Source: Salinadaptatus halalkaliphilus
GTDB lineage: Archaea; Halobacteriota; Halobacteria; Halobacteriales; Natrialbaceae
Length of the DNA stretch: 61,651 nucleotides
Assembly (NCBI RefSeq): GCF_006543045.1
Contig: NZ_RBZW01000013.1
Location: forward strand, 1-61,651
Direction of reading: 5' to 3'
This document shows positions 1 through 61,651 of the stretch, in pieces (within the stretch, counting starts at the first letter, position 1; each line of letters opens with the position of its first letter). The notes below the pieces were generated by a model. It worked only from the letters and a program-made list of their open reading frames with translations, did no database searches and was not told the DNA's origin. The position numbers were made by a program, and so were the translations under genes.

Positions 1-522
1 GACTTCCTCGACCTCGTCGGTGCCGGCTTCCCACTCGATGCCGGCGTAGACGTCTTCGGTGTTCTCCCGGAAGGTGACCATGTCCATCTGGCCGGGTTCC
101 TTGACGGGGGATGGAACGCCGTCGAGGTGGTAGGTCGGGCGGACGTTAGCATAGAGGTCGAGCAGTTTGCGCAGGCCGACGTTGAGCGAGCGGAAGCCGG
201 CGCCGACCGGCGTCGTCAGCGGGCCCTTGATGGCGACGCGGTGTTCTTTGATGGCCTCGACGGTCTCGTCGGGCAGGTTCTCGTCGTACTTCTCGCGGGC
301 GCTTTCGCCGGCGTAGACGCGCATCCAGTTGATCTCGCGGCCGGTGGCCTCGGCGGCGGCCTCGAGGACCTGTTGGGCGGCGGGGCCGACGTCGCTGCCG
401 ACGCCGTCGCCGTAGATGATCGGGATAATCGGGTTGTCCGGAACCTCGAGTTCGCCGTCAGTGCCGTCTTTCAGCGTGATCTGCTCCCCGTCTTCGGGGA
501 CCTCGATCTTGTCGTAGCTCAT
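1..522 (-). CDS. icd: Isocitrate dehydrogenase (NADP+), N-terminal part, cut by window edge
   Basis: This TCA-cycle enzyme oxidises isocitrate to 2-oxoglutarate. The 174 codons seen run off the left edge of the window, so the C-terminal half is missing. The protein begins [12 protein letters not shown], as haloarchaeal isocitrate dehydrogenases do. It carries a GDGVGSDV nucleotide-binding turn, the substrate-loop segment [20 protein letters not shown] and the conserved [13 protein letters not shown]. An in-frame ATG ten codons upstream (552) is possible, but 522 matches the family start. It lies 113 bp from the end of the neighbouring 2-hydroxyacid dehydrogenase gene. The assignment over isopropylmalate dehydrogenase rests on the SLNVGLRK loop. 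Confidence 0.93.
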
Positions 523-635
523 CTCGTCTTGAGAGCGAGACTCTATCGACATAAACTGTGCTGTTTTACCGTTCGGAATAGTGTGTGTTCGCGGACAACG
601 GCACGGAGGTAACGACGGTCGACCTCGGAATTATA

Positions 636-1610
636 TCAGTCGACTGGCCGCTCCGTTGGGCGGACGGCGACGAATCGATCGGGAAGATCACTACCCTCGA
701 TGTGTGCCGTCGTGAGCTCGGCGAGCGTTTCGACGGCGCTGTGGCGGTACTCTCGGGTGGTCGCGGCGATGTGTGGTGTGAGCACGACGTTGTCGTGGTC
801 GCGAAACGGTGAGTCCTCCGGCAGCGGTTCAGTTTCGAAGGCGTCGAGTCCGGCACCGCCGATCGAACCGTCCCGAATCGCCTCGAGCAGCGCCGGTTGA
901 TCGACGATAGCGCCGCGGGAGGTGTTGACGAGCACGGCGTCGTCGTCCAGGGACTCGAGTGCGTCCGCATCGATCATACCACGGGTCTCGTCGGTTAACG
1001 CGGCAGTCACGACGACGGAGTCGGCGCGTGCGAGGAGCTCCTCGAGTTCGAGGAGGGTCGTGCCGGTGATCTGGGTGTCGATCTCGTGGACGTACGGATC
1101 GAACGCGAGCGTCTCGGTGTGGAATCCATCCAGCAGTCCGGCGACCCGTTTTCCGACGTTTCCGAATCCGACGATACCGATCGTTTGGCCGGTGAGCGAG
1201 CGACTCAACGGCATCTCGTCGCGCCAGCCGCCGGCTTCGATCGTCCGTTGTCCTCGAAGGACGTTTCGATTGACTGCAAGCAGCAACGAGACGGCGTGTT
1301 CGGCGACGGCGAGTGCGTTGAGTCCTGGAGTATAGACGACGGTGACGTCGTGTTCGGCGGCTGCGTCGAGGTCGATCGAGTCGATACCGGTGCCGATCTT
1401 CGCGACGAGTTCGAGATCGGTCGCCGCTTCGAGTACGGTCTCGGTGACGGGGAGACGGGATGTCGTAAAGAGGACGTTCGTTCCCCCCAGCGCATCGATA
1501 AGCGCAGCTTCAGTCGCTTCGACACCGACCTCGAGTTGCACGTCCCCCTCGAGATCGGCGACGAGTGGTTCGCGTGGCTTGAGGTCCTGGTCGATGAGGC
1601 CGCTGAGCAT
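636..1610 (-). CDS. D-isomer-specific 2-hydroxyacid dehydrogenase
   Basis: This NAD(P)-dependent enzyme of 324 residues interconverts a 2-keto acid and a D-2-hydroxy acid. The substrate cannot be told from sequence. The Rossmann motif GFGNVG is at residues 148-153, and the catalytic Arg232 (NTSRG), Glu261 (FETEP) and His280 (LTPHIAA) are all present. Length is normal for the SerA/glyoxylate reductase family, and the C-terminal ACT domain of true phosphoglycerate dehydrogenase is absent. It starts 3 nt after the stop of the universal stress gene, so the two are probably co-transcribed. A distant paralogue lies at 22092-23054. Confidence 0.88.
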   Translation of the reverse strand: MLSGLIDQDLKPREPLVADLEGDVQLEVGVEATEAALIDALGGTNVLFTTSRLPVTETVLEAATDLELVAKIGTGIDSIDLDAAAEHDVTVVYTPGLNALAVAEHAVSLLLAVNRNVLRGQRTIEAGGWRDEMPLSRSLTGQTIGIVGFGNVGKRVAGLLDGFHTETLAFDPYVHEIDTQITGTTLLELEELLARADSVVVTAALTDETRGMIDADALESLDDDAVLVNTSRGAIVDQPALLEAIRDGSIGGAGLDAFETEPLPEDSPFRDHDNVVLTPHIAATTREYRHSAVETLAELTTAHIEGSDLPDRFVAVRPTERPVD

Positions 1611-1613
1611 CGA

Positions 1614-2048
1614 CTATGACTCGTCTCGTGTGACGGTGACGACCGGACACGATGCGTCCATGAGGACTGGTTGGGCCGTGCTGCCGAAAATCGCTTTCCC
1701 GACGGCCGACCGTTTTCGTCCGCCGAGAACGATGTATCGGATGTCGTTCGTCTCAATGTAGTTGAGCAACCCGTCGGCTGGATCACCGACGAGCCCGATC
1801 GGTTCGTACTCCGAGACGACACCCTCCGCGGCTTCGTCTGCGATCTTCGTGGCAAACGATCGGACTTCTTCCATCGGGACGGCCGTTCCCGTCTCCTCGA
1901 CGCTCGTCTGTTCGATCTCTCGGAACTTCTTCCGGGTTAGAACGTGAACGACGTGCAGTGGCTCTCCCGTTGCCGTGGCAAGTGCTTCTGCTTCGGTGAG
2001 GACGTCGCTGGTCGAGTCGCTTTGGTCGACGGCTGCAACTATTGGCAT
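1614..2048 (-). CDS. Universal stress protein, UspA family
   Basis: This small soluble protein of 144 residues has the UspA nucleotide-binding fold. It opens with MPIVAAVDQSD and ends with the ATP-binding signature GGRKRSAVGKAIFGST, the G-x2-G-x9-G-S/T pattern of ATP-binding Usp proteins. A longer reading frame would start at 2069, but that ATG lies next to the TATA box at 2073-2081, so 2048 is the real start and the transcript is close to leaderless. It is the first gene of a likely two-gene unit with the 2-hydroxyacid dehydrogenase. The specific role is unknown. Confidence 0.9.
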   Translation of the reverse strand: MPIVAAVDQSDSTSDVLTEAEALATATGEPLHVVHVLTRKKFREIEQTSVEETGTAVPMEEVRSFATKIADEAAEGVVSEYEPIGLVGDPADGLLNYIETNDIRYIVLGGRKRSAVGKAIFGSTAQPVLMDASCPVVTVTRDES

Positions 2049-2072
2049 ACACGTCGTCGTACTCGCCAATGG

Positions 2073-2081
2073 ATTATATAT
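2073..2081 (-). promoter_or_regulatory. TATA box of the usp-dehydrogenase unit
   Basis: The minus strand reads CATATATAAT here. Its centre is about 29 nt from the ATG at 2048, which supports a near-leaderless transcript and decides that start over 2069. Confidence 0.6.
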
Positions 2082-2221
2082 GCACGTGTTAAATACATCG
2101 TTTGCGAAGTGGAACTACCGACGTGGATTGCTTCCCGACTGTGGCAGTCCGTCTCCCACGTATCGATTCACGCAGTGCTTACAGAATACAATCGGGCAAC
2201 GGGATGCCCGCTAACAGTACC

Positions 2222-2229
2222 TTTATCAA
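2222..2229 (+). promoter_or_regulatory. TATA-like box of the DASS permease gene
   Basis: TTTATCAA is centred 27-28 nt before the ATG at 2253, the spacing expected for a leaderless haloarchaeal transcript. Confidence 0.5.
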
Positions 2230-2252
2230 ATACGTAACGGAAGGCACCGTCA

Positions 2253-3722
2253 ATGGACTCCGATTCGGAAGGCAATGCTGAGGATGTCTCCCGGTCTCGC
2301 CGCACTCGTATAATTCAATGGGCTGGGTCGATAGCGACTGTTTTCGTGCTCGTCGTTGGTGTCGCGTTTCCACCGCTGTTCGGCCTGGAAACGGATATGC
2401 AGTTGGTTTTGACTATCTTTCTGATGGCGATTATTCTCTGGGTCACCAAGCCGGTTCCGTTCACGATCTCGAGCGTGTTGGTGATGTCGCTGCTGTTTGG
2501 ACTCGGTATTACGTCCTCGTTCGACGATGCAGTAAGCGGGTTTGCTTCCGAGCTCGTGTTTTTCCTGTTCTTGCTGATCTTACTCGGGAATACGATCGGG
2601 AAGACGGGGCTGGACGACCGAGCAGCACGGCAGTTGCTGTCTGCACAGAGCACACCTCGTCGATCGGTTCGATCGCTCTCGACGAATCTGTTTGCGCTGT
2701 CGTTTTTTATGCCATCCGCTGTCGCACGAACCGTGACGTTTATTCCGTTGGTCAAGCGCGTCACGACGCTGTATGGATTGGGTGCAAAGAGCAACTTCGA
2801 GAAGTCGTCGTTCTTTATTCTCGGTCACGTGAATCCGATCGCGTCGATGGCGCTGATGACCGGCGGCGGAATGGCGATTATTACCTCGAGTGTGATCCAG
2901 TCGTCGGTGCAATCTATCACGTGGGTCGAGTGGGCGGTGTATATGATCCCGCCCGTCGGGCTCTTGTATGCGATCGCAGCGGTTTCGGCGGCGAAACTGT
3001 ATCCGGTCAACGATTCGATGACGATCGGTGACACCCAGTCGACGGATGGCGGGGAGACACAGTCGGTCGACGACGAACTCGAGGCGGATCCGATGAGCAG
3101 GGACGAGCGGATCGTCGCGGTGGTCATGGGTGCAACGGTCGTCGCATGGATCGTCGGCTCCTTCGTGGGTATCCCGACGATTCTGCCGGCGGTCGTTGCT
3201 GTCGTCGTCCTGTCGTTGCCGGGTATTCAGATCATCACTCCAAGCGATATTCGCTCCATGAGTTGGGGTATCTTGTTCGTTATCGGGGCGATGTTTTCCA
3301 TCCTGGAGGTAATGGAAACGACCGGGACGCTGACGTTTATCGTCGATACGATTACGCATCTGGTTCCGTTTGGCACGATGGCACTTTGGCAAGTCGTCGC
3401 GATACTGCTTACCATTGCGATCGTGATGCGAACGTTTTTCTCGACTGCGTCGGCTGCGATCACGGTCGTGCTCCCGATCGTTCTCGAGTTCGGTAGCGTC
3501 CTCGGTATCAACCAACTCTATCTCGCGTTTTCGATCCTCACCATCATCGGCTCGACGACGTTTCTCCCGTTCAACACGACTGCCGTGCTCGTTTCGTTCG
3601 ATCAGGGACCGTTGAGTATGCGTGACGTGTTCACTTTCGGGTTGTTGACGATGGTCTTTGCACTCGCCGTAATTCCCCTTGCGTGGCTGTTCTACTGGCC
3701 GTTCGTCGATGCGATCCTCTAA
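2253..3722 (+). CDS. SLC13/DASS family anion (di/tricarboxylate or sulfate) permease
   Basis: This integral membrane transporter of 489 residues has about twelve hydrophobic segments and a short charged N-terminus (MDSDSEGNAEDVSRSRRTR). The WVTKPVPFTISSV segment early in the protein and the FLPFNTTAVLV segment near the end fit the divalent anion:sodium symporter family. A hydrophilic acidic loop (around residues 260-290, with DDELEADPMSRDER) splits two membrane halves. Family members carry succinate, citrate, sulfate or related anions with sodium. Its position next to a tricarboxylate transporter operon makes a carboxylate more likely than sulfate, but that is inference. It is divergent from the usp gene. 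Confidence 0.85.
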   Translation: MDSDSEGNAEDVSRSRRTRIIQWAGSIATVFVLVVGVAFPPLFGLETDMQLVLTIFLMAIILWVTKPVPFTISSVLVMSLLFGLGITSSFDDAVSGFASELVFFLFLLILLGNTIGKTGLDDRAARQLLSAQSTPRRSVRSLSTNLFALSFFMPSAVARTVTFIPLVKRVTTLYGLGAKSNFEKSSFFILGHVNPIASMALMTGGGMAIITSSVIQSSVQSITWVEWAVYMIPPVGLLYAIAAVSAAKLYPVNDSMTIGDTQSTDGGETQSVDDELEADPMSRDERIVAVVMGATVVAWIVGSFVGIPTILPAVVAVVVLSLPGIQIITPSDIRSMSWGILFVIGAMFSILEVMETTGTLTFIVDTITHLVPFGTMALWQVVAILLTIAIVMRTFFSTASAAITVVLPIVLEFGSVLGINQLYLAFSILTIIGSTTFLPFNTTAVLVSFDQGPLSMRDVFTFGLLTMVFALAVIPLAWLFYWPFVDAIL

Positions 3723-3988
3723 TCCGCAGATCCGCCCCGCAGTCCGCCTCTCGAGTATCTGACTGCGTTTTGAAACCGCACGACGCCCGTGTATCCCGGT
3801 CGGCACTACGTCCTGCGTTACCTCGGTTGTCTCGACGATCTCGAGCCAACGACCGCAACGACAATCGTAGCTGGCCACTTCAGCAACTACTGTTCAGGCC
3901 CAGGATGATGGCAACTATAGTACGTTTCGTCCGGATACTGTTTTCTACTGCCATTGCCGTTTCGACCGTCGTCATCTGACGATGTAAA

Positions 3989-4001
3989 GGAGGAATCCTC
4001 C
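3989..4001. promoter_or_regulatory. Inverted repeat GGAGGA-A-TCCTCC, possible operator of tctCBA
   Basis: This is a perfect 6-bp inverted repeat with a 1-nt centre, 14 bp before the TATA box of the tricarboxylate transporter operon. The position suits an activator or repressor site next to the BRE/TATA element. No second copy was noticed in the other promoters of the region. Confidence 0.35.
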
Positions 4002-4014
4002 GCAACAACATAAA

Positions 4015-4023
4015 TTATAAATA
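4015..4023 (+). promoter_or_regulatory. TATA box of tctCBA
   Basis: TTATAAATA is centred about 31 nt before the ATG at 4050, inside an AT-rich patch. This gives a transcript start within a few bases of the start codon. Confidence 0.6.
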
Positions 4024-4049
4024 TAGTGGGTGCGAACCGTTGAGTTGCA

Positions 4050-5117
4050 ATGGCACGGAAGTTTACTATGGAGAGCTACAACCGCAGGGAACTGCTACAA
4101 TACGCTGGTGCTGCGTCTGTAGCTGGGATGACAGGCATTGCGGGCTGTCTTGGTGACGATAATGGCAACGGAAACGGGAACGGGAACGGCAATGGCAACG
4201 GCGGTGGGGACGACTTCCCAACAGACGACATTCGGTACATTATTCCCTTCGGCGAAGGGGGCGGCACCGACACGTACGCACGTGAGATGGTTCCGCTTGT
4301 GGACGAACGAATGGACGTAAACATTGCGATCGAGAACATCTCGGGCGCGGCGTCGCTTCGCGGCACCGGTGAAATGATGTACGCAGAACCCGACGGGTAC
4401 ACGATCGCCGCGTTCAATCCGCCGTCGACGCCGGTCTCGGAGATGGTCAACCCGCAGGATTTCGACCTCGAGAACGTCACTGGCGTCTGTAGTTACGCGA
4501 GTACGCCGTTCGTGATCGTCGCGAATTCGGATTACGACATCGATGGCTACGAAGATCTCATGAGCCGGTACGACGACGGCGAACTCGAGAACTTCGGTGG
4601 GAAGGAACGTGGCGGCGTCGACCACGTGATGGCCATCCTGATGCAGAACCTCCACGGGTTCGACTGGGGCCAGTACGTTGGCTACGACGGTACTGGCCCG
4701 GCCGTCCAGGCGACGATTTCGGACGAGATTCCGGCCTGTATCGCGACCGACACGGGAGCCGAGGCAGGGGTCGAAAGTGGTGACCTCGATATCGTTACCG
4801 GTCTCGTCAGCGAGGGGACGGAAGTCTTCCCGGATGTCGAGACCGTTACCGATCTCGGTTACGATAATATCGACTTCATCTCGCAACTTCAGCGCGGTAT
4901 CTACGCCCCGCCGGACACGCCACAGGAGCCACTCGACGTCATTGCAGACGTCGTCGAGGAAGTGACCGAGACCGATCACATGCAGGAGTGGTCGGACGAA
5001 ACCGGTAACATCGTTCAGTACGGTACCGGTGAGGAGGCCGAACAGGCCGTTCGGGACGCGTACGAAATCATTCCCGAGAACGTCGATCTCGAGGAAATTC
5101 GAGAAGCAGCGAACTGA
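4050..5117 (+). CDS. tctC: TctC-type tricarboxylate-binding lipoprotein (tripartite tricarboxylate transporter)
   Basis: This extracellular solute-binding protein of the TTT family has 355 residues. It has a Tat signal (NRRELLQ, residues 11-17) and a lipobox IAGC with the lipidated Cys33. A Gly-Asn repeat linker (about residues 38-50) follows, typical of haloarchaeal surface lipoproteins. The mature domain begins with IRYIIPFGEGGGTD, the Bug/TctC ligand-loop signature, and later has AEPDGYTI. It is followed after 61 nt by tctB and then tctA, so the three parts of the transporter are all present. The ligand is unproven. Neighbouring TcuA- and PrpF-like genes favour a tricarboxylate such as tricarballylate or aconitate. 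Confidence 0.9.
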   Translation: MARKFTMESYNRRELLQYAGAASVAGMTGIAGCLGDDNGNGNGNGNGNGNGGGDDFPTDDIRYIIPFGEGGGTDTYAREMVPLVDERMDVNIAIENISGAASLRGTGEMMYAEPDGYTIAAFNPPSTPVSEMVNPQDFDLENVTGVCSYASTPFVIVANSDYDIDGYEDLMSRYDDGELENFGGKERGGVDHVMAILMQNLHGFDWGQYVGYDGTGPAVQATISDEIPACIATDTGAEAGVESGDLDIVTGLVSEGTEVFPDVETVTDLGYDNIDFISQLQRGIYAPPDTPQEPLDVIADVVEEVTETDHMQEWSDETGNIVQYGTGEEAEQAVRDAYEIIPENVDLEEIREAAN

Positions 5118-5151
5118 TCGGTTGCGTCCTCGTCGGCCAACGGGGACTGAA

Positions 5152-5158
5152 ATTTAAA
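5152..5158 (+). promoter_or_regulatory. Possible internal promoter before tctB
   Basis: TTTAAAT lies inside the 10-nt palindrome AATTTAAATT, about 24 nt before the tctB ATG. It may give tctBA a promoter separate from tctC, whose product is usually needed in excess. Confidence 0.4.
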
Positions 5159-5178
5159 TTCCTTGCAAGATACATACA

Positions 5179-5760
5179 ATGGGTTTCCAGTCAACATATC
5201 GCAAAGTAGTCGCCCGGATTGATTTAGAGTACATTCTTCTGTTTATCATGCTCGTCGCGTCGGGCTACATGATCTGGGAGACGTTTAACTTCGGTATCAG
5301 TTCTGCAGCAACGTTTCCCCGTCTCACCGCTGGATTCGTTTTGATAGGGACGCTGCTGCTCGTCTTCCGTTCGTATCTCCCCGATCCGCTGTATTCGTTC
5401 GTCGCGGAATCTGCCGACCTCATCAATGTCGACGACGACGAACTGGTCGGTGATGAGGAACCAGCGGACGATGCTGATGATGGTGACGAAGACGATTCGA
5501 TCTCGACAGTCGGTAGACCGATCCACGATTCGCTCTTTACGAGTATCATAGCGGTCGGATATGGTATTTTAGGGTACGCGATCGGTATCCTGTGGGCGAG
5601 TCCGATCTTCGTCTTCGTGTACGGGCTCTGGTTCAAACTGTCCTGGAAGGTCATCCTCGTACTCGTCGTGGTCTCGATACTTATCGGGCTCGGCTTCTAC
5701 GAAGCGCTCGGGCTGCGTATCGATAGAGGAAACATCTTCTTCACGGAGGGTATTCTATGA
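5179..5760 (+). CDS. tctB: TctB-type small membrane subunit of the tricarboxylate transporter
   Basis: This 193-residue protein has about four hydrophobic segments, the topology of TctB, the poorly conserved small subunit of TTT transporters. A strongly acidic loop in the middle (residues about 83-105, DDELVGDEEPADDADDGDED) replaces the short loop of bacterial TctB and is a haloarchaeal adaptation. Its stop overlaps the tctA start by 4 nt (ATGA), which implies translational coupling. Sequence similarity alone would be weak. The call rests on size, topology and its place between tctC and tctA. Confidence 0.85.
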   Translation: MGFQSTYRKVVARIDLEYILLFIMLVASGYMIWETFNFGISSAATFPRLTAGFVLIGTLLLVFRSYLPDPLYSFVAESADLINVDDDELVGDEEPADDADDGDEDDSISTVGRPIHDSLFTSIIAVGYGILGYAIGILWASPIFVFVYGLWFKLSWKVILVLVVVSILIGLGFYEALGLRIDRGNIFFTEGIL

Positions 5761-7247
5761 GTACGACACAGGTTCTGGCCGAAGCAGCCCAGGTACTGTT
5801 CTCCTGGCCAACGATCGGCTGGGTCGTCCTCGGCATTCTGCTTGGCATCATTGCAGGTGCACTCCCTGGCGTGGGGAGTTCGATGGGGATGGCGATCGTC
5901 TTACCGCTTACGCTCCCACTGAGTCCGGTCAACGCCATCGTCTTGCTGGTAAGTATGTACAGCGGTGCGATGTACGGTGGCTCGATAGCCGCCATTCTCG
6001 TGAACGTGCCGGGGACAGGGGGTGCTGCAGCAACGACGTTAGATGGCTATCCGATGTCCAAACAGGGGAAAGCCGTCCAGGCACTCGCGATGTCCGCGAC
6101 GGCATCGGCGACTGCCGGCTTTCTCGCGGTCCTGACGCTTCTCCTGTTCTCTCCAATCCTTATCGAGGTCGTCCTCATGTTCGGTTCGCCGGAGTTTTTC
6201 CTGATGGCTGCCTTCGGCCTCGCGATGATCACGGTCGTCGTCCAGGGATCCATCGTCAAGGGACTCGTCGCCGGAGCGTTTGGGCTTATGTTGACTACCA
6301 TCGGCATCGCTCCCAACTCACCTGAACTTCGATACACGTTCGATTCGCTGGCTCTGTACGATGGACTCGATTTCATCGCCGCGCTGATCGGCATGTTCGC
6401 TATCGCGGAGATGATCAAACTCGCCGCGAAGAAAGGCGGGATCGCGGACACGGGAGTCGACATGAGCGGCAACAGACTTAGCGGTGTTCGAAAAACCTTC
6501 AGCCACCCGATCACCGTCGTCAAATCCGGCTACATGGGGATGCTGATCGGTGCCATCCCGGGTGCTGGTGCGACGGTCTCGAATTTCTTCGCCTACGGCG
6601 AGGCGATGCGGGCATCCGACGATCCAGAAACGTTCGGCAAGGGGAACCCACTCGGAGTCATCTCCGCTGAAGCGTCGAACAACGGGACGATCGGTGGGTC
6701 ACTCATCCCGACGCTTGCATTCGGTATCCCCGGCAGTGGATCGACCGCAGTACTACTGGGTGGCCTCTTGATGCACGGACTTCGTCCCGGCCCCGACCTG
6801 TTCGACGCCGAACTCATGACGACGTATACGTTCCTGCTCGCGTTACTGATCGGTAACGTGTTCATCCTGCTCGCCGGTGTCTTCCTCATCACGCGAGCGG
6901 GTCGAATTACCCAAATCGACACACACGTCCTCATTCCAGCCATCATCGTTCTCTCCGTCGTCGGTGGCTACTCCCTGCGGACGAACTGGGCGGATGTCGC
7001 AACCGTCCTCGTGCTCGGTATCCTGGGTTACATCATGGTTAAAAAGGACTACTCGATCATCGCGTTCGTCCTCGGCGTCGTCCTCGGGCCGATCGCCGAG
7101 GAGAACCTCATGCGATCGTTACAGCTCTCGGATGGCTCCTACATGATATTCCTTACGCGACCGATCTCGTTGTTGATCGTTATCCTTATCTTCGTCGTCA
7201 TCTTCGGTCCCTTCCTCAAGCCGTGGCTGTCGAAGCAGCTCGGCTGA
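5757..7247 (+). CDS. tctA: TctA-type large permease subunit of the tricarboxylate transporter
   Basis: This is the large transmembrane channel subunit of 496 residues, the normal TctA length. It contains both halves of the internal repeat hallmark: GALPGVGSSMGMAIVLPLTL near residue 37 and GAIPGAGATVSNFFAYGEA near residue 263. It also has the MYSGAMYGGSIAAILVNVPG segment. It works with TctB and the lipoprotein TctC to import carboxylates by secondary transport. It overlaps tctB by 4 nt and ends the operon. Confidence 0.94.
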   Translation: MSTTQVLAEAAQVLFSWPTIGWVVLGILLGIIAGALPGVGSSMGMAIVLPLTLPLSPVNAIVLLVSMYSGAMYGGSIAAILVNVPGTGGAAATTLDGYPMSKQGKAVQALAMSATASATAGFLAVLTLLLFSPILIEVVLMFGSPEFFLMAAFGLAMITVVVQGSIVKGLVAGAFGLMLTTIGIAPNSPELRYTFDSLALYDGLDFIAALIGMFAIAEMIKLAAKKGGIADTGVDMSGNRLSGVRKTFSHPITVVKSGYMGMLIGAIPGAGATVSNFFAYGEAMRASDDPETFGKGNPLGVISAEASNNGTIGGSLIPTLAFGIPGSGSTAVLLGGLLMHGLRPGPDLFDAELMTTYTFLLALLIGNVFILLAGVFLITRAGRITQIDTHVLIPAIIVLSVVGGYSLRTNWADVATVLVLGILGYIMVKKDYSIIAFVLGVVLGPIAEENLMRSLQLSDGSYMIFLTRPISLLIVILIFVVIFGPFLKPWLSKQLG

Positions 7248-7250
7248 TCC

Positions 7251-7266
7251 GTATTTCTTTTCTCAC
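7251..7266 (+). terminator. Pyrimidine-rich terminator after tctA
   Basis: A T-rich run (TATTTCTTTTCTC) follows the tctA stop within 20 nt. This fits archaeal intrinsic termination on poly-T. No strong hairpin is needed or seen. Confidence 0.35.
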
Positions 7267-7453
7267 CGACGCGATTACGACGCTTGTCGTCCCCTCGAGC
7301 GAGTACCGATTCTGAAGTCAATTGGGTAACAACGCTCCTTACCGTTACATCCAGTATCGAGGAAAACAGTATCGTATCCGATCCGTTGTTTCGCCGTCCT
7401 CGTGCGACCGCAACCGTCTGCGGTCACGTCAGAATGGACGACAGCAGTCCGTC

Positions 7454-8431
7454 TCAGAAGAACGTGAACTCGCCGTCCTCGAGGACGACTTCGCCGTCGA
7501 GTTCCAGCGTCGGTTCGGCCATCATCGCGTCGAAGTGAACCGGTGCCCGCGTCGTTCCGCCGAGGTTACTGCTTGTTCCGATGCCGAAGTGCACGTTGCC
7601 GTATCGGCCGTGATCGTTCGAGAACCAGCCGTTGAAGTCGGGACACTCCGGATTCATGCCGACCGCGAGCTGAGCGATATTGTAGACGGCGGGGTCGTCG
7701 TGTTCGTTCCAGACGCGCTCGATCGTCTTGGCTTCCGTCCCGCCTTCGACGGACGTGACGGCCCCGTCTTCCATCTCCATGACGACTGGCTCCTCGAGGA
7801 CGCCGATGTCTAGGTTCGGAATCGCGCCGTCGAAGACGACGGTCCCCTCTGTCGTCCCTTCGACGGGCGCGATGTTCGCTTCGATGTGGACCAGCGCGGT
7901 GAACGCGCCGGGTTCGTCGGCGATACCGGGATGTGCGTTTCCGTCCTGTCCTTCGAGGCCGACGGTGACGTCCGTTCCCTGTGGCGTGGTGATGCGGGCT
8001 TCGCTGGCCTCGCCGAATTTCCGTCCCATCTCTTCACAGTGTTCGCGCATCCCTTCGTAGTCGGCGTACAGGCCGCCACGGATGAGCTGTTCGTCGGTGA
8101 ATTTCACCATACTGATCAGCCGGGCGCCGTTTTCCGTCGCCTTCGCTGCGGCTTCGGAGTGGGTGATCGATCGGTGAACCGGCGTGATGATTACATCGGC
8201 CTCGAGCATCGCGGCGGCGACGCTCTCTTCGGGCTCGTTGCCGTCGTACTCCCGTGGGTCCATCAGCGTCATCGTCACGTTTGCGTCCCGTTCCTTGGCG
8301 GCGGCGGCGACTCGTTCGGCGACGTCTGAAACCTGCCAGTCGCTGACGACCAGTACGTCCTCGCCGGCTTCGATCGCTGCACACGTTTCGACGACGATAC
8401 TCGCGCCTTTCATCTCCTGTACGGAGTCCAT
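7454..8431 (-). CDS. M29/NicX-fold metalloprotein (aminopeptidase-like or ring-cleavage dioxygenase-like), copy A
   Basis: This 325-residue protein belongs to the superfamily of M29 (AmpS/AmpT) aminopeptidases and the iron enzyme NicX (2,5-dihydroxypyridine dioxygenase). The C-terminal metal motif is present: His281 in GNVHFGIG, then GG and H299-F-D301. A glutamate at the position where copy B has Glu251 is here Gln254 (NIAQLAVG), so the metal site may differ from classic M29 enzymes. It is divergent from the PrpF gene at 8587. A TATA-like element near 8454-8461 fits a leaderless start at 8431. The reaction is not known. Location among carboxylate-oxidation genes favours a catabolic role over protein breakdown. 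Confidence 0.72.
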   Translation of the reverse strand: MDSVQEMKGASIVVETCAAIEAGEDVLVVSDWQVSDVAERVAAAAKERDANVTMTLMDPREYDGNEPEESVAAAMLEADVIITPVHRSITHSEAAAKATENGARLISMVKFTDEQLIRGGLYADYEGMREHCEEMGRKFGEASEARITTPQGTDVTVGLEGQDGNAHPGIADEPGAFTALVHIEANIAPVEGTTEGTVVFDGAIPNLDIGVLEEPVVMEMEDGAVTSVEGGTEAKTIERVWNEHDDPAVYNIAQLAVGMNPECPDFNGWFSNDHGRYGNVHFGIGTSSNLGGTTRAPVHFDAMMAEPTLELDGEVVLEDGEFTFF

Positions 8432-8586
8432 AAGTGAGGTTGTGGCATCCGCGTACTAATACGTTCCTGTCGAGACCGTGCTGGGTCAGCGGTCGCCGCG
8501 TTGGAGTCGAACGGGTAACCCAGGCAGCCACCGTGGGCGAATCCGATACAATCAACTATCGCGGCGATAAATTGCCAGACAGGCTA

Positions 8587-9714
8587 ATGGATCAGGAGCA
8601 ACTCGAGTGTGCAATCGTCCGCGGCGGAACGAGCAAAGGCGTCTACATTCGTGAAGACGAGCTTCCGGAATCGAACCGCGACGAGGCAATTCTCTCCCTG
8701 TTTGGTAGTCCCGACGATCGACAGATCGACGGGCTCGGCGGTGCGACATCGACGACGTCGAAACTGATGATCGTCACCGCGAGTGATCGCGACGGCGTCG
8801 ATGTCGATTACACCTTCGGTCAGGTCGCCGTCGACGAACCGGTTATCGATTACGGTGGCAACTGCGGGAATCTCACGTGTGGTATCGGCTCGTTCGCTGT
8901 CGACGAAGGACTCGTCGACGTCGATGCCGACGCCGATGCTGTCGACCTTCGACTCTACAACACGAATACGGGCGCAATTATCGACCAGACGGTTCCGCTG
9001 TCGGGTGAGCGGGCCGAGACGCGCGGGGAGTTCAAGGTTCACGGCGTCCCCGGAACCGGTGCACGGATCGATACCACGTTCCGTGACCCTGCCGGTGCCG
9101 TCACCGACGAGCTGTTCCCGCTTGGCGAGCCGACGACGGAGATCGAGGTCGACGGCGAACCGATCGAGACGAGCGTCGTCGACGTGACGACGCCCGTGGC
9201 GTTCGTTCGTGCGGCCGATATCGGACTCACCGCGACCGAACTCCCCGACGAGATCGATAGCGACCCCGAGCTCCTCGAGCGCATCGAGCGGATTCGAGCG
9301 GCGGTCTGTGAGCGACTCGGCCTCGTTGAGGACGCCGATCGGGCGTCGATCGAGTCGCCAGGCTATCCGAAGCTCGCGTTCGTCACCGAGCCGACGACCT
9401 ACGAGGGGACGACCGGTAACGAGGTTCGTGCCGACGAGCAAACGATCACTTCGCGGATCATGAGCATGCAGAAACTGCACCCGGTGTACGCCGTGACGGG
9501 CGCATCCTGTACCGCCGCAGCTGCAGTGTTGCCAGGCACGATTCCCCACGAGGTCGCCGACGACGACGGCGATCAGGTGGCTATCGGCCATCCCAAGGGG
9601 ACGATGACCGTTCGTGCCGATGTCGACACAGCGGCGCCGAGCGTCGATGCGGTCACGATCTATCGGACATCGCGTCGGCTCATGGACGGCACCGGCTACT
9701 ACCAGACGAACTAA
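8587..9714 (+). CDS. PrpF-family isomerase (aconitate / methylaconitate / oxalomesaconate type), copy A
   Basis: This 375-residue protein is of the PrpF/DUF453 family, whose members isomerise 2-methylaconitate or aconitate or tautomerise 4-oxalomesaconate. The family signature RGGTSKG is at residues 12-18. Lys59 (TTSKLM) and Cys93 (GGNCGNL) match the two catalytic residues described for PrpF. The open frame extends 51 codons upstream, but the family start [18 protein letters not shown] fixes the ATG at 8587. It lies beside a second M29/NicX-like gene and between tctCBA and a TcuA-like gene, so an aconitate isomerase role fits. Substrate is inference. Confidence 0.85.
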
Positions 9715-9863
9715 TCTCGTCGTCGTCCTTTGATCGGGTGCGTCGACCCGTTGTGGTGTGTCGGTTCAACGCTGTCGCCGACCGTTGGGACGATCCGTTC
9801 GAGAGACGGCCAAATCACCGATATTTTTATGCCGGTTGGCGGCAGCTATCACATATAGAAACT

Positions 9864-10838
9864 ATGCTCGACGTAGAGATGGCGACAGCAGCGCGTGGTA
9901 TCGTAGACGAGTGTCTCGACGTGCAACCCGGCGAAGAGGTGCTGGTCGTCGCCGACGCGAAAAAAGAGGAGGTCGCACGCGCCGTTGCACGAGCGGCAAC
10001 TGCGGCCGGGGCAGAGGCGATAATCACGACGATGCCGCTGCTCGAGAGCCACGGGAACGAGCCCCCCGAAACGGTTGCGGAGGCGATGGCCGCCGCCGAT
10101 GTCGTGTTTACGTGTACGACTCACGCTATCACCCACACCCGATCGCGGCTCGCGGCCGCAGAGGCTGGTGCCAGATGCGGTATTCTTCGCAGCGTGACCG
10201 AGGAGATGATGGTCGAGGGCGCCATGAGCGTCGACTTCGAGGAGCTTCGGACTCGAACCGAAGCCGTTCGTGATGTCCTCGACGACGCGTCCGAGGTTCA
10301 CGTACGTAGTGACGAGGGGACCGACATCACGTTCAGTGTCGAGGGCTGCTCGGCGTTCTCGCTCGACGGCTATTTCCACGAGAACTACGGCTTTGCGACG
10401 CTCCCACCGGGCGAGTCGCCGACCCATCCAGCCGAGGGGACCGCAAACGGGACGATCGTCGTCGATGTCTCGATGGACAACCTCGGCCAACTCGAGGAAC
10501 CGATCACCCTCGAGGTCGAAGACGGGTTCGTTACCGAAGTCGAGGGTGGCGAGCAGGCCGATGCGCTCCGGACGCTGATCGCGGAAAGCGACGAGAACGC
10601 CGGCAACCTCGCGGAGTTTGCGATCGGGACCAACCCCGAGGCGAAGCTGATCGGCAACCTCGCCGAGGACAAGAAACTCGCCGGAACGGTCCACTTTGCC
10701 GTCGGCGACAACGAGTCACTCGGCGGGACGCTGAAAAGCGACATCCACCTGGACGGTGTGGTTCGAACGCCGACCGTCACGCTCGACGATCGCGTCGTCG
10801 TCGAGGATGGACAGCTCGCAGCCGACATTTTCGAGTAA
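9864..10838 (+). CDS. M29/NicX-fold metalloprotein, copy B
   Basis: This 324-residue paralogue of the protein at 7454-8431 keeps the probable metal ligands: Glu251 (NLAEFAIG), His277 (TVHFAVG), His295 and Asp297 (DIHLDG). The glutamate missing from copy A is kept here. The longer open frame from 9738 is not used by homology: the conserved protein starts MLDVEMATAARG. TTTTTATG near 9824 may serve as promoter element. It sits between two PrpF genes. Possible functions are aminopeptidase or non-haem iron ring-opening dioxygenase. The sequence does not decide between them. Confidence 0.72.
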   Translation: MLDVEMATAARGIVDECLDVQPGEEVLVVADAKKEEVARAVARAATAAGAEAIITTMPLLESHGNEPPETVAEAMAAADVVFTCTTHAITHTRSRLAAAEAGARCGILRSVTEEMMVEGAMSVDFEELRTRTEAVRDVLDDASEVHVRSDEGTDITFSVEGCSAFSLDGYFHENYGFATLPPGESPTHPAEGTANGTIVVDVSMDNLGQLEEPITLEVEDGFVTEVEGGEQADALRTLIAESDENAGNLAEFAIGTNPEAKLIGNLAEDKKLAGTVHFAVGDNESLGGTLKSDIHLDGVVRTPTVTLDDRVVVEDGQLAADIFE

Positions 10839-10907
10839 CCCGTCCGGAAGCGGGACCGTCCTCGTCGCCGGCTCAGTTTTCGAGGTTCAGTCGAAGCGGA
10901 TCGTCTG

Positions 10908-12068
10908 TTAATTCGGTCGCTCTACGCGCTCGAGATCACGGTAGAAGGCGGTCCCGCTCATGAGCAGTCTGGCCGTCCGGCCGATCGAGACGTGGTTGAT
11001 CGTCCCGGCATCGTCGTCGACGCCGATCGTCATCGTCCCTTTGGGATGGCCGATTCGGACCGCATCGCCGGTCCGTCTCGCGGTTTCGGCGGGAATGGTC
11101 TCGGGGATCCGTGTCGCCGCTGCCAGACACATCGCGCCCGTCGTCGCGTAGGCGTGGTGGGGTCGTTGCGTCGAGACCATTCGGGCCGTAATATCGAGAT
11201 CCGCCGCGTCGATGGTCGCCTCGACGGTCGTGTCGTAGCGCTGTGGCTCCGACACGGCCGCGATAAACGGCATCGTCGGTCGCTGCTCGAGCGCGTCCGC
11301 CGGCTCGTCGACGAGCCCGAGTGTCACACAGGCCTGTCCGCGAATCCGCTCGAGTCGCTCGAGGAATTCCTCGTCTTCCTCGAGGTCGGCGGGCGATTCC
11401 GTCCCCGTGAGATCGAGGTCCGACGCCCGAAGGAAGACGGTGACGTTCGTCGCATCTACGATGGAGACTTCGTAGGGCTCGCCGTCGACGACGAGTTCGT
11501 CGGTCGCGTTCCCCGTGGGCAACGTCGTCTCGAGGATGCCGCCGCCGGGCTCGAGATACCGCGACTGGACGCGGGCGCCGGTACCGGGGACGCCGTCGAT
11601 GCTGTAGGTGCCATAGGGATTTGGCTCGCCGTCGACGACGGGCACGTCCTGCTCGATGATCGAGTCGGTGTTTTCGCTGTAGATCCGAACCGTCGTCGTC
11701 GGCTCGGTCGGTGTCACGAACCCCTCGAGGATCCCGTAGACGCCGACGGCACTGACGAGGTTGCCACAGTTCCCGCTCCAGTCGACGGTCGGATTGGAGA
11801 TACCGATCTGGGCGTACTCGTAAGCGATATCGGCATCCGGTCGGTCGCTGTCGTTGACGAGCATCAGCTTGCTCGTATGCGTGTGGGACCCGCCCAGTCC
11901 GTCGACCTGCAGCGGGTCGGGCGAGCCGAACAACTCGAGGAGCAACTCGTCGCGTTTCTCGGGATCGGCCGGCATCGTCGCCGGGGTCGTAAAGAAACCC
12001 TTGCTGGTTCCCCCACGGATGAGACAGCCGTCGATCCCGTGTTGTACGCTCGAGGTATCGAGGTTCAT
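10908..12068 (-). CDS. PrpF-family isomerase, copy B
   Basis: This second PrpF-type isomerase has 386 residues. RGGTSKG is at 18-24, with catalytic-type Lys67 (HTSKLML) and Cys101 (SGNCGNL). The C-terminal [13 protein letters not shown] is shared with copy A ([10 protein letters not shown]). A TATA box (TTTAAA, 12092-12097) sits 26 nt before the ATG at 12068, and the in-frame ATG at 12089 would lie almost on it, so 12068 is the start. It converges with NicX-fold copy B, which ends 70 bp away. Two PrpF copies suggest two related unsaturated acids or a heteromer. Neither is proven. Confidence 0.85.
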   Translation of the reverse strand: MNLDTSSVQHGIDGCLIRGGTSKGFFTTPATMPADPEKRDELLLELFGSPDPLQVDGLGGSHTHTSKLMLVNDSDRPDADIAYEYAQIGISNPTVDWSGNCGNLVSAVGVYGILEGFVTPTEPTTTVRIYSENTDSIIEQDVPVVDGEPNPYGTYSIDGVPGTGARVQSRYLEPGGGILETTLPTGNATDELVVDGEPYEVSIVDATNVTVFLRASDLDLTGTESPADLEEDEEFLERLERIRGQACVTLGLVDEPADALEQRPTMPFIAAVSEPQRYDTTVEATIDAADLDITARMVSTQRPHHAYATTGAMCLAAATRIPETIPAETARRTGDAVRIGHPKGTMTIGVDDDAGTINHVSIGRTARLLMSGTAFYRDLERVERPN

Positions 12069-12091
12069 ACCCCCACGTACGAACGTCATCG

Positions 12092-12097
12092 TTTAAA
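12092..12097 (-). promoter_or_regulatory. TATA box of PrpF copy B
   Basis: TTTAAA is centred about 26 nt before the ATG at 12068. It fixes a leaderless start and rules out the ATG at 12089. Confidence 0.6.
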
Positions 12098-12319
12098 TGC
12101 TCGGGACTCTCGGGGCGACCACTGGTGAGTTGGGACGGCGACGGAATCGAGACGGCCCGCCGTCGGTCACGGCCAGCAAAACTGCACGACGAGACGCGTT
12201 TGTGCCGGTTCGGCGGTACAGCAGACCGTGTGTCGCAGTGGCAACTCTAGGCTGGGATCGATCGTGCGAGACGATCAGCCGGACACAATCTATTTGGCGA
12301 CTATCGTCGTCCATCGCCT

Positions 12320-13705
12320 ATGGACGCGCTCGATCCTGGGACGTGTACGATTGCGGCGACTGGCGATTCGATCATAACCCGGCCCATTGGCCATCTCGCC
12401 GAGCGAGACGAGGGGTTTGCCGATCTGCAAGCGTTGCTTACCGACGCCGACGCGACGGTGACGAATCTCGAGGTTGTGTTGCCGGACGACGACACCGCCG
12501 GAACGCCGCCGGTGGCGGTCCCCAGCCAGTACCAGTATCTCAGTTCTTTGGCGGGTATTCTCATGCGAGCCGATCCCGTCGTCCTCGAGGAACTCGAGGA
12601 GTTGGGGATCGATCTCTTTGCGACGGCATCGAACCACTCGTTCGATTACGGACGCTCGGGACTGAAAGCGACCATCGACGCGCTGACCGAACGGTCGCTT
12701 CCGTTCGCGGGGATGGGACGGACGCTTGCCGACGCACGACGGCCGGCGTACGTCGAGACGGCGGGCGGGCGCGTCGGCCTCGTCGGGGCGACCGCGAGCG
12801 TTCCGCCGGCGAGCGAAGCCGGCCCCGCCTCGCCGATCCATCCCGGCCGGTCGGGAGTCAACCCGCTCCATCTCCGGTGGGTCTACGGCGCCACGCCGGC
12901 TCAACTCGAGCGACTCCAGGACCTCGCTGCCGAACTCGGTATCGAGTCGATGAAATCGACGTGGCTCGATCGATCCGCCCCCGATCGCGACGAGCACTCC
13001 TATTACTGGTTCATGCACATGCCGATCGAGACGGTCAACGACGAGAGCGAGGTCGGCGTCCGACTCGAGCCGATCGAGGCGGATCGTCGTGCGTATCTCG
13101 AGTCGGTGTCGACGGCGGCGACGAACGCGGACTGGACCGTCGCGAGCCTGCACGGCCACCAGTCGGCTGGCGGCGTCAGAAATACGTCGGAGACGCCGGC
13201 GTTTCTGCGAGCGTTCGCACGCGAGTGCATCGACGCGGGTGCGGACCTCTTCGTCGTCACCGGCCCGCACGTGCTCCGTGGCATGGAGATCTACGAGGGG
13301 CGACCGATCTTCTACTCGCTTGGCAACCTCTTCTATCAGACGGAGACGATCGAGTGGCTCCCACCCGAGAGTTTCGATTACTACGGGGTCGACGACCGAA
13401 CGGCCATGACCGACCTGTTCGAGGCGCGGTATTTCGACACCGACGGGAATCCCGCCGGCAATCTCGCGCGCGACGAGTACTGGGAAACCGTCGTCCCTGT
13501 CTGCCAGTTTGCCGACGACGTACTCGAGTCGATTACACTCCATCCCTGCGTGCTCGGTCAGGACCGCGACCTGCCCCGGCGTGGGACGCCGACGCTCGCG
13601 ACCGGCGAGGCGGCCACGTCTATTATCGAACGCTTTCAGACGCTTTCGGAGCCGTACGGCGTCGATATCGCCCTCGAGGACGACGTTGGCGTCGTCGACT
13701 GGTGA
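12320..13705 (+). CDS. CapA/PgsA-like metallophosphatase-fold protein
   Basis: This 461-residue protein belongs to the CapA family (poly-gamma-glutamate synthesis-associated, calcineurin-like fold). Conserved blocks are present: ATGDSI at the N-terminus, TVTNLEVVL, ATASNHSFDYG, HGHQ and GPHVLRGMEIYEGRPIFYSLGNL. No signal peptide or membrane anchor is visible, unlike surface CapA. A catabolic or hydrolytic soluble role is therefore as likely as polyglutamate export, and the usual capB/capC partners are absent. CTATTTGG at 12289-12296 is 27 nt upstream and gives a leaderless start at 12320. Confidence 0.82.
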   Translation: MDALDPGTCTIAATGDSIITRPIGHLAERDEGFADLQALLTDADATVTNLEVVLPDDDTAGTPPVAVPSQYQYLSSLAGILMRADPVVLEELEELGIDLFATASNHSFDYGRSGLKATIDALTERSLPFAGMGRTLADARRPAYVETAGGRVGLVGATASVPPASEAGPASPIHPGRSGVNPLHLRWVYGATPAQLERLQDLAAELGIESMKSTWLDRSAPDRDEHSYYWFMHMPIETVNDESEVGVRLEPIEADRRAYLESVSTAATNADWTVASLHGHQSAGGVRNTSETPAFLRAFARECIDAGADLFVVTGPHVLRGMEIYEGRPIFYSLGNLFYQTETIEWLPPESFDYYGVDDRTAMTDLFEARYFDTDGNPAGNLARDEYWETVVPVCQFADDVLESITLHPCVLGQDRDLPRRGTPTLATGEAATSIIERFQTLSEPYGVDIALEDDVGVVDW

Positions 13706-13816
13706 CGCACAGGGGTTGACGATGACGTTCGTCGAGCCCGATTCGCGCTCTCAAGGACAGCCCGCTCGAGTTTGCGCGACAGTAACGTATTTCACGAGGG
13801 CGTTCGGTGTGATCGT

Positions 13817-14320
13817 ATGGTCGAAGAAGGCGAACCGGCACCCGATTTCACGGTGCCACTGGCAGGTGGCGACGCGTACAACGACCTCGAACAGTTCACG
13901 CTCTCGGATGCCCTCGGCGACGGGCCGATCGTACTCGCGTTTTTCCCGGCGGCGTTTACCGGCGGGTGTACCGAGGAAATGTGTACGTTCCGCGATTCGA
14001 TGGCCGATTTCGAGGCGCTCGATGCGCAGGTGTACGGCATTAGCGTCGATCTCCCGTTCGCACAGAACGTGTGGATGCAAGAGCACGACCTCCAGTTCCC
14101 GATGCTCTCGGACTGGGACCACGAGGTAATCCATCAGTACGACGTCGTTCTCGAGGAGATGTACGGCTCGATCGAGGCGGCCGAACGGAGCGTCTTCGTG
14201 CTCGATGCCGAGGGGACTGTCGCGTACAGGTGGGTTCGAGACGACGAGAATCCCGAGTTCGAGACGTTTATCGACGACGTTCGAGACGTCGTTGTGGATG
14301 TCGTCGACGAGACCGTGTAG
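13817..14320 (+). CDS. Peroxiredoxin (AhpC/TSA, BCP/PrxQ-like)
   Basis: This thiol peroxidase of 167 residues reduces hydrogen peroxide and organic hydroperoxides. The active-site segment FFPAAFTGGCTEEMC gives the peroxidatic Cys51 in a P-x3-T-x2-C motif. A second Cys56 at five residues' distance is the arrangement of PrxQ/BCP-type enzymes that form an intramolecular disulfide. The open frame continues 15 codons upstream, but the protein starts MVEEGEPAPDFTVP and a TATA-like ACGTATTTC (13785-13793) lies 27 nt before 13817. The reductant partner is not obvious, though a thioredoxin-reductase-like gene lies at 23621. Confidence 0.88.
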   Translation: MVEEGEPAPDFTVPLAGGDAYNDLEQFTLSDALGDGPIVLAFFPAAFTGGCTEEMCTFRDSMADFEALDAQVYGISVDLPFAQNVWMQEHDLQFPMLSDWDHEVIHQYDVVLEEMYGSIEAAERSVFVLDAEGTVAYRWVRDDENPEFETFIDDVRDVVVDVVDETV

Positions 14321-14417
14321 CCGACGATCCTGGACGTCTTCCGTCCTCGAGAGCGTGGAACCATCTCTCTTGTCTCTCCAAATAATTATCAGGGTTGCCG
14401 AGCGACCACTAGCGGCC

Positions 14418-15179
14418 ATGGATTTCAGCAATCAGACAGCACTCGTCACCGGTGCCAGTCGGAATATCGGCGAAGCGATCGCGGTTTCGATCGCCGAGGC
14501 GGGTGGCGATGTCGGCGTAACCTCGAAATCGGACGAAAGAGCGTGCCGGGCGACGGCCGATCGAATCGAAGCGGCCGGCGGCGACGCGACGGTCGTCTGC
14601 GGAGACCTCGGCGAGCCGGACGACATCGAGCGCATCGTCAGGACCGTGAGAGAGGAGCTCGGATCGATCGATATTCTCGTCAACAACGCGACCGTACGGC
14701 CGAGGAAACCGTTCCTGGAGGTCGATGAGGACGACCTCGACACCGTTCTCGAGACGAACGTCAAGGGGACGTTCCTGACAACACAACACGTCGTCCCGGA
14801 GATGATTGCGGCTGGCGGTGGATCGATCGTGAACCTGATCGGCGCGATGGTCTATCTCGGTCGGACTGGCAAGTCCCACTCCTACGCGAGCAAACTGGGG
14901 ATTGAAGGCCAGGTTCGACAGCTCGCCTCCGAACTCGGCCCCGAGGGAATCCGCGTCAACGCGGTTTCGCCAGGGCTTATCGATACCGACCGCGACGAAC
15001 CAATCGACGGGAAAGACGACCTTCTCGAGTCGATCCCGCTCCAGCGGGCCGGAGACCCAGCGGAAGTCGCCGACGCCTGTTGTTTTCTGGCTTCCGACCA
15101 GGCATCCTTTATCACCGGGCAGGTTCTCCACGTCAACGGGGGTATCTATCCGACGCCGAACGTTATTTCACCGGAATAA
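14418..15179 (+). CDS. SDR-family oxidoreductase with atypical active site
   Basis: This short-chain dehydrogenase/reductase has 253 residues and the NAD(P) motif TGASRNIG (11-18), NNA (89-91) and the VNAVSPG segment, so the fold is clear. The catalytic residues are unusual. The usual Ser is replaced in NLIGAMVYLG, and the Lys of YxxxK (Lys159) has Ser155 at the minus-4 position with Tyr156 shifted by one (HSYASK). It may use a dienoyl-CoA-reductase-like S-x3-K or be a non-classical SDR. It lies 79 nt before the TcuA-like gene and 97 nt after the peroxiredoxin. ATAATTATC (14384-14391) gives a near-leaderless start. Confidence 0.85.
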   Translation: MDFSNQTALVTGASRNIGEAIAVSIAEAGGDVGVTSKSDERACRATADRIEAAGGDATVVCGDLGEPDDIERIVRTVREELGSIDILVNNATVRPRKPFLEVDEDDLDTVLETNVKGTFLTTQHVVPEMIAAGGGSIVNLIGAMVYLGRTGKSHSYASKLGIEGQVRQLASELGPEGIRVNAVSPGLIDTDRDEPIDGKDDLLESIPLQRAGDPAEVADACCFLASDQASFITGQVLHVNGGIYPTPNVISPE

Positions 15180-15258
15180 CTGTCGAGACGGCACCTCGAA
15201 TTCTATAGATTTATTAAACTCGAACCGATCGATTACGTATCGGAGCGAGACATCGCTA

Positions 15259-16668
15259 ATGACAACTACCGAATCGTACGACGTCGTCGTCGTAGGCTGT
15301 GGTATCGCCGGCATTACGGCCGGACTTCGAGCAACGGAACAGGACCTCTCGGTCGCCTTGCTCGAGAAGGCACCGGAGGACAACCGTGGTGGACACACCC
15401 AGTTCACCGAATCGTTCCGCATTCCGACCGCGGACATCGATCTCGACGTCGAGTTCAACGTCGAGGACTACTCCGCCTCGGACTTCTATTCGGACATCAT
15501 GAAGGTCACCAACTACCGTGCGGACGACGACCTCGCGGAAGTCGTCACCAAGGAGGCTGCCGAGACCTTCGAGTGGCTCACCGAGCTGGGGATGGAGTGG
15601 GAGTACCAGGCACCCCACCCAGGATATACGGCGGGACGCGTCTGGCTGGACGGCGAAGAGATGATCGATCACTACGTCGAGATTCTCGAAGAGGAAGGCG
15701 TCGACATCTACTACAACGCCGAAGCCCAGGGAGTCGACCGTGGTGACGACGGTCACGTCGAAGGCGTCACTGCATTCGTCGACGGCCAGCGCACGCAGTT
15801 CGAGGCCGAGGCGACGATCCTCGCTGCGGGCGACTACGGCTCGAGCAAGGAGAAGCGAACGCGGTACTACGGCCGTGGCTACGGCAACATGAAGGTTCGC
15901 GGTAGCCGGTACAACACCGGTGAAGTGATCGACGCGGCGATGGATGTCGGCGCGAAGTCCGACGGCGAGTGGGGCGACGCACACATGGCGCTGATCGACG
16001 CCGGCTCGCCCGATGTCGAAGGCGGCATCACCCGTATCGACGGCTACCAGTACGGCCTCATCCTGAATCACGACGGCGAACGGTTCGTCGACGAGGGTGA
16101 AGATGCTCGAGCGCACACCTATGCGAAATTCGGCCAGCGTATCTTCGAGCAACCGTTCCACGAAGCCTTCATCGTCGTCGACTCGAACGTCGTCGACGAC
16201 GTGGCCCACATGGGTCCCTCGCGAGCAGTCAGTGCCGATTCGCTCGAGGGACTCGCTCGGCGTCTCGACATCGAGGATGTCGAGCAAGCCGTCGAAACGA
16301 TCGAAGCGTACAACGAGGCCTGTGACGCCGAGGCGGCGGCCAACTACGATCCGGAAGTCCTCGACGGCAACGAGACGGACGGGCTGGACCTGCCAAAGTC
16401 CAACTGGGCACTCCCGCTCGACGAGCCGCCGTACACCGGCTACCCCGTCACTGGCGGGATGACGTTCGCGTTCGGTGGCGTCGCAATTACCAAAGATGCG
16501 GAAGTGCTGGATACGACCGACTCCGTTATCCCTGGGCTCTACGGCGCCGGAAACGTCACCGGCGGGTTGTTCTACAACAACTATCCAGGTGGAACTGGGT
16601 TGACGAACGCGGCCGTCTACGGCAAGGTCGCCGCGGAGAACGCAGCGGCGTATATCCGGTCCGAGTAA
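15259..16668 (+). CDS. TcuA-like FAD-dependent tricarballylate dehydrogenase / fumarate-reductase-fold oxidoreductase
   Basis: This flavoprotein of 469 residues has a dinucleotide-binding G13-x-G15-x-x-G18 and internal blocks shared with TcuA, which oxidises tricarballylate to cis-aconitate. The blocks are RGGHTQ (TcuA RGGNSQ), VRGSRYNTG, AHMALIDAGSP, GGITRIDGYQYGLILN and FVDEGEDA. The open frame begins much earlier, but MTTTESYDVVVVGCGIAG fixes the ATG at 15259. TATA-like TTATTAAA at 15211-15218 implies a short leader. The electron-transfer partner TcuB is not in the window. With tctCBA and PrpF genes it points to tricarballylate or a related acid. Other unsaturating substrates are possible. 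Confidence 0.8.
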   Translation: MTTTESYDVVVVGCGIAGITAGLRATEQDLSVALLEKAPEDNRGGHTQFTESFRIPTADIDLDVEFNVEDYSASDFYSDIMKVTNYRADDDLAEVVTKEAAETFEWLTELGMEWEYQAPHPGYTAGRVWLDGEEMIDHYVEILEEEGVDIYYNAEAQGVDRGDDGHVEGVTAFVDGQRTQFEAEATILAAGDYGSSKEKRTRYYGRGYGNMKVRGSRYNTGEVIDAAMDVGAKSDGEWGDAHMALIDAGSPDVEGGITRIDGYQYGLILNHDGERFVDEGEDARAHTYAKFGQRIFEQPFHEAFIVVDSNVVDDVAHMGPSRAVSADSLEGLARRLDIEDVEQAVETIEAYNEACDAEAAANYDPEVLDGNETDGLDLPKSNWALPLDEPPYTGYPVTGGMTFAFGGVAITKDAEVLDTTDSVIPGLYGAGNVTGGLFYNNYPGGTGLTNAAVYGKVAAENAAAYIRSE

Positions 16669-16715
16669 CCGACGCTTATCACTACCGTGGTCGCGGGATC
16701 GACATTCGGTTTCTG

Positions 16716-16800
16716 ATACGGACCGCTGTCCGTCATTGCCGGTGCAATTGCGACTCCTGCGATTGTACCAGCAAATCGTTCCAGTAGTCCAGTAGTCCGT
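16716..16800. repeat. Dispersed palindromic element, copy A (divergent)
   Basis: Starts TGATACGGACCGCTG and ends AGTAGTCCGT. The arms pair over roughly 30 nt with mismatches. The right arm carries a tandem duplication of AGTAGTCC. It is the least conserved of the fuller copies. Confidence 0.6.
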
Positions 16801-16940
16801 CCGTCTATCGCATCTTTTGTCGGCCTCGACGCGTGGCCGAACGACCGTCTGCGACAACGTCTTTCCACTTCTTTTCGAGATTTCCTGCGGAGTTTTTATT
16901 TTCTCGATCGCAAATGAAACACCGAATCTCTACGATGGCC

Positions 16941-16951
16941 ATAATATTTTT
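16941..16951 (+). promoter_or_regulatory. Putative TATA region of the transducer gene
   Basis: ATAATATTTTT lies about 37 nt before the chosen ATG at 16983. A second AT run (CTTATATGG, 16961-16969) is closer, so the exact box is uncertain. Confidence 0.4.
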
Positions 16952-16982
16952 GCCACGTTGCTTATATGGTCGATACCAAACT

Positions 16983-19439
16983 ATGTTGTCGTCACTTCGG
17001 GGCCTGTTGCCGGATCGAGTCGAAGGAAGCTACGTCGCTAAATTCGCTCTCGTGCTCGCGATCGTTCTCGTGGTTACTGCGAGTATCGCACTGTTTTTCT
17101 ATTTCGATATCTCTGGAACGCTCACCGAGGATGTCCAGGACGATATGGTGACGACGACGGAGGCGGAAGCCGAGGAGACCAGCTACTGGGTCGAAGAACA
17201 CACGCAAAAGACGCGGCTGCTTGCCTCCCACAAAGCAATCGGTAACGACAGCGCCGAGACCGAGCGGGCGTTGAACGCGGAACTCGAGGAGCTGCCCGAG
17301 ACGACAGAGGCGATTCACTACTTCGAGTACGGCCTGGGATCGGCCGACGCCACGGTCGAAGAGAGCAGCAACGCCGATGCCGTCGGCACAGATATCCGGT
17401 TGATGCTCGGGACGACGGATGTCCACGTCGAAGAGAACGGCGAGATTCGCGAGATCGATTTCAATGATCTCGAGGAGGATTTCGACGCCACGTATACTGA
17501 TGTCTTCGAGTACGATGGGACGTATCTCGTCGGATTCCTTAGCCCCGTCTACGAGGATGGCGAGGCAATGGGGATGGTGATGGTTACCGTCGATGTCGAG
17601 GAACGCGCGTCGATGTTTCACAACCCGATAGACGGTGGGTACACGCAAGTCGTCGACAGCGGTGACGGTGATGTCTTGTTCGCGGAGGACGACGATGACG
17701 TTCTGGAGGAGTACCGTGGCGACGCGTCCGCGTCGGTTCTGGATCTCGAGGCGGACGATACAGCGTTCGTAGAAGACGAAAATGCAAGCGAGAGCGTTTC
17801 TTACTCGCCGATCGAGGGAACCGATTGGATTCTGGTTTCCCACGCACCAGAGGAGAACGCCTACGCGCTCGTCGACGACGTTGCGGTGTCGCTCATGTCG
17901 CTCATCGGCGTCGTGGTCCTCGGGTTCGTCTTGGTCGGTATCGCTATCGGTCGGCCGACTGCGAGTGCACTCGACGAACTCGCTACCAACGCAACGGCGC
18001 TGTCGAACGGTGATCTCGATGTCGAGATCGAATCGACCGATCGATCGGACGAACTCGGACGGGTCCAGAACGCGTTCGTCGAAACGCAAAGCTACCTCCA
18101 GACCGTCGCCGGTCAGGCCGATGCGATCGCTCACCAGGAGTTCGACGATCCACAACTCGAGCGCGACGTACCGGGTGATCTGGGCGTGGCACTCGAGACG
18201 ATGCAATCCGATCTCGAGTCCTTTATCGCGGAACTCGAGGAATCGAAAGCGGCGGCCGAGCAATCCCAGGCCGAAGCCACGCAGGCACGCCAGGAGGCCG
18301 AAGACCTCGCGAACCGACTTGAGGAGCAGGCAGAGCGCGTCGGTGAGGCGATGGCCGCCGCGGCCGACGGCGACTTCACCGTGACACTCGAGGAGGATGT
18401 CGATACCGACGCGATGCGTGAGATCGCCGTCGCGTTCAACGAGATGTGTGACGATCTCCGGGGAACCGTACTGACGATCCAGGAGCTTTCCGAGGAGGTC
18501 GATCGGGTCAGCGACGATGTCGCATCCAGCGTCGACGAGATCGAGCAAGCCAGCCAGGATGTCAGCGAGTCGGCCGAGGAAATTTCGGTTGGCACCTCCC
18601 AACAGCGCGATCAGTTCCAGGCGGTCTTGGCGGAGATGAACGACCTGTCGGCGACGGTCGAAGAGATCGCCTCGACGGCGGACAACGTCGCTGCGGTCTC
18701 CGATCAGGCTGCAACCCGTGCCGACGACGCCAACGATGTGACGACGGATATTCTCGAGGAGATGGATCGTCTCGAGCGACAGAGCGACGCGATTGCAGCC
18801 CAGATCAGCGAGCTGGACGAGGAGATGGAACAGATCAGTTCCATCCTCGAGCTGATCGACGACATCGCCGAGCAGACGAACTTGCTCGCGTTGAACGCGT
18901 CGATCGAAGCGGCGAGTGCCGGCGAGTCGGGAGATGGGTTCGCCGTCGTCGCCGACGAAGTCAAGACGCTCGCCGAGGAGACGAACGATGCCACACAACG
19001 TGTCGATGCGCTCATTTCGGGCATCCAGCAGACGACGACCGAGACCGTCGACGATATCGAGGCGATGCGCGGGCAGGTCAGCAACAGTATCGACGCCGTC
19101 GAAGACGGGATGGACGCGATCGACGACATCGCGGTGCAAGTCGATGAGGTCAACGATGGGATCCACGAGATTAGCTCGGCGACCGACGAACAAGCGACCG
19201 CGAGTCAGCGCGTCGTTTCGATGGTCGACGAAACGACCGAAATTAGCGAAGAAACCGACAGGGAAGCCGAAACAGTCGCCGCAGCTGCCCAGGAACAAAC
19301 TGCGACGATTACGGAGGTCTCGGCTGGTGCACAGTCGCTGACGGCGTCTGCACAGGAGCTACACGATTCGCTCGATGCGTTCACCGTCGCCGACGAACAG
19401 ACCGACGAGGCTGCGCTTCCCGTCGTCGACGGCCAGTAA
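16983..19439 (+). CDS. Methyl-accepting chemotaxis protein (haloarchaeal transducer)
   Basis: This membrane receptor of 818 residues signals to CheA/CheW. TM1 is about residues 20-39 and TM2 about 300-323. The roughly 260 residues between them form an extracellular sensor of cache type. After TM2 come a HAMP segment ([22 protein letters not shown]), a long coiled coil with a second HAMP-like stretch, and the cytoplasmic tip [20 protein letters not shown] with [16 protein letters not shown]. In-frame codons extend to 16833, but [20 protein letters not shown] is the plausible start. Its place directly after the carboxylate genes suggests it senses one of their substrates, which is inference. 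Confidence 0.93.
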
Positions 19440-19456
19440 TCGGTCCCGGTGGCTGC

Positions 19457-19570
19457 TCACCAGTTCGAGCCGCAGATCCGACAGCGTTCGATCCGCGTCT
19501 CGGCCGTGATTTTGTGGACGAACTCACAGCTGGGGCATCGTTCGAATTGACTGTCACTGCACTCACTCAT
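19457..19570 (-). CDS. Small zinc-ribbon protein (37 residues)
   Basis: The short frame MSECSDSQFERCPSC...IERCRICGSNW carries two CxxC pairs (CPSC and CRIC) about 18 residues apart, a four-cysteine zinc ribbon of a kind abundant in haloarchaea. Function is unknown. Such proteins may bind nucleic acid or partner proteins. The start at 19570 is preferred to the long upstream extension because the extension is compositionally unlike protein and the zinc ribbon is complete without it. It converges on the transducer gene, 17 bp away. Confidence 0.6.
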   Translation of the reverse strand: MSECSDSQFERCPSCEFVHKITAETRIERCRICGSNW

Positions 19571-19729
19571 AGCTGTACGTACACGCAACACCCTCATTGT
19601 TGATCGCCTGGGTGCAATTTTTGCGTACACGTTCTCGCGTAGCGATAATCTTCCGTTCCCGTTTGTCGATAGATCCGAGGACGCCGTGTTGGCGGTCACC
19701 GACACACCGCCTTCGTTCGGTTGTAGCCC

Positions 19730-19738
19730 ATATAGTTA
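19730..19738 (+). promoter_or_regulatory. TATA box of the cupin gene
   Basis: TATAGTTAT is centred about 29 nt before the ATG at 19764. This supports a near-leaderless transcript and excludes the longer upstream frame. Confidence 0.5.
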
Positions 19739-19763
19739 TGAGGACACGGTTACAGCACACAGT

Positions 19764-20153
19764 ATGGTACGGAGTTACGACGAGTCGGCGGTCCCTGCTG
19801 TGTACAATTTCCGTGATGCACCGACGTATCGTGACGAACCTGGAATCACCCAAACCATCTTTCGCGGACTCGATCAGATGGTCGGATTTACCGTCATCGA
19901 ACCCGACAAACCGGACGCCACGCCGCATACCCATCCATACGAGCAGGTCAACATGCTGATCGACGGTGAGCTGGATTTCCTCGTCGGCGACGAGCGTCTC
20001 TCGCTCGAGCCCGACGACGTGTTGGCAATTCCGCCCGAGGTCGAACACACCTCCCGAGCGGTTGCCGACGACCCGGCGACGCTGCTTGCGTTCTGGCCGC
20101 TTCGTGAGGATCGACTCGATGGGACGCAGTACCAGTCGGAGTTCGATACATAG
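19764..20153 (+). CDS. Cupin-domain protein
   Basis: This single-domain cupin has 129 residues. Motif 1 is PHTHPYEQVNMLIDGEL (HxHxxE type metal ligands) and motif 2 is DDVLAIPPEVEHTS with the final His. Small cupins bind a divalent metal and act as isomerases, dioxygenases, epimerases or ligand sensors. The substrate cannot be inferred. It begins MVRSYDESAVPAVYNF. It is followed 129 bp downstream by a zinc alcohol dehydrogenase on the same strand, which has its own promoter. Confidence 0.82.
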   Translation: MVRSYDESAVPAVYNFRDAPTYRDEPGITQTIFRGLDQMVGFTVIEPDKPDATPHTHPYEQVNMLIDGELDFLVGDERLSLEPDDVLAIPPEVEHTSRAVADDPATLLAFWPLREDRLDGTQYQSEFDT

Positions 20154-20250
20154 TACCGTCTCGACCCGACTACTGTCGTCCGTTCCGACGCGGCCACGGT
20201 CGTCTTCCGGCTGCCGTGTCGCTATTCGAACGGCTTCGCTCTATCCCCAG

Positions 20251-20259
20251 GATATATAC
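20251..20259 (+). promoter_or_regulatory. TATA box of the zinc alcohol dehydrogenase gene
   Basis: GATATATAC is centred 27-28 nt before the ATG at 20283, so the ATG is leaderless. An in-frame start four codons earlier (20271) is too close to the box. Confidence 0.6.
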
Positions 20260-20282
20260 TATGGTAGCTGTTGTCCACCGAT

Positions 20283-21383
20283 ATGGACGCAGTAGTCGTC
20301 GACGAGTTCGAAGAATCACGTATCGCTGACGTTCCACGACCGACACCGGATTCGGGTGAGGTCCTCATCGAAGTGTCTCGAGTGCAACTCAGCGTGACGG
20401 AGTGTCTGCTCTATCGCGGCGCCGAGATCATTCATTACGATGCCATCGAGCGCCGTCTCGAGGGTGGCGACGCTCGACTGTTCGGCCACGAGTTTTGCGG
20501 TCGTATCGCCGAAGTCGGAGCGAACGTGACGGCGTTCGAACCCGGCGAGCGCGTGTACGCGCCGGGCAAGATTCACTGCGGGACGTGTTCGTACTGTCGA
20601 TCCGGGTACGAAAACCTCTGTCCCGATACAGTTGGCATCGGCTACGATCGGCCCGGTGCACTCGCGGAGTACGTCTCGCTGCCGACCGAGCCCCTTTGTA
20701 GGCTCCCATCGGGAGTCTCCGATGCGGCGGGCGCTGCGTTACAGCCGATGGCCAGTTCGTTGCTCTGTGTCCTCGACGCGGATATCGACCCCGGTGATAC
20801 GGTCGTCGTCCTTGGGACGGGCGTCATGGGATTTCAGTGTGCGATGGCAGCGAAACAGTTCGGCGCCGGCGACGTGTACACTGTCGATGTCCGGGACCGT
20901 CCGCTCGAGATCGCCGGTGAAAACGGACTGGTGCCGATCGATGCGACGACGACCGATCCGCTCGAGCGAATCGACGAACGGACGGACGGTCTCGGTGCCG
21001 ATGTCGTCTTCGAAGCGGTCGGTGGCGAACAAGATCACGGGACGGCCGGAGACGATCCGCTTGCACAGGCGTTCCAGATGGTCCGTCGGGGCGGAACGAT
21101 CCTCCAGGTCGGACACATCGCGAACGATATCGAACTCACGCCGCGGGCCGCTCGCTCGAAGTGCGTTCGGTGGGTCAATCCACAGAAGGGGTACAAATCC
21201 GTCTCGCCGAGTACGAACACCGGTGAACTTGCCGGCGAGCTCGTCGCCGACGGTGACGTTCCGATCGAGGCGTTCGTCACCCACGAACTCGAGGGTCTGG
21301 AATCGTTCGACAGCGCGGTCGACATCACCGTCGAGAAAGCGGAGTACGGCGCGCTCGGACCGGCACAGATCGTCATCGACTGA
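20283..21383 (+). CDS. Zinc-dependent medium-chain alcohol dehydrogenase
   Basis: This 366-residue MDR-family dehydrogenase has a catalytic zinc site made by Cys41 and His69-Glu70 (GHEFCG). The structural zinc is held by Cys99, Cys102, Cys105 and Cys113 (HCGTCSYCRSG...LC). The NAD(P) motif is VVVLGTGVMG. The family includes sorbitol, threonine and aryl-alcohol dehydrogenases, and the substrate is not predictable. The stop codon TGA is shared with the first base of a dispersed palindrome (21383-21462), so the element abuts the gene end. Confidence 0.88.
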   Translation: MDAVVVDEFEESRIADVPRPTPDSGEVLIEVSRVQLSVTECLLYRGAEIIHYDAIERRLEGGDARLFGHEFCGRIAEVGANVTAFEPGERVYAPGKIHCGTCSYCRSGYENLCPDTVGIGYDRPGALAEYVSLPTEPLCRLPSGVSDAAGAALQPMASSLLCVLDADIDPGDTVVVLGTGVMGFQCAMAAKQFGAGDVYTVDVRDRPLEIAGENGLVPIDATTTDPLERIDERTDGLGADVVFEAVGGEQDHGTAGDDPLAQAFQMVRRGGTILQVGHIANDIELTPRAARSKCVRWVNPQKGYKSVSPSTNTGELAGELVADGDVPIEAFVTHELEGLESFDSAVDITVEKAEYGALGPAQIVID

Positions 21384-21462
21384 TACGGTTTACTGTAAGT
21401 CATTGCCGGCGCAACTGCGACCCGGGCGGCGGTTGCGCCGAAAATGACACAGTAAACCGTAT
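21383..21462. repeat. Dispersed palindromic element, copy B
   Basis: Begins TGATACGGTTTACTGTAAGT, with the TGA being the stop of the dehydrogenase gene, and ends ACAGTAAACCGTAT. The outer arm of 14 nt is perfect and the inner arms around GCCGGCGCAAC/GTTGCGCCG are also complementary. This is one of the best conserved copies. Confidence 0.85.
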
Positions 21463-22091
21463 GCATGGGTCTATTCTACCGGTCTCCCGTCTGGCTGTGG
21501 GTCCGCCGGTGCTTGCTGGCAAGCGGTCGCATGAAGCGGTTTGATGTTTATTTTCGATAGGGTCGTAACCCTCTACCGGTAGCGTAGGAACCGGTAGGAC
21601 TGTTCGTCGATACGATTGCTAGGCGACCACCAACCGGGAGTTGTCCCGCGTGATCGTGCTGCTCGTCGTACGCTTTCGACGTTCCGAACGCAAGCATACG
21701 TATTGTACACAATAGTACTCAATTTCGTGGGGCGGAACGGATAGCGTGGTCGTCTTCTCGTGGCTGCGGGCCGAAAACCGGCGTCTGGTTTCGCCGCCGG
21801 GTTCGCGGCGACTCTTGACGCGTCGTTCCCGTTCGGGTCTCGAAATCTATTCCGTGTGGCGGAATACTGTTTCCATCCCCTGCGATCTGCGGAGATATTT
21901 ACAGACATACAGTTGTATACCGAGTTAGTACGCCACACGATCATGGTTCGCGTGTACTCTCTCGAGGTAACCTGATAGAAGTGGTTCACGGGGTGGTACT
22001 GCAAGTGTCGACGGTCGTTCCGTCATTCAGAATCCCGGTCGATTATGTAGCATCGAAGACGTTATTTGTGTAGGTGCGACATTTTTTCACA
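21463..22091. other. Intergenic region before the second 2-hydroxyacid dehydrogenase
   Basis: These 629 bp hold no frame with haloarchaeal coding character. The GC content falls in 21680-21970 and several AT-rich boxes are present. A decayed gene or promoter region is possible, but nothing is recognised. Confidence 0.4.
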
Positions 22092-23054
22092 ATGAGTCCG
22101 TCTAACTGGGAGGTACTACTGCCGGCGGAGATCGATCCGGCCGGTCCGGAGCTCCTCTCCGAGTTCGCGAGTACGCGACGTATCGACGAGTATGCTGACC
22201 GAGATGCCCTCCTGGCCGACGTCCAGCGGTTCGATGCGATCATCACACGCATCGACCGGATCGACGAGGCGTTGATCGACGCGGCCTCGTCCCTCGAGAT
22301 CATCTCCAAACACGGCGTCGGTGTCGACAATATCGATATCGAGGCGGCGACTGAACGCGGTGTACTCGTCGCTAATACTCCCGGTGTAAACGCCCGCGGG
22401 GTCGCTGAACACGCGATTACCCTCCTGCTAGCCGTCAGGCGTCGGTTGCTCGCTGCGAATGCCACCACTCGCGCCGGAGCGGGGGACATCCACGACACCG
22501 TCACCGACGAAGTTCGCGATGATACGATCGGGCTGTATGGCTGTGGCAACATCGGCCTCGAGGTCGCAACGCTCGCCCACGGGCTGGGGATGGAGTGTCT
22601 CACGTACGATCCGTACGTCGACGCCGAGGGGCTTCCGGCGTACGTTACAGGAGTCGATACACGCGAGATGCTGTTCGATCGCGCTGACGTCGTCTCGGTT
22701 CACACACCGCTTACCCCGGACACGCGCCACGCGATTGCCGACGAGGAGTTGGCCCGTTTGTCGCCATCCGGCATCGTCATCAACACGGCCAGAGCCGACG
22801 TGGTCGAAACGACCGCACTGGCTCGTGCCCTCGAGGCTGACGAACTCGCTGGTGCGGGTCTGGACGTGTTTGCGTCGGAACCGCCGGCCGACACCCACCC
22901 CTTGTTCGGGTTTGAGAACGTCGTTGCGACGCCACACGTTGGCGCCCAGACGACCGAAGCGCTCCGGGCAGCGAGCGTCGAATCGGCGAACAACGTTCGG
23001 ACGGTCTACGAGGGCGGTACTCCCGAGACGACGATTAACGCCCACGTGTGTTAA
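22092..23054 (+). CDS. D-isomer-specific 2-hydroxyacid dehydrogenase, second copy
   Basis: This NAD(P)-dependent 2-hydroxyacid dehydrogenase has 320 residues, GCGNIG at 150-155 and catalytic Arg234 (NTARA), Glu263 (ASEPP) and His282 (ATPHVG). It lacks an ACT domain, so it is more likely a glyoxylate, hydroxypyruvate or other keto-acid reductase than serine-pathway SerA. The start MSPSNWEVLLPAE at 22092 is preferred over a GTG six codons upstream. It stands alone between two long AT-rich gaps, so it is probably expressed singly. Confidence 0.88.
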   Translation: MSPSNWEVLLPAEIDPAGPELLSEFASTRRIDEYADRDALLADVQRFDAIITRIDRIDEALIDAASSLEIISKHGVGVDNIDIEAATERGVLVANTPGVNARGVAEHAITLLLAVRRRLLAANATTRAGAGDIHDTVTDEVRDDTIGLYGCGNIGLEVATLAHGLGMECLTYDPYVDAEGLPAYVTGVDTREMLFDRADVVSVHTPLTPDTRHAIADEELARLSPSGIVINTARADVVETTALARALEADELAGAGLDVFASEPPADTHPLFGFENVVATPHVGAQTTEALRAASVESANNVRTVYEGGTPETTINAHVC

Positions 23055-23620
23055 CTTGGATGTCGGCTAGTACCAACTGTACCTAGTTACACACTGATCC
23101 CACAGCTATCGTGCGATTAGGTATGGGGTGACGTGCAGTGGTTCCTATCGACACCCCTTTTGGAGGCCCAGCAGCCGTCTCCTCTCGTTCGTTCTCGTGA
23201 TCGATGGCGCTTTCTCGAGCCCATAGTCAAAATATATGTATATACTAAAAACACACACGTAAAAAACATGAACATAATATACTACTTGTTTTGAAATCAA
23301 ATTAGTTTGGAATCATCGATTTCGGATCGATAATCGATCGTCGAAACGTACCGTCCCCTCCCGATTGAACGATCAAATGGGCCGATGTGCTGCATGTGTC
23401 TGACTCGTCTCTGGTTTCGACGGCACTGACTACTGCAATCCGTACACCTATCTATACCGGGAGAGACGCCCCGTCTCCGGTACAGTATAGCAGTTCGATT
23501 CCGTTGACTCTACCGTACGTAATACTGACCAAATTAACCATCTACCAGTTTTAAATCATATATTGGATATATCATACTTCCGTCTATTGCGATCTTATCC
23601 AATTCCACACACATATTTGT
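23055..23620. other. AT-rich intergenic region
   Basis: These 566 bp hold no gene. GC content drops strongly at about 23225-23310 (AAAATATATGTATATAC and similar) and again at 23520-23600. Such low-GC pockets in haloarchaeal chromosomes often mark old mobile-element insertions, but no inverted repeat or transposase remnant was recognised. Confidence 0.45.
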
Positions 23621-24541
23621 CTATGGCTGACTATCGGTTTGTGACTCGAGGTACTGCTGTACGGACCGGCAGGCAGTAATCCCATCACCGACAGCTGCCC
23701 CGACCGTTTGTGGCGAGCCACACCGAAGGTCGCCAGCCGCGAAGACTCCGTCGGTCTCGGTTTGCAGGTCGGCGTCGGTAACGATTTCGCCGCGGTCGTT
23801 GGTTGGGATCGCATCGCCGAGAAATTCGGTGTTCGGTTCGATCCCGACTTGGACGTAGAGGCCATCGACGTCGACGATATCAGTTCGACCAGCGCTGTCG
23901 ATGACGTTGATACTGTCGATCACGTCTTCGCCCGTTACCTTCGTAATCTCGGTCCCTGTCCGAACCTCGATCGTCGAGTTCGATGCGACGCGCTCACGAA
24001 GCGAAGCGCCCGCCGGTAGTTCCGACTCTGTCTCGAACAGGATGACCTCGGCGGCGTGGTCGGCCAGAAAGAGCGCATCGGTAAGCGCCCAGTCGTCACC
24101 ACCCGCGACGGCGACGACCTCGTCCCGGTACAACGGCCCGTCACACTTCGCACAGTAGAAGACGCCCCGTCCCGCGTAGGCCGATTCGCCCGGCACGTCC
24201 AGCGTCGATGCTCGTCCGCCACAGGCGATCAGAACGGCTCTCGCAGCGTATTCACCGCCCGATGTGGCGATTGTGAACGGATCTTCATCACGGATGTCGA
24301 CGACCTCCTCGAGGACGATCGGCACGTCGTACTGTTGGAACTGCTCGTAGAGGGTTGTCCGGAGCTCGGGACCGGAGACGTCGGGTCGGCCGGGATAGTT
24401 TTCGATTCGGTCCCTGTTTACGAGTTCCCCGCCCGGCGTCTCCGCTTCGAAGACGACCGCGTCGAGCCCCGCCCGTCCGGCAACGTGCCCTGCGGTTAAT
24501 CCGGCCGGTCCCGCGCCGATGATAGCGAGATCGCTTGTCAT
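23621..24541 (-). CDS. Thioredoxin-reductase-like FAD/NAD(P) oxidoreductase
   Basis: This 306-residue flavoprotein has the N-terminal FAD motif IIGAGPAGLTAG, the redox-active pair Cys130-x-x-Cys133 (FYCAKCDGP) and the C-terminal FAD-binding FAAGDLRCG, the layout of low-molecular-weight thioredoxin reductase. The pyridine-nucleotide turn is altered (AGGDDWALTDA in place of GGGDSA), so cofactor choice may differ. It is the last gene of a three-gene unit, 9 nt after the 370-residue protein and downstream of the UGSC protein. It may therefore re-reduce one of them. The physiological substrate is inferred. Confidence 0.85.
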   Translation of the reverse strand: MTSDLAIIGAGPAGLTAGHVAGRAGLDAVVFEAETPGGELVNRDRIENYPGRPDVSGPELRTTLYEQFQQYDVPIVLEEVVDIRDEDPFTIATSGGEYAARAVLIACGGRASTLDVPGESAYAGRGVFYCAKCDGPLYRDEVVAVAGGDDWALTDALFLADHAAEVILFETESELPAGASLRERVASNSTIEVRTGTEITKVTGEDVIDSINVIDSAGRTDIVDVDGLYVQVGIEPNTEFLGDAIPTNDRGEIVTDADLQTETDGVFAAGDLRCGSPQTVGAAVGDGITACRSVQQYLESQTDSQP

Positions 24542-24550
24542 CGTCGTCGA

Positions 24551-25663
24551 TTATGGCTCCGTCGTCGTGCCCCACTCCCGCTCGAGGTGCGGGCTGTATG
24601 TCTCGAGTAAGTCCTCCCAGTTGTCGGGAAGCGAAATCGCTTTCGTCGTCGGCCCGCCGAGCGTCGGTCCCATGATGGCGTCCCAGCGGCCGCTCCCGCC
24701 GGTGACGAAGAGGTTGATGCGGTCGGGGTCGTCGAACTGTCGACGCTGGAACGGCGGGAGCCCGTCGCTGTCGGAGTCGGCCTCGGAGCGCTCGACACCG
24801 GGGTCGAACTGGTGGATCGGCACGTGGGAATTCTCGTAGATGTGTTCGCGAATCTCGGCTTTCGTGTAGTCTGCGAGTTCGCCAGCGTTGTACGGACACA
24901 GGGCGTAGAACACCTCCGTCTGGGTCCCCTCGTACCGTTCGTTCGCCGTTTCGCTTTTGACGCCGATCATCCGCGGCGGCGTGTTGTCGATCAGGTTGGC
25001 CAACACTCCTCGTTTGTCGACTCGCGTTCGAAACGGCTGTATGAAACTGTTCGGCGCCGCCATCGTGATCGTGCTTTCCTCGGCGTCGTATCCCCGTTCG
25101 ACGTGGTAGGGCTCCCACGGACTCCGCTCTTCGTTCTCCCCAGCGAGGAGACTGAACTTGAAGGGGTTCCCGAGCGTGGACATCTCCTTCTCTCCGGGGT
25201 GGATCCGCGCAGTGTTCTTGTAGGTCAATCCGAGCGCACGGCCGATGGTGCGATTCGACCGGAAACCGGGACCGAACGCACCGGTATCGGCGTTGATATC
25301 GAGGCTCTCTCGGATGGGGCCGTTGAGCAGACAGAGATACGCCCACGAGCCGGTACTGACCGACATCTGGAGCGCGTTCGTCTTCGGATCGATCAACGCT
25401 CGAGCGCCGGCCTCGAGCACGGGCATGTGAATCGGTAGACAGCCCGCCATGACGGCGTTGGTCGCGAGTTTTTCGACCGTTAACACGCCCTCTCTGGTTC
25501 CCAGGGTTCCGAGTTCCTCGTCGCGATCGCGGTCGGTCCCCTCGAGCATTCGGTCGACCCGCTCTTCGGTCGGCGTCACGACGGGAAGCCCATCGGTCGC
25601 GCCGCGACGGTAGAACGATTGATATGTCTCTTCGAAGGGGTCTTCGCTTCGGTGTTGTGCCAT
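24551..25663 (-). CDS. Uncharacterised ~370-residue protein encoded with the UGSC protein
   Basis: No characterised family is recognised with confidence. The protein is soluble and carries NAVMAGCLPIHMPVLEAG (residues 69-86) with Cys75, plus a Gly-rich C-terminal LFVTGGSGRWDAIMGPTLGG, which could be a nucleotide or cofactor loop. A block resembling NAVMAGC is remembered from genes next to UGSC (seleno)proteins, but this could not be checked. The ATG at 25663 lies 4 nt after the UGSC stop and is preceded by a GGTGAG ribosome site, so it is translationally coupled. A TTG five codons earlier is less likely. It may be a thiol-active partner or substrate-binding subunit. Confidence 0.7.
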   Translation of the reverse strand: MAQHRSEDPFEETYQSFYRRGATDGLPVVTPTEERVDRMLEGTDRDRDEELGTLGTREGVLTVEKLATNAVMAGCLPIHMPVLEAGARALIDPKTNALQMSVSTGSWAYLCLLNGPIRESLDINADTGAFGPGFRSNRTIGRALGLTYKNTARIHPGEKEMSTLGNPFKFSLLAGENEERSPWEPYHVERGYDAEESTITMAAPNSFIQPFRTRVDKRGVLANLIDNTPPRMIGVKSETANERYEGTQTEVFYALCPYNAGELADYTKAEIREHIYENSHVPIHQFDPGVERSEADSDSDGLPPFQRRQFDDPDRINLFVTGGSGRWDAIMGPTLGGPTTKAISLPDNWEDLLETYSPHLEREWGTTTEP

Positions 25664-25667
25664 GTAT

Positions 25668-26267
25668 TCACTCACCAATCGACGCGACTTCGTCAGTTCG
25701 ATCGGTTTCGTCGGTGTCAGCCTGGCGTTCCTCGTCGCTCCGTGGCCGCGTCAGTTCTGTTTCGATCTCCTCGAGTACGTCGGCTGTGATCCGATCGCGG
25801 ATCCGATCGAGGTCGGTCAGTTCGGCGTGGGCCTCGAGTTTGTAGTTTCGGATCGGCCGACCCAGGTCGCTCGAGTTGGTCTGCCAGTCGAGCTCGAAGC
25901 CCGAATCGATGAGTCCGACGGCCGGCGTTTCCGACCGTTCGACCGCTTCGATCGCGTAGACGAGGTACTTCGTACACGAGCCACAGTCACCGATCGCGCC
26001 GATACAGGCGTCGATGTCGTCGGCCCACGACTCGATGCGCTCGAGTTCCTCGTCGTTTTTCAGCTGGTTGAGGTGGTCGACCGCGTAGTGGTCGACAGTT
26101 GCGTTCGGATAGGCATCGGTGATTCGTTCCTCGACGACGGTTAGGGTCGGCTCGGCGGCGAGCTTCCCGTTGTCGAACAGGCCAATCCGTTTGTCCGCCA
26201 GGCTTTCGATTCGGGGTGCGATCGGCGTCTGTTCGACGTCCGAAGAGTCGGCTATCGGATCTAGCAT
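25668..26267 (-). CDS. UGSC-family protein, cysteine form
   Basis: This 199-residue protein has the family core CIGAIGDCGSCTKYLVYAIE. In bacterial members the first Cys of C-G-S-C is selenocysteine (U-G-S-C). Here it is Cys95 with Cys98 as the resolving partner, giving a CxxC redox pair. The family is annotated as (seleno)protein of unknown reaction. It begins MLDPIADSSDVEQTP at 26267. It is first in a three-gene unit with the 370-residue protein and a thioredoxin-reductase-like flavoprotein, which is strong context for a thiol redox role. Confidence 0.75.
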   Translation of the reverse strand: MLDPIADSSDVEQTPIAPRIESLADKRIGLFDNGKLAAEPTLTVVEERITDAYPNATVDHYAVDHLNQLKNDEELERIESWADDIDACIGAIGDCGSCTKYLVYAIEAVERSETPAVGLIDSGFELDWQTNSSDLGRPIRNYKLEAHAELTDLDRIRDRITADVLEEIETELTRPRSDEERQADTDETDRTDEVASIGE

Positions 26268-26451
26268 AGTATTTTGCTACACTCTGGCACACTTAGTGCT
26301 GTCGGTCCATTCCGTCGTCTATTTGACTAAACGTGAACGTGCCCGGAACGATTCCCACCACGACGTGGCGGACCGCCGGCTCACGCTTTGCCCTCGCGCT
26401 CGAAGTCGCCCTCGACTCGAGTGGCGACGAGCACGACTTCCTCGCCGTTCG

Positions 26452-26531
26452 TACGGGTTACTGTCCGTCAGTTCCGGCCCAACCGCCATCCGGCTCGCGG
26501 TTGGGCCGGTCAATCGGTACAGCAATCCGTT
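26452..26531. repeat. Dispersed palindromic element, copy C
   Basis: Runs from TACGGGTTACTGTCCGTCAG to GGTACAGCAATCCGTT. The inner arms CGGCCCAACCG/CGGTTGGGCCG are perfectly complementary. It abuts the TGA stop of the small monooxygenase gene (26532-26534), read from the minus strand. Confidence 0.8.
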
Positions 26532-26837
26532 TCAGACTTCGATCTCGGTCGTCGACTCGACGTCGTACCGGGTGATTTCGGGCTTGCCGACGAGAAACTC
26601 CGCGATCGACCGTCCGAACTCTTCGTAGTGGTCGCTTTGGCGATGCTGCTCGAGAGCCGCCTCGTCCTCGTAACACTCGAAGAAATTGACGTGATTCGGA
26701 TTGTCGATATCGGTCGAAGCCTGGAACTCGATCGTCCCGTCGTCCTCCCGATACTGTGCAGCGGTTTTCTGGATCAGCTCGAGCGCCTGGTCGCGTTGAT
26801 CGGGGTCGATCGGGAGTGTCGCGTTTATGACTATCAT
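26532..26837 (-). CDS. Antibiotic biosynthesis monooxygenase-fold (ABM) small protein
   Basis: This 101-residue dimeric ferredoxin-like-fold protein has the typical ABM start MIVINATLPIDPDQRDQALE and the HVNFFECYEDEAALEQHRQS block with the conserved His-containing helix. ABM proteins include quinol monooxygenases (YgiN type) and haem-degrading enzymes. This one could oxygenate a quinol or aromatic intermediate. A T-rich element (26863-26872) lies about 30 nt upstream of the ATG. The frame is open upstream, but that part is not conserved-looking. Confidence 0.82.
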   Translation of the reverse strand: MIVINATLPIDPDQRDQALELIQKTAAQYREDDGTIEFQASTDIDNPNHVNFFECYEDEAALEQHRQSDHYEEFGRSIAEFLVGKPEITRYDVESTTEIEV

Positions 26838-27145
26838 ACACGTGGTCGTCTCGCGACAGCTACAAAAAGCCTCACGAGCACTCCAAAATCGCCGGTTCGT
26901 CCGCGCCTCATCCGACTGGTGTCCGCGGTCTGCGGCCAGACGGAATCCTCGTGGTGGTCGTGCTGGTCGGTGGTTCACTTCGTCTCGGTCACCTGATCCG
27001 GTATCTCGGGACCGTTGTAACTCCGACGCCCGACGCGTTCATCCCGCTAAAGGCGACGTGTGCGTCGTCTCCGCTCGATTGCCGACGTAGACCACGCCGG
27101 CCTCGAGTCGTTTCGCGAGCGCAGTCCGGTTCCGACATCGCCCGC
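26838..27145. other. Intergenic region without recognised feature
   Basis: These 308 bp lie between the ABM gene and the iron-type alcohol dehydrogenase. No palindrome copy, gene or clear promoter beyond that of the ABM gene is seen. Confidence 0.4.
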
Positions 27146-28342
27146 TTACCACGCGTTTCGTAGCACTCCTTCGAGTTCCGCCTCCGTTGGCTCGAGTCCT
27201 GGCGGGACGTTCGGGATGAAGACATCGTCGGCGATGTCGGCCGCGACGGCGGGGAGATCGCGTTTCGAGAGGTCGTCGATGGTTCGGAGTCGCGACGGCA
27301 GCCCGAGCGCATCCCGGATTTCCGTGACGGCATCGACGACCGCAGTAGCCGTCTCCTCGGGCGTTCCCGTCGTGTCGACGTCTACCCCCTCGGCGAGCAG
27401 GTCGCGGCGCGCGTCGACGTTGTCGAACAGATACCGGAGCACGTGCGGGGCGACGATCCCGTGGGCGCCCCCCTGCTGGATGGCGTACCCGCGAGCGATG
27501 CCGTGGCCGAACGAGTGGATGAGCGACGCGGTGATCCGTTCGCCGCCCAACGCGCCGTACTGTGCCAGCACCGTCCCCATAATCGCGTCGTGTAACGTGT
27601 CCTGGTCTCGATCGCCCGCCCCCAGTCGCGGGAGGCCACGCCCGAGCAGGCGGAGGCTTCGTACCGCCGTCCCGTCGGTTATCGGCGTCGCATTGGACCC
27701 GTACAACGACTCGACGGCCTTGTCGAAGCCGTTCATGGCCGACGCACAGAGGATTTCGTGGGGCGTCGTCTCGAACAGCGCCGGATCGTAACACAGCGCC
27801 GCGGGCATCAGTCGATCGTCGACGAGTGCGCCGCGAGTGAGTCCGCCCTCCCGGACGGTGATGCCGGCGATCGCGGAGAGATCCGATCCGGCGAGGGTCG
27901 TCGGTAGAGCGACGATCGGCGGTAACGTCGAATCGGGAATCGCAATCGCCCGCTCGCGCTCGAACGTCGATTCGATCTCGCCGCGCGGCCGCTCGCTGGC
28001 CGCGAGGACGCTCATCACTTTCGCGATGTCGAGACTGCTGCCCCCGCCGAGGCTCACCAGCGCGTCGATGTCGTCTTCGCTCATCCGATCGGCGCCGTCG
28101 AACGCGGTCGACAGCCGCTTCTCCGGCGTCGTTTCGTCGAACACGCCGGCGAGCCGATCGCCGGCCCCGGCGACGACGGGATCGATAACCGCGTCCGTGG
28201 CGCCGACGGTCGATCCACAGACGACCAGTGCCCGCTCGGCGCCGATTCGCTCGAGTTCGTGCTCGAGGCGACTCACGCAGTTCCTGCCGTAGACGATCGT
28301 GCCCGGATCGTAGGCGAATCGGTAGTCGGGAGTCACGTCCAT
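27146..28342 (-). CDS. Iron-type alcohol dehydrogenase (maleylacetate-reductase-like)
   Basis: This 398-residue group III (iron-containing) alcohol dehydrogenase family protein has the nucleotide-binding LGGGSSLDIAK and metal histidines in ASLIHSFGHGIARGYAIQQGGAHG. Members reduce maleylacetate, act on 4-hydroxybutyrate or oxidise alcohols. The short glycine motif GGGSSLD does not decide. It is the last gene of a unit with two MBL-fold genes, 33 nt after the second. An in-frame GTG at 28363 is an alternative start. Confidence 0.85.
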   Translation of the reverse strand: MDVTPDYRFAYDPGTIVYGRNCVSRLEHELERIGAERALVVCGSTVGATDAVIDPVVAGAGDRLAGVFDETTPEKRLSTAFDGADRMSEDDIDALVSLGGGSSLDIAKVMSVLAASERPRGEIESTFERERAIAIPDSTLPPIVALPTTLAGSDLSAIAGITVREGGLTRGALVDDRLMPAALCYDPALFETTPHEILCASAMNGFDKAVESLYGSNATPITDGTAVRSLRLLGRGLPRLGAGDRDQDTLHDAIMGTVLAQYGALGGERITASLIHSFGHGIARGYAIQQGGAHGIVAPHVLRYLFDNVDARRDLLAEGVDVDTTGTPEETATAVVDAVTEIRDALGLPSRLRTIDDLSKRDLPAVAADIADDVFIPNVPPGLEPTEAELEGVLRNAW

Positions 28343-28375
28343 TCCTCGGTTGTCCGGTGACACATACGTTCGTCC

Positions 28376-29116
28376 TCAGGCCTCGAGGACCGGGTCCGGG
28401 TTCTCGATGACCTCCATGACGCGCTCGAGGTAGTCGTCGATATCCTCGCGTGCGACGGGGTTGCCGTGGATCGGCGCGACGTAGGAGACATCGAGGATAT
28501 TGAACATCGTCTCGAAGGCGGCCCCGAGCGTGTCCTCGTCCAAGTAGTCGACGAAGGGGATCTTGTCCCGGTAAAACTGGTCGATGTGAAGGTCGTCGAA
28601 CCCGTTTGCGAGTTCGTCCGTCGTCTGTGTGCAGACGCCCGGTTCGTGGTAGTGACCGAACGCCTCCGCGGTGAACAGGACGCCGGAGTCGTGATCAAAC
28701 GCCCACTGGGACACCGTCACGTCCGTGAGAAGCGGGTGGATGCAGGTGATCGGCCGCCCGGCGAATTCGACGGGGCGGTTCAACTGTCGCGGCTTCGCAC
28801 CCGGCAGCCCGACGACCTCCGGAAACCGTCCCGTCGCGGCGATCGTTTCTATCTCACCCCACTCGTCTTCGAACGCGGGCACGTTCTCCGTGTGTGGCAG
28901 CGTCGAGTGGGTGAGCAACACCACGTCCGGTCCGTCGCCGTCGGTGAGTCGGTCGATCTCCGCGACGATCTCCTCGCGGTAGTGACTCGAGCCCGAGTCG
29001 ACGAGTACCGTGCCCTCCTCGCCCTGGATGAGGTACTCGGACATGTGCATGTGGTACTGCTCGTCGGGGTGGCAACTCGAGATCCAGTAGACATCGTCGG
29101 TGAGTTGGGTCGTCAT
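28376..29116 (-). CDS. MBL-fold protein with degenerate diiron site (copy 1)
   Basis: This 246-residue metallo-beta-lactamase-fold protein resembles the oxygen-binding ODP domain of flavodiiron proteins. Its metal motif is decayed: H70-S-T-L-P-H75 in place of H-x-E-x-D-H, and Glu151 where an Asp ligand is usual (LFTAEAFGHY). The last His217 (APIHGNP) is kept. It may be non-catalytic, a structural partner of the next protein, or use a different metal set. It overlaps the upstream MBL gene by 4 nt (ATGA), so the two are translated together. No flavodoxin domain follows. Confidence 0.8.
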   Translation of the reverse strand: MTTQLTDDVYWISSCHPDEQYHMHMSEYLIQGEEGTVLVDSGSSHYREEIVAEIDRLTDGDGPDVVLLTHSTLPHTENVPAFEDEWGEIETIAATGRFPEVVGLPGAKPRQLNRPVEFAGRPITCIHPLLTDVTVSQWAFDHDSGVLFTAEAFGHYHEPGVCTQTTDELANGFDDLHIDQFYRDKIPFVDYLDEDTLGAAFETMFNILDVSYVAPIHGNPVAREDIDDYLERVMEVIENPDPVLEA

Positions 29117-30042
29117 TGCTCTACCTCCGGCGGTCGCAGGATGTACTCGAGTTTGCTCTCCATGTTGGCCTGCTCGCCCTCTCGGGAGAGCGCCTCGGCG
29201 GCCTCGAGGAACAGGTCCAGGTACGCGTCCAGCTCTTCGGTCATGACCATGCCGTGGGCCGGCGCGATGACGTCGGGATCGAACGTTTCCCGGACATCGT
29301 CAACGGCGCGCTCGATTTCGTCCAGATCCGCGAATCGCATCCAGGGAAACGCCAGCGCGTGAAAGCGAAACACCTGCTCGGTGGCGACGTCGCGGTCGAG
29401 CTCGCTCGCGAACGAGACGCAGTTGGCACTCTGGTGGAGAAAACCTAGCCAGTCGACCGTAAACAGCGTGTTCGTCGTCCGTTCGCTCATCCACAACGTA
29501 AACGAGTGATCTGGAAACGGCGGCGCTTCGAACTCGACCGTGTGGGTGCCCAGATCGATCGACTCTCCCGGCTCGACGTACTGGATTTCGTTTGGCACCT
29601 GCTCGACGTCCTCGGGTGTCTCATCCGCGATGTGATACAGTTCGTGCTCGGCGCTGTGGCCGCGTCCGTAGCCGGCCGCTTCACCGGGGACCAGCAGCGT
29701 CGCGTCCGGATACGCCTCGAGGATCGTGAACGTGTTACCGGCGTGATTGGCTTCGGGATGGGAAATGACGAGATAGTCGAGCTCCTCCCCATCGAGTAAT
29801 TCGTCGATCAGATCGACGACGTGGTCGCTGTTTGGCTGTGTCAGCGTATCGAACAGCAGATTTTGCTCGTCCGAGAAGAGATACGCGTTCTGACAGCCGT
29901 GAACTTCCTCGTCCGGTTCGACCCACTGCTCGAGGTCGAAGCGCTCGAGTTCGCTGAGCGTCCCCAGGGGGAGACACTCCTGTGTCCAGTAGATACCGTC
30001 GCTGAGTCTGCGGTGTTCGGGTGGAGCTACCTCTTGTGCCAT
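29113..30042 (-). CDS. MBL-fold protein, flavodiiron-like ODP domain (copy 2)
   Basis: This 309-residue beta-lactamase-fold protein of the ODP type has metal ligands His95, Glu97 and His100 (ISHPEANHAG), His179 (FPDHSFTLW), Asp197 (FTVDWLG) and His263 (APAHG). The usual Asp ligand of H-x-E-x-D-H is Asn99, so one iron ligand is changed. The flavodoxin domain of full flavodiiron NO/O2 reductases is absent. It leads a three-gene unit (MBL copy 2, MBL copy 1, iron-type alcohol dehydrogenase). MAQEVAPPEHRRL at 30042 is the start, with an AT-rich box near 30073. Confidence 0.82.
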   Translation of the reverse strand: MAQEVAPPEHRRLSDGIYWTQECLPLGTLSELERFDLEQWVEPDEEVHGCQNAYLFSDEQNLLFDTLTQPNSDHVVDLIDELLDGEELDYLVISHPEANHAGNTFTILEAYPDATLLVPGEAAGYGRGHSAEHELYHIADETPEDVEQVPNEIQYVEPGESIDLGTHTVEFEAPPFPDHSFTLWMSERTTNTLFTVDWLGFLHQSANCVSFASELDRDVATEQVFRFHALAFPWMRFADLDEIERAVDDVRETFDPDVIAPAHGMVMTEELDAYLDLFLEAAEALSREGEQANMESKLEYILRPPEVEQ

Positions 30043-30484
30043 GTTCTGTCTAGTCACACCATCTGTAATAGCATAATTCTTGGTATGGGAACGGATAATC
30101 GCCGAATCTACGGGGTTGGATGACAACGTACCGACGCGATCACGACCCGTCGCGTGTTCGCACCGATGAGAGTTCAGGCGTGGAAGGCTACTATAGATGG
30201 CTGCCCGTCTCGCGAGCGATTGGGACCAGGTGTCGAAATACGCGAGCACAGTCGGCCTGCTGTACCGTGTTAGTGGAGGATCGTGGACCGTCCTGGGGTC
30301 ACGCCGGTACCGACGTACAGCAGTCGGTCCGATACATCCGGACGGTACGCTGCATTCACGGTCGCCCCTGCGTCGCAGTCGCCGAGTCGTTTACAGCGAG
30401 TGCAGGACCGGCAGGAGCTGGCGAAACGTCACAAATTAACTACAATATCTTCGGCGTCGTGTCTGACCGGGAGGAGAGACGAGA
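30043..30484. other. Intergenic region before the small methyltransferase-tail gene
   Basis: These 442 bp hold the promoter of the MBL unit on the minus strand and a ribosome-binding site at the right end. A weak stem (GCCTGCTGTACCG near 30258 against CGTACAGCAGTCGG near 30310) may be a decayed dispersed palindrome. No coding remnant of a methyltransferase N-terminus was recognised. Confidence 0.4.
30466..30476 (+). promoter_or_regulatory. Strong Shine-Dalgarno site (GGGAGGAGA)
   Basis: GGGAGGAGA ends 8-9 nt before the ATG at 30485. Strong ribosome sites are uncommon among the mostly leaderless genes of this window. This one suggests that the gene is or was translated from a longer transcript. 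Confidence 0.6.
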
Positions 30485-30712
30485 ATGCCAACCGATCAGC
30501 AGATCAAAGCCGATGCGGATCTCTGGGCAGCCTGTATCGGTGGGGCCGAACAGGTCGACAGCTACACGTCGCTCGTCGAAACCGCCGGCTTCGAGCTCAT
30601 CGAGGTTCGGGAGAACACCGAGTACGAGTTCATCTCCGATCGGGCTGCGAACGCGTGTCAAAAGTACGGTGTAAAGAGTATCTCACTGTGCGCCAACAAA
30701 CCGAACGAGTAA
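30485..30712 (+). CDS. Small protein resembling the C-terminal tail of ArsM-type methyltransferases
   Basis: The 75-residue protein MPTDQQIKADADLWAACIGG... resembles the segment after the catalytic Rossmann domain of arsenite (ArsM-like) methyltransferases: CIGGA, a helix, TAGFELIEV, then a closing strand GVKSISLCANKP. The methyl-donor-binding domain is absent and no remnant of it is visible upstream. It could be a decayed gene end, a stand-alone substrate-binding domain, or a subunit of a split enzyme. Cys17, Cys58 and Cys69 could bind a thiophilic ligand, which is speculation. The clear ribosome-binding site favours expression. Confidence 0.55.
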   Translation: MPTDQQIKADADLWAACIGGAEQVDSYTSLVETAGFELIEVRENTEYEFISDRAANACQKYGVKSISLCANKPNE

Positions 30713-30831
30713 CCCAAAACGGGGTAACTGCGAGGTCGGCGATCGCCATCTACTCGCAGCACTGATCGACGCTATACCTCTCCAAGACTTTTTGCGGGGT
30801 GGATTCCCCTCCGACGCCGCCGTGGCCGACC

Positions 30832-31803
30832 CTACTGGACGAGCGACGCGAACTGTCGAAGCTGCTCGCGCTGGGTGTCGGTCGTGAATCTGACCGCGAT
30901 CGTGTCGACGCCCGCATCGTCGTACGCCTCGATCGTCTCTCGGACGGTCTCGAGCGGCCCGAAGGCTCCCTTGGCTCGAATCTGGTCGTCCGTGAGCGTC
31001 GGCCAGGCCGGATAGTACCGGTCGTAGAAGGATCTGGCTCGCTCGAGCGCACGGGATTGGTCCTCGTCGATGACGACGTCGAGGTAAATTCCCGCGCCGA
31101 ACGCGTCGGTCGATCGGCCGGCGTCCGCGAGCAGGGTTTCGATCGCCGCGAAACCGTCGCTGTACTGGCCCGGATCGATGCCGATCGGGAGCCAGCCGCC
31201 GCCGTAGTTCGCCAGCCGCTCCTCGATCAGTTTCGGGAAGCCATCAGCGGGATCGAACGCCGCGGAGGCGACGTAGATCGGCACGTCGCCGACCGGTTCG
31301 AATCCGATGCTCGCGTCCTCAAGATCGTAGTACGCGCCGCTGTAGTCGACCGAATTCCCGTCCCAGAGTCCGGTGGCGATCTCGAGCAGTTCGTTCGTCC
31401 GGGCCCCCCGATCGCCGAAGCTCCGATCGAGATTCGCGTACTCCGCCTCGACATCTGATCCGATGCCGACGCCGACGCCGAGTTTGAGGCGACCGCCGCT
31501 CAGTTGGTCCACCGTCGCGACCTGGTGAGCGACGTGGACCGGGTTCCGAAGATCCGGTAAGTAGACGGCGGTACCTAGATCGACGGCGTCGGTCTCCGCG
31601 GCGACGGCCGCGAGCGTCGACAGCGGTTCGTGGCGCGGTTTCGCCAGGATGCTATCGCCGACCCAGACCGAACTGAATCCCATCGTTTCGGCTCGACGCG
31701 CTAGTCCGAGTACGTCACTCGCCGTTTTTGCTGTCAACGTGTGCTCGCCGTCGCTCGTCAAAACGGCACCCCGTGTCGGCAGTAGATAGCCGTAGTTCGC
31801 CAT
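30832..31803 (-). CDS. LLM-class flavin/F420-dependent oxidoreductase
   Basis: This 323-residue TIM-barrel protein is of the luciferase-like monooxygenase family. Typical segments are WVGDSI near the N-terminus, LGTAVYLPDLRNPVHVAHQ, and the LSGGRLKLGVGVG block that marks F420-binding members in actinobacteria and archaea. Haloarchaea make F420, so an F420-linked dehydrogenase or monooxygenase is likely. The start MANYGYLLPTRG at 31803 is preferred to an extension of 22 residues. The half-copy of the dispersed palindrome (31847-31868) lies just upstream. It is divergent from the Rieske gene. Confidence 0.86.
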   Translation of the reverse strand: MANYGYLLPTRGAVLTSDGEHTLTAKTASDVLGLARRAETMGFSSVWVGDSILAKPRHEPLSTLAAVAAETDAVDLGTAVYLPDLRNPVHVAHQVATVDQLSGGRLKLGVGVGIGSDVEAEYANLDRSFGDRGARTNELLEIATGLWDGNSVDYSGAYYDLEDASIGFEPVGDVPIYVASAAFDPADGFPKLIEERLANYGGGWLPIGIDPGQYSDGFAAIETLLADAGRSTDAFGAGIYLDVVIDEDQSRALERARSFYDRYYPAWPTLTDDQIRAKGAFGPLETVRETIEAYDDAGVDTIAVRFTTDTQREQLRQFASLVQ

Positions 31804-31846
31804 AGACGGCCACACGACGGCCGGGCTCAAGGCTGTTCCGGTAGCG

Positions 31847-31868
31847 TGATACGGTTTCCTGTCCGTCA
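31847..31868. repeat. Dispersed palindromic element, truncated copy D (half)
   Basis: Only the left arm TGATACGGTTTCCTGTCCGT is present. The sequence beyond shows no matching right arm. It lies between the divergent LLM and Rieske genes. Confidence 0.6.
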
Positions 31869-31940
31869 CGGATTCGCTTCTCCCGAGTGCGAAGCAGCGC
31901 TGTGGCGAATGTTAAGTACGAGCACACCGAACGCGGTGCC

Positions 31941-32387
31941 ATGGCAGACCGGCACGAAGTGTGTACAGTCGACCAACTCGAGCCCGGTGACCGAACGATC
32001 GTCGAGATCGAGGGGCTTCCCCACTCGGTCGGCGTCTTCAACGTCGACGGGGAGTTTCACGCGATCGCGAACGTCTGTCCGCACCAGCTCGCGCCGCTGT
32101 GTGAAGGGACGCTGACCGGCGAGGTGGTCGCCGAGAACGTCGGCGAGTTCGAGCAGACGCGGTCGGGCGAGATCATCCGGTGTCCGTGGCACGGCTGGAA
32201 GTTCGACATCGCTGACGGCACGTCGCTGTTCAACCCGCACGCGGTCCGCACCCGGACCTACGAGACGGGGGTCGAGATGCCCGACGCGGAGGCGTGTGCA
32301 TACGGCACGGAGTTAGCCGGCGACGAGCCGCCGATCGAAACGTACGACACGGAGATCGAGGACGCCACCGTCGTCGTGTACGTGTAA
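31941..32387 (+). CDS. Rieske [2Fe-2S] ferredoxin-type protein
   Basis: This 148-residue stand-alone Rieske domain has cluster ligands Cys46-x-His48 (NVCPHQLAPLCEG) and Cys81-x-x-His84 (RCPWHGWKFD), spaced by an insert of about 30 residues as in oxygenase ferredoxins. It probably carries electrons to an oxygenase or reductase. No terminal oxygenase subunit is seen nearby. The ATG at 31941 is preceded by an AT-rich GTTAAGTAC. It ends 26 bp from the converging amidohydrolase gene. Confidence 0.9.
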   Translation: MADRHEVCTVDQLEPGDRTIVEIEGLPHSVGVFNVDGEFHAIANVCPHQLAPLCEGTLTGEVVAENVGEFEQTRSGEIIRCPWHGWKFDIADGTSLFNPHAVRTRTYETGVEMPDAEACAYGTELAGDEPPIETYDTEIEDATVVVYV

Positions 32388-32413
32388 CTGCGATTCGGTC
32401 GAGAGACATCGAT

Positions 32414-33499
32414 CTAGAGCCTGTAGACCGATTTCGCGTTTTCCGACAGGATTGCTCGGTTGGTCTCGTCGTCGATCCCCCGCAGTATCGCCTTCGGATT
32501 GTCGTTGTCCCAGTGGGGGTAGTCGCTCGAGAACACGAGCGTCTCGTCGGCGTGGATCATGTCGAAAAACTGTGGGAGGTGTTCGGGGTCGTCCGGATCG
32601 ATCGACGGCTGCGTGCTGAACCAGACGTTATCCCGGATGTACTCGCTGGGCCGGCGCTCGAGCCACGGGACGGCGTCCTTGAGTCCCTTCCAGTTTTGGT
32701 CCATCGTCCAGAGCACGTGGGGAATCCAGCCGAGACACTGCTCCAAGAAGACCCAGTCGAGATCGGGGTATTCCACGAACACGCCCTCGGAGACGATGCT
32801 GATGAGTTGGCCCATCTGCACGGCTCTCGTCGCGGCGTGCATTTCGAAGTACGAGAGCGGCACGCCCGCCCCGGTCGATGGTTGCTGTGCGACACCCTTG
32901 CTGGCCGTCGAGGAGTGCAGTCCGATCGTCAACCCGGCCTCGTGGGCCGCCTCGTAGATCGGCCAGTACTTCTGGTGGCCGTACGGCGATTCGTGTGCGC
33001 CCGGTAACAATACCTGCACGATCTGGTCGTGGGCGCCGAGCCGTTCGATCTCTTTGCGGGCGTGATCCGGCGCGTGTGGCGCCACCATGATCGATCCGAG
33101 GAAACGCTCGTCTTGCTCCAGCCACTCGGCCACCTGCCAATCGTTGTACGCCTCCATCGCTGCCTTCGCGTAGTGGACGTTCGGATGAACCGCCAGATCG
33201 TAGTTCGTGATGGGGCCGGTCAGGACCGCATAGTCGACGCCGAAGTCGTCGAACAACTGTTCTTCCAGCAACTCGTGACTCGAGCCGCCCGGTCCCTCCT
33301 CGGGGACGGCGTCGTTTCGGGCAATCCCGTGTTCGGTGACGGGATTGGCCCAGCCCTGGCCGCTCGGCGCGGTAAGGCCTCGGTCCTGAAACTCCTCGGG
33401 GAGATACGCGACGACTTCCTCCTCGGAAACCCATGCCTGATGGACGTCACAGTCGATCAACGTCGACTGTTGATCTGTCTTTTGTGCCGTGGACGACAT
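32414..33499 (-). CDS. Amidohydrolase 2 family protein (ACMSD-like), copy 1
   Basis: This 361-residue metal-dependent TIM-barrel protein is of the amidohydrolase-2 family (ACMSD, gamma-resorcylate decarboxylase and relatives). The N-terminal metal motif is IDCDVHQ and the C-terminal catalytic Asp sits in FSSDYPHWDNDNP. Members usually decarboxylate or hydrolyse aromatic or enol acids. A TATA box (33520-33531) puts a leaderless start at 33499. In-frame codons upstream of it are not used. It is paralogous to the gene at 36662, and both flank thiolase, SDR and MaoC genes. Confidence 0.88.
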   Translation of the reverse strand: MSSTAQKTDQQSTLIDCDVHQAWVSEEEVVAYLPEEFQDRGLTAPSGQGWANPVTEHGIARNDAVPEEGPGGSSHELLEEQLFDDFGVDYAVLTGPITNYDLAVHPNVHYAKAAMEAYNDWQVAEWLEQDERFLGSIMVAPHAPDHARKEIERLGAHDQIVQVLLPGAHESPYGHQKYWPIYEAAHEAGLTIGLHSSTASKGVAQQPSTGAGVPLSYFEMHAATRAVQMGQLISIVSEGVFVEYPDLDWVFLEQCLGWIPHVLWTMDQNWKGLKDAVPWLERRPSEYIRDNVWFSTQPSIDPDDPEHLPQFFDMIHADETLVFSSDYPHWDNDNPKAILRGIDDETNRAILSENAKSVYRL

Positions 33500-33842
33500 A
33501 GCTACACCATAGCACGCTATCCAATATAAATACCGAGTTCGTGGCATTCGTTCGTCGATGTCAGTCGTGCGTTGCTGTGGTGAACTCCGACACCAGATAC
33601 GCAGGTGGACGAGAAGCGGCAGGCGCGACCGATTCCAATCGTGTTTTGACACCACGTATCATAGTCGATGACGCTCTGGATAGCGCTCCCATCACTACCG
33701 CTCCAGAGTACTATACCGTGGCAACCTCGGGAAATCGGTTTTGCCGGTTTCCCATCTCCGAAATCGATCGGTAGCAGCAGGTCTCCCCCCAGATGTCGTT
33801 TCCCAGATCGGAGACGTGGGCCGGCTTCGGCGACGGCTGTCG
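33500..33842. other. Intergenic region between amidohydrolase 1 and thiolase
   Basis: Apart from the amidohydrolase promoter near 33520-33531, these 343 bp show no gene or repeat. Confidence 0.45.
33520..33531 (-). promoter_or_regulatory. TATA box of amidohydrolase copy 1
   Basis: The minus strand reads TATTTATATTGG, centred about 26 nt before the ATG at 33499. This fixes a leaderless start. Confidence 0.6.
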
Positions 33843-35012
33843 CTACACGCGCTCGATAATCGTCGCAACGCCCTGTCCAAACGCGATACACATCGTCGAC
33901 AGCGCCCTGTCTTGTCCCGTTCGCTCGAGTTCGTGAGCGAGTTTGGTAATGAGCGCGCTGCCGGTTGCCCCCAGCGGATGGCCGTGTGCGATCGCGCCGC
34001 CGTTGACGTTGGTGTCCTCCCAGGAGAGGCCGGTTTCCTCGAGCCAGGCCGCGATGACCGAGGCGAACGCCTCGTTGACCTCGAAGAGATCGATCTCCGC
34101 GGGCTCCAGGTCGGCCTTCTCGAGGACCTGCTCCGTCGCCGGGATCGGCCCCGTAAGCATCAAGACGGGATCGACACCGACGACTTCCGTCTGGACGATC
34201 CGGGCCATCGGCTCCCAGCCGTACGCCTGTGCTGTCTCGCGACTCGTCACGAGCACGGCGCTCGAGCCGTCGACGATCCCCGAGGAATTCCCAGCGTGAA
34301 TAACGCCGTCCTCGTCTCGAAACGCCGGCGGCAGGTTTGAGAGGTCGTCGACGTCGGTTCCCGGTCGCGGATGCTCGTCTTCCTCGACGACGATCGACTC
34401 GCCGTCCAGCTCGGTTTCGACCGGGACGAGTTGGTCGTCGAACCGACCCTCGTCGTGTGCTCGTTTCCACCGTCGCTGGGAGTCGACGGCGATCTCGTCG
34501 AGTTCCCGTCGGCTGAAGTCCCACTTCTCGGCGACCCGTTCGGCGCTTTCGCCCTGGTGGGTGAGCTCCTCGAAGTGCTCGAAGTAGGTCGCGGACATGT
34601 CGGGCTCGGCCGTCGACACGCCGTCGCTTCGGTTGCTTGACATCGGCACTCGAGTCATGTGCTCGACGCCGCCCGCGACCACGACGTCGCTGAACCCGGC
34701 TCGAACGTTCGCCGCGGCGAGGTTGATCGTTTGCTGGCCCGAGCCGCACAGTCGGTCGAGCTGAAAGCCAGGCACCTCCTCGCCCCAGCCGGCGACCATC
34801 GGCGCGATGCGGCCGATATCGGAGCCTTGCTCGAAGACCGGTTTCACACAGCCGTACATGACGTCGTCCACGATCGCGGGATCGAACCCGTTGCGCTCCT
34901 GTAGTGCCGTCAGGGGCGCGGCTGCGAGATCCTGTGGGTGCGTGTCACGAAAGGAGCCGCCGTGTTTCCCGAACGGCGTCCGCACTGCATCGACGATTAC
35001 AGCTTCGTTCAT
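33843..35012 (-). CDS. Thiolase (acetyl-CoA acyltransferase)
   Basis: This 389-residue type II thiolase has nucleophile Cys89 in LDRLCGSGQQ, the GGAIAHGHPLGATG block with the catalytic His, and the final CIAFGQGVAT with the second Cys. It performs the last thiolytic step of beta-oxidation or the reverse condensation. Neighbours on the same strand (SDR, MaoC hydratase) could supply the 3-hydroxyacyl-CoA dehydrogenase and enoyl-CoA hydratase steps, so a complete beta-oxidation spiral may be encoded at 33843-36495. Confidence 0.94.
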   Translation of the reverse strand: MNEAVIVDAVRTPFGKHGGSFRDTHPQDLAAAPLTALQERNGFDPAIVDDVMYGCVKPVFEQGSDIGRIAPMVAGWGEEVPGFQLDRLCGSGQQTINLAAANVRAGFSDVVVAGGVEHMTRVPMSSNRSDGVSTAEPDMSATYFEHFEELTHQGESAERVAEKWDFSRRELDEIAVDSQRRWKRAHDEGRFDDQLVPVETELDGESIVVEEDEHPRPGTDVDDLSNLPPAFRDEDGVIHAGNSSGIVDGSSAVLVTSRETAQAYGWEPMARIVQTEVVGVDPVLMLTGPIPATEQVLEKADLEPAEIDLFEVNEAFASVIAAWLEETGLSWEDTNVNGGAIAHGHPLGATGSALITKLAHELERTGQDRALSTMCIAFGQGVATIIERV

Positions 35013-35093
35013 CGGTCGTAGTGTCAGTACATGCCACCTTAGAGATTCCGGATCGGGACTCGTTCGGGTTGCTGCGGGTACGTGAGCTGGATC

Positions 35094-35879
35094 TCACATA
35101 TCGTGGTGTTCGGTCAACGCGATTCGTGGGGTGCCCTCGACGACGATCGTCTCCCCCTGGATGTACTGCGCGCCGGGACTGGCGAGGAACTGGGCGACTC
35201 GAGCGATCTCGTCCGGCAAGCCAAGCTGGCGATCGACGCTGCCCGTATCGATGTCGTCGGCCGTCATGCTTCGCTGTTGTTCGACGCCCTCCGTGAGGAC
35301 GAGTCCGGGCATGATGCCGTTGATTCGAATTTCGTACGGCGCCCACTCGACGCCGAGCGTTCGCGTGAGCGTGTCCAGTCCCGACTTGGCGGCTGCGTAA
35401 TGAGCCATCATCGGTGCTCCGTCACGACCCGCCACGCTCGAGACGTTGATAATCGTGCCGCCGTCGCCCTCGATCATTCCGTCGCCGACGATCTGTGCGC
35501 AGTTGAACGCGCCGGTGAGGTTGATCTCGAGGATGGTGTTCCAGGCGTTCGCGCTTAGCTCTTCCGTGGGAGCTTCGAAACTCGCGCCGGCGTTGTTCAC
35601 GAGGATGTCGATCGGGTCGAGTTCGTCCGTCGCCGCTTCGACGACGGAGCGGATCGAGGCTCGGTCACGAACGTCGCATTCGACCGCGAGTGCCTCCCCG
35701 GGGGCGTCGCTGTCGTTGATCGAATCCGCGACGGCATCGACCGCGTCTTGGTCTCGAGACGTGACGACGATGTCGACGCCGTCGGCGGCGAATCGCTCCG
35801 CGATCGTTCGACCGATCCCTCGCGACGACCCGGTGATAAGTGCTGTGTCTCCGTCTATCGAAAATGTTGCTGTCGACAT
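35094..35879 (-). CDS. SDR-family oxidoreductase (3-hydroxyacyl-CoA dehydrogenase-like)
   Basis: This classical SDR of 261 residues has the TGSSRGIG cofactor motif, NNAG, catalytic Ser in INVSSVAG and a proper YxxxK (HYAAAK), unlike the other two SDRs of the window. It probably oxidises a 3-hydroxyacyl-CoA or a related alcohol. The start MSTATFSIDGDTALITG at 35879 is chosen because the extension to 35963 is not SDR-like. It lies 81 bp before the thiolase gene on the same strand. Confidence 0.88.
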   Translation of the reverse strand: MSTATFSIDGDTALITGSSRGIGRTIAERFAADGVDIVVTSRDQDAVDAVADSINDSDAPGEALAVECDVRDRASIRSVVEAATDELDPIDILVNNAGASFEAPTEELSANAWNTILEINLTGAFNCAQIVGDGMIEGDGGTIINVSSVAGRDGAPMMAHYAAAKSGLDTLTRTLGVEWAPYEIRINGIMPGLVLTEGVEQQRSMTADDIDTGSVDRQLGLPDEIARVAQFLASPGAQYIQGETIVVEGTPRIALTEHHDM

Positions 35880-35965
35880 TCCGATTGCGGTTCCCAGTGG
35901 GGCGATCAAAAATCTATTGTCGGCTTGCTGACTGGTGACTGTACACGACGGCAATCGCGGCACTC

Positions 35966-36046
35966 ATACGGATTGCTGTAACGATTTACCGGCGAAACCG
36001 CAGACGGGTCGCGGTTTCGGCGGTAACGACTTACAGTAAACCGTAT
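35966..36046. repeat. Dispersed palindromic element, copy E
   Basis: Read on the minus strand it begins TGATACGGTTTACTGTAAGT, where TGA is the stop codon of the MaoC gene. The other end reads ATACGGATTGCTGTAACG. The inner arms GAAACCGC/GCGGTTTC are perfectly complementary. Confidence 0.85.
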
Positions 36047-36495
36047 CACTCGTCGGGATTGCGCCGTTCGACCATGCCGAGTCCGATCCAGGAGATGACG
36101 ACCTCGTCGTTCTGATTGATGCCTTCGGTGTAGCCGTCGACGTAGCCTCGTTTCGGGTGGCTGTCGGAGACGCGCTTGTCAACGACTTCCGTCCGAAGAT
36201 GCAACGTATCACCGGGTTTGACCGGCTGTTTCCACCGGAGTTCGTCGACCCCTCGAGCGCCCATTCCGGCCCGCTTCTGGATCGGTCCGTCCGCGAGCAT
36301 GCGCATACAGATTGAGGCGGTGTGCCAGCCGGAGGCGATCAGTTCACCGAACGCCGACTCCTTGGCCGCCTCCTCGTCGGTGTGAAACGGCTGTGGATCG
36401 TACTGTTCGGCGAACTCGATGATCTCCTCCTTCGTAACGTGGTACTCGCCGAATTCGTCGGTTTCGCCGATCTCGATGTCCTCGTAGTAACGCAT
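36046..36495 (-). CDS. MaoC-family (R)-specific enoyl-CoA hydratase
   Basis: This single hot-dog-domain protein has 149 residues and the hydratase-2 motif YDPQPFHTDEEAA, in which Asp and His are catalytic, followed by ASGWHT. It hydrates 2-enoyl-CoA to (R)-3-hydroxyacyl-CoA. The start MRYYEDIEIGET at 36495 is typical of the family. Its stop codon overlaps the palindrome copy E. It is divergent from amidohydrolase copy 2 and upstream of the SDR and thiolase. Confidence 0.9.
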   Translation of the reverse strand: MRYYEDIEIGETDEFGEYHVTKEEIIEFAEQYDPQPFHTDEEAAKESAFGELIASGWHTASICMRMLADGPIQKRAGMGARGVDELRWKQPVKPGDTLHLRTEVVDKRVSDSHPKRGYVDGYTEGINQNDEVVISWIGLGMVERRNPDE

Positions 36496-36629
36496 TGCCT
36501 CGATGTGTGGCGCCGTGCGACCAAGTAGCTGGGGGATGAGGCAGGCCACTGACTGGCGGGCGTCGGTTGAATCGACGTCGATGCTGGATACTCGCTCGAG
36601 GGGGTGTTTCGTTTCGCGCCCCGACGGCA

Positions 36630-36638
36630 ACGTTTACA
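36630..36638 (+). promoter_or_regulatory. TATA-like box of amidohydrolase copy 2
   Basis: GTTTACAAC is centred about 28 nt before the ATG at 36662, consistent with a leaderless start there and not at the upstream in-frame codons. Confidence 0.45.
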
Positions 36639-36661
36639 ACGGATACGATGATACGTCTGGT

Positions 36662-37741
36662 ATGGGAACACATAGCGCTGATGAGGGGAACCGGTCGACA
36701 ACTGATCTCCAACTCATCGACTGTGATGTCCACCAGATGTGGGCCCACCCCGACGAGGTGGTCCAGTATCTCCCTGACCACTGGACAGGTCGAGGCATCG
36801 ACGTTCCAACCACCCCGTGGCCTAGTCCGGTCGGGTTGATGCGCGACGATGCCGGACCCGACTCGGGCGCACCGGCTGGTTCGGACCCCGACATGATGTG
36901 CGAACAGCACATCGAGCCCTACGACATCGAGTACGTCGTTCTCAACGCGACGGGGATGTTGACCCTTGGGGTCACGCCGAACGAACACTACGCCGCGGCG
37001 CTTGCATCCGCCCAGAACGACTGGTTGGTCGAGCACTGGCTCGAGACGGCCGACTGTTTCAAGGGCGGTCTCGTCGTCGCGCCGCAGGCGCCACATCGCG
37101 CAGCCGAGGAAATCGAGCGGCTGGGCGACCACCCGGACATCGTCCAGGTGCAGATGGCGAGCGTCGGCCGCACGCCGTACGGACGCCGCGAGCACTGGCC
37201 GATCTACGAAGCCGCGGCGAAATACGACCTCCCGATCGCACTGCACATCGGTCCGGAGGGGATGGGCACGAGTCCGCCACACACGCCCGCCGGCTACCCC
37301 TCGAGCTACTTCGAGCGCCACGCGCTGACGAACACGAGCCTGATGGGACAGCTCACGAGCATGCTTCTAGGCGGCGTCTTCGAGGAGTTCGGCACCGACC
37401 TCGTCCTGATCGAGGGCGGCTTCGCCTGGCTGCCGTATCTCCGGTGGCGACTCGACAAGGACTGGCGCGGCCTGCGCGATCAGACGCCGTGGATCGACCG
37501 TCGGCCGAGCGAGTACATCAGCGAGCACGTCCGAGTGACGACCCAACCGCTGCCCGAACCCGACGATCCCGACCACCTGCGGTACATGTTCGAGATGATC
37601 GACGCGCGAGAGACGGTGCTGTTCGCGTCGGATTACCCCCACTGGGACGCCGACGATCCGCGGCTCGCGTTCCCGCCACTCGAGGACGACCTCGAGCGAC
37701 GGATCTTCCGCGAAAATGCGGCTGAGCTGTACGGTTTGTGA
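36662..37741 (+). CDS. Amidohydrolase 2 family protein (ACMSD-like), copy 2
   Basis: This 359-residue paralogue of the protein at 32414-33499 has IDCDVHQMWAHPDEVVQYLP near the N-terminus, GLVVAPQAPHRAAEEIERLG in the middle and FASDYPHWDADDP at the C-terminal metal site. Both copies share the unusual opening IDCDVHQ-x-W. As for copy 1, the reaction is probably decarboxylation or hydrolysis of a cyclic or enolic acid. It converges on the TRAP permease gene, 56 bp away. Confidence 0.88.
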   Translation: MGTHSADEGNRSTTDLQLIDCDVHQMWAHPDEVVQYLPDHWTGRGIDVPTTPWPSPVGLMRDDAGPDSGAPAGSDPDMMCEQHIEPYDIEYVVLNATGMLTLGVTPNEHYAAALASAQNDWLVEHWLETADCFKGGLVVAPQAPHRAAEEIERLGDHPDIVQVQMASVGRTPYGRREHWPIYEAAAKYDLPIALHIGPEGMGTSPPHTPAGYPSSYFERHALTNTSLMGQLTSMLLGGVFEEFGTDLVLIEGGFAWLPYLRWRLDKDWRGLRDQTPWIDRRPSEYISEHVRVTTQPLPEPDDPDHLRYMFEMIDARETVLFASDYPHWDADDPRLAFPPLEDDLERRIFRENAAELYGL

Positions 37742-37797
37742 CAGACACGATCGATCGCCTGGAGTACCCCGACAGCAACCGTTCCGTCCAAGCCGGA

Positions 37798-39873
37798 TCA
37801 GTCGTCAGCCACCGCGTGTGGTTCCGGAGTCGAGCGAAGGTACGCGTTCGCGAGTAACAGGCCGATGAGGACGACGGCACCGACCTGGGCCGCGAACGGA
37901 CCGACCATCGCGGCGAGCGCGAGCACCAGGAAGACTAGCCGTTTTGGACGAGTCAGGAGCTCCCTTCCGTTGTAGCCGATCATCGCCATGATCAACGCGG
38001 CAATACCGGTGAGTACGAGCACGAGCGCGATCGCCGTATTCGGGAACGTCCAGTAGATCAAACTCTCGTTGGCGATGAACGAGAACGGGATGATAAAGCC
38101 CGGCGCGCCGATGCGCAACGCCTGCTTACACGCGATCAGGAACCCGCTGCCCGAGATCTTCGACCCGATCGCCACCGCGATTGCGACTGGCGGGGTGATC
38201 GCCGACAGCATGGCGAAGTAGAAGACGAACATGTGGGCCGAAATTTCTGCGACGCCGTACTGGATCATCGCAGGGGCGACGAGCACCACGACGAGGATGT
38301 ACGCGGCCGGCGTCGGCATTCCGAGCCCGAAGAGGATACTCGCGACCATCGCAAGTAGTAATAGGATGACGAATACGCCGCCGGATAGCGAGATCATCTG
38401 GGCGCTAATCTTCTGGGTGAGTCCCGTCTGGGTGAGCATGTTGATGACGACGCCCAGCGACGCCAGGATGCCGACCAACGGCGCCATCTCGACCGCTCCC
38501 TGTCGAAGCCCGAGGAGGGTCTGTTTCGTCGTCTCAAGGACGGTCCCGACCGAGACGCCGTCGACGATAGCGTTTCGCACGTACATCGTTGCCACGAGCG
38601 TGAGGATCGTGTAGAACCCGGCTCCGAGCGGGGTCAGGCGCATGACAACGAGCGTGTAAATGAGGACGGCAAGCGGCAACAGGAAGTGGACGCCCTTCAG
38701 CAGGACGCTGCGGTCGAACCGTCCGCTTTCGGTCGCTTTCCAATCGTGGCGCAGTACGAGGAGGTGTGTCGCCACCATGACGCTGAAGTAGAACAACAGC
38801 GCTGGAATAATGCCGGCCTGAATGATGACGAAGTACGACACGCCCAGGATGTCCGCCATGATGAACGCCGCGACGCCCATCACCGGCGGCAGCATCTGGC
38901 CGCCGGTGGACGCGACGCTTTCGATCGCCGCGGCGAAGTCCTCGCGAATGCCCTGGTTTTTCATCATCGGGATGGTGAAACTCCCGGTCGTCGCCGTGTT
39001 CGCCGCGGCGCTGCCCGTGATCGACCCCATCGCCATGCTACTGATGATCGCGATGTGGACGACGCCGCTCTCGAGCACCTTGAGGACCTCCTGTGACGTT
39101 TCGATGATGAAATCCATCAGACCGTACACCTTGGCCATGCCCGCGAACATGATGAAGATCGCGACCCACGTCGCTCCGACTTCGAGGATGAAGCCGTACG
39201 TTCCGGTCAGGGAGATGGCCCCTTCGCGACTGATCTGTTGCCAGTCCATGCCGGTGTGTCGAAACAGGCCGGGGAGGTTCGGTCCGATGAACGACGTCGC
39301 GTACAACACCGAGCCTAGCACGACCGCTGCGATCGTTTTACCGTAGGCTCGTCCGGTCGCCTCGGTGACGAGACCGACAATGATGAGCCCGATAACGAGA
39401 TCGGTCTGCGTCCAGCCGACCATCCGCGCTTCGTGCAGTAGTCGGTCGAAGTGAAACTCGACGTAGCCGGTCGCGATAATGGTGAGGACGGCGAGTGCGA
39501 GACAGATCGCAGGGTTGACTCGTCGGTAGGCGGCACCGACCGCCTGCCGGTACGTTCCGGCTACTGCCGAACCCCGAGTTCCGCCGGCCGACGATGTCTC
39601 GGTCGGCTGATCGGTCGCAGTGGCTGTATCGTCGGGCGCACCCGGCATGGGACTGTCTTTGTCCGGATAGAGGTGCTTTCGCGCTTCGACCAGGTAAAAC
39701 AGCGTCAATCCCAACCCCAGGAAAATGTTCGAATACCGGAGTTGATCCATGGGTATCTGCCACGCGAAGTACAGCGTAAACAGCGTCATCGACGCACCGA
39801 TGACGAAGATACTGCTGCGTAATACTGCACGCGGCGTCACTGAACTGAGAGAGAGGTCCTGGGAAACACTCAT
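37798..39873 (-). CDS. TRAP transporter fused permease (DctQ-DctM type, TAXI-associated), copy 1
   Basis: This 691-residue membrane protein has about sixteen to eighteen hydrophobic segments, combining the small and large permease subunits as is usual for TAXI-TRAP systems. Hallmarks are GSITGSAAANTATTGSFTIP and GGQMLPPVMGVAAFIMAD in the large part. It works with the binding protein encoded 48 nt upstream (39922-41022). TRAP transporters use ion gradients for high-affinity uptake of organic acids. The hydrophilic stretch around residues 70-105 links two parts. Confidence 0.94.
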   Translation of the reverse strand: MSVSQDLSLSSVTPRAVLRSSIFVIGASMTLFTLYFAWQIPMDQLRYSNIFLGLGLTLFYLVEARKHLYPDKDSPMPGAPDDTATATDQPTETSSAGGTRGSAVAGTYRQAVGAAYRRVNPAICLALAVLTIIATGYVEFHFDRLLHEARMVGWTQTDLVIGLIIVGLVTEATGRAYGKTIAAVVLGSVLYATSFIGPNLPGLFRHTGMDWQQISREGAISLTGTYGFILEVGATWVAIFIMFAGMAKVYGLMDFIIETSQEVLKVLESGVVHIAIISSMAMGSITGSAAANTATTGSFTIPMMKNQGIREDFAAAIESVASTGGQMLPPVMGVAAFIMADILGVSYFVIIQAGIIPALLFYFSVMVATHLLVLRHDWKATESGRFDRSVLLKGVHFLLPLAVLIYTLVVMRLTPLGAGFYTILTLVATMYVRNAIVDGVSVGTVLETTKQTLLGLRQGAVEMAPLVGILASLGVVINMLTQTGLTQKISAQMISLSGGVFVILLLLAMVASILFGLGMPTPAAYILVVVLVAPAMIQYGVAEISAHMFVFYFAMLSAITPPVAIAVAIGSKISGSGFLIACKQALRIGAPGFIIPFSFIANESLIYWTFPNTAIALVLVLTGIAALIMAMIGYNGRELLTRPKRLVFLVLALAAMVGPFAAQVGAVVLIGLLLANAYLRSTPEPHAVADD

Positions 39874-39921
39874 TGATAGGCTCGTTAAGTGGTAGGGCTG
39901 ATTGTCGAATACTCGTCGCGT

Positions 39922-41022
39922 CTACTCGTCCGCCCGACCGCCTTCGGCACCGTCCCAGGCACCGATGTCCTCGAGGAAATCGGCTGCGGCGGGGTGATAC
40001 GGGACCTCGGGATACGGGAAGTCAGTCCAATGCTCGGCGTCCTGGTGGTAGGTCATCAGTGCGTGAATGTCTCCGTATTCGTCGCGGTGATCCCACATCG
40101 CGTGTAACGTATCGTACAGTACGTCGTAATCGACGTCGTTTCGTGTCACGAAGTTGTACGCGTTTCCGGGCGTCATCATCGGCTGCTGGTCGGGAACCGA
40201 CGCATAGCCCTCCAGGTCGCCAGCGTCAATCTCCATCATCTCGACCAGCGGGTCGTCCTCGAGTTCGGCGACGGCGTCGTCGGGCCACTCGAGCACGTGG
40301 AGATCGACGATACTCTTCTGTTCTTCGGCGTAGGCACCTTCGATTTCGAAATTCATGATCGGCACGACACCGACGTCCAGGCTTCCTTCCTGGAACGGAC
40401 CCGATTGTTGGGTGAAATCGACGCTGACGTCGTCGTAGTCGTCGATGACGTAGTCCAGCGCCATCTCGAGGTTGTCCCGCGTTCCGGCGCCAGTTTGCGT
40501 CGCGGAGACTCGATGATCCGGCTCGATATCCGCGATCGAGTCCAGCTCCTCGTGGGGCGTAATGAAGAGCCACGGCGTCGTCAGCCAGTGCATGACTTCG
40601 TTGAGTTCGAAGTCGAGGTCGTGGAACGGTTCCATCTCGTGGGGGACTCGTGTTGCGTCGAAGTTCTGCGTGTACGCGACTTGGGCTTCGTCGCGGTCGA
40701 GTCGGCCCATGTTTGCGCCCGTCCCCTCGCTCGGGCGACCCTCCATGTAGATCCCCTCGGTGGCGTCGTTGACGACCGGTGCGATCCCCTGGATCGAAAT
40801 CGTGGTCGAGCTCGATTCGGACGTACAGGTCCAGATCAATTCTTCGTCCCCTTCTTCGGGGCCGTCGCCGTTACCCGCTGAGTCGTCTCCGTTTCCGATG
40901 TCGGTTCCGCCCGTATCTCCATTGGGATCTTCCTCGCCGGCGCACCCGGCCAACCCAATGACGCTTGCTCCCGCGACAGTCATGTAAGTACGCCGGCTCA
41001 CCCGTCGACCCTTGTTAACCAT
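39922..41022 (-). CDS. TAXI-family TRAP solute-binding lipoprotein, copy 1
   Basis: This 366-residue extracellular binding protein has a Tat motif (SRRTYMT) and a lipobox LAGC with Cys27, followed by an acidic Gly/Asn/Asp linker. The mature domain contains GTGANMGRLDRDEAQVAYTQ and a late HPAAADF, as in TAXI proteins. ATG 41022 is used. A TTG two codons earlier is unlikely. It leads a two-gene unit with the permease. Its likely ligand is an organic acid degraded by the neighbouring enzymes. Confidence 0.93.
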   Translation of the reverse strand: MVNKGRRVSRRTYMTVAGASVIGLAGCAGEEDPNGDTGGTDIGNGDDSAGNGDGPEEGDEELIWTCTSESSSTTISIQGIAPVVNDATEGIYMEGRPSEGTGANMGRLDRDEAQVAYTQNFDATRVPHEMEPFHDLDFELNEVMHWLTTPWLFITPHEELDSIADIEPDHRVSATQTGAGTRDNLEMALDYVIDDYDDVSVDFTQQSGPFQEGSLDVGVVPIMNFEIEGAYAEEQKSIVDLHVLEWPDDAVAELEDDPLVEMMEIDAGDLEGYASVPDQQPMMTPGNAYNFVTRNDVDYDVLYDTLHAMWDHRDEYGDIHALMTYHQDAEHWTDFPYPEVPYHPAAADFLEDIGAWDGAEGGRADE

Positions 41023-41146
41023 GAACAATTGTATTCCGAGCCACTACTTTAGTATTTCTATTAGATGATCATCACAATGATGGTACCCTCGATTCGACTG
41101 TTGTAGCCACCACGCGTTGCTACAAACTATATCAATTCGACAACTC

Positions 41147-41228
41147 ATACGGATTGCTGTACCGATTTACCAGCGTAACCGCCGCACCGGTCACGGTTGC
41201 GACGGAAATGACTTACAGTAACCCGTAT
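41147..41228. repeat. Dispersed palindromic element, copy F
   Basis: Begins TCATACGGATTGCTGTACCG and ends ACTTACAGTAACCCGTATCA. The outer ends are inverted repeats with few mismatches. It lies free between two divergent promoters and does not touch a stop codon. Confidence 0.85.
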
Positions 41229-41727
41229 CACACATTTGTAATCGCTCCTATGAATTATCGGCGAAGATCGGTTGGCATGGAGAGGGCCCCGTGGCCTGTA
41301 CTGCTTGGTAACGTCGAAGACGGTGAGATGATTGCACCATCGATTGACGGTGGGGAGGGTAGTAGTGTACTACCTCGAGTTCTCGGAATACGGTAAACCC
41401 TCATATTTATACTGTAGTTTATATTTACTCCTGTACTCGTGTAATATAGTGTATTGGTAGCAGTTACTGTAGTCAACTCGAAGACGCGTCTACGACTGTC
41501 GACAGCGCTGGCCAACATCGTGGCGAACGGCAAGTGGCCCTGTACGTCACTGGTTCCTGACTGTACGACAGCTACTAGCCGAGGGAATCGCACATCGTGG
41601 TGCCTGTCACTATCGGAATTCGGTTACAATCTCCGCTATTATTCTTTGGAATCCGCTCCGAGGCGGGCTCTCTCTATGAGATTGGGTTTTTTGGCCGATG
41701 CAATAACCGGTAACTCTCTCCGTTACT

Positions 41728-41736
41728 ACTATATAT
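41728..41736 (+). promoter_or_regulatory. TATA box of the second TAXI-TRAP unit
   Basis: An ACTATATAT-type box is centred about 29 nt before the ATG at 41762, favouring that start over the in-frame codon at 41747. Confidence 0.6.
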
Positions 41737-41761
41737 CATTGGATCATTGGTGAGCAATACC

Positions 41762-42862
41762 ATGGATCAAAACCGTGGGGTAAATCGGCGCACATTCATC
41801 GGAGCGAGTGGAATTGCAGGTGTCGGGATTCTGGCAGGATGTCTTGATACGGACGATGTCGAAGACGATGTCGGTAATGGGATTGGGGACGGCAACGGAA
41901 ACGGTGGCAACGGGGGCGATGCACCGGACGATGCCGAAGATCTGGTGATGGTAACATCTGGGGAAGAAACCGGCACGTACGCGGCGAGCCAAGGGATCGC
42001 CGCCACCGTCAATCAGAACACCGACGAGGTTTTCATCGACGCCCGGCCGAGCGGTGGAACCGACGACAACGTCGGGATGATGAATCGCGGCGAGGCGGAG
42101 ATCGGATATCTCCAGCACCGAAGCTCGATTCTGATCAACGACGGCGAGGAACCGTACGACGAGATCGACTTTACGCCACAACAGTTGTTCCACCACTCGG
42201 ACCTGCCGTGGCTGCTCGTCACGCCTAACGAGGACTGGGAGACGGTCGAGGATATCGAACCTGATAGTCGCGTTTCGCCGACGCCGAGCGGGTCCGGATC
42301 CGCTCCGGTGCTCGAGCAAGCACTCGACTACGCGGGCGTCGAGTTCGATCGGGTGAGCTACGAGTTCGGCGAGCAGGCCGGTGCGATGCAGGAGGGTGAA
42401 CTCGACGTCGCGGCGATCACCGTTTCGAACTTCGAATTCGAAGCCGCCTGGATCCAGGAGATGAAACAGGTCGTCGACACCCGCATTCTGGGTTGGCCGG
42501 ACGATGCCGTCGACGAGATGGAGGATGACGAAATCGTCCCCGCCGAGCCGTTCGAGATCCCCGACGACCTTGCCGAGGGATACGCCTACGTGCCCGACCA
42601 AGTCTACGGCATCAACATTCCCTACAACTTCGTCGCGACCGACGAGGTGCCGTACGATCCGGTCTACGAAATGCTCGAGGTCATGTGGGACAACAGAGAG
42701 GAGATGGCCGAGACCCACCTGTACCAGGAGTACATGGTCGACGCGGAGTGGTGGGCAACTCGAATGTACGATGGCGTCCCGATTCATCCCGCCGCCGCCG
42801 ACTTTTTCGAAGAGCGGGACATCTGGCAGGATGACTTCGTCCGTGGGGAGATCGAGAATTAA
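41762..42862 (+). CDS. TAXI-family TRAP solute-binding lipoprotein, copy 2
   Basis: This 366-residue paralogue of copy 1 has a Tat motif (NRRTFIG, residues 8-14), a lipobox LAGC with Cys27 and a long Gly/Asn/Asp linker. Its binding domain has TSGEETGTYAASQGIAATVN, the strand-turn typical of TAXI proteins, and the ending HPAAADFFEERDIW matches copy 1 in layout. It is followed after 27 nt by its permease. The ligand is probably related but not identical to that of copy 1. Confidence 0.93.
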   Translation: MDQNRGVNRRTFIGASGIAGVGILAGCLDTDDVEDDVGNGIGDGNGNGGNGGDAPDDAEDLVMVTSGEETGTYAASQGIAATVNQNTDEVFIDARPSGGTDDNVGMMNRGEAEIGYLQHRSSILINDGEEPYDEIDFTPQQLFHHSDLPWLLVTPNEDWETVEDIEPDSRVSPTPSGSGSAPVLEQALDYAGVEFDRVSYEFGEQAGAMQEGELDVAAITVSNFEFEAAWIQEMKQVVDTRILGWPDDAVDEMEDDEIVPAEPFEIPDDLAEGYAYVPDQVYGINIPYNFVATDEVPYDPVYEMLEVMWDNREEMAETHLYQEYMVDAEWWATRMYDGVPIHPAAADFFEERDIWQDDFVRGEIEN

Positions 42863-42889
42863 GTAAGGCGACCGAACAGATACCTACCT

Positions 42890-44950
42890 ATGAACTTCCA
42901 GGTCCACAACGTTACGGCAGCGGCTCGTGACGGCAGATCATGGCTTCGCGCAGCGATCTATCTATTTGGCGTCGCACTGACGTTATTTACGATCTATTAC
43001 GCCTACGCCGTCCCGATCGAGCGAACGCGATACTCCAATATCTTTCTCGGTATCGGCCTCGCGCTGTTTTACCTCCTGGAAGTTCAGAAACGGTACGACC
43101 CGGACGGAGCCGACGATCCGGTCGAAGAAACCGACATTCCGGACCGTCCGGGATTCGGCTCCGTTACGGGACGAGCGAGCGCGTTCGCTGCTCTTACCGG
43201 GAGTTATCGTCGACTCAAACGCGGCGTCGGGACGATCGACCCCGTCGTAGCGCTTTTGTTCGCGTTCGCGTCGCTAGCTGCGACCGGGTACGTCGAATAT
43301 CACTTCCAGCACCTCCAGTACGACGCACAGCTGTATGGCTTCTCGACGGCCGATCACATCGTCGGTCTCACTATTATCGTACTCGTTACCGACGCCACTC
43401 GGCGCGCGTTCGGCAATTTGATTACGTCCGTCGTCGTCCTGGCGGTCGCGTACGCGTTCGTCGGCCCGTGGCTGCCCGGAATCTTCCAGCACACGGGTAT
43501 GAGCTGGGAGGAAGCCGCCAGACACGGCGCGATCGGTCTCACCGGAACGTACGGCTTTATTCTCGCGATCGGCTCGACGTGGGTCGCGATCTTCATCATG
43601 TTCGCCGGGATGGCGAAGGCGTTCGGCGCCCTCGAGTACGTCCTCGATATCGGGCGCGAAATGGGAACGAGTTTACACACCGGTGTCGTCCAGATCGCCG
43701 TCATCGCGAGCATGATTATGGGATCGATTACCGGTAGCGCCGCGGCGAACACGGCGACGACCGGGAGTTTTACCATTCCGATGATCAAAGAGCAGGGCAT
43801 TCGCGAGGACTTCGCCGCGGCCATCGAAGCCGTCGCCTCGAGCGGTGGCCAGATGCTGCCGCCGGTGATGGGCGTCGCGGCGTTTCTGATGGCGGACATC
43901 ATCGGCGTTCCCTACGTGATGATCATCCAAGCAGGGATCATCCCAGCAGCGCTGTTTTACTTCAGTGTCGGCGTCGCCGTCTATCTCATTACGGTCAAAT
44001 TTGGCTGGACGACCGACGAGACAACCTCGTTTAACTGGCGGGTATTCCTGAAGGGTCTCCACTTCGTGATTCCGTTGGCCGTGTTGCTCTACACGTTGAT
44101 CGTTCTGCGGTTTACGCCGCTTGCAGCCGGTATGTACACGATTTTCACGATGGTGCCGGTTATCTATCTCCGGAATCTGTACGTCGACGGCATCTCCGTG
44201 GGGACGCTCGTCGATACGACTGTCGACACGTTCGACGGGCTGCGCCAGGGTGCCGTCGAGATGGCGCCGCTGGTCGGTATTCTGGGATCGCTCGGGGTTA
44301 TCCTCGTGTTCGTTACCCAGACCGGTCTCTCCCAGCAGATCAGCCTCCAGATGGTCGCACTCGCCGGTGGGGTGTTGATCCTCCTGTTGCTCATGGCGAT
44401 GATCGCGAGCATCCTCTTTGGCCTGGGAATGCCGACGCCTGCGGCGTACATCCTCGTCGTCATGCTCGTCGTGCCCGGCGTGACCAGTATGGGGATCCCG
44501 GATATCACGGCCCATATGTTCGTCTTCTACTTCGCCATGCTATCGGCGATCACTCCGCCAGTTGCGGTGGCGGTCGCCATCGGCTCGAGTATCGCCGGTG
44601 CGAGCTTCCTCAAATCCTGTGTGCAGGCGCTGCGAATCGGGGCACCCGGCTTTCTGATCCCCTTCGCGTTCATCGCGAACAACAGCCTGATCTACTGGTC
44701 GTTCCCCGAAACGGTCATCGCGTTCCCGCTCGTATTGCTCGGAACCGCCTCGTTGGTGGTCGCAACCGTCGGCTACGATGGCGTCAACGAGCTCGGATAC
44801 GGACACCGCGCGTTCTACATGGCGCTGACGTTCGGCGCGTTGTTCGGTCCTTTGGTCGTTCAGGCCGGAGCCGGAGCGTTGATTCTCCTGTCGGCATTCC
44901 TGGCCAACACCGATCGGTTGCCGGCGATCGTCGACCCAGCGCAGAACTGA
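42890..44950 (+). CDS. TRAP transporter fused permease, copy 2
   Basis: This 686-residue paralogue of the permease at 37798-39873 has the same membrane layout and the GSITGSAAANTATTGSFTIP and GGQMLPPVMGVAAF blocks. With the TAXI protein upstream it forms a complete uptake system. The next genes on the same strand are enoyl-CoA hydratase and an SDR, so its substrate may be fed directly to acyl-CoA chemistry. A T-rich run follows the stop. Confidence 0.94.
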   Translation: MNFQVHNVTAAARDGRSWLRAAIYLFGVALTLFTIYYAYAVPIERTRYSNIFLGIGLALFYLLEVQKRYDPDGADDPVEETDIPDRPGFGSVTGRASAFAALTGSYRRLKRGVGTIDPVVALLFAFASLAATGYVEYHFQHLQYDAQLYGFSTADHIVGLTIIVLVTDATRRAFGNLITSVVVLAVAYAFVGPWLPGIFQHTGMSWEEAARHGAIGLTGTYGFILAIGSTWVAIFIMFAGMAKAFGALEYVLDIGREMGTSLHTGVVQIAVIASMIMGSITGSAAANTATTGSFTIPMIKEQGIREDFAAAIEAVASSGGQMLPPVMGVAAFLMADIIGVPYVMIIQAGIIPAALFYFSVGVAVYLITVKFGWTTDETTSFNWRVFLKGLHFVIPLAVLLYTLIVLRFTPLAAGMYTIFTMVPVIYLRNLYVDGISVGTLVDTTVDTFDGLRQGAVEMAPLVGILGSLGVILVFVTQTGLSQQISLQMVALAGGVLILLLLMAMIASILFGLGMPTPAAYILVVMLVVPGVTSMGIPDITAHMFVFYFAMLSAITPPVAVAVAIGSSIAGASFLKSCVQALRIGAPGFLIPFAFIANNSLIYWSFPETVIAFPLVLLGTASLVVATVGYDGVNELGYGHRAFYMALTFGALFGPLVVQAGAGALILLSAFLANTDRLPAIVDPAQN

Positions 44951-44957
44951 GCGTTCG

Positions 44958-44972
44958 AGCTCTCTTTTTCGT
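44958..44972 (+). terminator. T-rich terminator after the second TRAP permease
   Basis: The sequence GAGCTCTCTTTTTCG follows the stop codon within 20 nt, a poly-T signal compatible with archaeal termination. Confidence 0.35.
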
Positions 44973-45071
44973 GTGGTGTGAGTTTCTCCGCCTGCAACGT
45001 CGCATATCGTCCGATAATATACCGACACTAACACAACACTTTAGCCCGCACCTCTCAACATCTGCCTTGCT

Positions 45072-45884
45072 ATGTCAACACGTAGTGCCGACCTCGGCAA
45101 CGAGGATCTCGAGGTAACGACCAGCGACGATGGGGTGGTCGCGTGGGTGACGATCGATCGCCCGGACGTACACAATGCACTCAGTGACGACGTTCTGACG
45201 GGACTCTCCGAGGTAGCAGCTGCGACCCACGAACGTGATATCCGGGTCGTCGTCATCCGGGGGGCCGGCGGCACGTTCTGCTCCGGCGGTGACCTCCAGG
45301 GAATGGACGACGCCGAACCGGAGCCGATGATCGATCGACGGCGCGGCTCTTCGGGGCTGGCCGACCTGCTCGAGGAACTGATCGATGCCGACGCGCTCAC
45401 GGTCGCCGCCGTGGAGGGTTACTGTCTGGCGGGCGGCTGCGGGCTGGCGGCTGGCTGTGACTTCGTCCTCGCGGCCGACGACGCCGAGTTCGGCACGCCC
45501 GAGGTCAACGTTGGCATGTTCCCGATGCAGGCGATGGCGGCGATCATGCCCGCTGTCGGCGAGAAAAAAGGACTCAAACTCATGTTCACCGGTGAACATA
45601 TCGACGCCGAGACGGCCGAACGGATCGGCCTCGCGACCGACGTACTAGATGCCGACGCGTTCGAGACCGAACTCGCGGCCTACGTCGACGATCTGGCCAG
45701 GAATAGCCCGGTGCTGATCTCGATGGGGAAAGAAGCCTACTACACGCAGCGGGATATGACCGTCGAGCAGTCCTACTCCTATCTCAAGGAGATGTTGACG
45801 CTGCTGATGGAGAGCGAGGATCACGAGGAGGGCGTCGCGGCATTCGTCGAGGATCGTGAACCGGAGTGGGGGAAACGACCATGA
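45072..45884 (+). CDS. Enoyl-CoA hydratase/isomerase family protein
   Basis: This 270-residue crotonase-fold protein has oxyanion-hole segments GAGGTFCSGGDLQG and GYCLAGGCGLAAGCDFVLAA, and EFGTPEVNVGMFPM follows. The catalytic Glu pair of classical hydratases is only partly evident, so hydratase, isomerase or retro-hydratase activities are all possible. It overlaps the next SDR gene by 4 nt, which implies co-translation. An ACTTTAG box (45037-45044) is 27-30 nt upstream. In the terpene-degradation comparison it would correspond to AtuE. Confidence 0.9.
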   Translation: MSTRSADLGNEDLEVTTSDDGVVAWVTIDRPDVHNALSDDVLTGLSEVAAATHERDIRVVVIRGAGGTFCSGGDLQGMDDAEPEPMIDRRRGSSGLADLLEELIDADALTVAAVEGYCLAGGCGLAAGCDFVLAADDAEFGTPEVNVGMFPMQAMAAIMPAVGEKKGLKLMFTGEHIDAETAERIGLATDVLDADAFETELAAYVDDLARNSPVLISMGKEAYYTQRDMTVEQSYSYLKEMLTLLMESEDHEEGVAAFVEDREPEWGKRP

Positions 45885-46702
45885 CGGGCGACCAGCGGAC
45901 GCCGCCGAGTACCGACATCTTCGCGCCGGACTTACTCGAGGGCGAGACCGCGTTGATCACCGGCGGCGGCACCGGGATCGGGAAGCACATTGCGCTCGCG
46001 TTCGCCGACCACGGTGCCGACGTCGCGATCGCCTCGCGGAACATGGACCACCTCGGGCCCGTCGCCGAGGAGATCGAAGCGAAGGGACAGCGAGCGTGTG
46101 CGACGACCGTCGACATTCGCGAGCGCGACGAGGTCGACGCCATGGTCGAGACCGTGCTGGACGAGCTCGGCGAGATCACGATTCTTGTAAACAACGCGGG
46201 CGCGAACTTCCTGAGCCCCGCCGAAGAACTGAGCGAGAACGGCTGGCGCGCCGTCGTCGGGACGATCCTCGACGGCACCGCCTACTGTACCTTCGCCGTC
46301 GGCGAGCACATGATCGACAACGGCGGTGGCTCGATCGTCGCCATGGGGGCGACCAACAGCGAACGCGGCGCGCCCTTCCACGCCCACTCCGGCGCCGGGA
46401 AAGCCGGCATCACGAATCTCATGCAGACCGTCGCGGCCGAGTGGGCCCAGTACGGCGTCCGCGCCAACACGATCGCCCCCGGGATCATCGAGACCGAAGC
46501 GCTCTCGAGCGTCTGGGACGAAGCCGGCCGCGATCGCGACCAGATCGGACGCGACATCGCCATGGACCGGCTCGGGACGCCGGCAGACTGCGTGCCGATC
46601 ACGCTGTTTCTCGTCAGCGACGCGGCCGCCTACGTGACGGGATCGTACTTCGTTGTCGACGGCGGCCAACTCGTCGCCGGTGCGGACGGCACACTCGAGT
46701 AG
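45881..46702 (+). CDS. SDR-family oxidoreductase, 2,4-dienoyl-CoA-reductase-like
   Basis: This 273-residue SDR has ITGGGTGIGK as cofactor motif and NNAG, but SxxxK (HSGAGKAG) in place of YxxxK, and ATNSERGAP in the usual serine region. 2,4-Dienoyl-CoA reductases depart from YxxxK at the same place, and the following VAAEWAQYGVRANTIAPG resembles them. It may thus reduce a conjugated dienoyl-CoA or an enoyl-CoA. It overlaps the enoyl-CoA hydratase gene by 4 nt (ATGA). A GTG five codons earlier is a weaker start. Confidence 0.86.
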   Translation: MTGDQRTPPSTDIFAPDLLEGETALITGGGTGIGKHIALAFADHGADVAIASRNMDHLGPVAEEIEAKGQRACATTVDIRERDEVDAMVETVLDELGEITILVNNAGANFLSPAEELSENGWRAVVGTILDGTAYCTFAVGEHMIDNGGGSIVAMGATNSERGAPFHAHSGAGKAGITNLMQTVAAEWAQYGVRANTIAPGIIETEALSSVWDEAGRDRDQIGRDIAMDRLGTPADCVPITLFLVSDAAAYVTGSYFVVDGGQLVAGADGTLE

Positions 46703-46823
46703 CGTCGGCCTGGTACGGCGGCGTCGCCCGGTTGCAGTCGATATCCTGATTACGGTGTCCGAACTGTGCCGGAATTGCGGTCGAATCAAACCGTTTATCG
46801 TCGTTCCTGTTGTCCGGCCGACT

Positions 46824-47108
46824 ATGGTCACAGTGGACCCGAACGGGCGGATTGCTCTTCCGTCGGACGTTCGAGATCGATTCGGTCTTACGGCCGGTAC
46901 GGAAGCGGAGCTTCGCGAAAAAGAGGGGAACGTAGTCATTATACCCGAAGATGATCCTGAACAGATTATCGAACGCATGGGGCGTCTCGTCGAGGGAACG
47001 GCGCCGGAGCGAGAGGGGGCAACCTCGACCGACGACGGGGCTCTCCCAATTGCCCGGAAGCACCGCGACGCTGTTCGAAGTGGAGCGGGGCAACGCAGCA
47101 ATGAGTAA
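46824..47108 (+). CDS. AbrB/MazE-type (SpoVT) DNA-binding protein
   Basis: This 94-residue protein has an N-terminal swapped-hairpin domain (VTVDPNGRIALPSDVRDRFG...GTEAELREKEGNVVIIPED) and a polar tail. Such proteins are transition-state regulators or antitoxins. No toxin gene (PIN, MazF) is found next to it, so a plain regulator is more likely. It is the only obvious transcription-factor-like gene in the window. A GTTTATCG box lies about 28 nt before the ATG. The stop TAA overlaps the left end of palindrome copy G. Confidence 0.8.
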   Translation: MVTVDPNGRIALPSDVRDRFGLTAGTEAELREKEGNVVIIPEDDPEQIIERMGRLVEGTAPEREGATSTDDGALPIARKHRDAVRSGAGQRSNE

Positions 47109-47178
47109 TACGGTCTGTCGTAACGTTTTACCGGGGCCCGTCCTGCGGTTGCTCCGGCAACGACTTACAGCAGTCCGT
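47107..47178. repeat. Dispersed palindromic element, copy G
   Basis: Begins AATACGGTCTGTCGTAACG directly at the stop of the AbrB-type gene and ends ACTTACAGCAGTCCGT. The arms are more diverged than in copies B, E and F. Confidence 0.7.
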
Positions 47179-47255
47179 CCAATGGCTCGTAATCCGTCTC
47201 TTTTCGATCCGTGGGTTCGACGTTCCGTCTCTGATTCAGCGGACCATGTTCCTCC

Positions 47256-48953
47256 CTAGAACAGCACCGTCCCGTGATGGCGGTCGCGGTCGATGCGACG
47301 CTTGTCGCGATAGGCGTCGATGCGACGCTCGAGTTGGCGGCGCAGATCGCTCGCGGCGACCAGTTCGTCGACCTGCATGCTCGAGGCCTGTTTGCGGATG
47401 TCCTTGCGGTACAGCTCTTTGGTTTCCTCGATGAACGCCTCGCGTTCGGCGGGATCGTCGATCTCCGCTATCTGGTCGGAAAACATCGCTCGAACCGCCG
47501 CATCGGGCCCCATTACGGCCAGTTCTGCCGAGGGCAGTGCGAGCGTCGAATCGGGTTCGAACGACGGTCCGCACATCGCGTAGATGCCCGCACCGTAGGC
47601 CTTGCGCGTGATGACACAGAACTTCGGCACCTGCGCGTTCGAGGTCGCGTAGATGAACTTCCGGCCTTTCTGGAGGACGCCCTGGCGTTCGACCTGCGAG
47701 CCGACCATGAATCCGGGCGTATCACAGAGGTAGATGAGGGGAATCCCGAAGGCGTCGCACTTCCAGATGAAGTCCGCGGCCTTCTCCGCGGAGTCGGGGA
47801 AGATCGCGCCGGAGACGTGATCGGGCTGGTTCGCGATGATACCGACCGGCCGACCGTCGATCCGACCGAAGGCCGTGACGAGTTCGGGTGCGAACCGGGG
47901 TTTGAGTTCGAACAGCGATCCATCGTCGACGATACGCTCGAGCACGTCGTGGACATCGTAGGCCTCGTTTGGATTCTCGGGGATGACGGCGTCGAGTCCC
48001 TCGGGGTTGCGACTCGGTGCCGTTCCCGGTTTCTCCGGAAGGGGTGACTGGTAATCTTGGGGCAGATACGAGAGCAGCGTCCGGACCTTGTTCGCGGCGG
48101 TTTCCTCGTCGGGAACGACGAGGTCGGCGCTGCCCGACTGGGTCGCGTGGACGTCGGGGCCGCCCAGTTGCTGCATGTCGATGTCCTCTCCGGTTACTTC
48201 CTGAACGATCCGAGGCGAGGCGATCGCCATCCCGGAAATCTCCTCGACCATGATCAGGAAGTCACAGAAGATTGGCGTGTAGGCCGACCCTGCGATGTTC
48301 GGTCCGTAGAGGACGCCGATCTGTGGCACCTGTCCGGAGTGGATACACTGGTTGAAAAACGACTTCCCGCCGGTGTAGCGGCCCGCGTGACTCGAGGACT
48401 CGTCGCGGTCGTCGGGCGATAACCGCGCGCCCGTCGAATCGATGAGTCGGACGATCGGCGCGCGAGCGGTCACCGCTCGCTCGGAGAGTCGAATCGCCTT
48501 CTCGATCCCCTGTTGGCCCAGCGAGCCGGCTTTCACTGTGTAGTCGTTCGCCGTGAAAAACGCGTCGCGTCCGTCGATCGTTCCGACGCCCGTTATCATG
48601 CCGTCGGCGGGCGTTTGGTCGTCGTTGGCGTAGCCGGCGAAGGAACCGTCCTCGTACTGGACGTCGTCGAAGACCATGTCGATCCGATCCCGGACGAACT
48701 CCTTGCCCAGCTGTTCGATTTTGTCGTGACCCCGCTCGGGTCCACCGGCCGCGATGTCGGCTATGTCCTCTCGAATGCGCTCCTCGCGGTCGGTGAGGAT
48801 TACGCCCTCGTCGTCGAACGCCGCTTCGGTGTCGTCCGCCCCGTCCATCCTGTCGGTCTCGAGGCTGACCGATTCACCCAGGTGATGCGAAAGTGCCGTG
48901 ATGATCGCACGAACCGTTTCTTCGTCATATTCGCCGTCGATATGTACTTTCAT
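47256..48953 (-). CDS. Acyl-CoA carboxylase carboxyltransferase (beta) subunit
   Basis: This 565-residue carboxyltransferase is of the PccB/MccB/MmdA family. An N-terminal extension of about 70-80 residues (MKVHIDGEYDEETVRAIITA) precedes the core. Core marks are GSLGQQGIEKAIRLSERAV, GPNIAGSAYTP, IASPRIVQEVTGEDID and DTPGFMVGSQVERQGVLQ. It transfers carboxyl from carboxybiotin to an acyl-CoA such as propionyl-, methylcrotonyl- or geranyl-CoA. No biotin carboxylase or biotin-carrier gene is in the window, so it must use a partner encoded elsewhere. It lies 136 bp after the acyl-CoA ligase on the same strand. Confidence 0.92.
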   Translation of the reverse strand: MKVHIDGEYDEETVRAIITALSHHLGESVSLETDRMDGADDTEAAFDDEGVILTDREERIREDIADIAAGGPERGHDKIEQLGKEFVRDRIDMVFDDVQYEDGSFAGYANDDQTPADGMITGVGTIDGRDAFFTANDYTVKAGSLGQQGIEKAIRLSERAVTARAPIVRLIDSTGARLSPDDRDESSSHAGRYTGGKSFFNQCIHSGQVPQIGVLYGPNIAGSAYTPIFCDFLIMVEEISGMAIASPRIVQEVTGEDIDMQQLGGPDVHATQSGSADLVVPDEETAANKVRTLLSYLPQDYQSPLPEKPGTAPSRNPEGLDAVIPENPNEAYDVHDVLERIVDDGSLFELKPRFAPELVTAFGRIDGRPVGIIANQPDHVSGAIFPDSAEKAADFIWKCDAFGIPLIYLCDTPGFMVGSQVERQGVLQKGRKFIYATSNAQVPKFCVITRKAYGAGIYAMCGPSFEPDSTLALPSAELAVMGPDAAVRAMFSDQIAEIDDPAEREAFIEETKELYRKDIRKQASSMQVDELVAASDLRRQLERRIDAYRDKRRIDRDRHHGTVLF

Positions 48954-49089
48954 AGTCTCCCTGCTGTCGATAGCTGTGACCGCGTCATCGTCGTACAACT
49001 CGGGCCGATTCCAAAAGTATATCGTCGGTGACCGGTTTCCGAGCCCTGCGATGCAGTCGCCCGACCGCCGACTTGCACGGGACAGACGA

Positions 49090-50685
49090 TCATCGGTAGT
49101 AGTCTTCGTACTCCTCCGAGACGACGTGTTTCCGTACCTTACTCGTCGCCGTCTGTGGCAACTCCTCGAGAAGCTCCACGGCTTTCGGCGCCTCGAAGCC
49201 GGCGAGATTGTCTCGGGCATACTCGAGGACATCGTCGGGGTCAGGGTCGTCTCCGTGTGAGACCGCGAAGGCGGTCACCGCCTCACCCCACCGTTCGTGA
49301 GGGAGGCCGACGACGGCGACTTCGTCGATGTCGGGATGATCGAGCAGCGTCGATTCGACCTTCTGGGTCGAGACGTTCTCGCCGCCGCTTTTGATCATGT
49401 CTTTCTTCCGGTCGACGAACTTCAGCAGGCCGTCCTCGTCGAAGTAGCCCATGTCGCCGGAGTGGAACCAGCCGTGGGCGAACGCTTCCCGGGTTCGGGC
49501 TTTGTCCTCGAGGTAGCCGTCCATGACGTTCGGCCCGCGGTAGACGATCTCGCCGACCTCGCCGTCGGGGAGCAACTGCCCGTCGTCGTCCATGATCGCG
49601 ATGTCCGTGTTCGGCAGCGCCGTCCCCCAGTAGTTGCCCTCCTTCTCGAGTTGCCATTCGGGGTGGTAGGTACAGGTCGGCGGGTAGGCTTCGGTCTGCC
49701 CGGAGCCGAGGCTAAACTCGGCGTCGAAGACCTCGATGCACTCGGCAAGCGTCTCGTTGCCGATCGGCGTCATCGCGTACGTACACCGTCTGAGCGAGGA
49801 GAGGTCGCGATCCCTGATGTCGTCTCTGGCCAGCAGTTCCGTGTACATCGACGGCAAGAGCGTGACATCGGTCACGTCGTAGCGCTCGACGCACTCGAGG
49901 AACTGGTCCGACTCGAAGCCCCGCAGGATCACCATCCGCGCGGAGACGTGCAACACGGCTTTGACCTGCGAGAGCATCGCGCAGTGAAACATCGGCAAGA
50001 GCCCACACTTGACGTCGTTTCGGGATACCTCGCCCCCGACGACGTTGTTGATCGATCCGGCGTGGAGCGCCCGATGGGGGAGACGGACACCTTTCGGTCG
50101 GGATGTCGTCCCCGAAGTGTACATGATCTGTGCGAGATCCGAGCCCTCGAGTTCCACCGCGGGTTCCGCGGCGTCGTACTCGCTCGTCACCGCCCGAAAC
50201 TCCGGCGCCGGAACCGACTGGTCGCCGCTCCATTCGATCACAGCGAGCGCCTCGAGGTCCCGGTCCCCGAGTACGGTCTCGAGTTTCGGGTAGAACGTGT
50301 CCTCGACGACGAGCGCGTCGACGGCCGCGTGATCGAGTTCGTAACCGATGTCGTCAGCCGTGATCTCGGGGTTGATCGGTACGACGACGAGCCCCGCTTT
50401 GAGCGCGCCGAAGTACGCCTCCAGGAACTCGAGGGAGTTCGCGGCGACGATCGCGAGCCTGTCTCGGGGCGACAGCCCCGACTCGAGGAACGCGTTCGCC
50501 GCGCGGGTGACGCGCTCGTCGAACGCGGCGAACGAGACCCGTTCGTCGGTCGCCGGAACCACGAACGCATCTTTGTCGGGTCGTCGATTCCCGGCGCGAC
50601 GAACGATATCACCGGCCGTCACGCGGGTTATCCGTCGGTCGCGCAACGCACCATCAGTGGTGTGTGATACCGATTGGTCTGTCAT
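49090..50685 (-). CDS. AMP-forming acyl-CoA synthetase, copy 1
   Basis: This ANL-superfamily ligase has 531 residues. The P-loop is MYTSGTTSRPKGVRL, the hinge GWFHSGDMGYFDEDG...VDRKKDMIKSGGENV, and the C-terminal catalytic Lys sits in PQTATSKVRKH. It activates a carboxylic acid to its CoA thioester. The acid is not predictable but may be branched or hydroxylated given the neighbours. The start MTDQSVSHTTDG at 50685 is preferred to a far upstream extension. The carboxyltransferase gene follows on the same strand. Confidence 0.93.
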   Translation of the reverse strand: MTDQSVSHTTDGALRDRRITRVTAGDIVRRAGNRRPDKDAFVVPATDERVSFAAFDERVTRAANAFLESGLSPRDRLAIVAANSLEFLEAYFGALKAGLVVVPINPEITADDIGYELDHAAVDALVVEDTFYPKLETVLGDRDLEALAVIEWSGDQSVPAPEFRAVTSEYDAAEPAVELEGSDLAQIMYTSGTTSRPKGVRLPHRALHAGSINNVVGGEVSRNDVKCGLLPMFHCAMLSQVKAVLHVSARMVILRGFESDQFLECVERYDVTDVTLLPSMYTELLARDDIRDRDLSSLRRCTYAMTPIGNETLAECIEVFDAEFSLGSGQTEAYPPTCTYHPEWQLEKEGNYWGTALPNTDIAIMDDDGQLLPDGEVGEIVYRGPNVMDGYLEDKARTREAFAHGWFHSGDMGYFDEDGLLKFVDRKKDMIKSGGENVSTQKVESTLLDHPDIDEVAVVGLPHERWGEAVTAFAVSHGDDPDPDDVLEYARDNLAGFEAPKAVELLEELPQTATSKVRKHVVSEEYEDYYR

Positions 50686-50809
50686 AGATTGACGACTGTG
50701 TACAGATTCAAAACTCTGTCGGTCAGTGTGACACTGTGAGCGCGGATTCGCCGACGCGTCGGTGGCTCTCGAGCGAGCACTCCTCCCGTGAAGACGGCGA
50801 ACGGCGGTA

Positions 50810-50820
50810 GCTATATTACC
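50810..50820 (+). promoter_or_regulatory. TATA-like box of the ACAD-AtuA operon
   Basis: AGCTATATTAC is centred about 30 nt before the ATG at 50846 but only about 15 nt before the ATG at 50831, which favours 50846. Confidence 0.5.
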
Positions 50821-50845
50821 GCGAGTCTGTATGTCATTGCTGTCC

Positions 50846-51976
50846 ATGGTAGACTTTACGCTCAGCGAACAACAGCGCGCCGTTCGGGAGACGGCGCGGG
50901 AGTTCGCCGAGACCGAAATCGCTCCCGTGGCGCGCGAGGCCGAGGAGACCGGCACCTGGCCTCGAGACGTCTGGGAGCGGGCGGTCGAGGCGGGACTCGT
51001 CGGCGTCGAGATCCCCGAAGCCTACGGCGGCCCTGGAATGGGGGTCCTCGAGAGCGCGCTCGTCTCCGAGGAGTTCGCCCGCGTTGACGCCGGCGTCTCG
51101 GCGGCGCTCGGGACGGCCTTCGGGACTCGAATGATTGACGAGTACGGCACCGAGGCCCAGAAGGAGTGGATTCTCCACGGCGTCGCGACCGGCGAACTCA
51201 TCACGGCGATGGCGAACACGGAGCCGGCCCACGGCAGCGACGCCGCCAGCATCGAAACCAGCGCCCGGAAAGAGGGCGACGAGTACGTCATCGACGGCAC
51301 CAAGACCTTCGTCACGCACGGCACGATCGCCGACGTCATCCTGACGCTGTGTCGCACCGGCGGCGAGGGTGCCGGCGGCATCTCGGCGATCCTCGTCGAG
51401 ACCGACCGCGACGGCGTAATCGTCGACGCCGAGATCGAGAAGATGGGGTGGAACGCTTCCGAGACCGCCCAACTACGGTTCGACGGCGTTCGCGTCCCCG
51501 AGGAGAACCTCGTCGGCGAGGAAAACCGTGGCTTCTACCAGCTGATGGCGTTCTTCGAGGCCGAACGGGTCGGCATCGCCGCCTCCTCGCTTGGCATCGC
51601 GCAGGGCTGTCTCGAGCACGCCCTCGAGTACGCCGCCGACCGCTCGCAGTTCGGCCAGCAGATCGCGGCGTTTCAGGCGATTCAGCACAAACTCGCCGAG
51701 ATGGCGGTCAAGGTCGAGAACGCACGCCGGCTCACCCTTGATGCCGGCGCCCGACTCGACGACGGGAAGAAGCCGACGAAACTCGCCAGCATGGCGAAAC
51801 TCTACGCTAGCGAGATCGCCGAGGAGGTCGCCAGCGACGCTATCCAGATCCACGGCGGCAACGGTTACACTCGCGACTACCCCGTCGAACGCCAGTACCG
51901 CCACGCGAAGATCTACCAGATCGGTGAAGGCACGAGCGAGATTCAAAAGAACGTCATCGCGGGGGAGTTGCTATGA
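50846..51976 (+). CDS. Acyl-CoA dehydrogenase, copy 1
   Basis: This 376-residue flavoprotein starts [19 protein letters not shown], has [15 protein letters not shown] in the middle beta domain and [27 protein letters not shown] near the end, where the Glu before GTSE is the usual catalytic base. It forms a 2,3-enoyl-CoA and passes electrons to ETF. It is first in a tightly coupled unit: its TGA overlaps the AtuA start by 4 nt. In a terpene-type pathway it would match AtuD, but branched or straight acyl-CoA substrates are equally possible. Confidence 0.94.
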
Positions 51977-53310
51977 CCGTTCGGATCGCCAACGCGGCCG
52001 GCTTCTGGGGCGACGATAGCGAGGCACCGCGTCGCGTCATAGAGCACGCCGCAGATCTCGATTACCTGACGATGGACTACCTGGCGGAGGTGACGATGGC
52101 GGTGCTCGTCCGCCAGCAAGAGCAAGATCCTGACCGCGGCTATGCCACGGACTTTCCGTCGGTCGTCGACGACATCCTGGCCGAGGCGATGGATCGCGGC
52201 GTGACGATCCTGGCCAACGCCGGTGGGGTCAACCCGCAGGCGTGTCGGGAGGCGGTCGCGTCGGTCGCCGAGGAACAGGGCCTCGAGCCGACGATCGCGA
52301 CGGTCTCGGGCGACGACTTTCGCGATCGGGTCACGGAATTCGACGACGACCACCTCCGCCACGCCGACACCGGCGAGGCGCTGCCCGCGGACGCCGATGT
52401 CGTCTCGGCGAACGCGTACTTCGGCGGCTTTCCTGTCGCCGAGGCGCTGTCGGCCGATCCCGACGTGGTGATCACCGGGCGGGTGATCGACGCCGCGTTG
52501 ATTCTGGGGCCGCTCATCCACGAGTACGGCTGGGGCCGCGGTGAGTACGATCGCCTCGCGCGGGGCTTGATCGCCGGCCACGTCATCGAGTGCGGTGCGC
52601 AGGCGACGGGCGGGAACTTCCTGGGCGAGTGGGAGGAAATCGACTTCGAGCACATCGGCTTCCCGATCGCCGAAGTCGAGGCGGACGGTTCGACGGTCAT
52701 CACGAAACCGGCGGGTACCGGCGGGTTGGTCACCCCCGAAACCGTCGGCGAGCAACTGCTGTACGAGGTCGCGGATCCGTCCGCCTACTACGGTCCGGAT
52801 GTTGTCGCGGACTTTCAGCACGTCCGCTTAGAGCAGGTGGAGACAGACCGGGTCGCGATGCACAACGTCGCGGGTTCCCCGCCGACGGACACGTACAAGG
52901 CGAGTCTCCACTACCGCGACGGCTTTACCGTCCGCAGCGACGTCGTCTACGCGAATCCGGACGCGGAATCGAAGGCGGACCGGGCTTTCGAGTACATCCG
53001 GAACCGGGCGGACGAACGCGGAATCGAGTACGACCGGTTCCGAACCGAAGCCTTCGGCGTCGACGCGCTCCACGACGGCACCGCGTCCGGCGAGCCCGAG
53101 GAGGTGGTCGCCAGAATCGCTATCGAAACGCCGAACAAGGGTGATGGCTACGAGTTCGCGAGCCTGTTCGCGAATCTCGGACTCGGGGGACCGCCCGCGG
53201 TGACGATGTTCAACCCGGGTCGATCCTCGCCGACGCCGAAGTTCGCGTACCATCCCGTACTCGTTCCGAAATCGGAATTCGAGCCGACCGTCGAGGTGAC
53301 CGACGCATGA
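51973..53310 (+). CDS. AtuA-family protein, N-terminal (large) part
   Basis: This 445-residue protein is of the AtuA/DUF1446 family, required for acyclic terpene utilisation in Pseudomonas. Marks are [20 protein letters not shown] at the start, [17 protein letters not shown], and [20 protein letters not shown]. Bacterial AtuA is about 600 residues with a C-terminal ferredoxin-like domain. Here that domain is a separate gene immediately downstream, overlapping by 4 nt. The biochemical role of AtuA is not established. It is coupled to an acyl-CoA dehydrogenase gene upstream. Confidence 0.9.
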
Positions 53311-53645
53311 AACTCCACGATATCGCACACGGCCGCTCAGGCGACAAAGGAAACAAGGCTAACGTCGGGATCATCGCCACCGACCGCGACGACTTTCCCT
53401 TCCTGCGGGACCTGCTAACGGAAGCCTACGTCGCCGCGGTGTTCGAGGCGTTCCTCGAGGAGCCGGGCGTCGAGAGCGTCGACCGGTACATCCTCCCGAA
53501 GATGGGCGGGTTGAACTTCGTCCTCCACGGCGCGTTAGACGGCGGCGCGAGCGAGTCCCTTCGAACCGACCGCCAGGGCAAGACGTTCGCCGCGATGCTT
53601 CTCCGCCAGGAGATCGACGACGAGTACGAGGGGTTCCGGGACTGA
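53307..53645 (+). CDS. AtuA C-terminal-domain protein (split small subunit)
   Basis: This 112-residue protein begins [20 protein letters not shown], the conserved start of the C-terminal ferredoxin-fold domain of AtuA, and continues with LPKMGGLNFVLHGALDGG. In many bacteria it is fused to the large domain. Here it is an independent gene whose ATG overlaps the stop of the large part, so equal production is likely. The two proteins presumably form a complex. Confidence 0.88.
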   Translation: MKLHDIAHGRSGDKGNKANVGIIATDRDDFPFLRDLLTEAYVAAVFEAFLEEPGVESVDRYILPKMGGLNFVLHGALDGGASESLRTDRQGKTFAAMLLRQEIDDEYEGFRD

Positions 53646-53678
53646 CCGGTCCGGATTGCCGTCGTTCGCTCGAGGCCG

Positions 53679-54866
53679 TCAGTACGACCGGGGCAGTCCG
53701 AGCACCTGCTCGCCGATGTAGTTGCGCATCATCTGACTCGAGCCGGGGGCGATCCGTCCCAGTCGCGAGGCCTTCCAGAGATCGACGACGAAGTAATCGG
53801 GGCTGAGGCCGTTGCCGCCGTGGGTCTGGACGGCGAAGTCGCAGGCCTCGTAGCAGGCTTCCGTCGCGCGCAGCTTCGCCATGTTCGCCGCCGCGCCGGC
53901 GTCCCCGCCGTTGTCGACTGTCCAGGCGCCTTTCTTGACGAGCAGCTCCGCCGCCTCGAGTTTCGACCACGCGTCGGCGATGGGGTGCTGGATGGCCTGG
54001 TGGGAGCCGATGGGGGTGTCGAACACCTCCCGCGAGTTGGCGTACTCGATCGCCCGCTCGAGGGCGCACTTGCCCGCGCCGACGGCGTTGGCCGCGCCGA
54101 CGAGCCGTTCGGGGTTGACGGTCTCGAACAGTTGGTAGAGGCCGTTGTCCTGCTCGCCGATGACGGCGTCTGCGTCGAGGTGGTAGTCGTCGAAGTGGAT
54201 CTCGTACTGCATCTCCGGGGCCGGAACGCCGGTCTCGAGGGGCTGGTACTCGACGGCGTCGTCGCTCGGGTCGGCGAGAAAGAGCGTGATGCCGTCGGTG
54301 CGACGCTCGACCGCGGACTCCGGTTTCGTCCGAGCGACCAGCAACATCTTGTCGGCCCGGTCGACCCCGGAGATCCACTGCTTCGCGCCGTTGACGATGA
54401 ACCCGTCGTCGGTCGGTTCGGCGAAGGTATCCAGATTGAGCGTGTTGTGGCCCGCCCGGGGTTCGGTGAGGGCCATACAGAACTTCATCTCACCGTTGGC
54501 CAGTTTCGGGAGATAGCGCTCTTTCTGTTCCTCGGTACCGTTTTGGCTGAGCGTGATCGATCCGAACACCGGGGTAACGACCCAGAGCATGCCGGTCCCC
54601 ATACAGCCGTTCTCGGCGAACGTCTGGACGATCGTCGTTATCTCCTGGATTCCCATCCCCTCGCCGCCGTACTCTTCGGGCACGGCGGCGCCAAGGAAGC
54701 CGGCGTCGGCGCAGTCCTGCCAAAACTCGGTCGGCTCGACCTGGTCGTGGTTGACGGCCTGCCAGTAGTCGTCGTCGTACGAGTCGGCGATGTCGCGGGC
54801 TGTCTCTCGGATGAGTTCGGACGCTGGACCCTCCCCGAATGCGTTCGATCGATCGCTGCTGGACAT
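53679..54866 (-). CDS. Acyl-CoA dehydrogenase, copy 2
   Basis: This 395-residue acyl-CoA dehydrogenase family protein has the N-terminal alpha domain LIRETARDIADSYDDDYWQ, FCMALTEPRAGHNTLN in the middle domain, and HGGNGLSPDYFVVDLWKASR with APGSSQMMRNYIG near the end. The Glu base of GEGTSE-type members is replaced (APGSSQM), so the catalytic residue may sit elsewhere. It follows the kinase gene on the same strand after 94 nt with its own promoter (TGTTTACTTT near 54889-54897). Together with the ligase and kinase upstream it forms an activation-phosphorylation-ACAD set. Confidence 0.92.
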   Translation of the reverse strand: MSSSDRSNAFGEGPASELIRETARDIADSYDDDYWQAVNHDQVEPTEFWQDCADAGFLGAAVPEEYGGEGMGIQEITTIVQTFAENGCMGTGMLWVVTPVFGSITLSQNGTEEQKERYLPKLANGEMKFCMALTEPRAGHNTLNLDTFAEPTDDGFIVNGAKQWISGVDRADKMLLVARTKPESAVERRTDGITLFLADPSDDAVEYQPLETGVPAPEMQYEIHFDDYHLDADAVIGEQDNGLYQLFETVNPERLVGAANAVGAGKCALERAIEYANSREVFDTPIGSHQAIQHPIADAWSKLEAAELLVKKGAWTVDNGGDAGAAANMAKLRATEACYEACDFAVQTHGGNGLSPDYFVVDLWKASRLGRIAPGSSQMMRNYIGEQVLGLPRSY

Positions 54867-54888
54867 GAACGCGTATTCGACGTGGGGA

Positions 54889-54897
54889 AAGTAAACA
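54889..54897 (-). promoter_or_regulatory. TATA-like box of acyl-CoA dehydrogenase copy 2
   Basis: The minus strand reads TGTTTACTTT, about 27 nt before the ATG at 54866, making that ATG leaderless and excluding the in-frame codons upstream. Confidence 0.45.
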
Positions 54898-54960
54898 TTG
54901 TGCATACGAGAAGCGATACCACGAACGGCAACCGAGTGCGTCTGAGGGTACGATAGCCGC

Positions 54961-56070
54961 CTACAGGGTCTCTTCGCCCTCGAGAATGCCCATCGCCCGC
55001 TCGGCAATTTGTGGCACCCGCTCTTCCATCAACGGGTAGGTTTCGTTGTCGGCGTTGCCCTCGAGGTAGCGCCGGTACATCATCTCGCAGGCACCGGCCA
55101 TCTTGAACACGCCGAACGTTCGATAGAACCGGTCGTGATCGAACGTGCGCCCGCTGCGGCGCTCGTAGCGATCGATGAGTTCTCGCCGCGTGGGGTAGCC
55201 ATCGTCGACCAGGAACTCGGATCGGAACGGATCGTCGAGCGCCGGATCGCCCGGATCGGGCCAGTAGACCAGCATCCAGCCAAGATCCATCGCCGGATCG
55301 CCGCGGGTACAGAGCTCCCAGTCGAAGACCGCGGTTATCTCCGGCTGCTCGCGGGCGTCGCCCGCTCGCCCGTTCGGGGACGCGTCGCGTCCCCCGGCCG
55401 GCCCGAACATCACGTTGTCGAGCTTGTAATCGCCGTGGACGAGTGCGTGATCGTACTCCTCGGGGACATTGTCGGCGAGCCAGTCGCCGACCTCGCGAAG
55501 CGTCGGGATCTCCCGTTCGTCCTCCGTCCGTTCGAAGGCCCACTCGAGTTGCGTTCGCCAGCGATCGATCTGGCGTTCGGTGTAGCCGTCGGGGTGACCC
55601 AGATCGTCGAGGCCGACGTCGGCCGGATCGAGGGCGTGAATGTCGGCGATCGTATCCACGAGTTCGTTCGCTAGGGCCTGCCGGTGTGCGGGCGTGGCGA
55701 ATCGTTCGGGTTCCTCGTCCCTGATGACATCGCCGTCCTCGCGTTCCATCAGGTAGAAGTCGGCCCCGATGACCGAGTGGTCGTCGCAGCCGGCAACCGT
55801 CCGTGGGACCGGCACGTCGGCATCCTGTAACGCCTCCATGACGCGATACTCCCTGAGAACGTCGTGTGCCGAGTCGGCCGTTTCCCCCGCCGGGGGTCGA
55901 CGGAGGACGAGGTCGTGGTCGCCCCACTCGAGAAAGAGCGTCTCGTTGGACTGGCCCTCGCGGTGGTACTCGATCTCGAGGTCGTTCGCCGGGCCGACGG
56001 CTGCCTCGAGGTACTCGCGAAGCGCCCGTTCGTCGACCAGTCGATCGAGGTAGTCGTCAGTTTGTGTCAT
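54961..56070 (-). CDS. ACAD10/LvaA-like phosphotransferase (APH fold), copy 1
   Basis: This 369-residue kinase-fold protein is of the aminoglycoside phosphotransferase family. The catalytic loop is LVHGDYKLDNVMF and the metal Asp lies in VFDWELCTRGDPAMDLGW. Homologues in ACAD10/11 and bacterial LvaA phosphorylate the hydroxyl of 4-hydroxyacyl-CoAs. An in-frame GC-rich double palindrome (55345-55395) inserts the peptide GGRDASPNGRAGDAREQ between the two catalytic blocks, as in copy 2. It starts 26 nt after the acyl-CoA ligase on the same strand, so ligase and kinase are probably co-transcribed. Confidence 0.87.
   Translation of the reverse strand: MTQTDDYLDRLVDERALREYLEAAVGPANDLEIEYHREGQSNETLFLEWGDHDLVLRRPPAGETADSAHDVLREYRVMEALQDADVPVPRTVAGCDDHSVIGADFYLMEREDGDVIRDEEPERFATPAHRQALANELVDTIADIHALDPADVGLDDLGHPDGYTERQIDRWRTQLEWAFERTEDEREIPTLREVGDWLADNVPEEYDHALVHGDYKLDNVMFGPAGGRDASPNGRAGDAREQPEITAVFDWELCTRGDPAMDLGWMLVYWPDPGDPALDDPFRSEFLVDDGYPTRRELIDRYERRSGRTFDHDRFYRTFGVFKMAGACEMMYRRYLEGNADNETYPLMEERVPQIAERAMGILEGEETL
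55345..55395. repeat. In-frame GC-rich double palindrome, copy 1
   Basis: Two adjacent perfect inverted repeats: GCGGGCG-T-CGCCCGC (55351-55365) and GGGGACGCG-T-CGCGTCCCC (55376-55394). They lie inside the kinase gene and keep the frame. The same block recurs almost unchanged at 59875-59925. Confidence 0.8.
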
Positions 56071-56096
56071 GGGCGTATCTCGGGTTATTACTGTTG

Positions 56097-57743
56097 TTAG
56101 GCCTCGAGCTCTGTCCGCTTGATCTTGCCACTCGAGGTCTTGGGGAGTTCGGCGACGAACTCGATCCCGCGGGGATACTCGTGTTTCGAGAGGTTCGATC
56201 GCGCAAACGACTGGAGTTCCGACGCCAGCGCGTCGTTCGGCGTCGCGTCGGCGACGGGAACGACGACGGCTTTGACGATGCTGCCGCGGGTCTCGTCGGG
56301 AACGCCGACGACGGCCGCCTCCTCGACGGCCTCGTGTTTCAGCAGGGCTTCTTCGACCTCCTCTGGACCGATTCGGTAGCCCGAGGAGATGATGACCTGA
56401 TCGGCCCTCGAGACGTACCAGTAGTAGCCGTCCTCGTCGCGTCTGGCGAGGTCGCCGGTCCGCCACCACTCGCCGCTGTAGCTGGTGATCGTCGTCTCGG
56501 GGTGGCCCCAGTAGCCCGCCGTGCGCGTCTCCGCATCGCGCCTGACCGCGATCTCCCCGACCTCGCCCTGCTCGACGGGCTCGCCGTCGTCGTCGAGCAG
56601 GGCGATCTCGTAGCCCGGAAGGGGTTTCCCCATGCTTCCGGCCTTGACCTCCCAGTCCGGAAACGGATAGTTGGCGACTACCATTCCCGACTCGGTCTGA
56701 CCGTAGGCGTCCAGTGGGCGCGTCCCCAGCATCTCGTCGCACCAGTCGACGGTCGTCTCGTCTAACGATTCGCCGGCGGAGACGAGCACGCGCAGGTCGA
56801 TGTCGTACTCGCTCGGATCGACGGCCGACGCTCGTAGCTTGCGAAGCCCCGTCGGCGGTACCATCGCGTTCGTAATCTCGAACTCCTCGAACGTCTCGAG
56901 CAGCTGCTCGGGATTGAACGGTCCACGATAACAGCCCGCGGCGGTCCCGCGAAGGCCCGCCGCGACCATTCCCGCGGTAAAGCCGTAGGACCACGCCGGC
57001 GACGCGGCGACGAAGTAGTTGTCCGCGGGCTGGAGATCGACGACGTGCTCGAGGTAGGAGTGGAGCCGGATCGTATCGCCGTGGGTCGACGCACAGCCTT
57101 TCGGCTGGCCGGTCGTCCCGCTGGTGTACTTGATCGCGTAGACGTCGCTCGGGTGGCTGGCGACGGGCTCGAAGTCGCTCTCACGCTTCTCGACGGCGTC
57201 GTAGGACTCGAGGTCGATCCCCGTGGGGATGTCCGCGGTGTCGACCGCGTCGGCGCCGTCGACGACGACCACCGTCTCGAGGTCGGGGAGGGCCTCGCCC
57301 TCGAGCTTCGAGACGTGTTCGGCCGTCGTAACGAGGACCGACGCTCCGGAATCGGCCAGCCGGAACTGCAACGCCTCGGGGCCGAACAGCGGCGCCAGTG
57401 GGACGTAGACGCGCCCGGATTTGATGACCCCGTAGGCCGCGGCGTAGAGTTCGATCCGCGCCGGCAACATCGCCGCGACTCGGTCGCGATTACTCGTCGA
57501 CTCGGCGACGAAGTTGGCGACCCTGTTGGCGGCGTCGTCGAGTTCGGCAAACGTGTACGTTTCGTTCGCACCGGTTTCGAAGTCTCGCAATCGAACACCG
57601 ACCTCCTGTGAGTCGCCGTGGCGTCCGAGCGCTTCTTCGGCGAGGTTCAACGACGACCGATCGCCCTGTGTTACCAGTTCGTCCCAGCATCGGTCGCTGT
57701 CGTACAACTCGAAGACGGTATCGTAGATGCTTTCGTACGTCAT
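56097..57743 (-). CDS. AMP-forming acyl-CoA synthetase, copy 2 (medium-chain / aryl acid type)
   Basis: This 548-residue ligase resembles the medium-chain (ACSM) and benzoate-CoA ligase group. The P-loop is IKYTSGTTGQPKGCA, the hinge WWRTGDLARRDEDGYYWYVSR, followed by DQVIISSGYRIGPEEVEE, and the catalytic Lys is in PKTSSGKIKRTE. It probably starts the pathway by forming the CoA thioester of a medium-chain, branched or aromatic acid. The kinase gene follows after 26 nt and an acyl-CoA dehydrogenase after that, all on one strand. Confidence 0.92.
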   Translation of the reverse strand: MTYESIYDTVFELYDSDRCWDELVTQGDRSSLNLAEEALGRHGDSQEVGVRLRDFETGANETYTFAELDDAANRVANFVAESTSNRDRVAAMLPARIELYAAAYGVIKSGRVYVPLAPLFGPEALQFRLADSGASVLVTTAEHVSKLEGEALPDLETVVVVDGADAVDTADIPTGIDLESYDAVEKRESDFEPVASHPSDVYAIKYTSGTTGQPKGCASTHGDTIRLHSYLEHVVDLQPADNYFVAASPAWSYGFTAGMVAAGLRGTAAGCYRGPFNPEQLLETFEEFEITNAMVPPTGLRKLRASAVDPSEYDIDLRVLVSAGESLDETTVDWCDEMLGTRPLDAYGQTESGMVVANYPFPDWEVKAGSMGKPLPGYEIALLDDDGEPVEQGEVGEIAVRRDAETRTAGYWGHPETTITSYSGEWWRTGDLARRDEDGYYWYVSRADQVIISSGYRIGPEEVEEALLKHEAVEEAAVVGVPDETRGSIVKAVVVPVADATPNDALASELQSFARSNLSKHEYPRGIEFVAELPKTSSGKIKRTELEA

Positions 57744-57876
57744 ATTAGCGTCTCAGATTATCTCCGGAGTGATCAGTGTGCTCACAAACGGCCCTTCTAC
57801 TCCCCGATTTGTCCAGGGTATGCATACCGACACCTACTCACACACGTATATAAATCGTTGGGAGCCGGCGCGTTTC

Positions 57877-57951
57877 ATACGGGCTGGAGAACCGACGTTC
57901 CGGCCCAACCGCAGGACGGATCAACGTTGCTCCGGAACTGCTGTCCAGCCG
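57877..57951. repeat. Dispersed palindromic element, copy H (divergent)
   Basis: Begins TCATACGGGCTGGAGAACCG and has complementary arms around ACGTTCCGGCCCAAC and GTTGCTCCGGAACTG, ending TGTCCAGCCG. It is degenerate but clearly of the same type. Confidence 0.55.
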
Positions 57952-58058
57952 CCTACCAGCAACTGTGTCGGTACCACCCGGGTTGTCGCTGTCCGTCTAT
58001 CACGGTCGCATCTCCGCGTCAGCGATGCAACGAGTTTGCGGCGGCGGCCAACGGGTGG

Positions 58059-58171
58059 TAATACTGTCGGACAGAAGTCAGTGACACGTCGGTCGCGAAT
58101 TCGCGGCCGTCCTTACGGTGACGGCCGCAGTACTGCGACCGATCGTTGAATAGTTCTGTCCAACAGTATAA
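58059..58171. repeat. Long imperfect stem-loop with TACTGTCGGACAGAA ends
   Basis: Left end TAATACTGTCGGACAGAA and right end TTCTGTCCAACAGTATAA are inverted repeats with one mismatch. Further in, TCGGTCGC/GCGACCGA and GCGGCCGT/ACGGCCGC also pair. It spans 113 bp and holds no gene. It looks like a miniature inverted-repeat element. Confidence 0.65.
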
Positions 58172-58194
58172 CACGGCGAGATATAGACATGAAT

Positions 58195-58203
58195 CATTAT
58201 TAT
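58195..58203 (+). promoter_or_regulatory. TATA box of the CoA-transferase gene
   Basis: CATTATTATGG is centred about 27 nt before the ATG at 58226, consistent with a leaderless transcript. Confidence 0.55.
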
Positions 58204-58225
58204 GGATAGTGTCAAATAGGGTGCC

Positions 58226-59407
58226 ATGCACGCGTTCACCGATGTCGACGTGCTCGATCTCACCCAGTCCGTCGCGGGACCGCTATCGACACAGTTTCTC
58301 GGAATGCAGGGCGCCAACGTCGTCAAAGTGGAACCACCGGGCGGCGACAAGTTCCGCGACCTCATCGACGGCGCGATGTTCGCCTCCGCGAACCTCGGCG
58401 GCAAACAGAGCCTTTGTCTCGATCTCAAGACCGAGGACGGGCAAGCGATCGCTCACGAACTGGCGGCGAACGCCGATGTCGTCGTCGAGAGTTTCCGCCC
58501 GGGCGTCTTAGAGCGGTTCGAGCTAGACTACGAGTCGGTACGCGCGGACAACGACGACGTGATCTACTGTTCGATCACGGGCTACGGACAGGACGGTCCC
58601 CGCTCGGGCTGGGCAGCGTACGATCCGCTCGTACAAGCGATCTCCGGGCTGATGGCGACGGTGAGCCCGTCGGATGACCGATCGATCCGGATCGGGGCCA
58701 GCCTCATCGACTACGGGACTGGACTCAACGCTGCGTTCCTCGTCTCGTCGGCCCTGCGCGAACGCGACCGAACGGGCGAGGGCAAACACATCGACGTTTC
58801 GTTGTTCGACACCGCCGTCTGGTACATGGGCTACTGGATCGCTCACTACAGCGCCACGGGCGAGTACCCGGACGAGGCCGGCTACGAGTTCGGCGGCAGC
58901 GCACCGAACGGCGGGTTCAACACGGCGGGCAACGAGGAGATCTATCTGACCGTCGTCGACGACGATTTCTTCCAGCGGCTGTGTCGGGCGATCGATCGCG
59001 AGGATCTGGCGACCGACGACCGATTCCGGCACAAAGCCCAACGCTGGGACAACCGATCGGCACTGCGAGCGATTCTCGACGAGGAGTTCGAAGACTGGGG
59101 TCGCGACGAACTGATCGACGCCCTGACCGACGCCGGCGTTACCGCCGCGCCGATCAAGACCATCGACGAACTCGTCGACGGGGATCCGCAAGTCAACGCA
59201 CGGGAGTTGTTGACCGACACGTACAACCTCCACCGCGATGTCGAGGTCACGACGGCGGCGCCGCCGTTCCGCCTGGACGGCGACCGGCCCGACATCGGCA
59301 ACCGGCCACCGACCTGCGGCGAGCACACCCGTTCGGTACTCGCAGACCTGGGGTACGACGCCGAGCAGATCGATCAGCTGCTCGAGCGCGGCGCCGTCCG
59401 AGAATAA
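58226..59407 (+). CDS. Class III CoA-transferase (CaiB/BaiF family)
   Basis: This 393-residue transferase moves CoA between organic acids through an aspartyl-CoA intermediate. The start MHAFTDVDVLDLTQSVAGPL is typical, followed by VKVEPPGGDKFRD and CSITGYGQDGPRSGWAAYDPLVQ, in which Asp133 is the likely catalytic residue. GEGKHIDVSLFDTAVW follows. Substrates of the family include carnitine, formate, oxalate, succinate and bile acids. It is divergent from the ligase copy 2 unit and convergent with kinase copy 2, and may recycle CoA in the same pathway. Confidence 0.93.
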   Translation: MHAFTDVDVLDLTQSVAGPLSTQFLGMQGANVVKVEPPGGDKFRDLIDGAMFASANLGGKQSLCLDLKTEDGQAIAHELAANADVVVESFRPGVLERFELDYESVRADNDDVIYCSITGYGQDGPRSGWAAYDPLVQAISGLMATVSPSDDRSIRIGASLIDYGTGLNAAFLVSSALRERDRTGEGKHIDVSLFDTAVWYMGYWIAHYSATGEYPDEAGYEFGGSAPNGGFNTAGNEEIYLTVVDDDFFQRLCRAIDREDLATDDRFRHKAQRWDNRSALRAILDEEFEDWGRDELIDALTDAGVTAAPIKTIDELVDGDPQVNARELLTDTYNLHRDVEVTTAAPPFRLDGDRPDIGNRPPTCGEHTRSVLADLGYDAEQIDQLLERGAVRE

Positions 59408-59481
59408 GCATTCGCCTGGCCGCCCCCGTCGTCAGCTCGTGGCGACCGACTGCTGCCGGCCGAGGGCCACGATGTCCGCCA

Positions 59482-60600
59482 TCACTCGAGTTCCTCGCCC
59501 TCGAGGAGCCGACGGGCCCAGTCGATCATCGCCGGCGTCCGCGATTCCATTTTGGGATACGTTTCGTTGTCGGCGTTGCCCTCGAGGTAGCGCCGGTAGA
59601 ACATCTCGCTCAGGGCGCCGATCTTGTAGACCGAAAGCACGCGGTAAAATCGTTCGTCGTCGAACGAGCGTCCCGAGAGCGACTCGTAGTAGTCGACGAG
59701 CTCACCACGCGAGTGATAGCCCGGCGAGAGCTGGAACTCGTAGCCACCCGGTGCGCCGAAAATCTCGGTTTCGGCCGTCGTCTCCGGCCAGAACGTGAGG
59801 AACCAGCCGAGATCGGTAAAGGGATCGCCCAGCGTCGAGAGCTCCCAATCGAAGACGGCGTTGATCGCTGGTGGCTGCTCGCGGGCGCCGCCCGCTCGCT
59901 CGTTCGGGGACGCGTCGCGTCCCCCGACCGTCTCGACGGAGATGTTGTCGAGCTTGTAGTCGCCGTGGACCAGCGTCTGGGGGTGGTCTGTCGGGACGTT
60001 CGCCTCGAGCCACGCGGTGACTTCGCCGACGCCGGGGACGGGTCGATCGTCGGCCGTGACCTCGAAGGCCCACTCGTACTGCGAGCGCCACCGATCCACC
60101 TGCCGCTGGGTGTATCCCTCCGGATGGCCGAACGCCTCGAGGCCGACCGCCTCGACGTCGACGTCGTGAATCGCGACCAGCGTCTCGATCAGCTCGGTGC
60201 CGACGTCGCGTCGGTGGCTCGGGTCCTGGAACTGCGCCGGCTCCGACTCGCGGACGACGATACCGTCCTCGCGTTCCATCAGGTAGAAATCGGAGTCGGT
60301 CGCGGGGTGGTCCTCGGCGGCCGCTACCGTCGTCGGCACCTGCACCGCCGTCTCCTGTAACGCATCCACGACGGTGTACTCCCTGCAGACGTCGTGTGCG
60401 GTATCGGCGGTCTCGCCCGGTGGCGGCCGTCGAAGCACCAGCTCCCGATCGCCCCAGGTGACGAACAGGGTTTCGTTCGACTGGCCCGCACGGTGGCGTT
60501 CGACCTCGAATTCCTCGGCGGGGCCGAGTTCGGACTCGAGGTACGTTCGCAACTGTTCCCGGTCGATAAGTCGGTCGAAAAAGTCGTCGTGGTCGGTCAT
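59482..60600 (-). CDS. ACAD10/LvaA-like phosphotransferase (APH fold), copy 2
   Basis: This 372-residue paralogue of the kinase at 54961-56070 has LVHGDYKLDNISV as catalytic loop, VFDWELSTLGDPFTDLGW as metal-binding block and a similar C-terminal FYRRYLEGNADNETYPKME. It carries the same in-frame insertion (GGRDASPNERAGGAREQ) from the double palindrome at 59875-59925. It lies 124 bp downstream of an acyl-CoA dehydrogenase of the ACAD10/11 type on the same strand. This pairing matches mammalian ACAD10/11 and bacterial LvaA-LvaC, which isomerise 4-hydroxyacyl-CoA by way of a phospho intermediate. Confidence 0.88.
   Translation of the reverse strand: MTDHDDFFDRLIDREQLRTYLESELGPAEEFEVERHRAGQSNETLFVTWGDRELVLRRPPPGETADTAHDVCREYTVVDALQETAVQVPTTVAAAEDHPATDSDFYLMEREDGIVVRESEPAQFQDPSHRRDVGTELIETLVAIHDVDVEAVGLEAFGHPEGYTQRQVDRWRSQYEWAFEVTADDRPVPGVGEVTAWLEANVPTDHPQTLVHGDYKLDNISVETVGGRDASPNERAGGAREQPPAINAVFDWELSTLGDPFTDLGWFLTFWPETTAETEIFGAPGGYEFQLSPGYHSRGELVDYYESLSGRSFDDERFYRVLSVYKIGALSEMFYRRYLEGNADNETYPKMESRTPAMIDWARRLLEGEELE
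59875..59925. repeat. In-frame GC-rich double palindrome, copy 2
   Basis: GCGGGCG-C-CGCCCGC (59881-59895) and GGGGACGCG-T-CGCGTCCCC (59906-59924) stand at the same codons as in the other kinase gene. Over about 55 bp the two copies differ at only three positions, although the genes around them are much more diverged. Confidence 0.8.
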
Positions 60601-60724
60601 CCGTCGTGTTACTCACCGGTCTGAGCGGTTGTCGGTCGGTTCATCGTGATCGTGTCTGGAATTCGAGTGCCATCGTGTAGAGTTCGATCGTCATATCGTT
60701 CCTGTCGTTCCGATCGGGGACCGG

Positions 60725-61639
60725 TTACAGGGCGTCGTCGATCCTGTCGGGATCGAACCGAAGGACGGACTCGAGTTCGTCCTCTTCGAGGTCCTCGAAC
60801 GCCCAGCGGGCGATCGATCGGCGGTGGACCTCGTCCGGCCCGTCGACGATCCGGAAGCGACGCACTTCCTCGTAGAAGTGCGCCAGCGGCAGGTCCTTGC
60901 CGATACCGTTCGCGCCGCAGCACTGGACCGCCAGATCGATGATCTCGCTTGTGACGTTCGCGGTGAACGTCTTCGCCATCGCGACCTCGATGCGGGCGTC
61001 GCTGCGATCGAGTTCGCGGGCGGCGTGGCGAATCATCGTCCGTGCAGCGTGCAGGCGCGTCTCGGCATCGGCGATGCGATGTCTGAGCGCCTGTTTCTCG
61101 GCCAACCGGTCGCCGAACGCTTCCCGCTCGCTCAGGTACGCTTTCGCGATCTCGAGCGAGCGCTGGGCCATCCCGGAGTAGCGCATGCAGTGGGTGAGCC
61201 GGCCGCCGCCGAGGCGTAGCTGTGCGATGCGGAAGCCCTCGCCTTCCTCGCCGATCGTGTTCTCGATCGGTACGCGGACGTTCTCGTATTTTACCTCCGC
61301 GTGACCGCCCACGCGGTCGACGATGTCGGTTCCCAGGTGGCCCACGTTTCGAACCATGTTCACGCCGTCGGTGTCGGTCGGGACGAGGATGATCGAGGTC
61401 CCTTCGTAGGGGTGGGCATCGAGGTCGGTTCGGGCCATCACCAGCAGGAAGTCCGCGTCCATCCCGTACGACGTCCACCACTTGTGGCCGTTGATCACCC
61501 ACTCGTCGCCGTCCTTTCGGGCGGTCGTCTGGAGCATCTTCGGGTCGGAACCCCCACCTAATGAGTGACGGAAGTTATGGGCATGGGCTGAGATGGGCGA
61601 GTAATGGGAGGAGACCGGCGAGGCGATCTCGTTCGTCAT
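60725..61639 (-). CDS. Acyl-CoA dehydrogenase of the ACAD10/11 (LvaC-like) type, 5' part lost
   Basis: The recognisable protein begins at about 61550 with GSDPKML and runs through VINGHKWWTSYGMDADF and LRLGGGRLTHCMRYSGMAQR to CCGANGIGKDLPLAHFYEEVRRFRIVDGPDEVHR. The DGPDEVH ending is characteristic of ACAD10/11 and LvaC-like enzymes. Normally 130 or so residues precede GSDP, ending in MTEP-x-x-A. Here they are replaced by about 28 unrelated residues from an ATG at 61639, so the gene is broken or fused. Kinase copy 2 follows on the same strand. Whether the short form is made is unknown. Confidence 0.75.
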   Translation of the reverse strand: MTNEIASPVSSHYSPISAHAHNFRHSLGGGSDPKMLQTTARKDGDEWVINGHKWWTSYGMDADFLLVMARTDLDAHPYEGTSIILVPTDTDGVNMVRNVGHLGTDIVDRVGGHAEVKYENVRVPIENTIGEEGEGFRIAQLRLGGGRLTHCMRYSGMAQRSLEIAKAYLSEREAFGDRLAEKQALRHRIADAETRLHAARTMIRHAARELDRSDARIEVAMAKTFTANVTSEIIDLAVQCCGANGIGKDLPLAHFYEEVRRFRIVDGPDEVHRRSIARWAFEDLEEDELESVLRFDPDRIDDAL

Positions 61640-61651
61640 CTGAGTGAGGAG
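61552..61651. other. Foreign or rearranged segment replacing the 5' part of the acyl-CoA dehydrogenase gene
   Basis: From about 61552 to the window edge the sequence no longer encodes the expected acyl-CoA dehydrogenase N-terminal domain in any frame. It starts with CCTAATGAGTGACGGAAGTT on the plus strand. The end of an insertion sequence is the simplest explanation, but no transposase or terminal repeat is visible in the 100 bp available. Confidence 0.35.

Follow-up and report, generated by a model that had tools for sequence, protein, structure and literature searches.

In aquatic metagenomes, UGSC proteins have been some of the most abundant selenoproteins since 2008; a function has been lacking, and a thioredoxin fold has been presumed. 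The published accounts, in the parts available to us, class them with thioredoxin-like folds and give no function (PMC2398784; PMC13188914), and Zhang and Gladyshev reported a fusion of UGSC with a protein termed Unknown_1 (PMC2398784). For PrdB of D-proline reductase, a scheme has been described in which selenocysteine (Sec) attacks the alpha carbon of the substrate to form a selenoether, a Cys of PrdB cleaves the selenoether to leave a selenide-sulfide, and NADH-fed PrdC re-reduces the selenide-sulfide (PMC3091704). In glycine reductase, electrons are supplied by NADPH through thioredoxin reductase and thioredoxin (PMC3091704). A GrdB-like operon has been proposed to cleave even C-F bonds (PMC10838667).

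The locus described here lies in a window of 61,651 nucleotides, the whole stretch of DNA analyzed from the haloarchaeon Salinadaptatus halalkaliphilus. It spans 23621-26267 on the minus strand and comprises three genes in the order UGSC, P370 and thioredoxin-reductase-like (TrxR-like), separated by 4 nt (25664-25667) and 9 nt (24542-24550). Its features are as follows.

25668..26267, minus strand: UGSC-family gene, Cys form, 199 aa (PF24696 match, family-level homology to the GrdB/PrdB Sec domain, AF2 model)
25974..25985, minus strand: codons of C95-G96-S97-C98 of the UGSC gene; TGA/Sec at position 95 in bacterial relatives (sequence)
25671..25676, minus strand: GGTGAG, ribosome-site-like, 7 nt before the P370 ATG (sequence)
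24551..25663, minus strand: P370, 370 aa, family unassigned; obligate neighbor or fusion partner of UGSC (co-occurrence, fusions)
25439..25441, minus strand: codon of Cys75 (NAVMAGC) of P370; conserved, Ala in three relatives (alignments)
23621..24541, minus strand: TrxR-like flavoprotein, 306 aa, UGSC-linked clade, without HRRxxxR (TIGR01292-like, tree)
24143..24154, minus strand: codons of C130-A-K-C133, the redox-active CxxC of the TrxR-like gene (sequence)

The original prediction had described three genes with this order, strand and spacing, and all of it agreed with our analysis. The first gene, which had been called a Cys-form UGSC protein, carries D94-C95-G96-S97-C98 (DCGSC), with Cys95 and Cys98 as predicted. 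The second, proposed as a 370-residue partner of no characterized family with Cys75 in NAVMAGC, has this motif, gave only scattered weak matches and no family in Pfam and NCBIfam, and gave no match to PDB sequences. The third, proposed to be TrxR-like with an altered dinucleotide turn, has CAKC at 130/133 and AGGDDWALTDA at 146. A ribosome site had also been claimed for the second start; GGTGAG is a plausible candidate for this role, and the TrxR-like gene has no upstream site as good.

The window UGSC protein matches the Pfam UGSC family PF24696 at 81.7 bits (cut-off 25) and the NCBIfam equivalog NF041046 at 55.3 bits, below the cut-off of 125. On these profile scores it can be placed as a divergent haloarchaeal branch of the family. 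It thus shares its family with the UGSC-containing selenoproteins (PF24696, NF041046), as these are presented in the accessible part of the account of Zhang and Gladyshev (2008, PMC2398784), and it is distinguished as a Cys form. The [U/C]GxC active motif is present, and Cys95 and Cys98 are invariant across the UGSC alignments. Of 98 UGSC genes at 80 loci, 93 have TGA as the active codon and five have Cys; TAA or TAG never occurs there. RNA folding over the 50 nt from the TGA was more stable than in shuffled sequences (mean z -1.63), compared to -0.42 for the Cys forms. Every haloarchaeal UGSC is a Cys form. In a Roseobacter MAG, a SelB gene (L117:5366-7249) lies just upstream of a UGSC-P370 pair.

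Compared with other families, UGSC is closest to selenoprotein B. With a GrdB profile built from true GrdB proteins of similar kinds of genomes, hhalign aligned UGSC and GrdB along 130 columns, placing one Sec column on the other (95.4% probability, P = 2e-8); the short GrdB-like UPxC family was also matched (P = 6.5e-7), and the negative controls (GrdE and P370) gave nothing useful. When 40 UGSC members were compared to NCBIfam, the next five families were TIGR01917, TIGR01918, GrdF, GrdH and PrdB; TIGR01917 was matched by 18 of the 40 (best 2e-6) and the PrdB model TIGR04483 by eight. The GrdB profile, run against six-frame translations of the 80 loci, returned UGSC genes as all of its top 19 matches, most with weak scores. 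The window UGSC alone gave no match to the GrdB models. These comparisons, made with family-level profiles and carried by 8 to 18 of 40 members, indicate that UGSC is homologous to the Sec domain of selenoprotein B of glycine, sarcosine, betaine and D-proline reductases. This homology is new, being absent from the available parts of the published UGSC accounts.

The predicted structure leads in the same direction. In the AF2 model of UGSC (pLDDT 91.8), strands and helices alternate and Cys95-Cys98 start the helix that follows the third strand. Its top 50 Foldseek matches are mostly Rossmann- or flavodoxin-like, and no thioredoxin-like structure is among these 50 matches to the predicted model; by sequence, UGSC gave only chance matches to the PDB. 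On the model, UGSC is not thioredoxin-like, contrary to the published assignment as given in the parts seen of PMC2398784 and PMC13188914.

UGSC shares several features with GrdB/F/H (PF07355, TIGR01917), including the homologous Sec domain with aligned UGTC/UGSC columns, the expansion into substrate-specific paralogues and, at the level of the whole locus, the supply of electrons to Grd systems via thioredoxin reductase and thioredoxin (PMC3091704). In contrast to GrdB, UGSC is without the large N-terminal domain. No classical GrdB was found in the genome of the window, in a search in which the control genomes were also without a match. Two observations concern GrdB itself. First, GrdB-like UPxC selenoproteins (L147-L155, L159, L161) occur in Chloroflexota and other MAGs; they are without the large GrdB N-terminal domain, often have an extra C-terminal region, and hhalign relates them to the Sec domain of GrdB (99.8%). 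Second, one Deltaproteobacteria MAG (G303, the genome of L093) has about 20 GrdB and 27 GrdE matches, which shows classical B complexes of the glycine-reductase type greatly expanded in a non-clostridial genome.

The association of UGSC with P370 is close to complete. Among 292 Halobacteria genomes searched for both families, UGSC and P370 occur in the same 16 (Fisher 1e-26), and P370 adjoins UGSC at all 17 haloarchaeal UGSC loci. Because the two are adjacent in every sampled haloarchaeal genome with either, the pairing is not due to chance. At about half of these loci, a second P370 copy flanks UGSC or lies a few kb away. Natrialba asiatica and Halobellus clavatus, both of which can be cultured, are among the haloarchaea that have the locus. 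The P370 profile, run over GTDB contigs, recovered 582 relatives, from which 80 loci were retained; UGSC is near P370 in 72 of them, a count unchanged with a broader UGSC profile, and two of the eight loci without UGSC run into a contig end. In the reverse direction, P370 lies within 1.5 kb at 27 of 34 UGSC-centered bacterial loci. In a further sample of 148 genomes from the class of a Dehalococcoidia MAG, UGSC is found in 45, P370 in 45 and both in 44 (Fisher 2e-35), the two singletons, one UGSC and one P370, being marginal matches. One lone P370 gene (G219:C1:582111-583166; L028, L055) has no UGSC nearby, and its genome has two other UGSC-P370 loci.

The two proteins are also joined and diverge together. 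In bacteria, 28 cases of a single open frame encoding an in-frame UGSC-P370 fusion were found. Pairwise distances correlate between UGSC and P370 (r = 0.68 for 96 pairs, null maximum 0.17), and do so for 19 paralogue pairs within one genome (r = 0.85, null maximum 0.50). Each UGSC is therefore matched to a P370 of its own, and at least 20 pairs are present in some genomes of the Dehalococcoidia class. Unknown_1, as described in the accessible part of PMC2398784, is probably P370. In the parts seen of that account and of PMC13188914, we found no description of the P370 partner, the GrdB homology or a dedicated reductase. Collectively, the recurrent association, seen in 16 of 16 haloarchaea and 72 of 80 P370-found loci, together with the fusions and the co-divergence, makes the case for a dedicated UGSC partner stronger than the original prediction had guessed.

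P370 itself is not easily placed. Its AlphaFold model is fair (pLDDT 81, pTM 0.84), and Foldseek found no confident fold for it; assignment to the class I fumarase fold was given up, as the top matches were too weak (E about 1e-3, TM about 0.2). A relationship of P370 to GrdE, GrdB, the short GrdB-like family or UGSC was ruled out by hhalign, with a probability of 0.06% against the profile of GrdE, the pyruvoyl partner. Therefore, substrate activation must differ from the GrdE type. Invariant residues among 45 diverse P370 proteins include D24, G25, P27, M72, A73, G74, N137, R142, E176 and W183. At position 75, the scored matches have Cys in 104 cases and Ala in the three relatives L063, L064 and L099; the first two of these adjoin Sec forms of UGSC, and the contig of the third is cut. 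Thus, Cys75 is conserved and not obligatory.

The TrxR-like gene scored 275 bits against TIGR01292, below the cut-off of 343, which is not diagnostic because most housekeeping haloarchaeal TrxRs miss it too. Like TrxB (TIGR01292), the protein has an FAD fold and a CxxC in a CxxCD context. Compared to TrxB, it is without the NADPH motif HRRxxxR (FETESEL stands where HRREEFR is expected), belongs to a separate clade and is linked to UGSC-P370 rather than housekeeping. In Rossmann dinucleotide sites generally, an acidic residue past the second strand points to NADH, and such a residue is present here. Because an acidic turn stands in place of HRRxxxR, the enzyme probably uses NADH. A tree of 33 TrxR-like proteins places those linked to UGSC in haloarchaea together (91/82) and separate from two well-supported housekeeping groups; their group also takes in one unlinked member, whose gene is 18 kb from a UGSC pair. 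HRRxxxR is missing from every UGSC-linked protein. In the genome of the window, a housekeeping TrxR lies on contig C23, and another TrxR-like match (G000:C12:6991-7653) scores 249 bits over model positions 1-219.

A TrxR-like gene lies within about 1.5 kb of 8 of 17 haloarchaeal UGSC loci (about 4e-14 by chance under a simple placement model). It is directly downstream in three genomes (this window, G144 and G181), and at the other five linked loci the gene is divergent or lies at a distance of 0.2 to 1.5 kb. Of 79 loci outside haloarchaea, one has it adjacent: a Burkholderiales MAG (L064) carries it next to a fused UGSC-P370 gene, and the branch of this TrxR-like protein is long and its tree position unsure. 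At another locus outside haloarchaea, it is 5 kb away. UGSC is rare in the class of this MAG (3 of 229 genomes). TrxR as a constant third member was rejected, with 3 of 80 loci only. Since about half of the haloarchaeal loci and nearly all bacterial ones have no such gene, the TrxR-like gene is a lineage-limited accessory. A dedicated reductase had been predicted, along with the check that it should not cluster with general thioredoxin reductases; within haloarchaea both stand, given the separate clade and the missing HRRxxxR, and as a general rule the dedicated reductase does not, since it is missing from most loci.

The surroundings are catabolic. The window is a catabolic island with TctC/TctA and DctM-type transporters, PrpF-like genes, amidohydrolases, thiolase, MaoC, enoyl-CoA hydratase, acyl-CoA dehydrogenases, CoA-transferase, and LLM and Rieske proteins. 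Neighbors of the bacterial pairs include TctC receptors, peptide-type binding proteins, CoA-transferases, acyl-CoA dehydrogenases, amidohydrolases and TPP enzymes. This context of uptake and acyl-CoA catabolism fits substrate-specific catabolic enzymes; naming a substrate from it was given up because the neighbors are too variable.

The reading that we favor, with a probability of roughly 0.57, is that UGSC and P370 form a two-subunit, substrate-specific reductase, related to GrdB/PrdB, that cuts C-X bonds, with the TrxR-like protein closing the cycle. P370, which in many bacteria is a domain of the same chain as UGSC, would bind and orient a small carboxylate or acyl substrate. The attack on the substrate carbon, with displacement of the leaving group, would come from Cys95 (Sec in bacteria) at a helix N-terminus; Cys98 would then resolve the (seleno)ether, so that the reduced product is freed and Cys95 and Cys98 end up joined in a disulfide. 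In the haloarchaeon of the window and some relatives, the TrxR-like flavoprotein may reduce this disulfide directly through Cys130/133. P370 would take the place of GrdE/PrdA with different chemistry.

A close parallel is D-proline reductase PrdB/PrdA/PrdC (TIGR04483). Both systems have a short protein with a homologous Sec domain, a selenoprotein with UxxC in PrdB, and a separate partner subunit, and the PrdB selenide-sulfide has an NADH-fed reductase (PMC3091704). However, P370 shows no relation to pyruvoyl subunits, as judged with the GrdE profile, the reductase here is TrxR-like and not PrdC, the window form has Cys in place of Sec, and UGSC-P370 occurs in haloarchaea and many non-clostridial bacteria.

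Other explanations can be weighed against this. First, Sec or Cys95 might be the nucleophile of a lyase, hydrolase or isomerase built with P370, a non-redox enzyme whose CxxC the TrxR-like protein merely keeps reduced in aerobic haloarchaea. This would suit the dispensability of TrxR across bacteria, the amidohydrolases, CoA-transferases and enoyl-CoA hydratases among the neighbors, and the likeness of P370 to fumarases with their hydro-lyase fold. However, that likeness is too weak for use, the homologues of UGSC are electron-consuming reductases, and the retained CxxC pair with its invariant Cys98 points to a disulfide-forming step; we consider such an enzyme unlikely.

Second, the original prediction favored a thiol relay, which would pass electrons from TrxR Cys130/133 through P370 Cys75 to UGSC Cys95/98 and on to a protein disulfide or peroxide. 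Three conserved Cys centers do share one operon, the TrxR clade is linked to UGSC, and Cys predominates at position 75. The relay is nevertheless weakened, because three relatives have Ala75, one of them (L064) with an adjacent TrxR on the same contig, which demotes Cys75 as an obligatory step, and because UGSC is not thioredoxin-like and groups with GrdB/PrdB. Most loci are also without TrxR, and the many matched pairs of paralogues that single genomes have in catabolic clusters argue for substrate enzymes and not general redox defense, which leaves the relay improbable. Third, and still a little less probable, the TrxR-like gene could be a passenger of the island serving another protein, such as the peroxiredoxin-like one at 13772-14320, as the five linked loci outside a direct operon would allow, but the UGSC-P370-TrxR order in three haloarchaeal genomes, the gene beside the Burkholderiales fusion, the linkage far above chance and a clade that tracks UGSC loci speak against this.

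The two-subunit reductase thus remains the preferred reading. With the tie to GrdB/PrdB and the single obligate partner, "some redox protein" gives way to a precise hypothesis in which Sec/Cys attacks a C-X bond, and a long-open selenoprotein family gains a defined partner and a specific function that can be tested. We suggest, tentatively and at somewhat less than even odds, that UGSC-P370 represents an unrecognized, widely expanded class of GrdB/PrdB-type reductases outside amino-acid-fermenting clostridia, in which P370 replaces the pyruvoyl subunit, one matched pair serves each substrate, and the haloarchaeal selenium-free version has its own NADH-dependent TrxR-like enzyme and no thioredoxin. 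Given the number of pairs in some Dehalococcoidia-class genomes, soil and ocean bacteria may have a whole layer of substrate-specific degradation that annotation has missed. Because no selenium machinery is required for it, the haloarchaeal Cys form is the easy one to express and assay.

Several other genes of the island deserve mention. At 7454-8431, 8434-9714, 9738-10838 and 10908-12089 of the window, two related genes are interleaved with two PrpF-like genes; the two related genes presumably resemble M29 aminopeptidases, as compared by eye, and the gene at 7454-8431 had no Pfam match at 1e-8. At 28376-30249, two adjacent metallo-beta-lactamase-fold genes are like the diiron domain of flavodiiron proteins, with no flavodoxin domain detected by Pfam. 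A PGA_cap (CapA-like) protein is encoded at 12320-13705, and members of the same family lie within 2.5 kb of UGSC-P370 pairs at three bacterial loci (e.g., L131:8563-9744).
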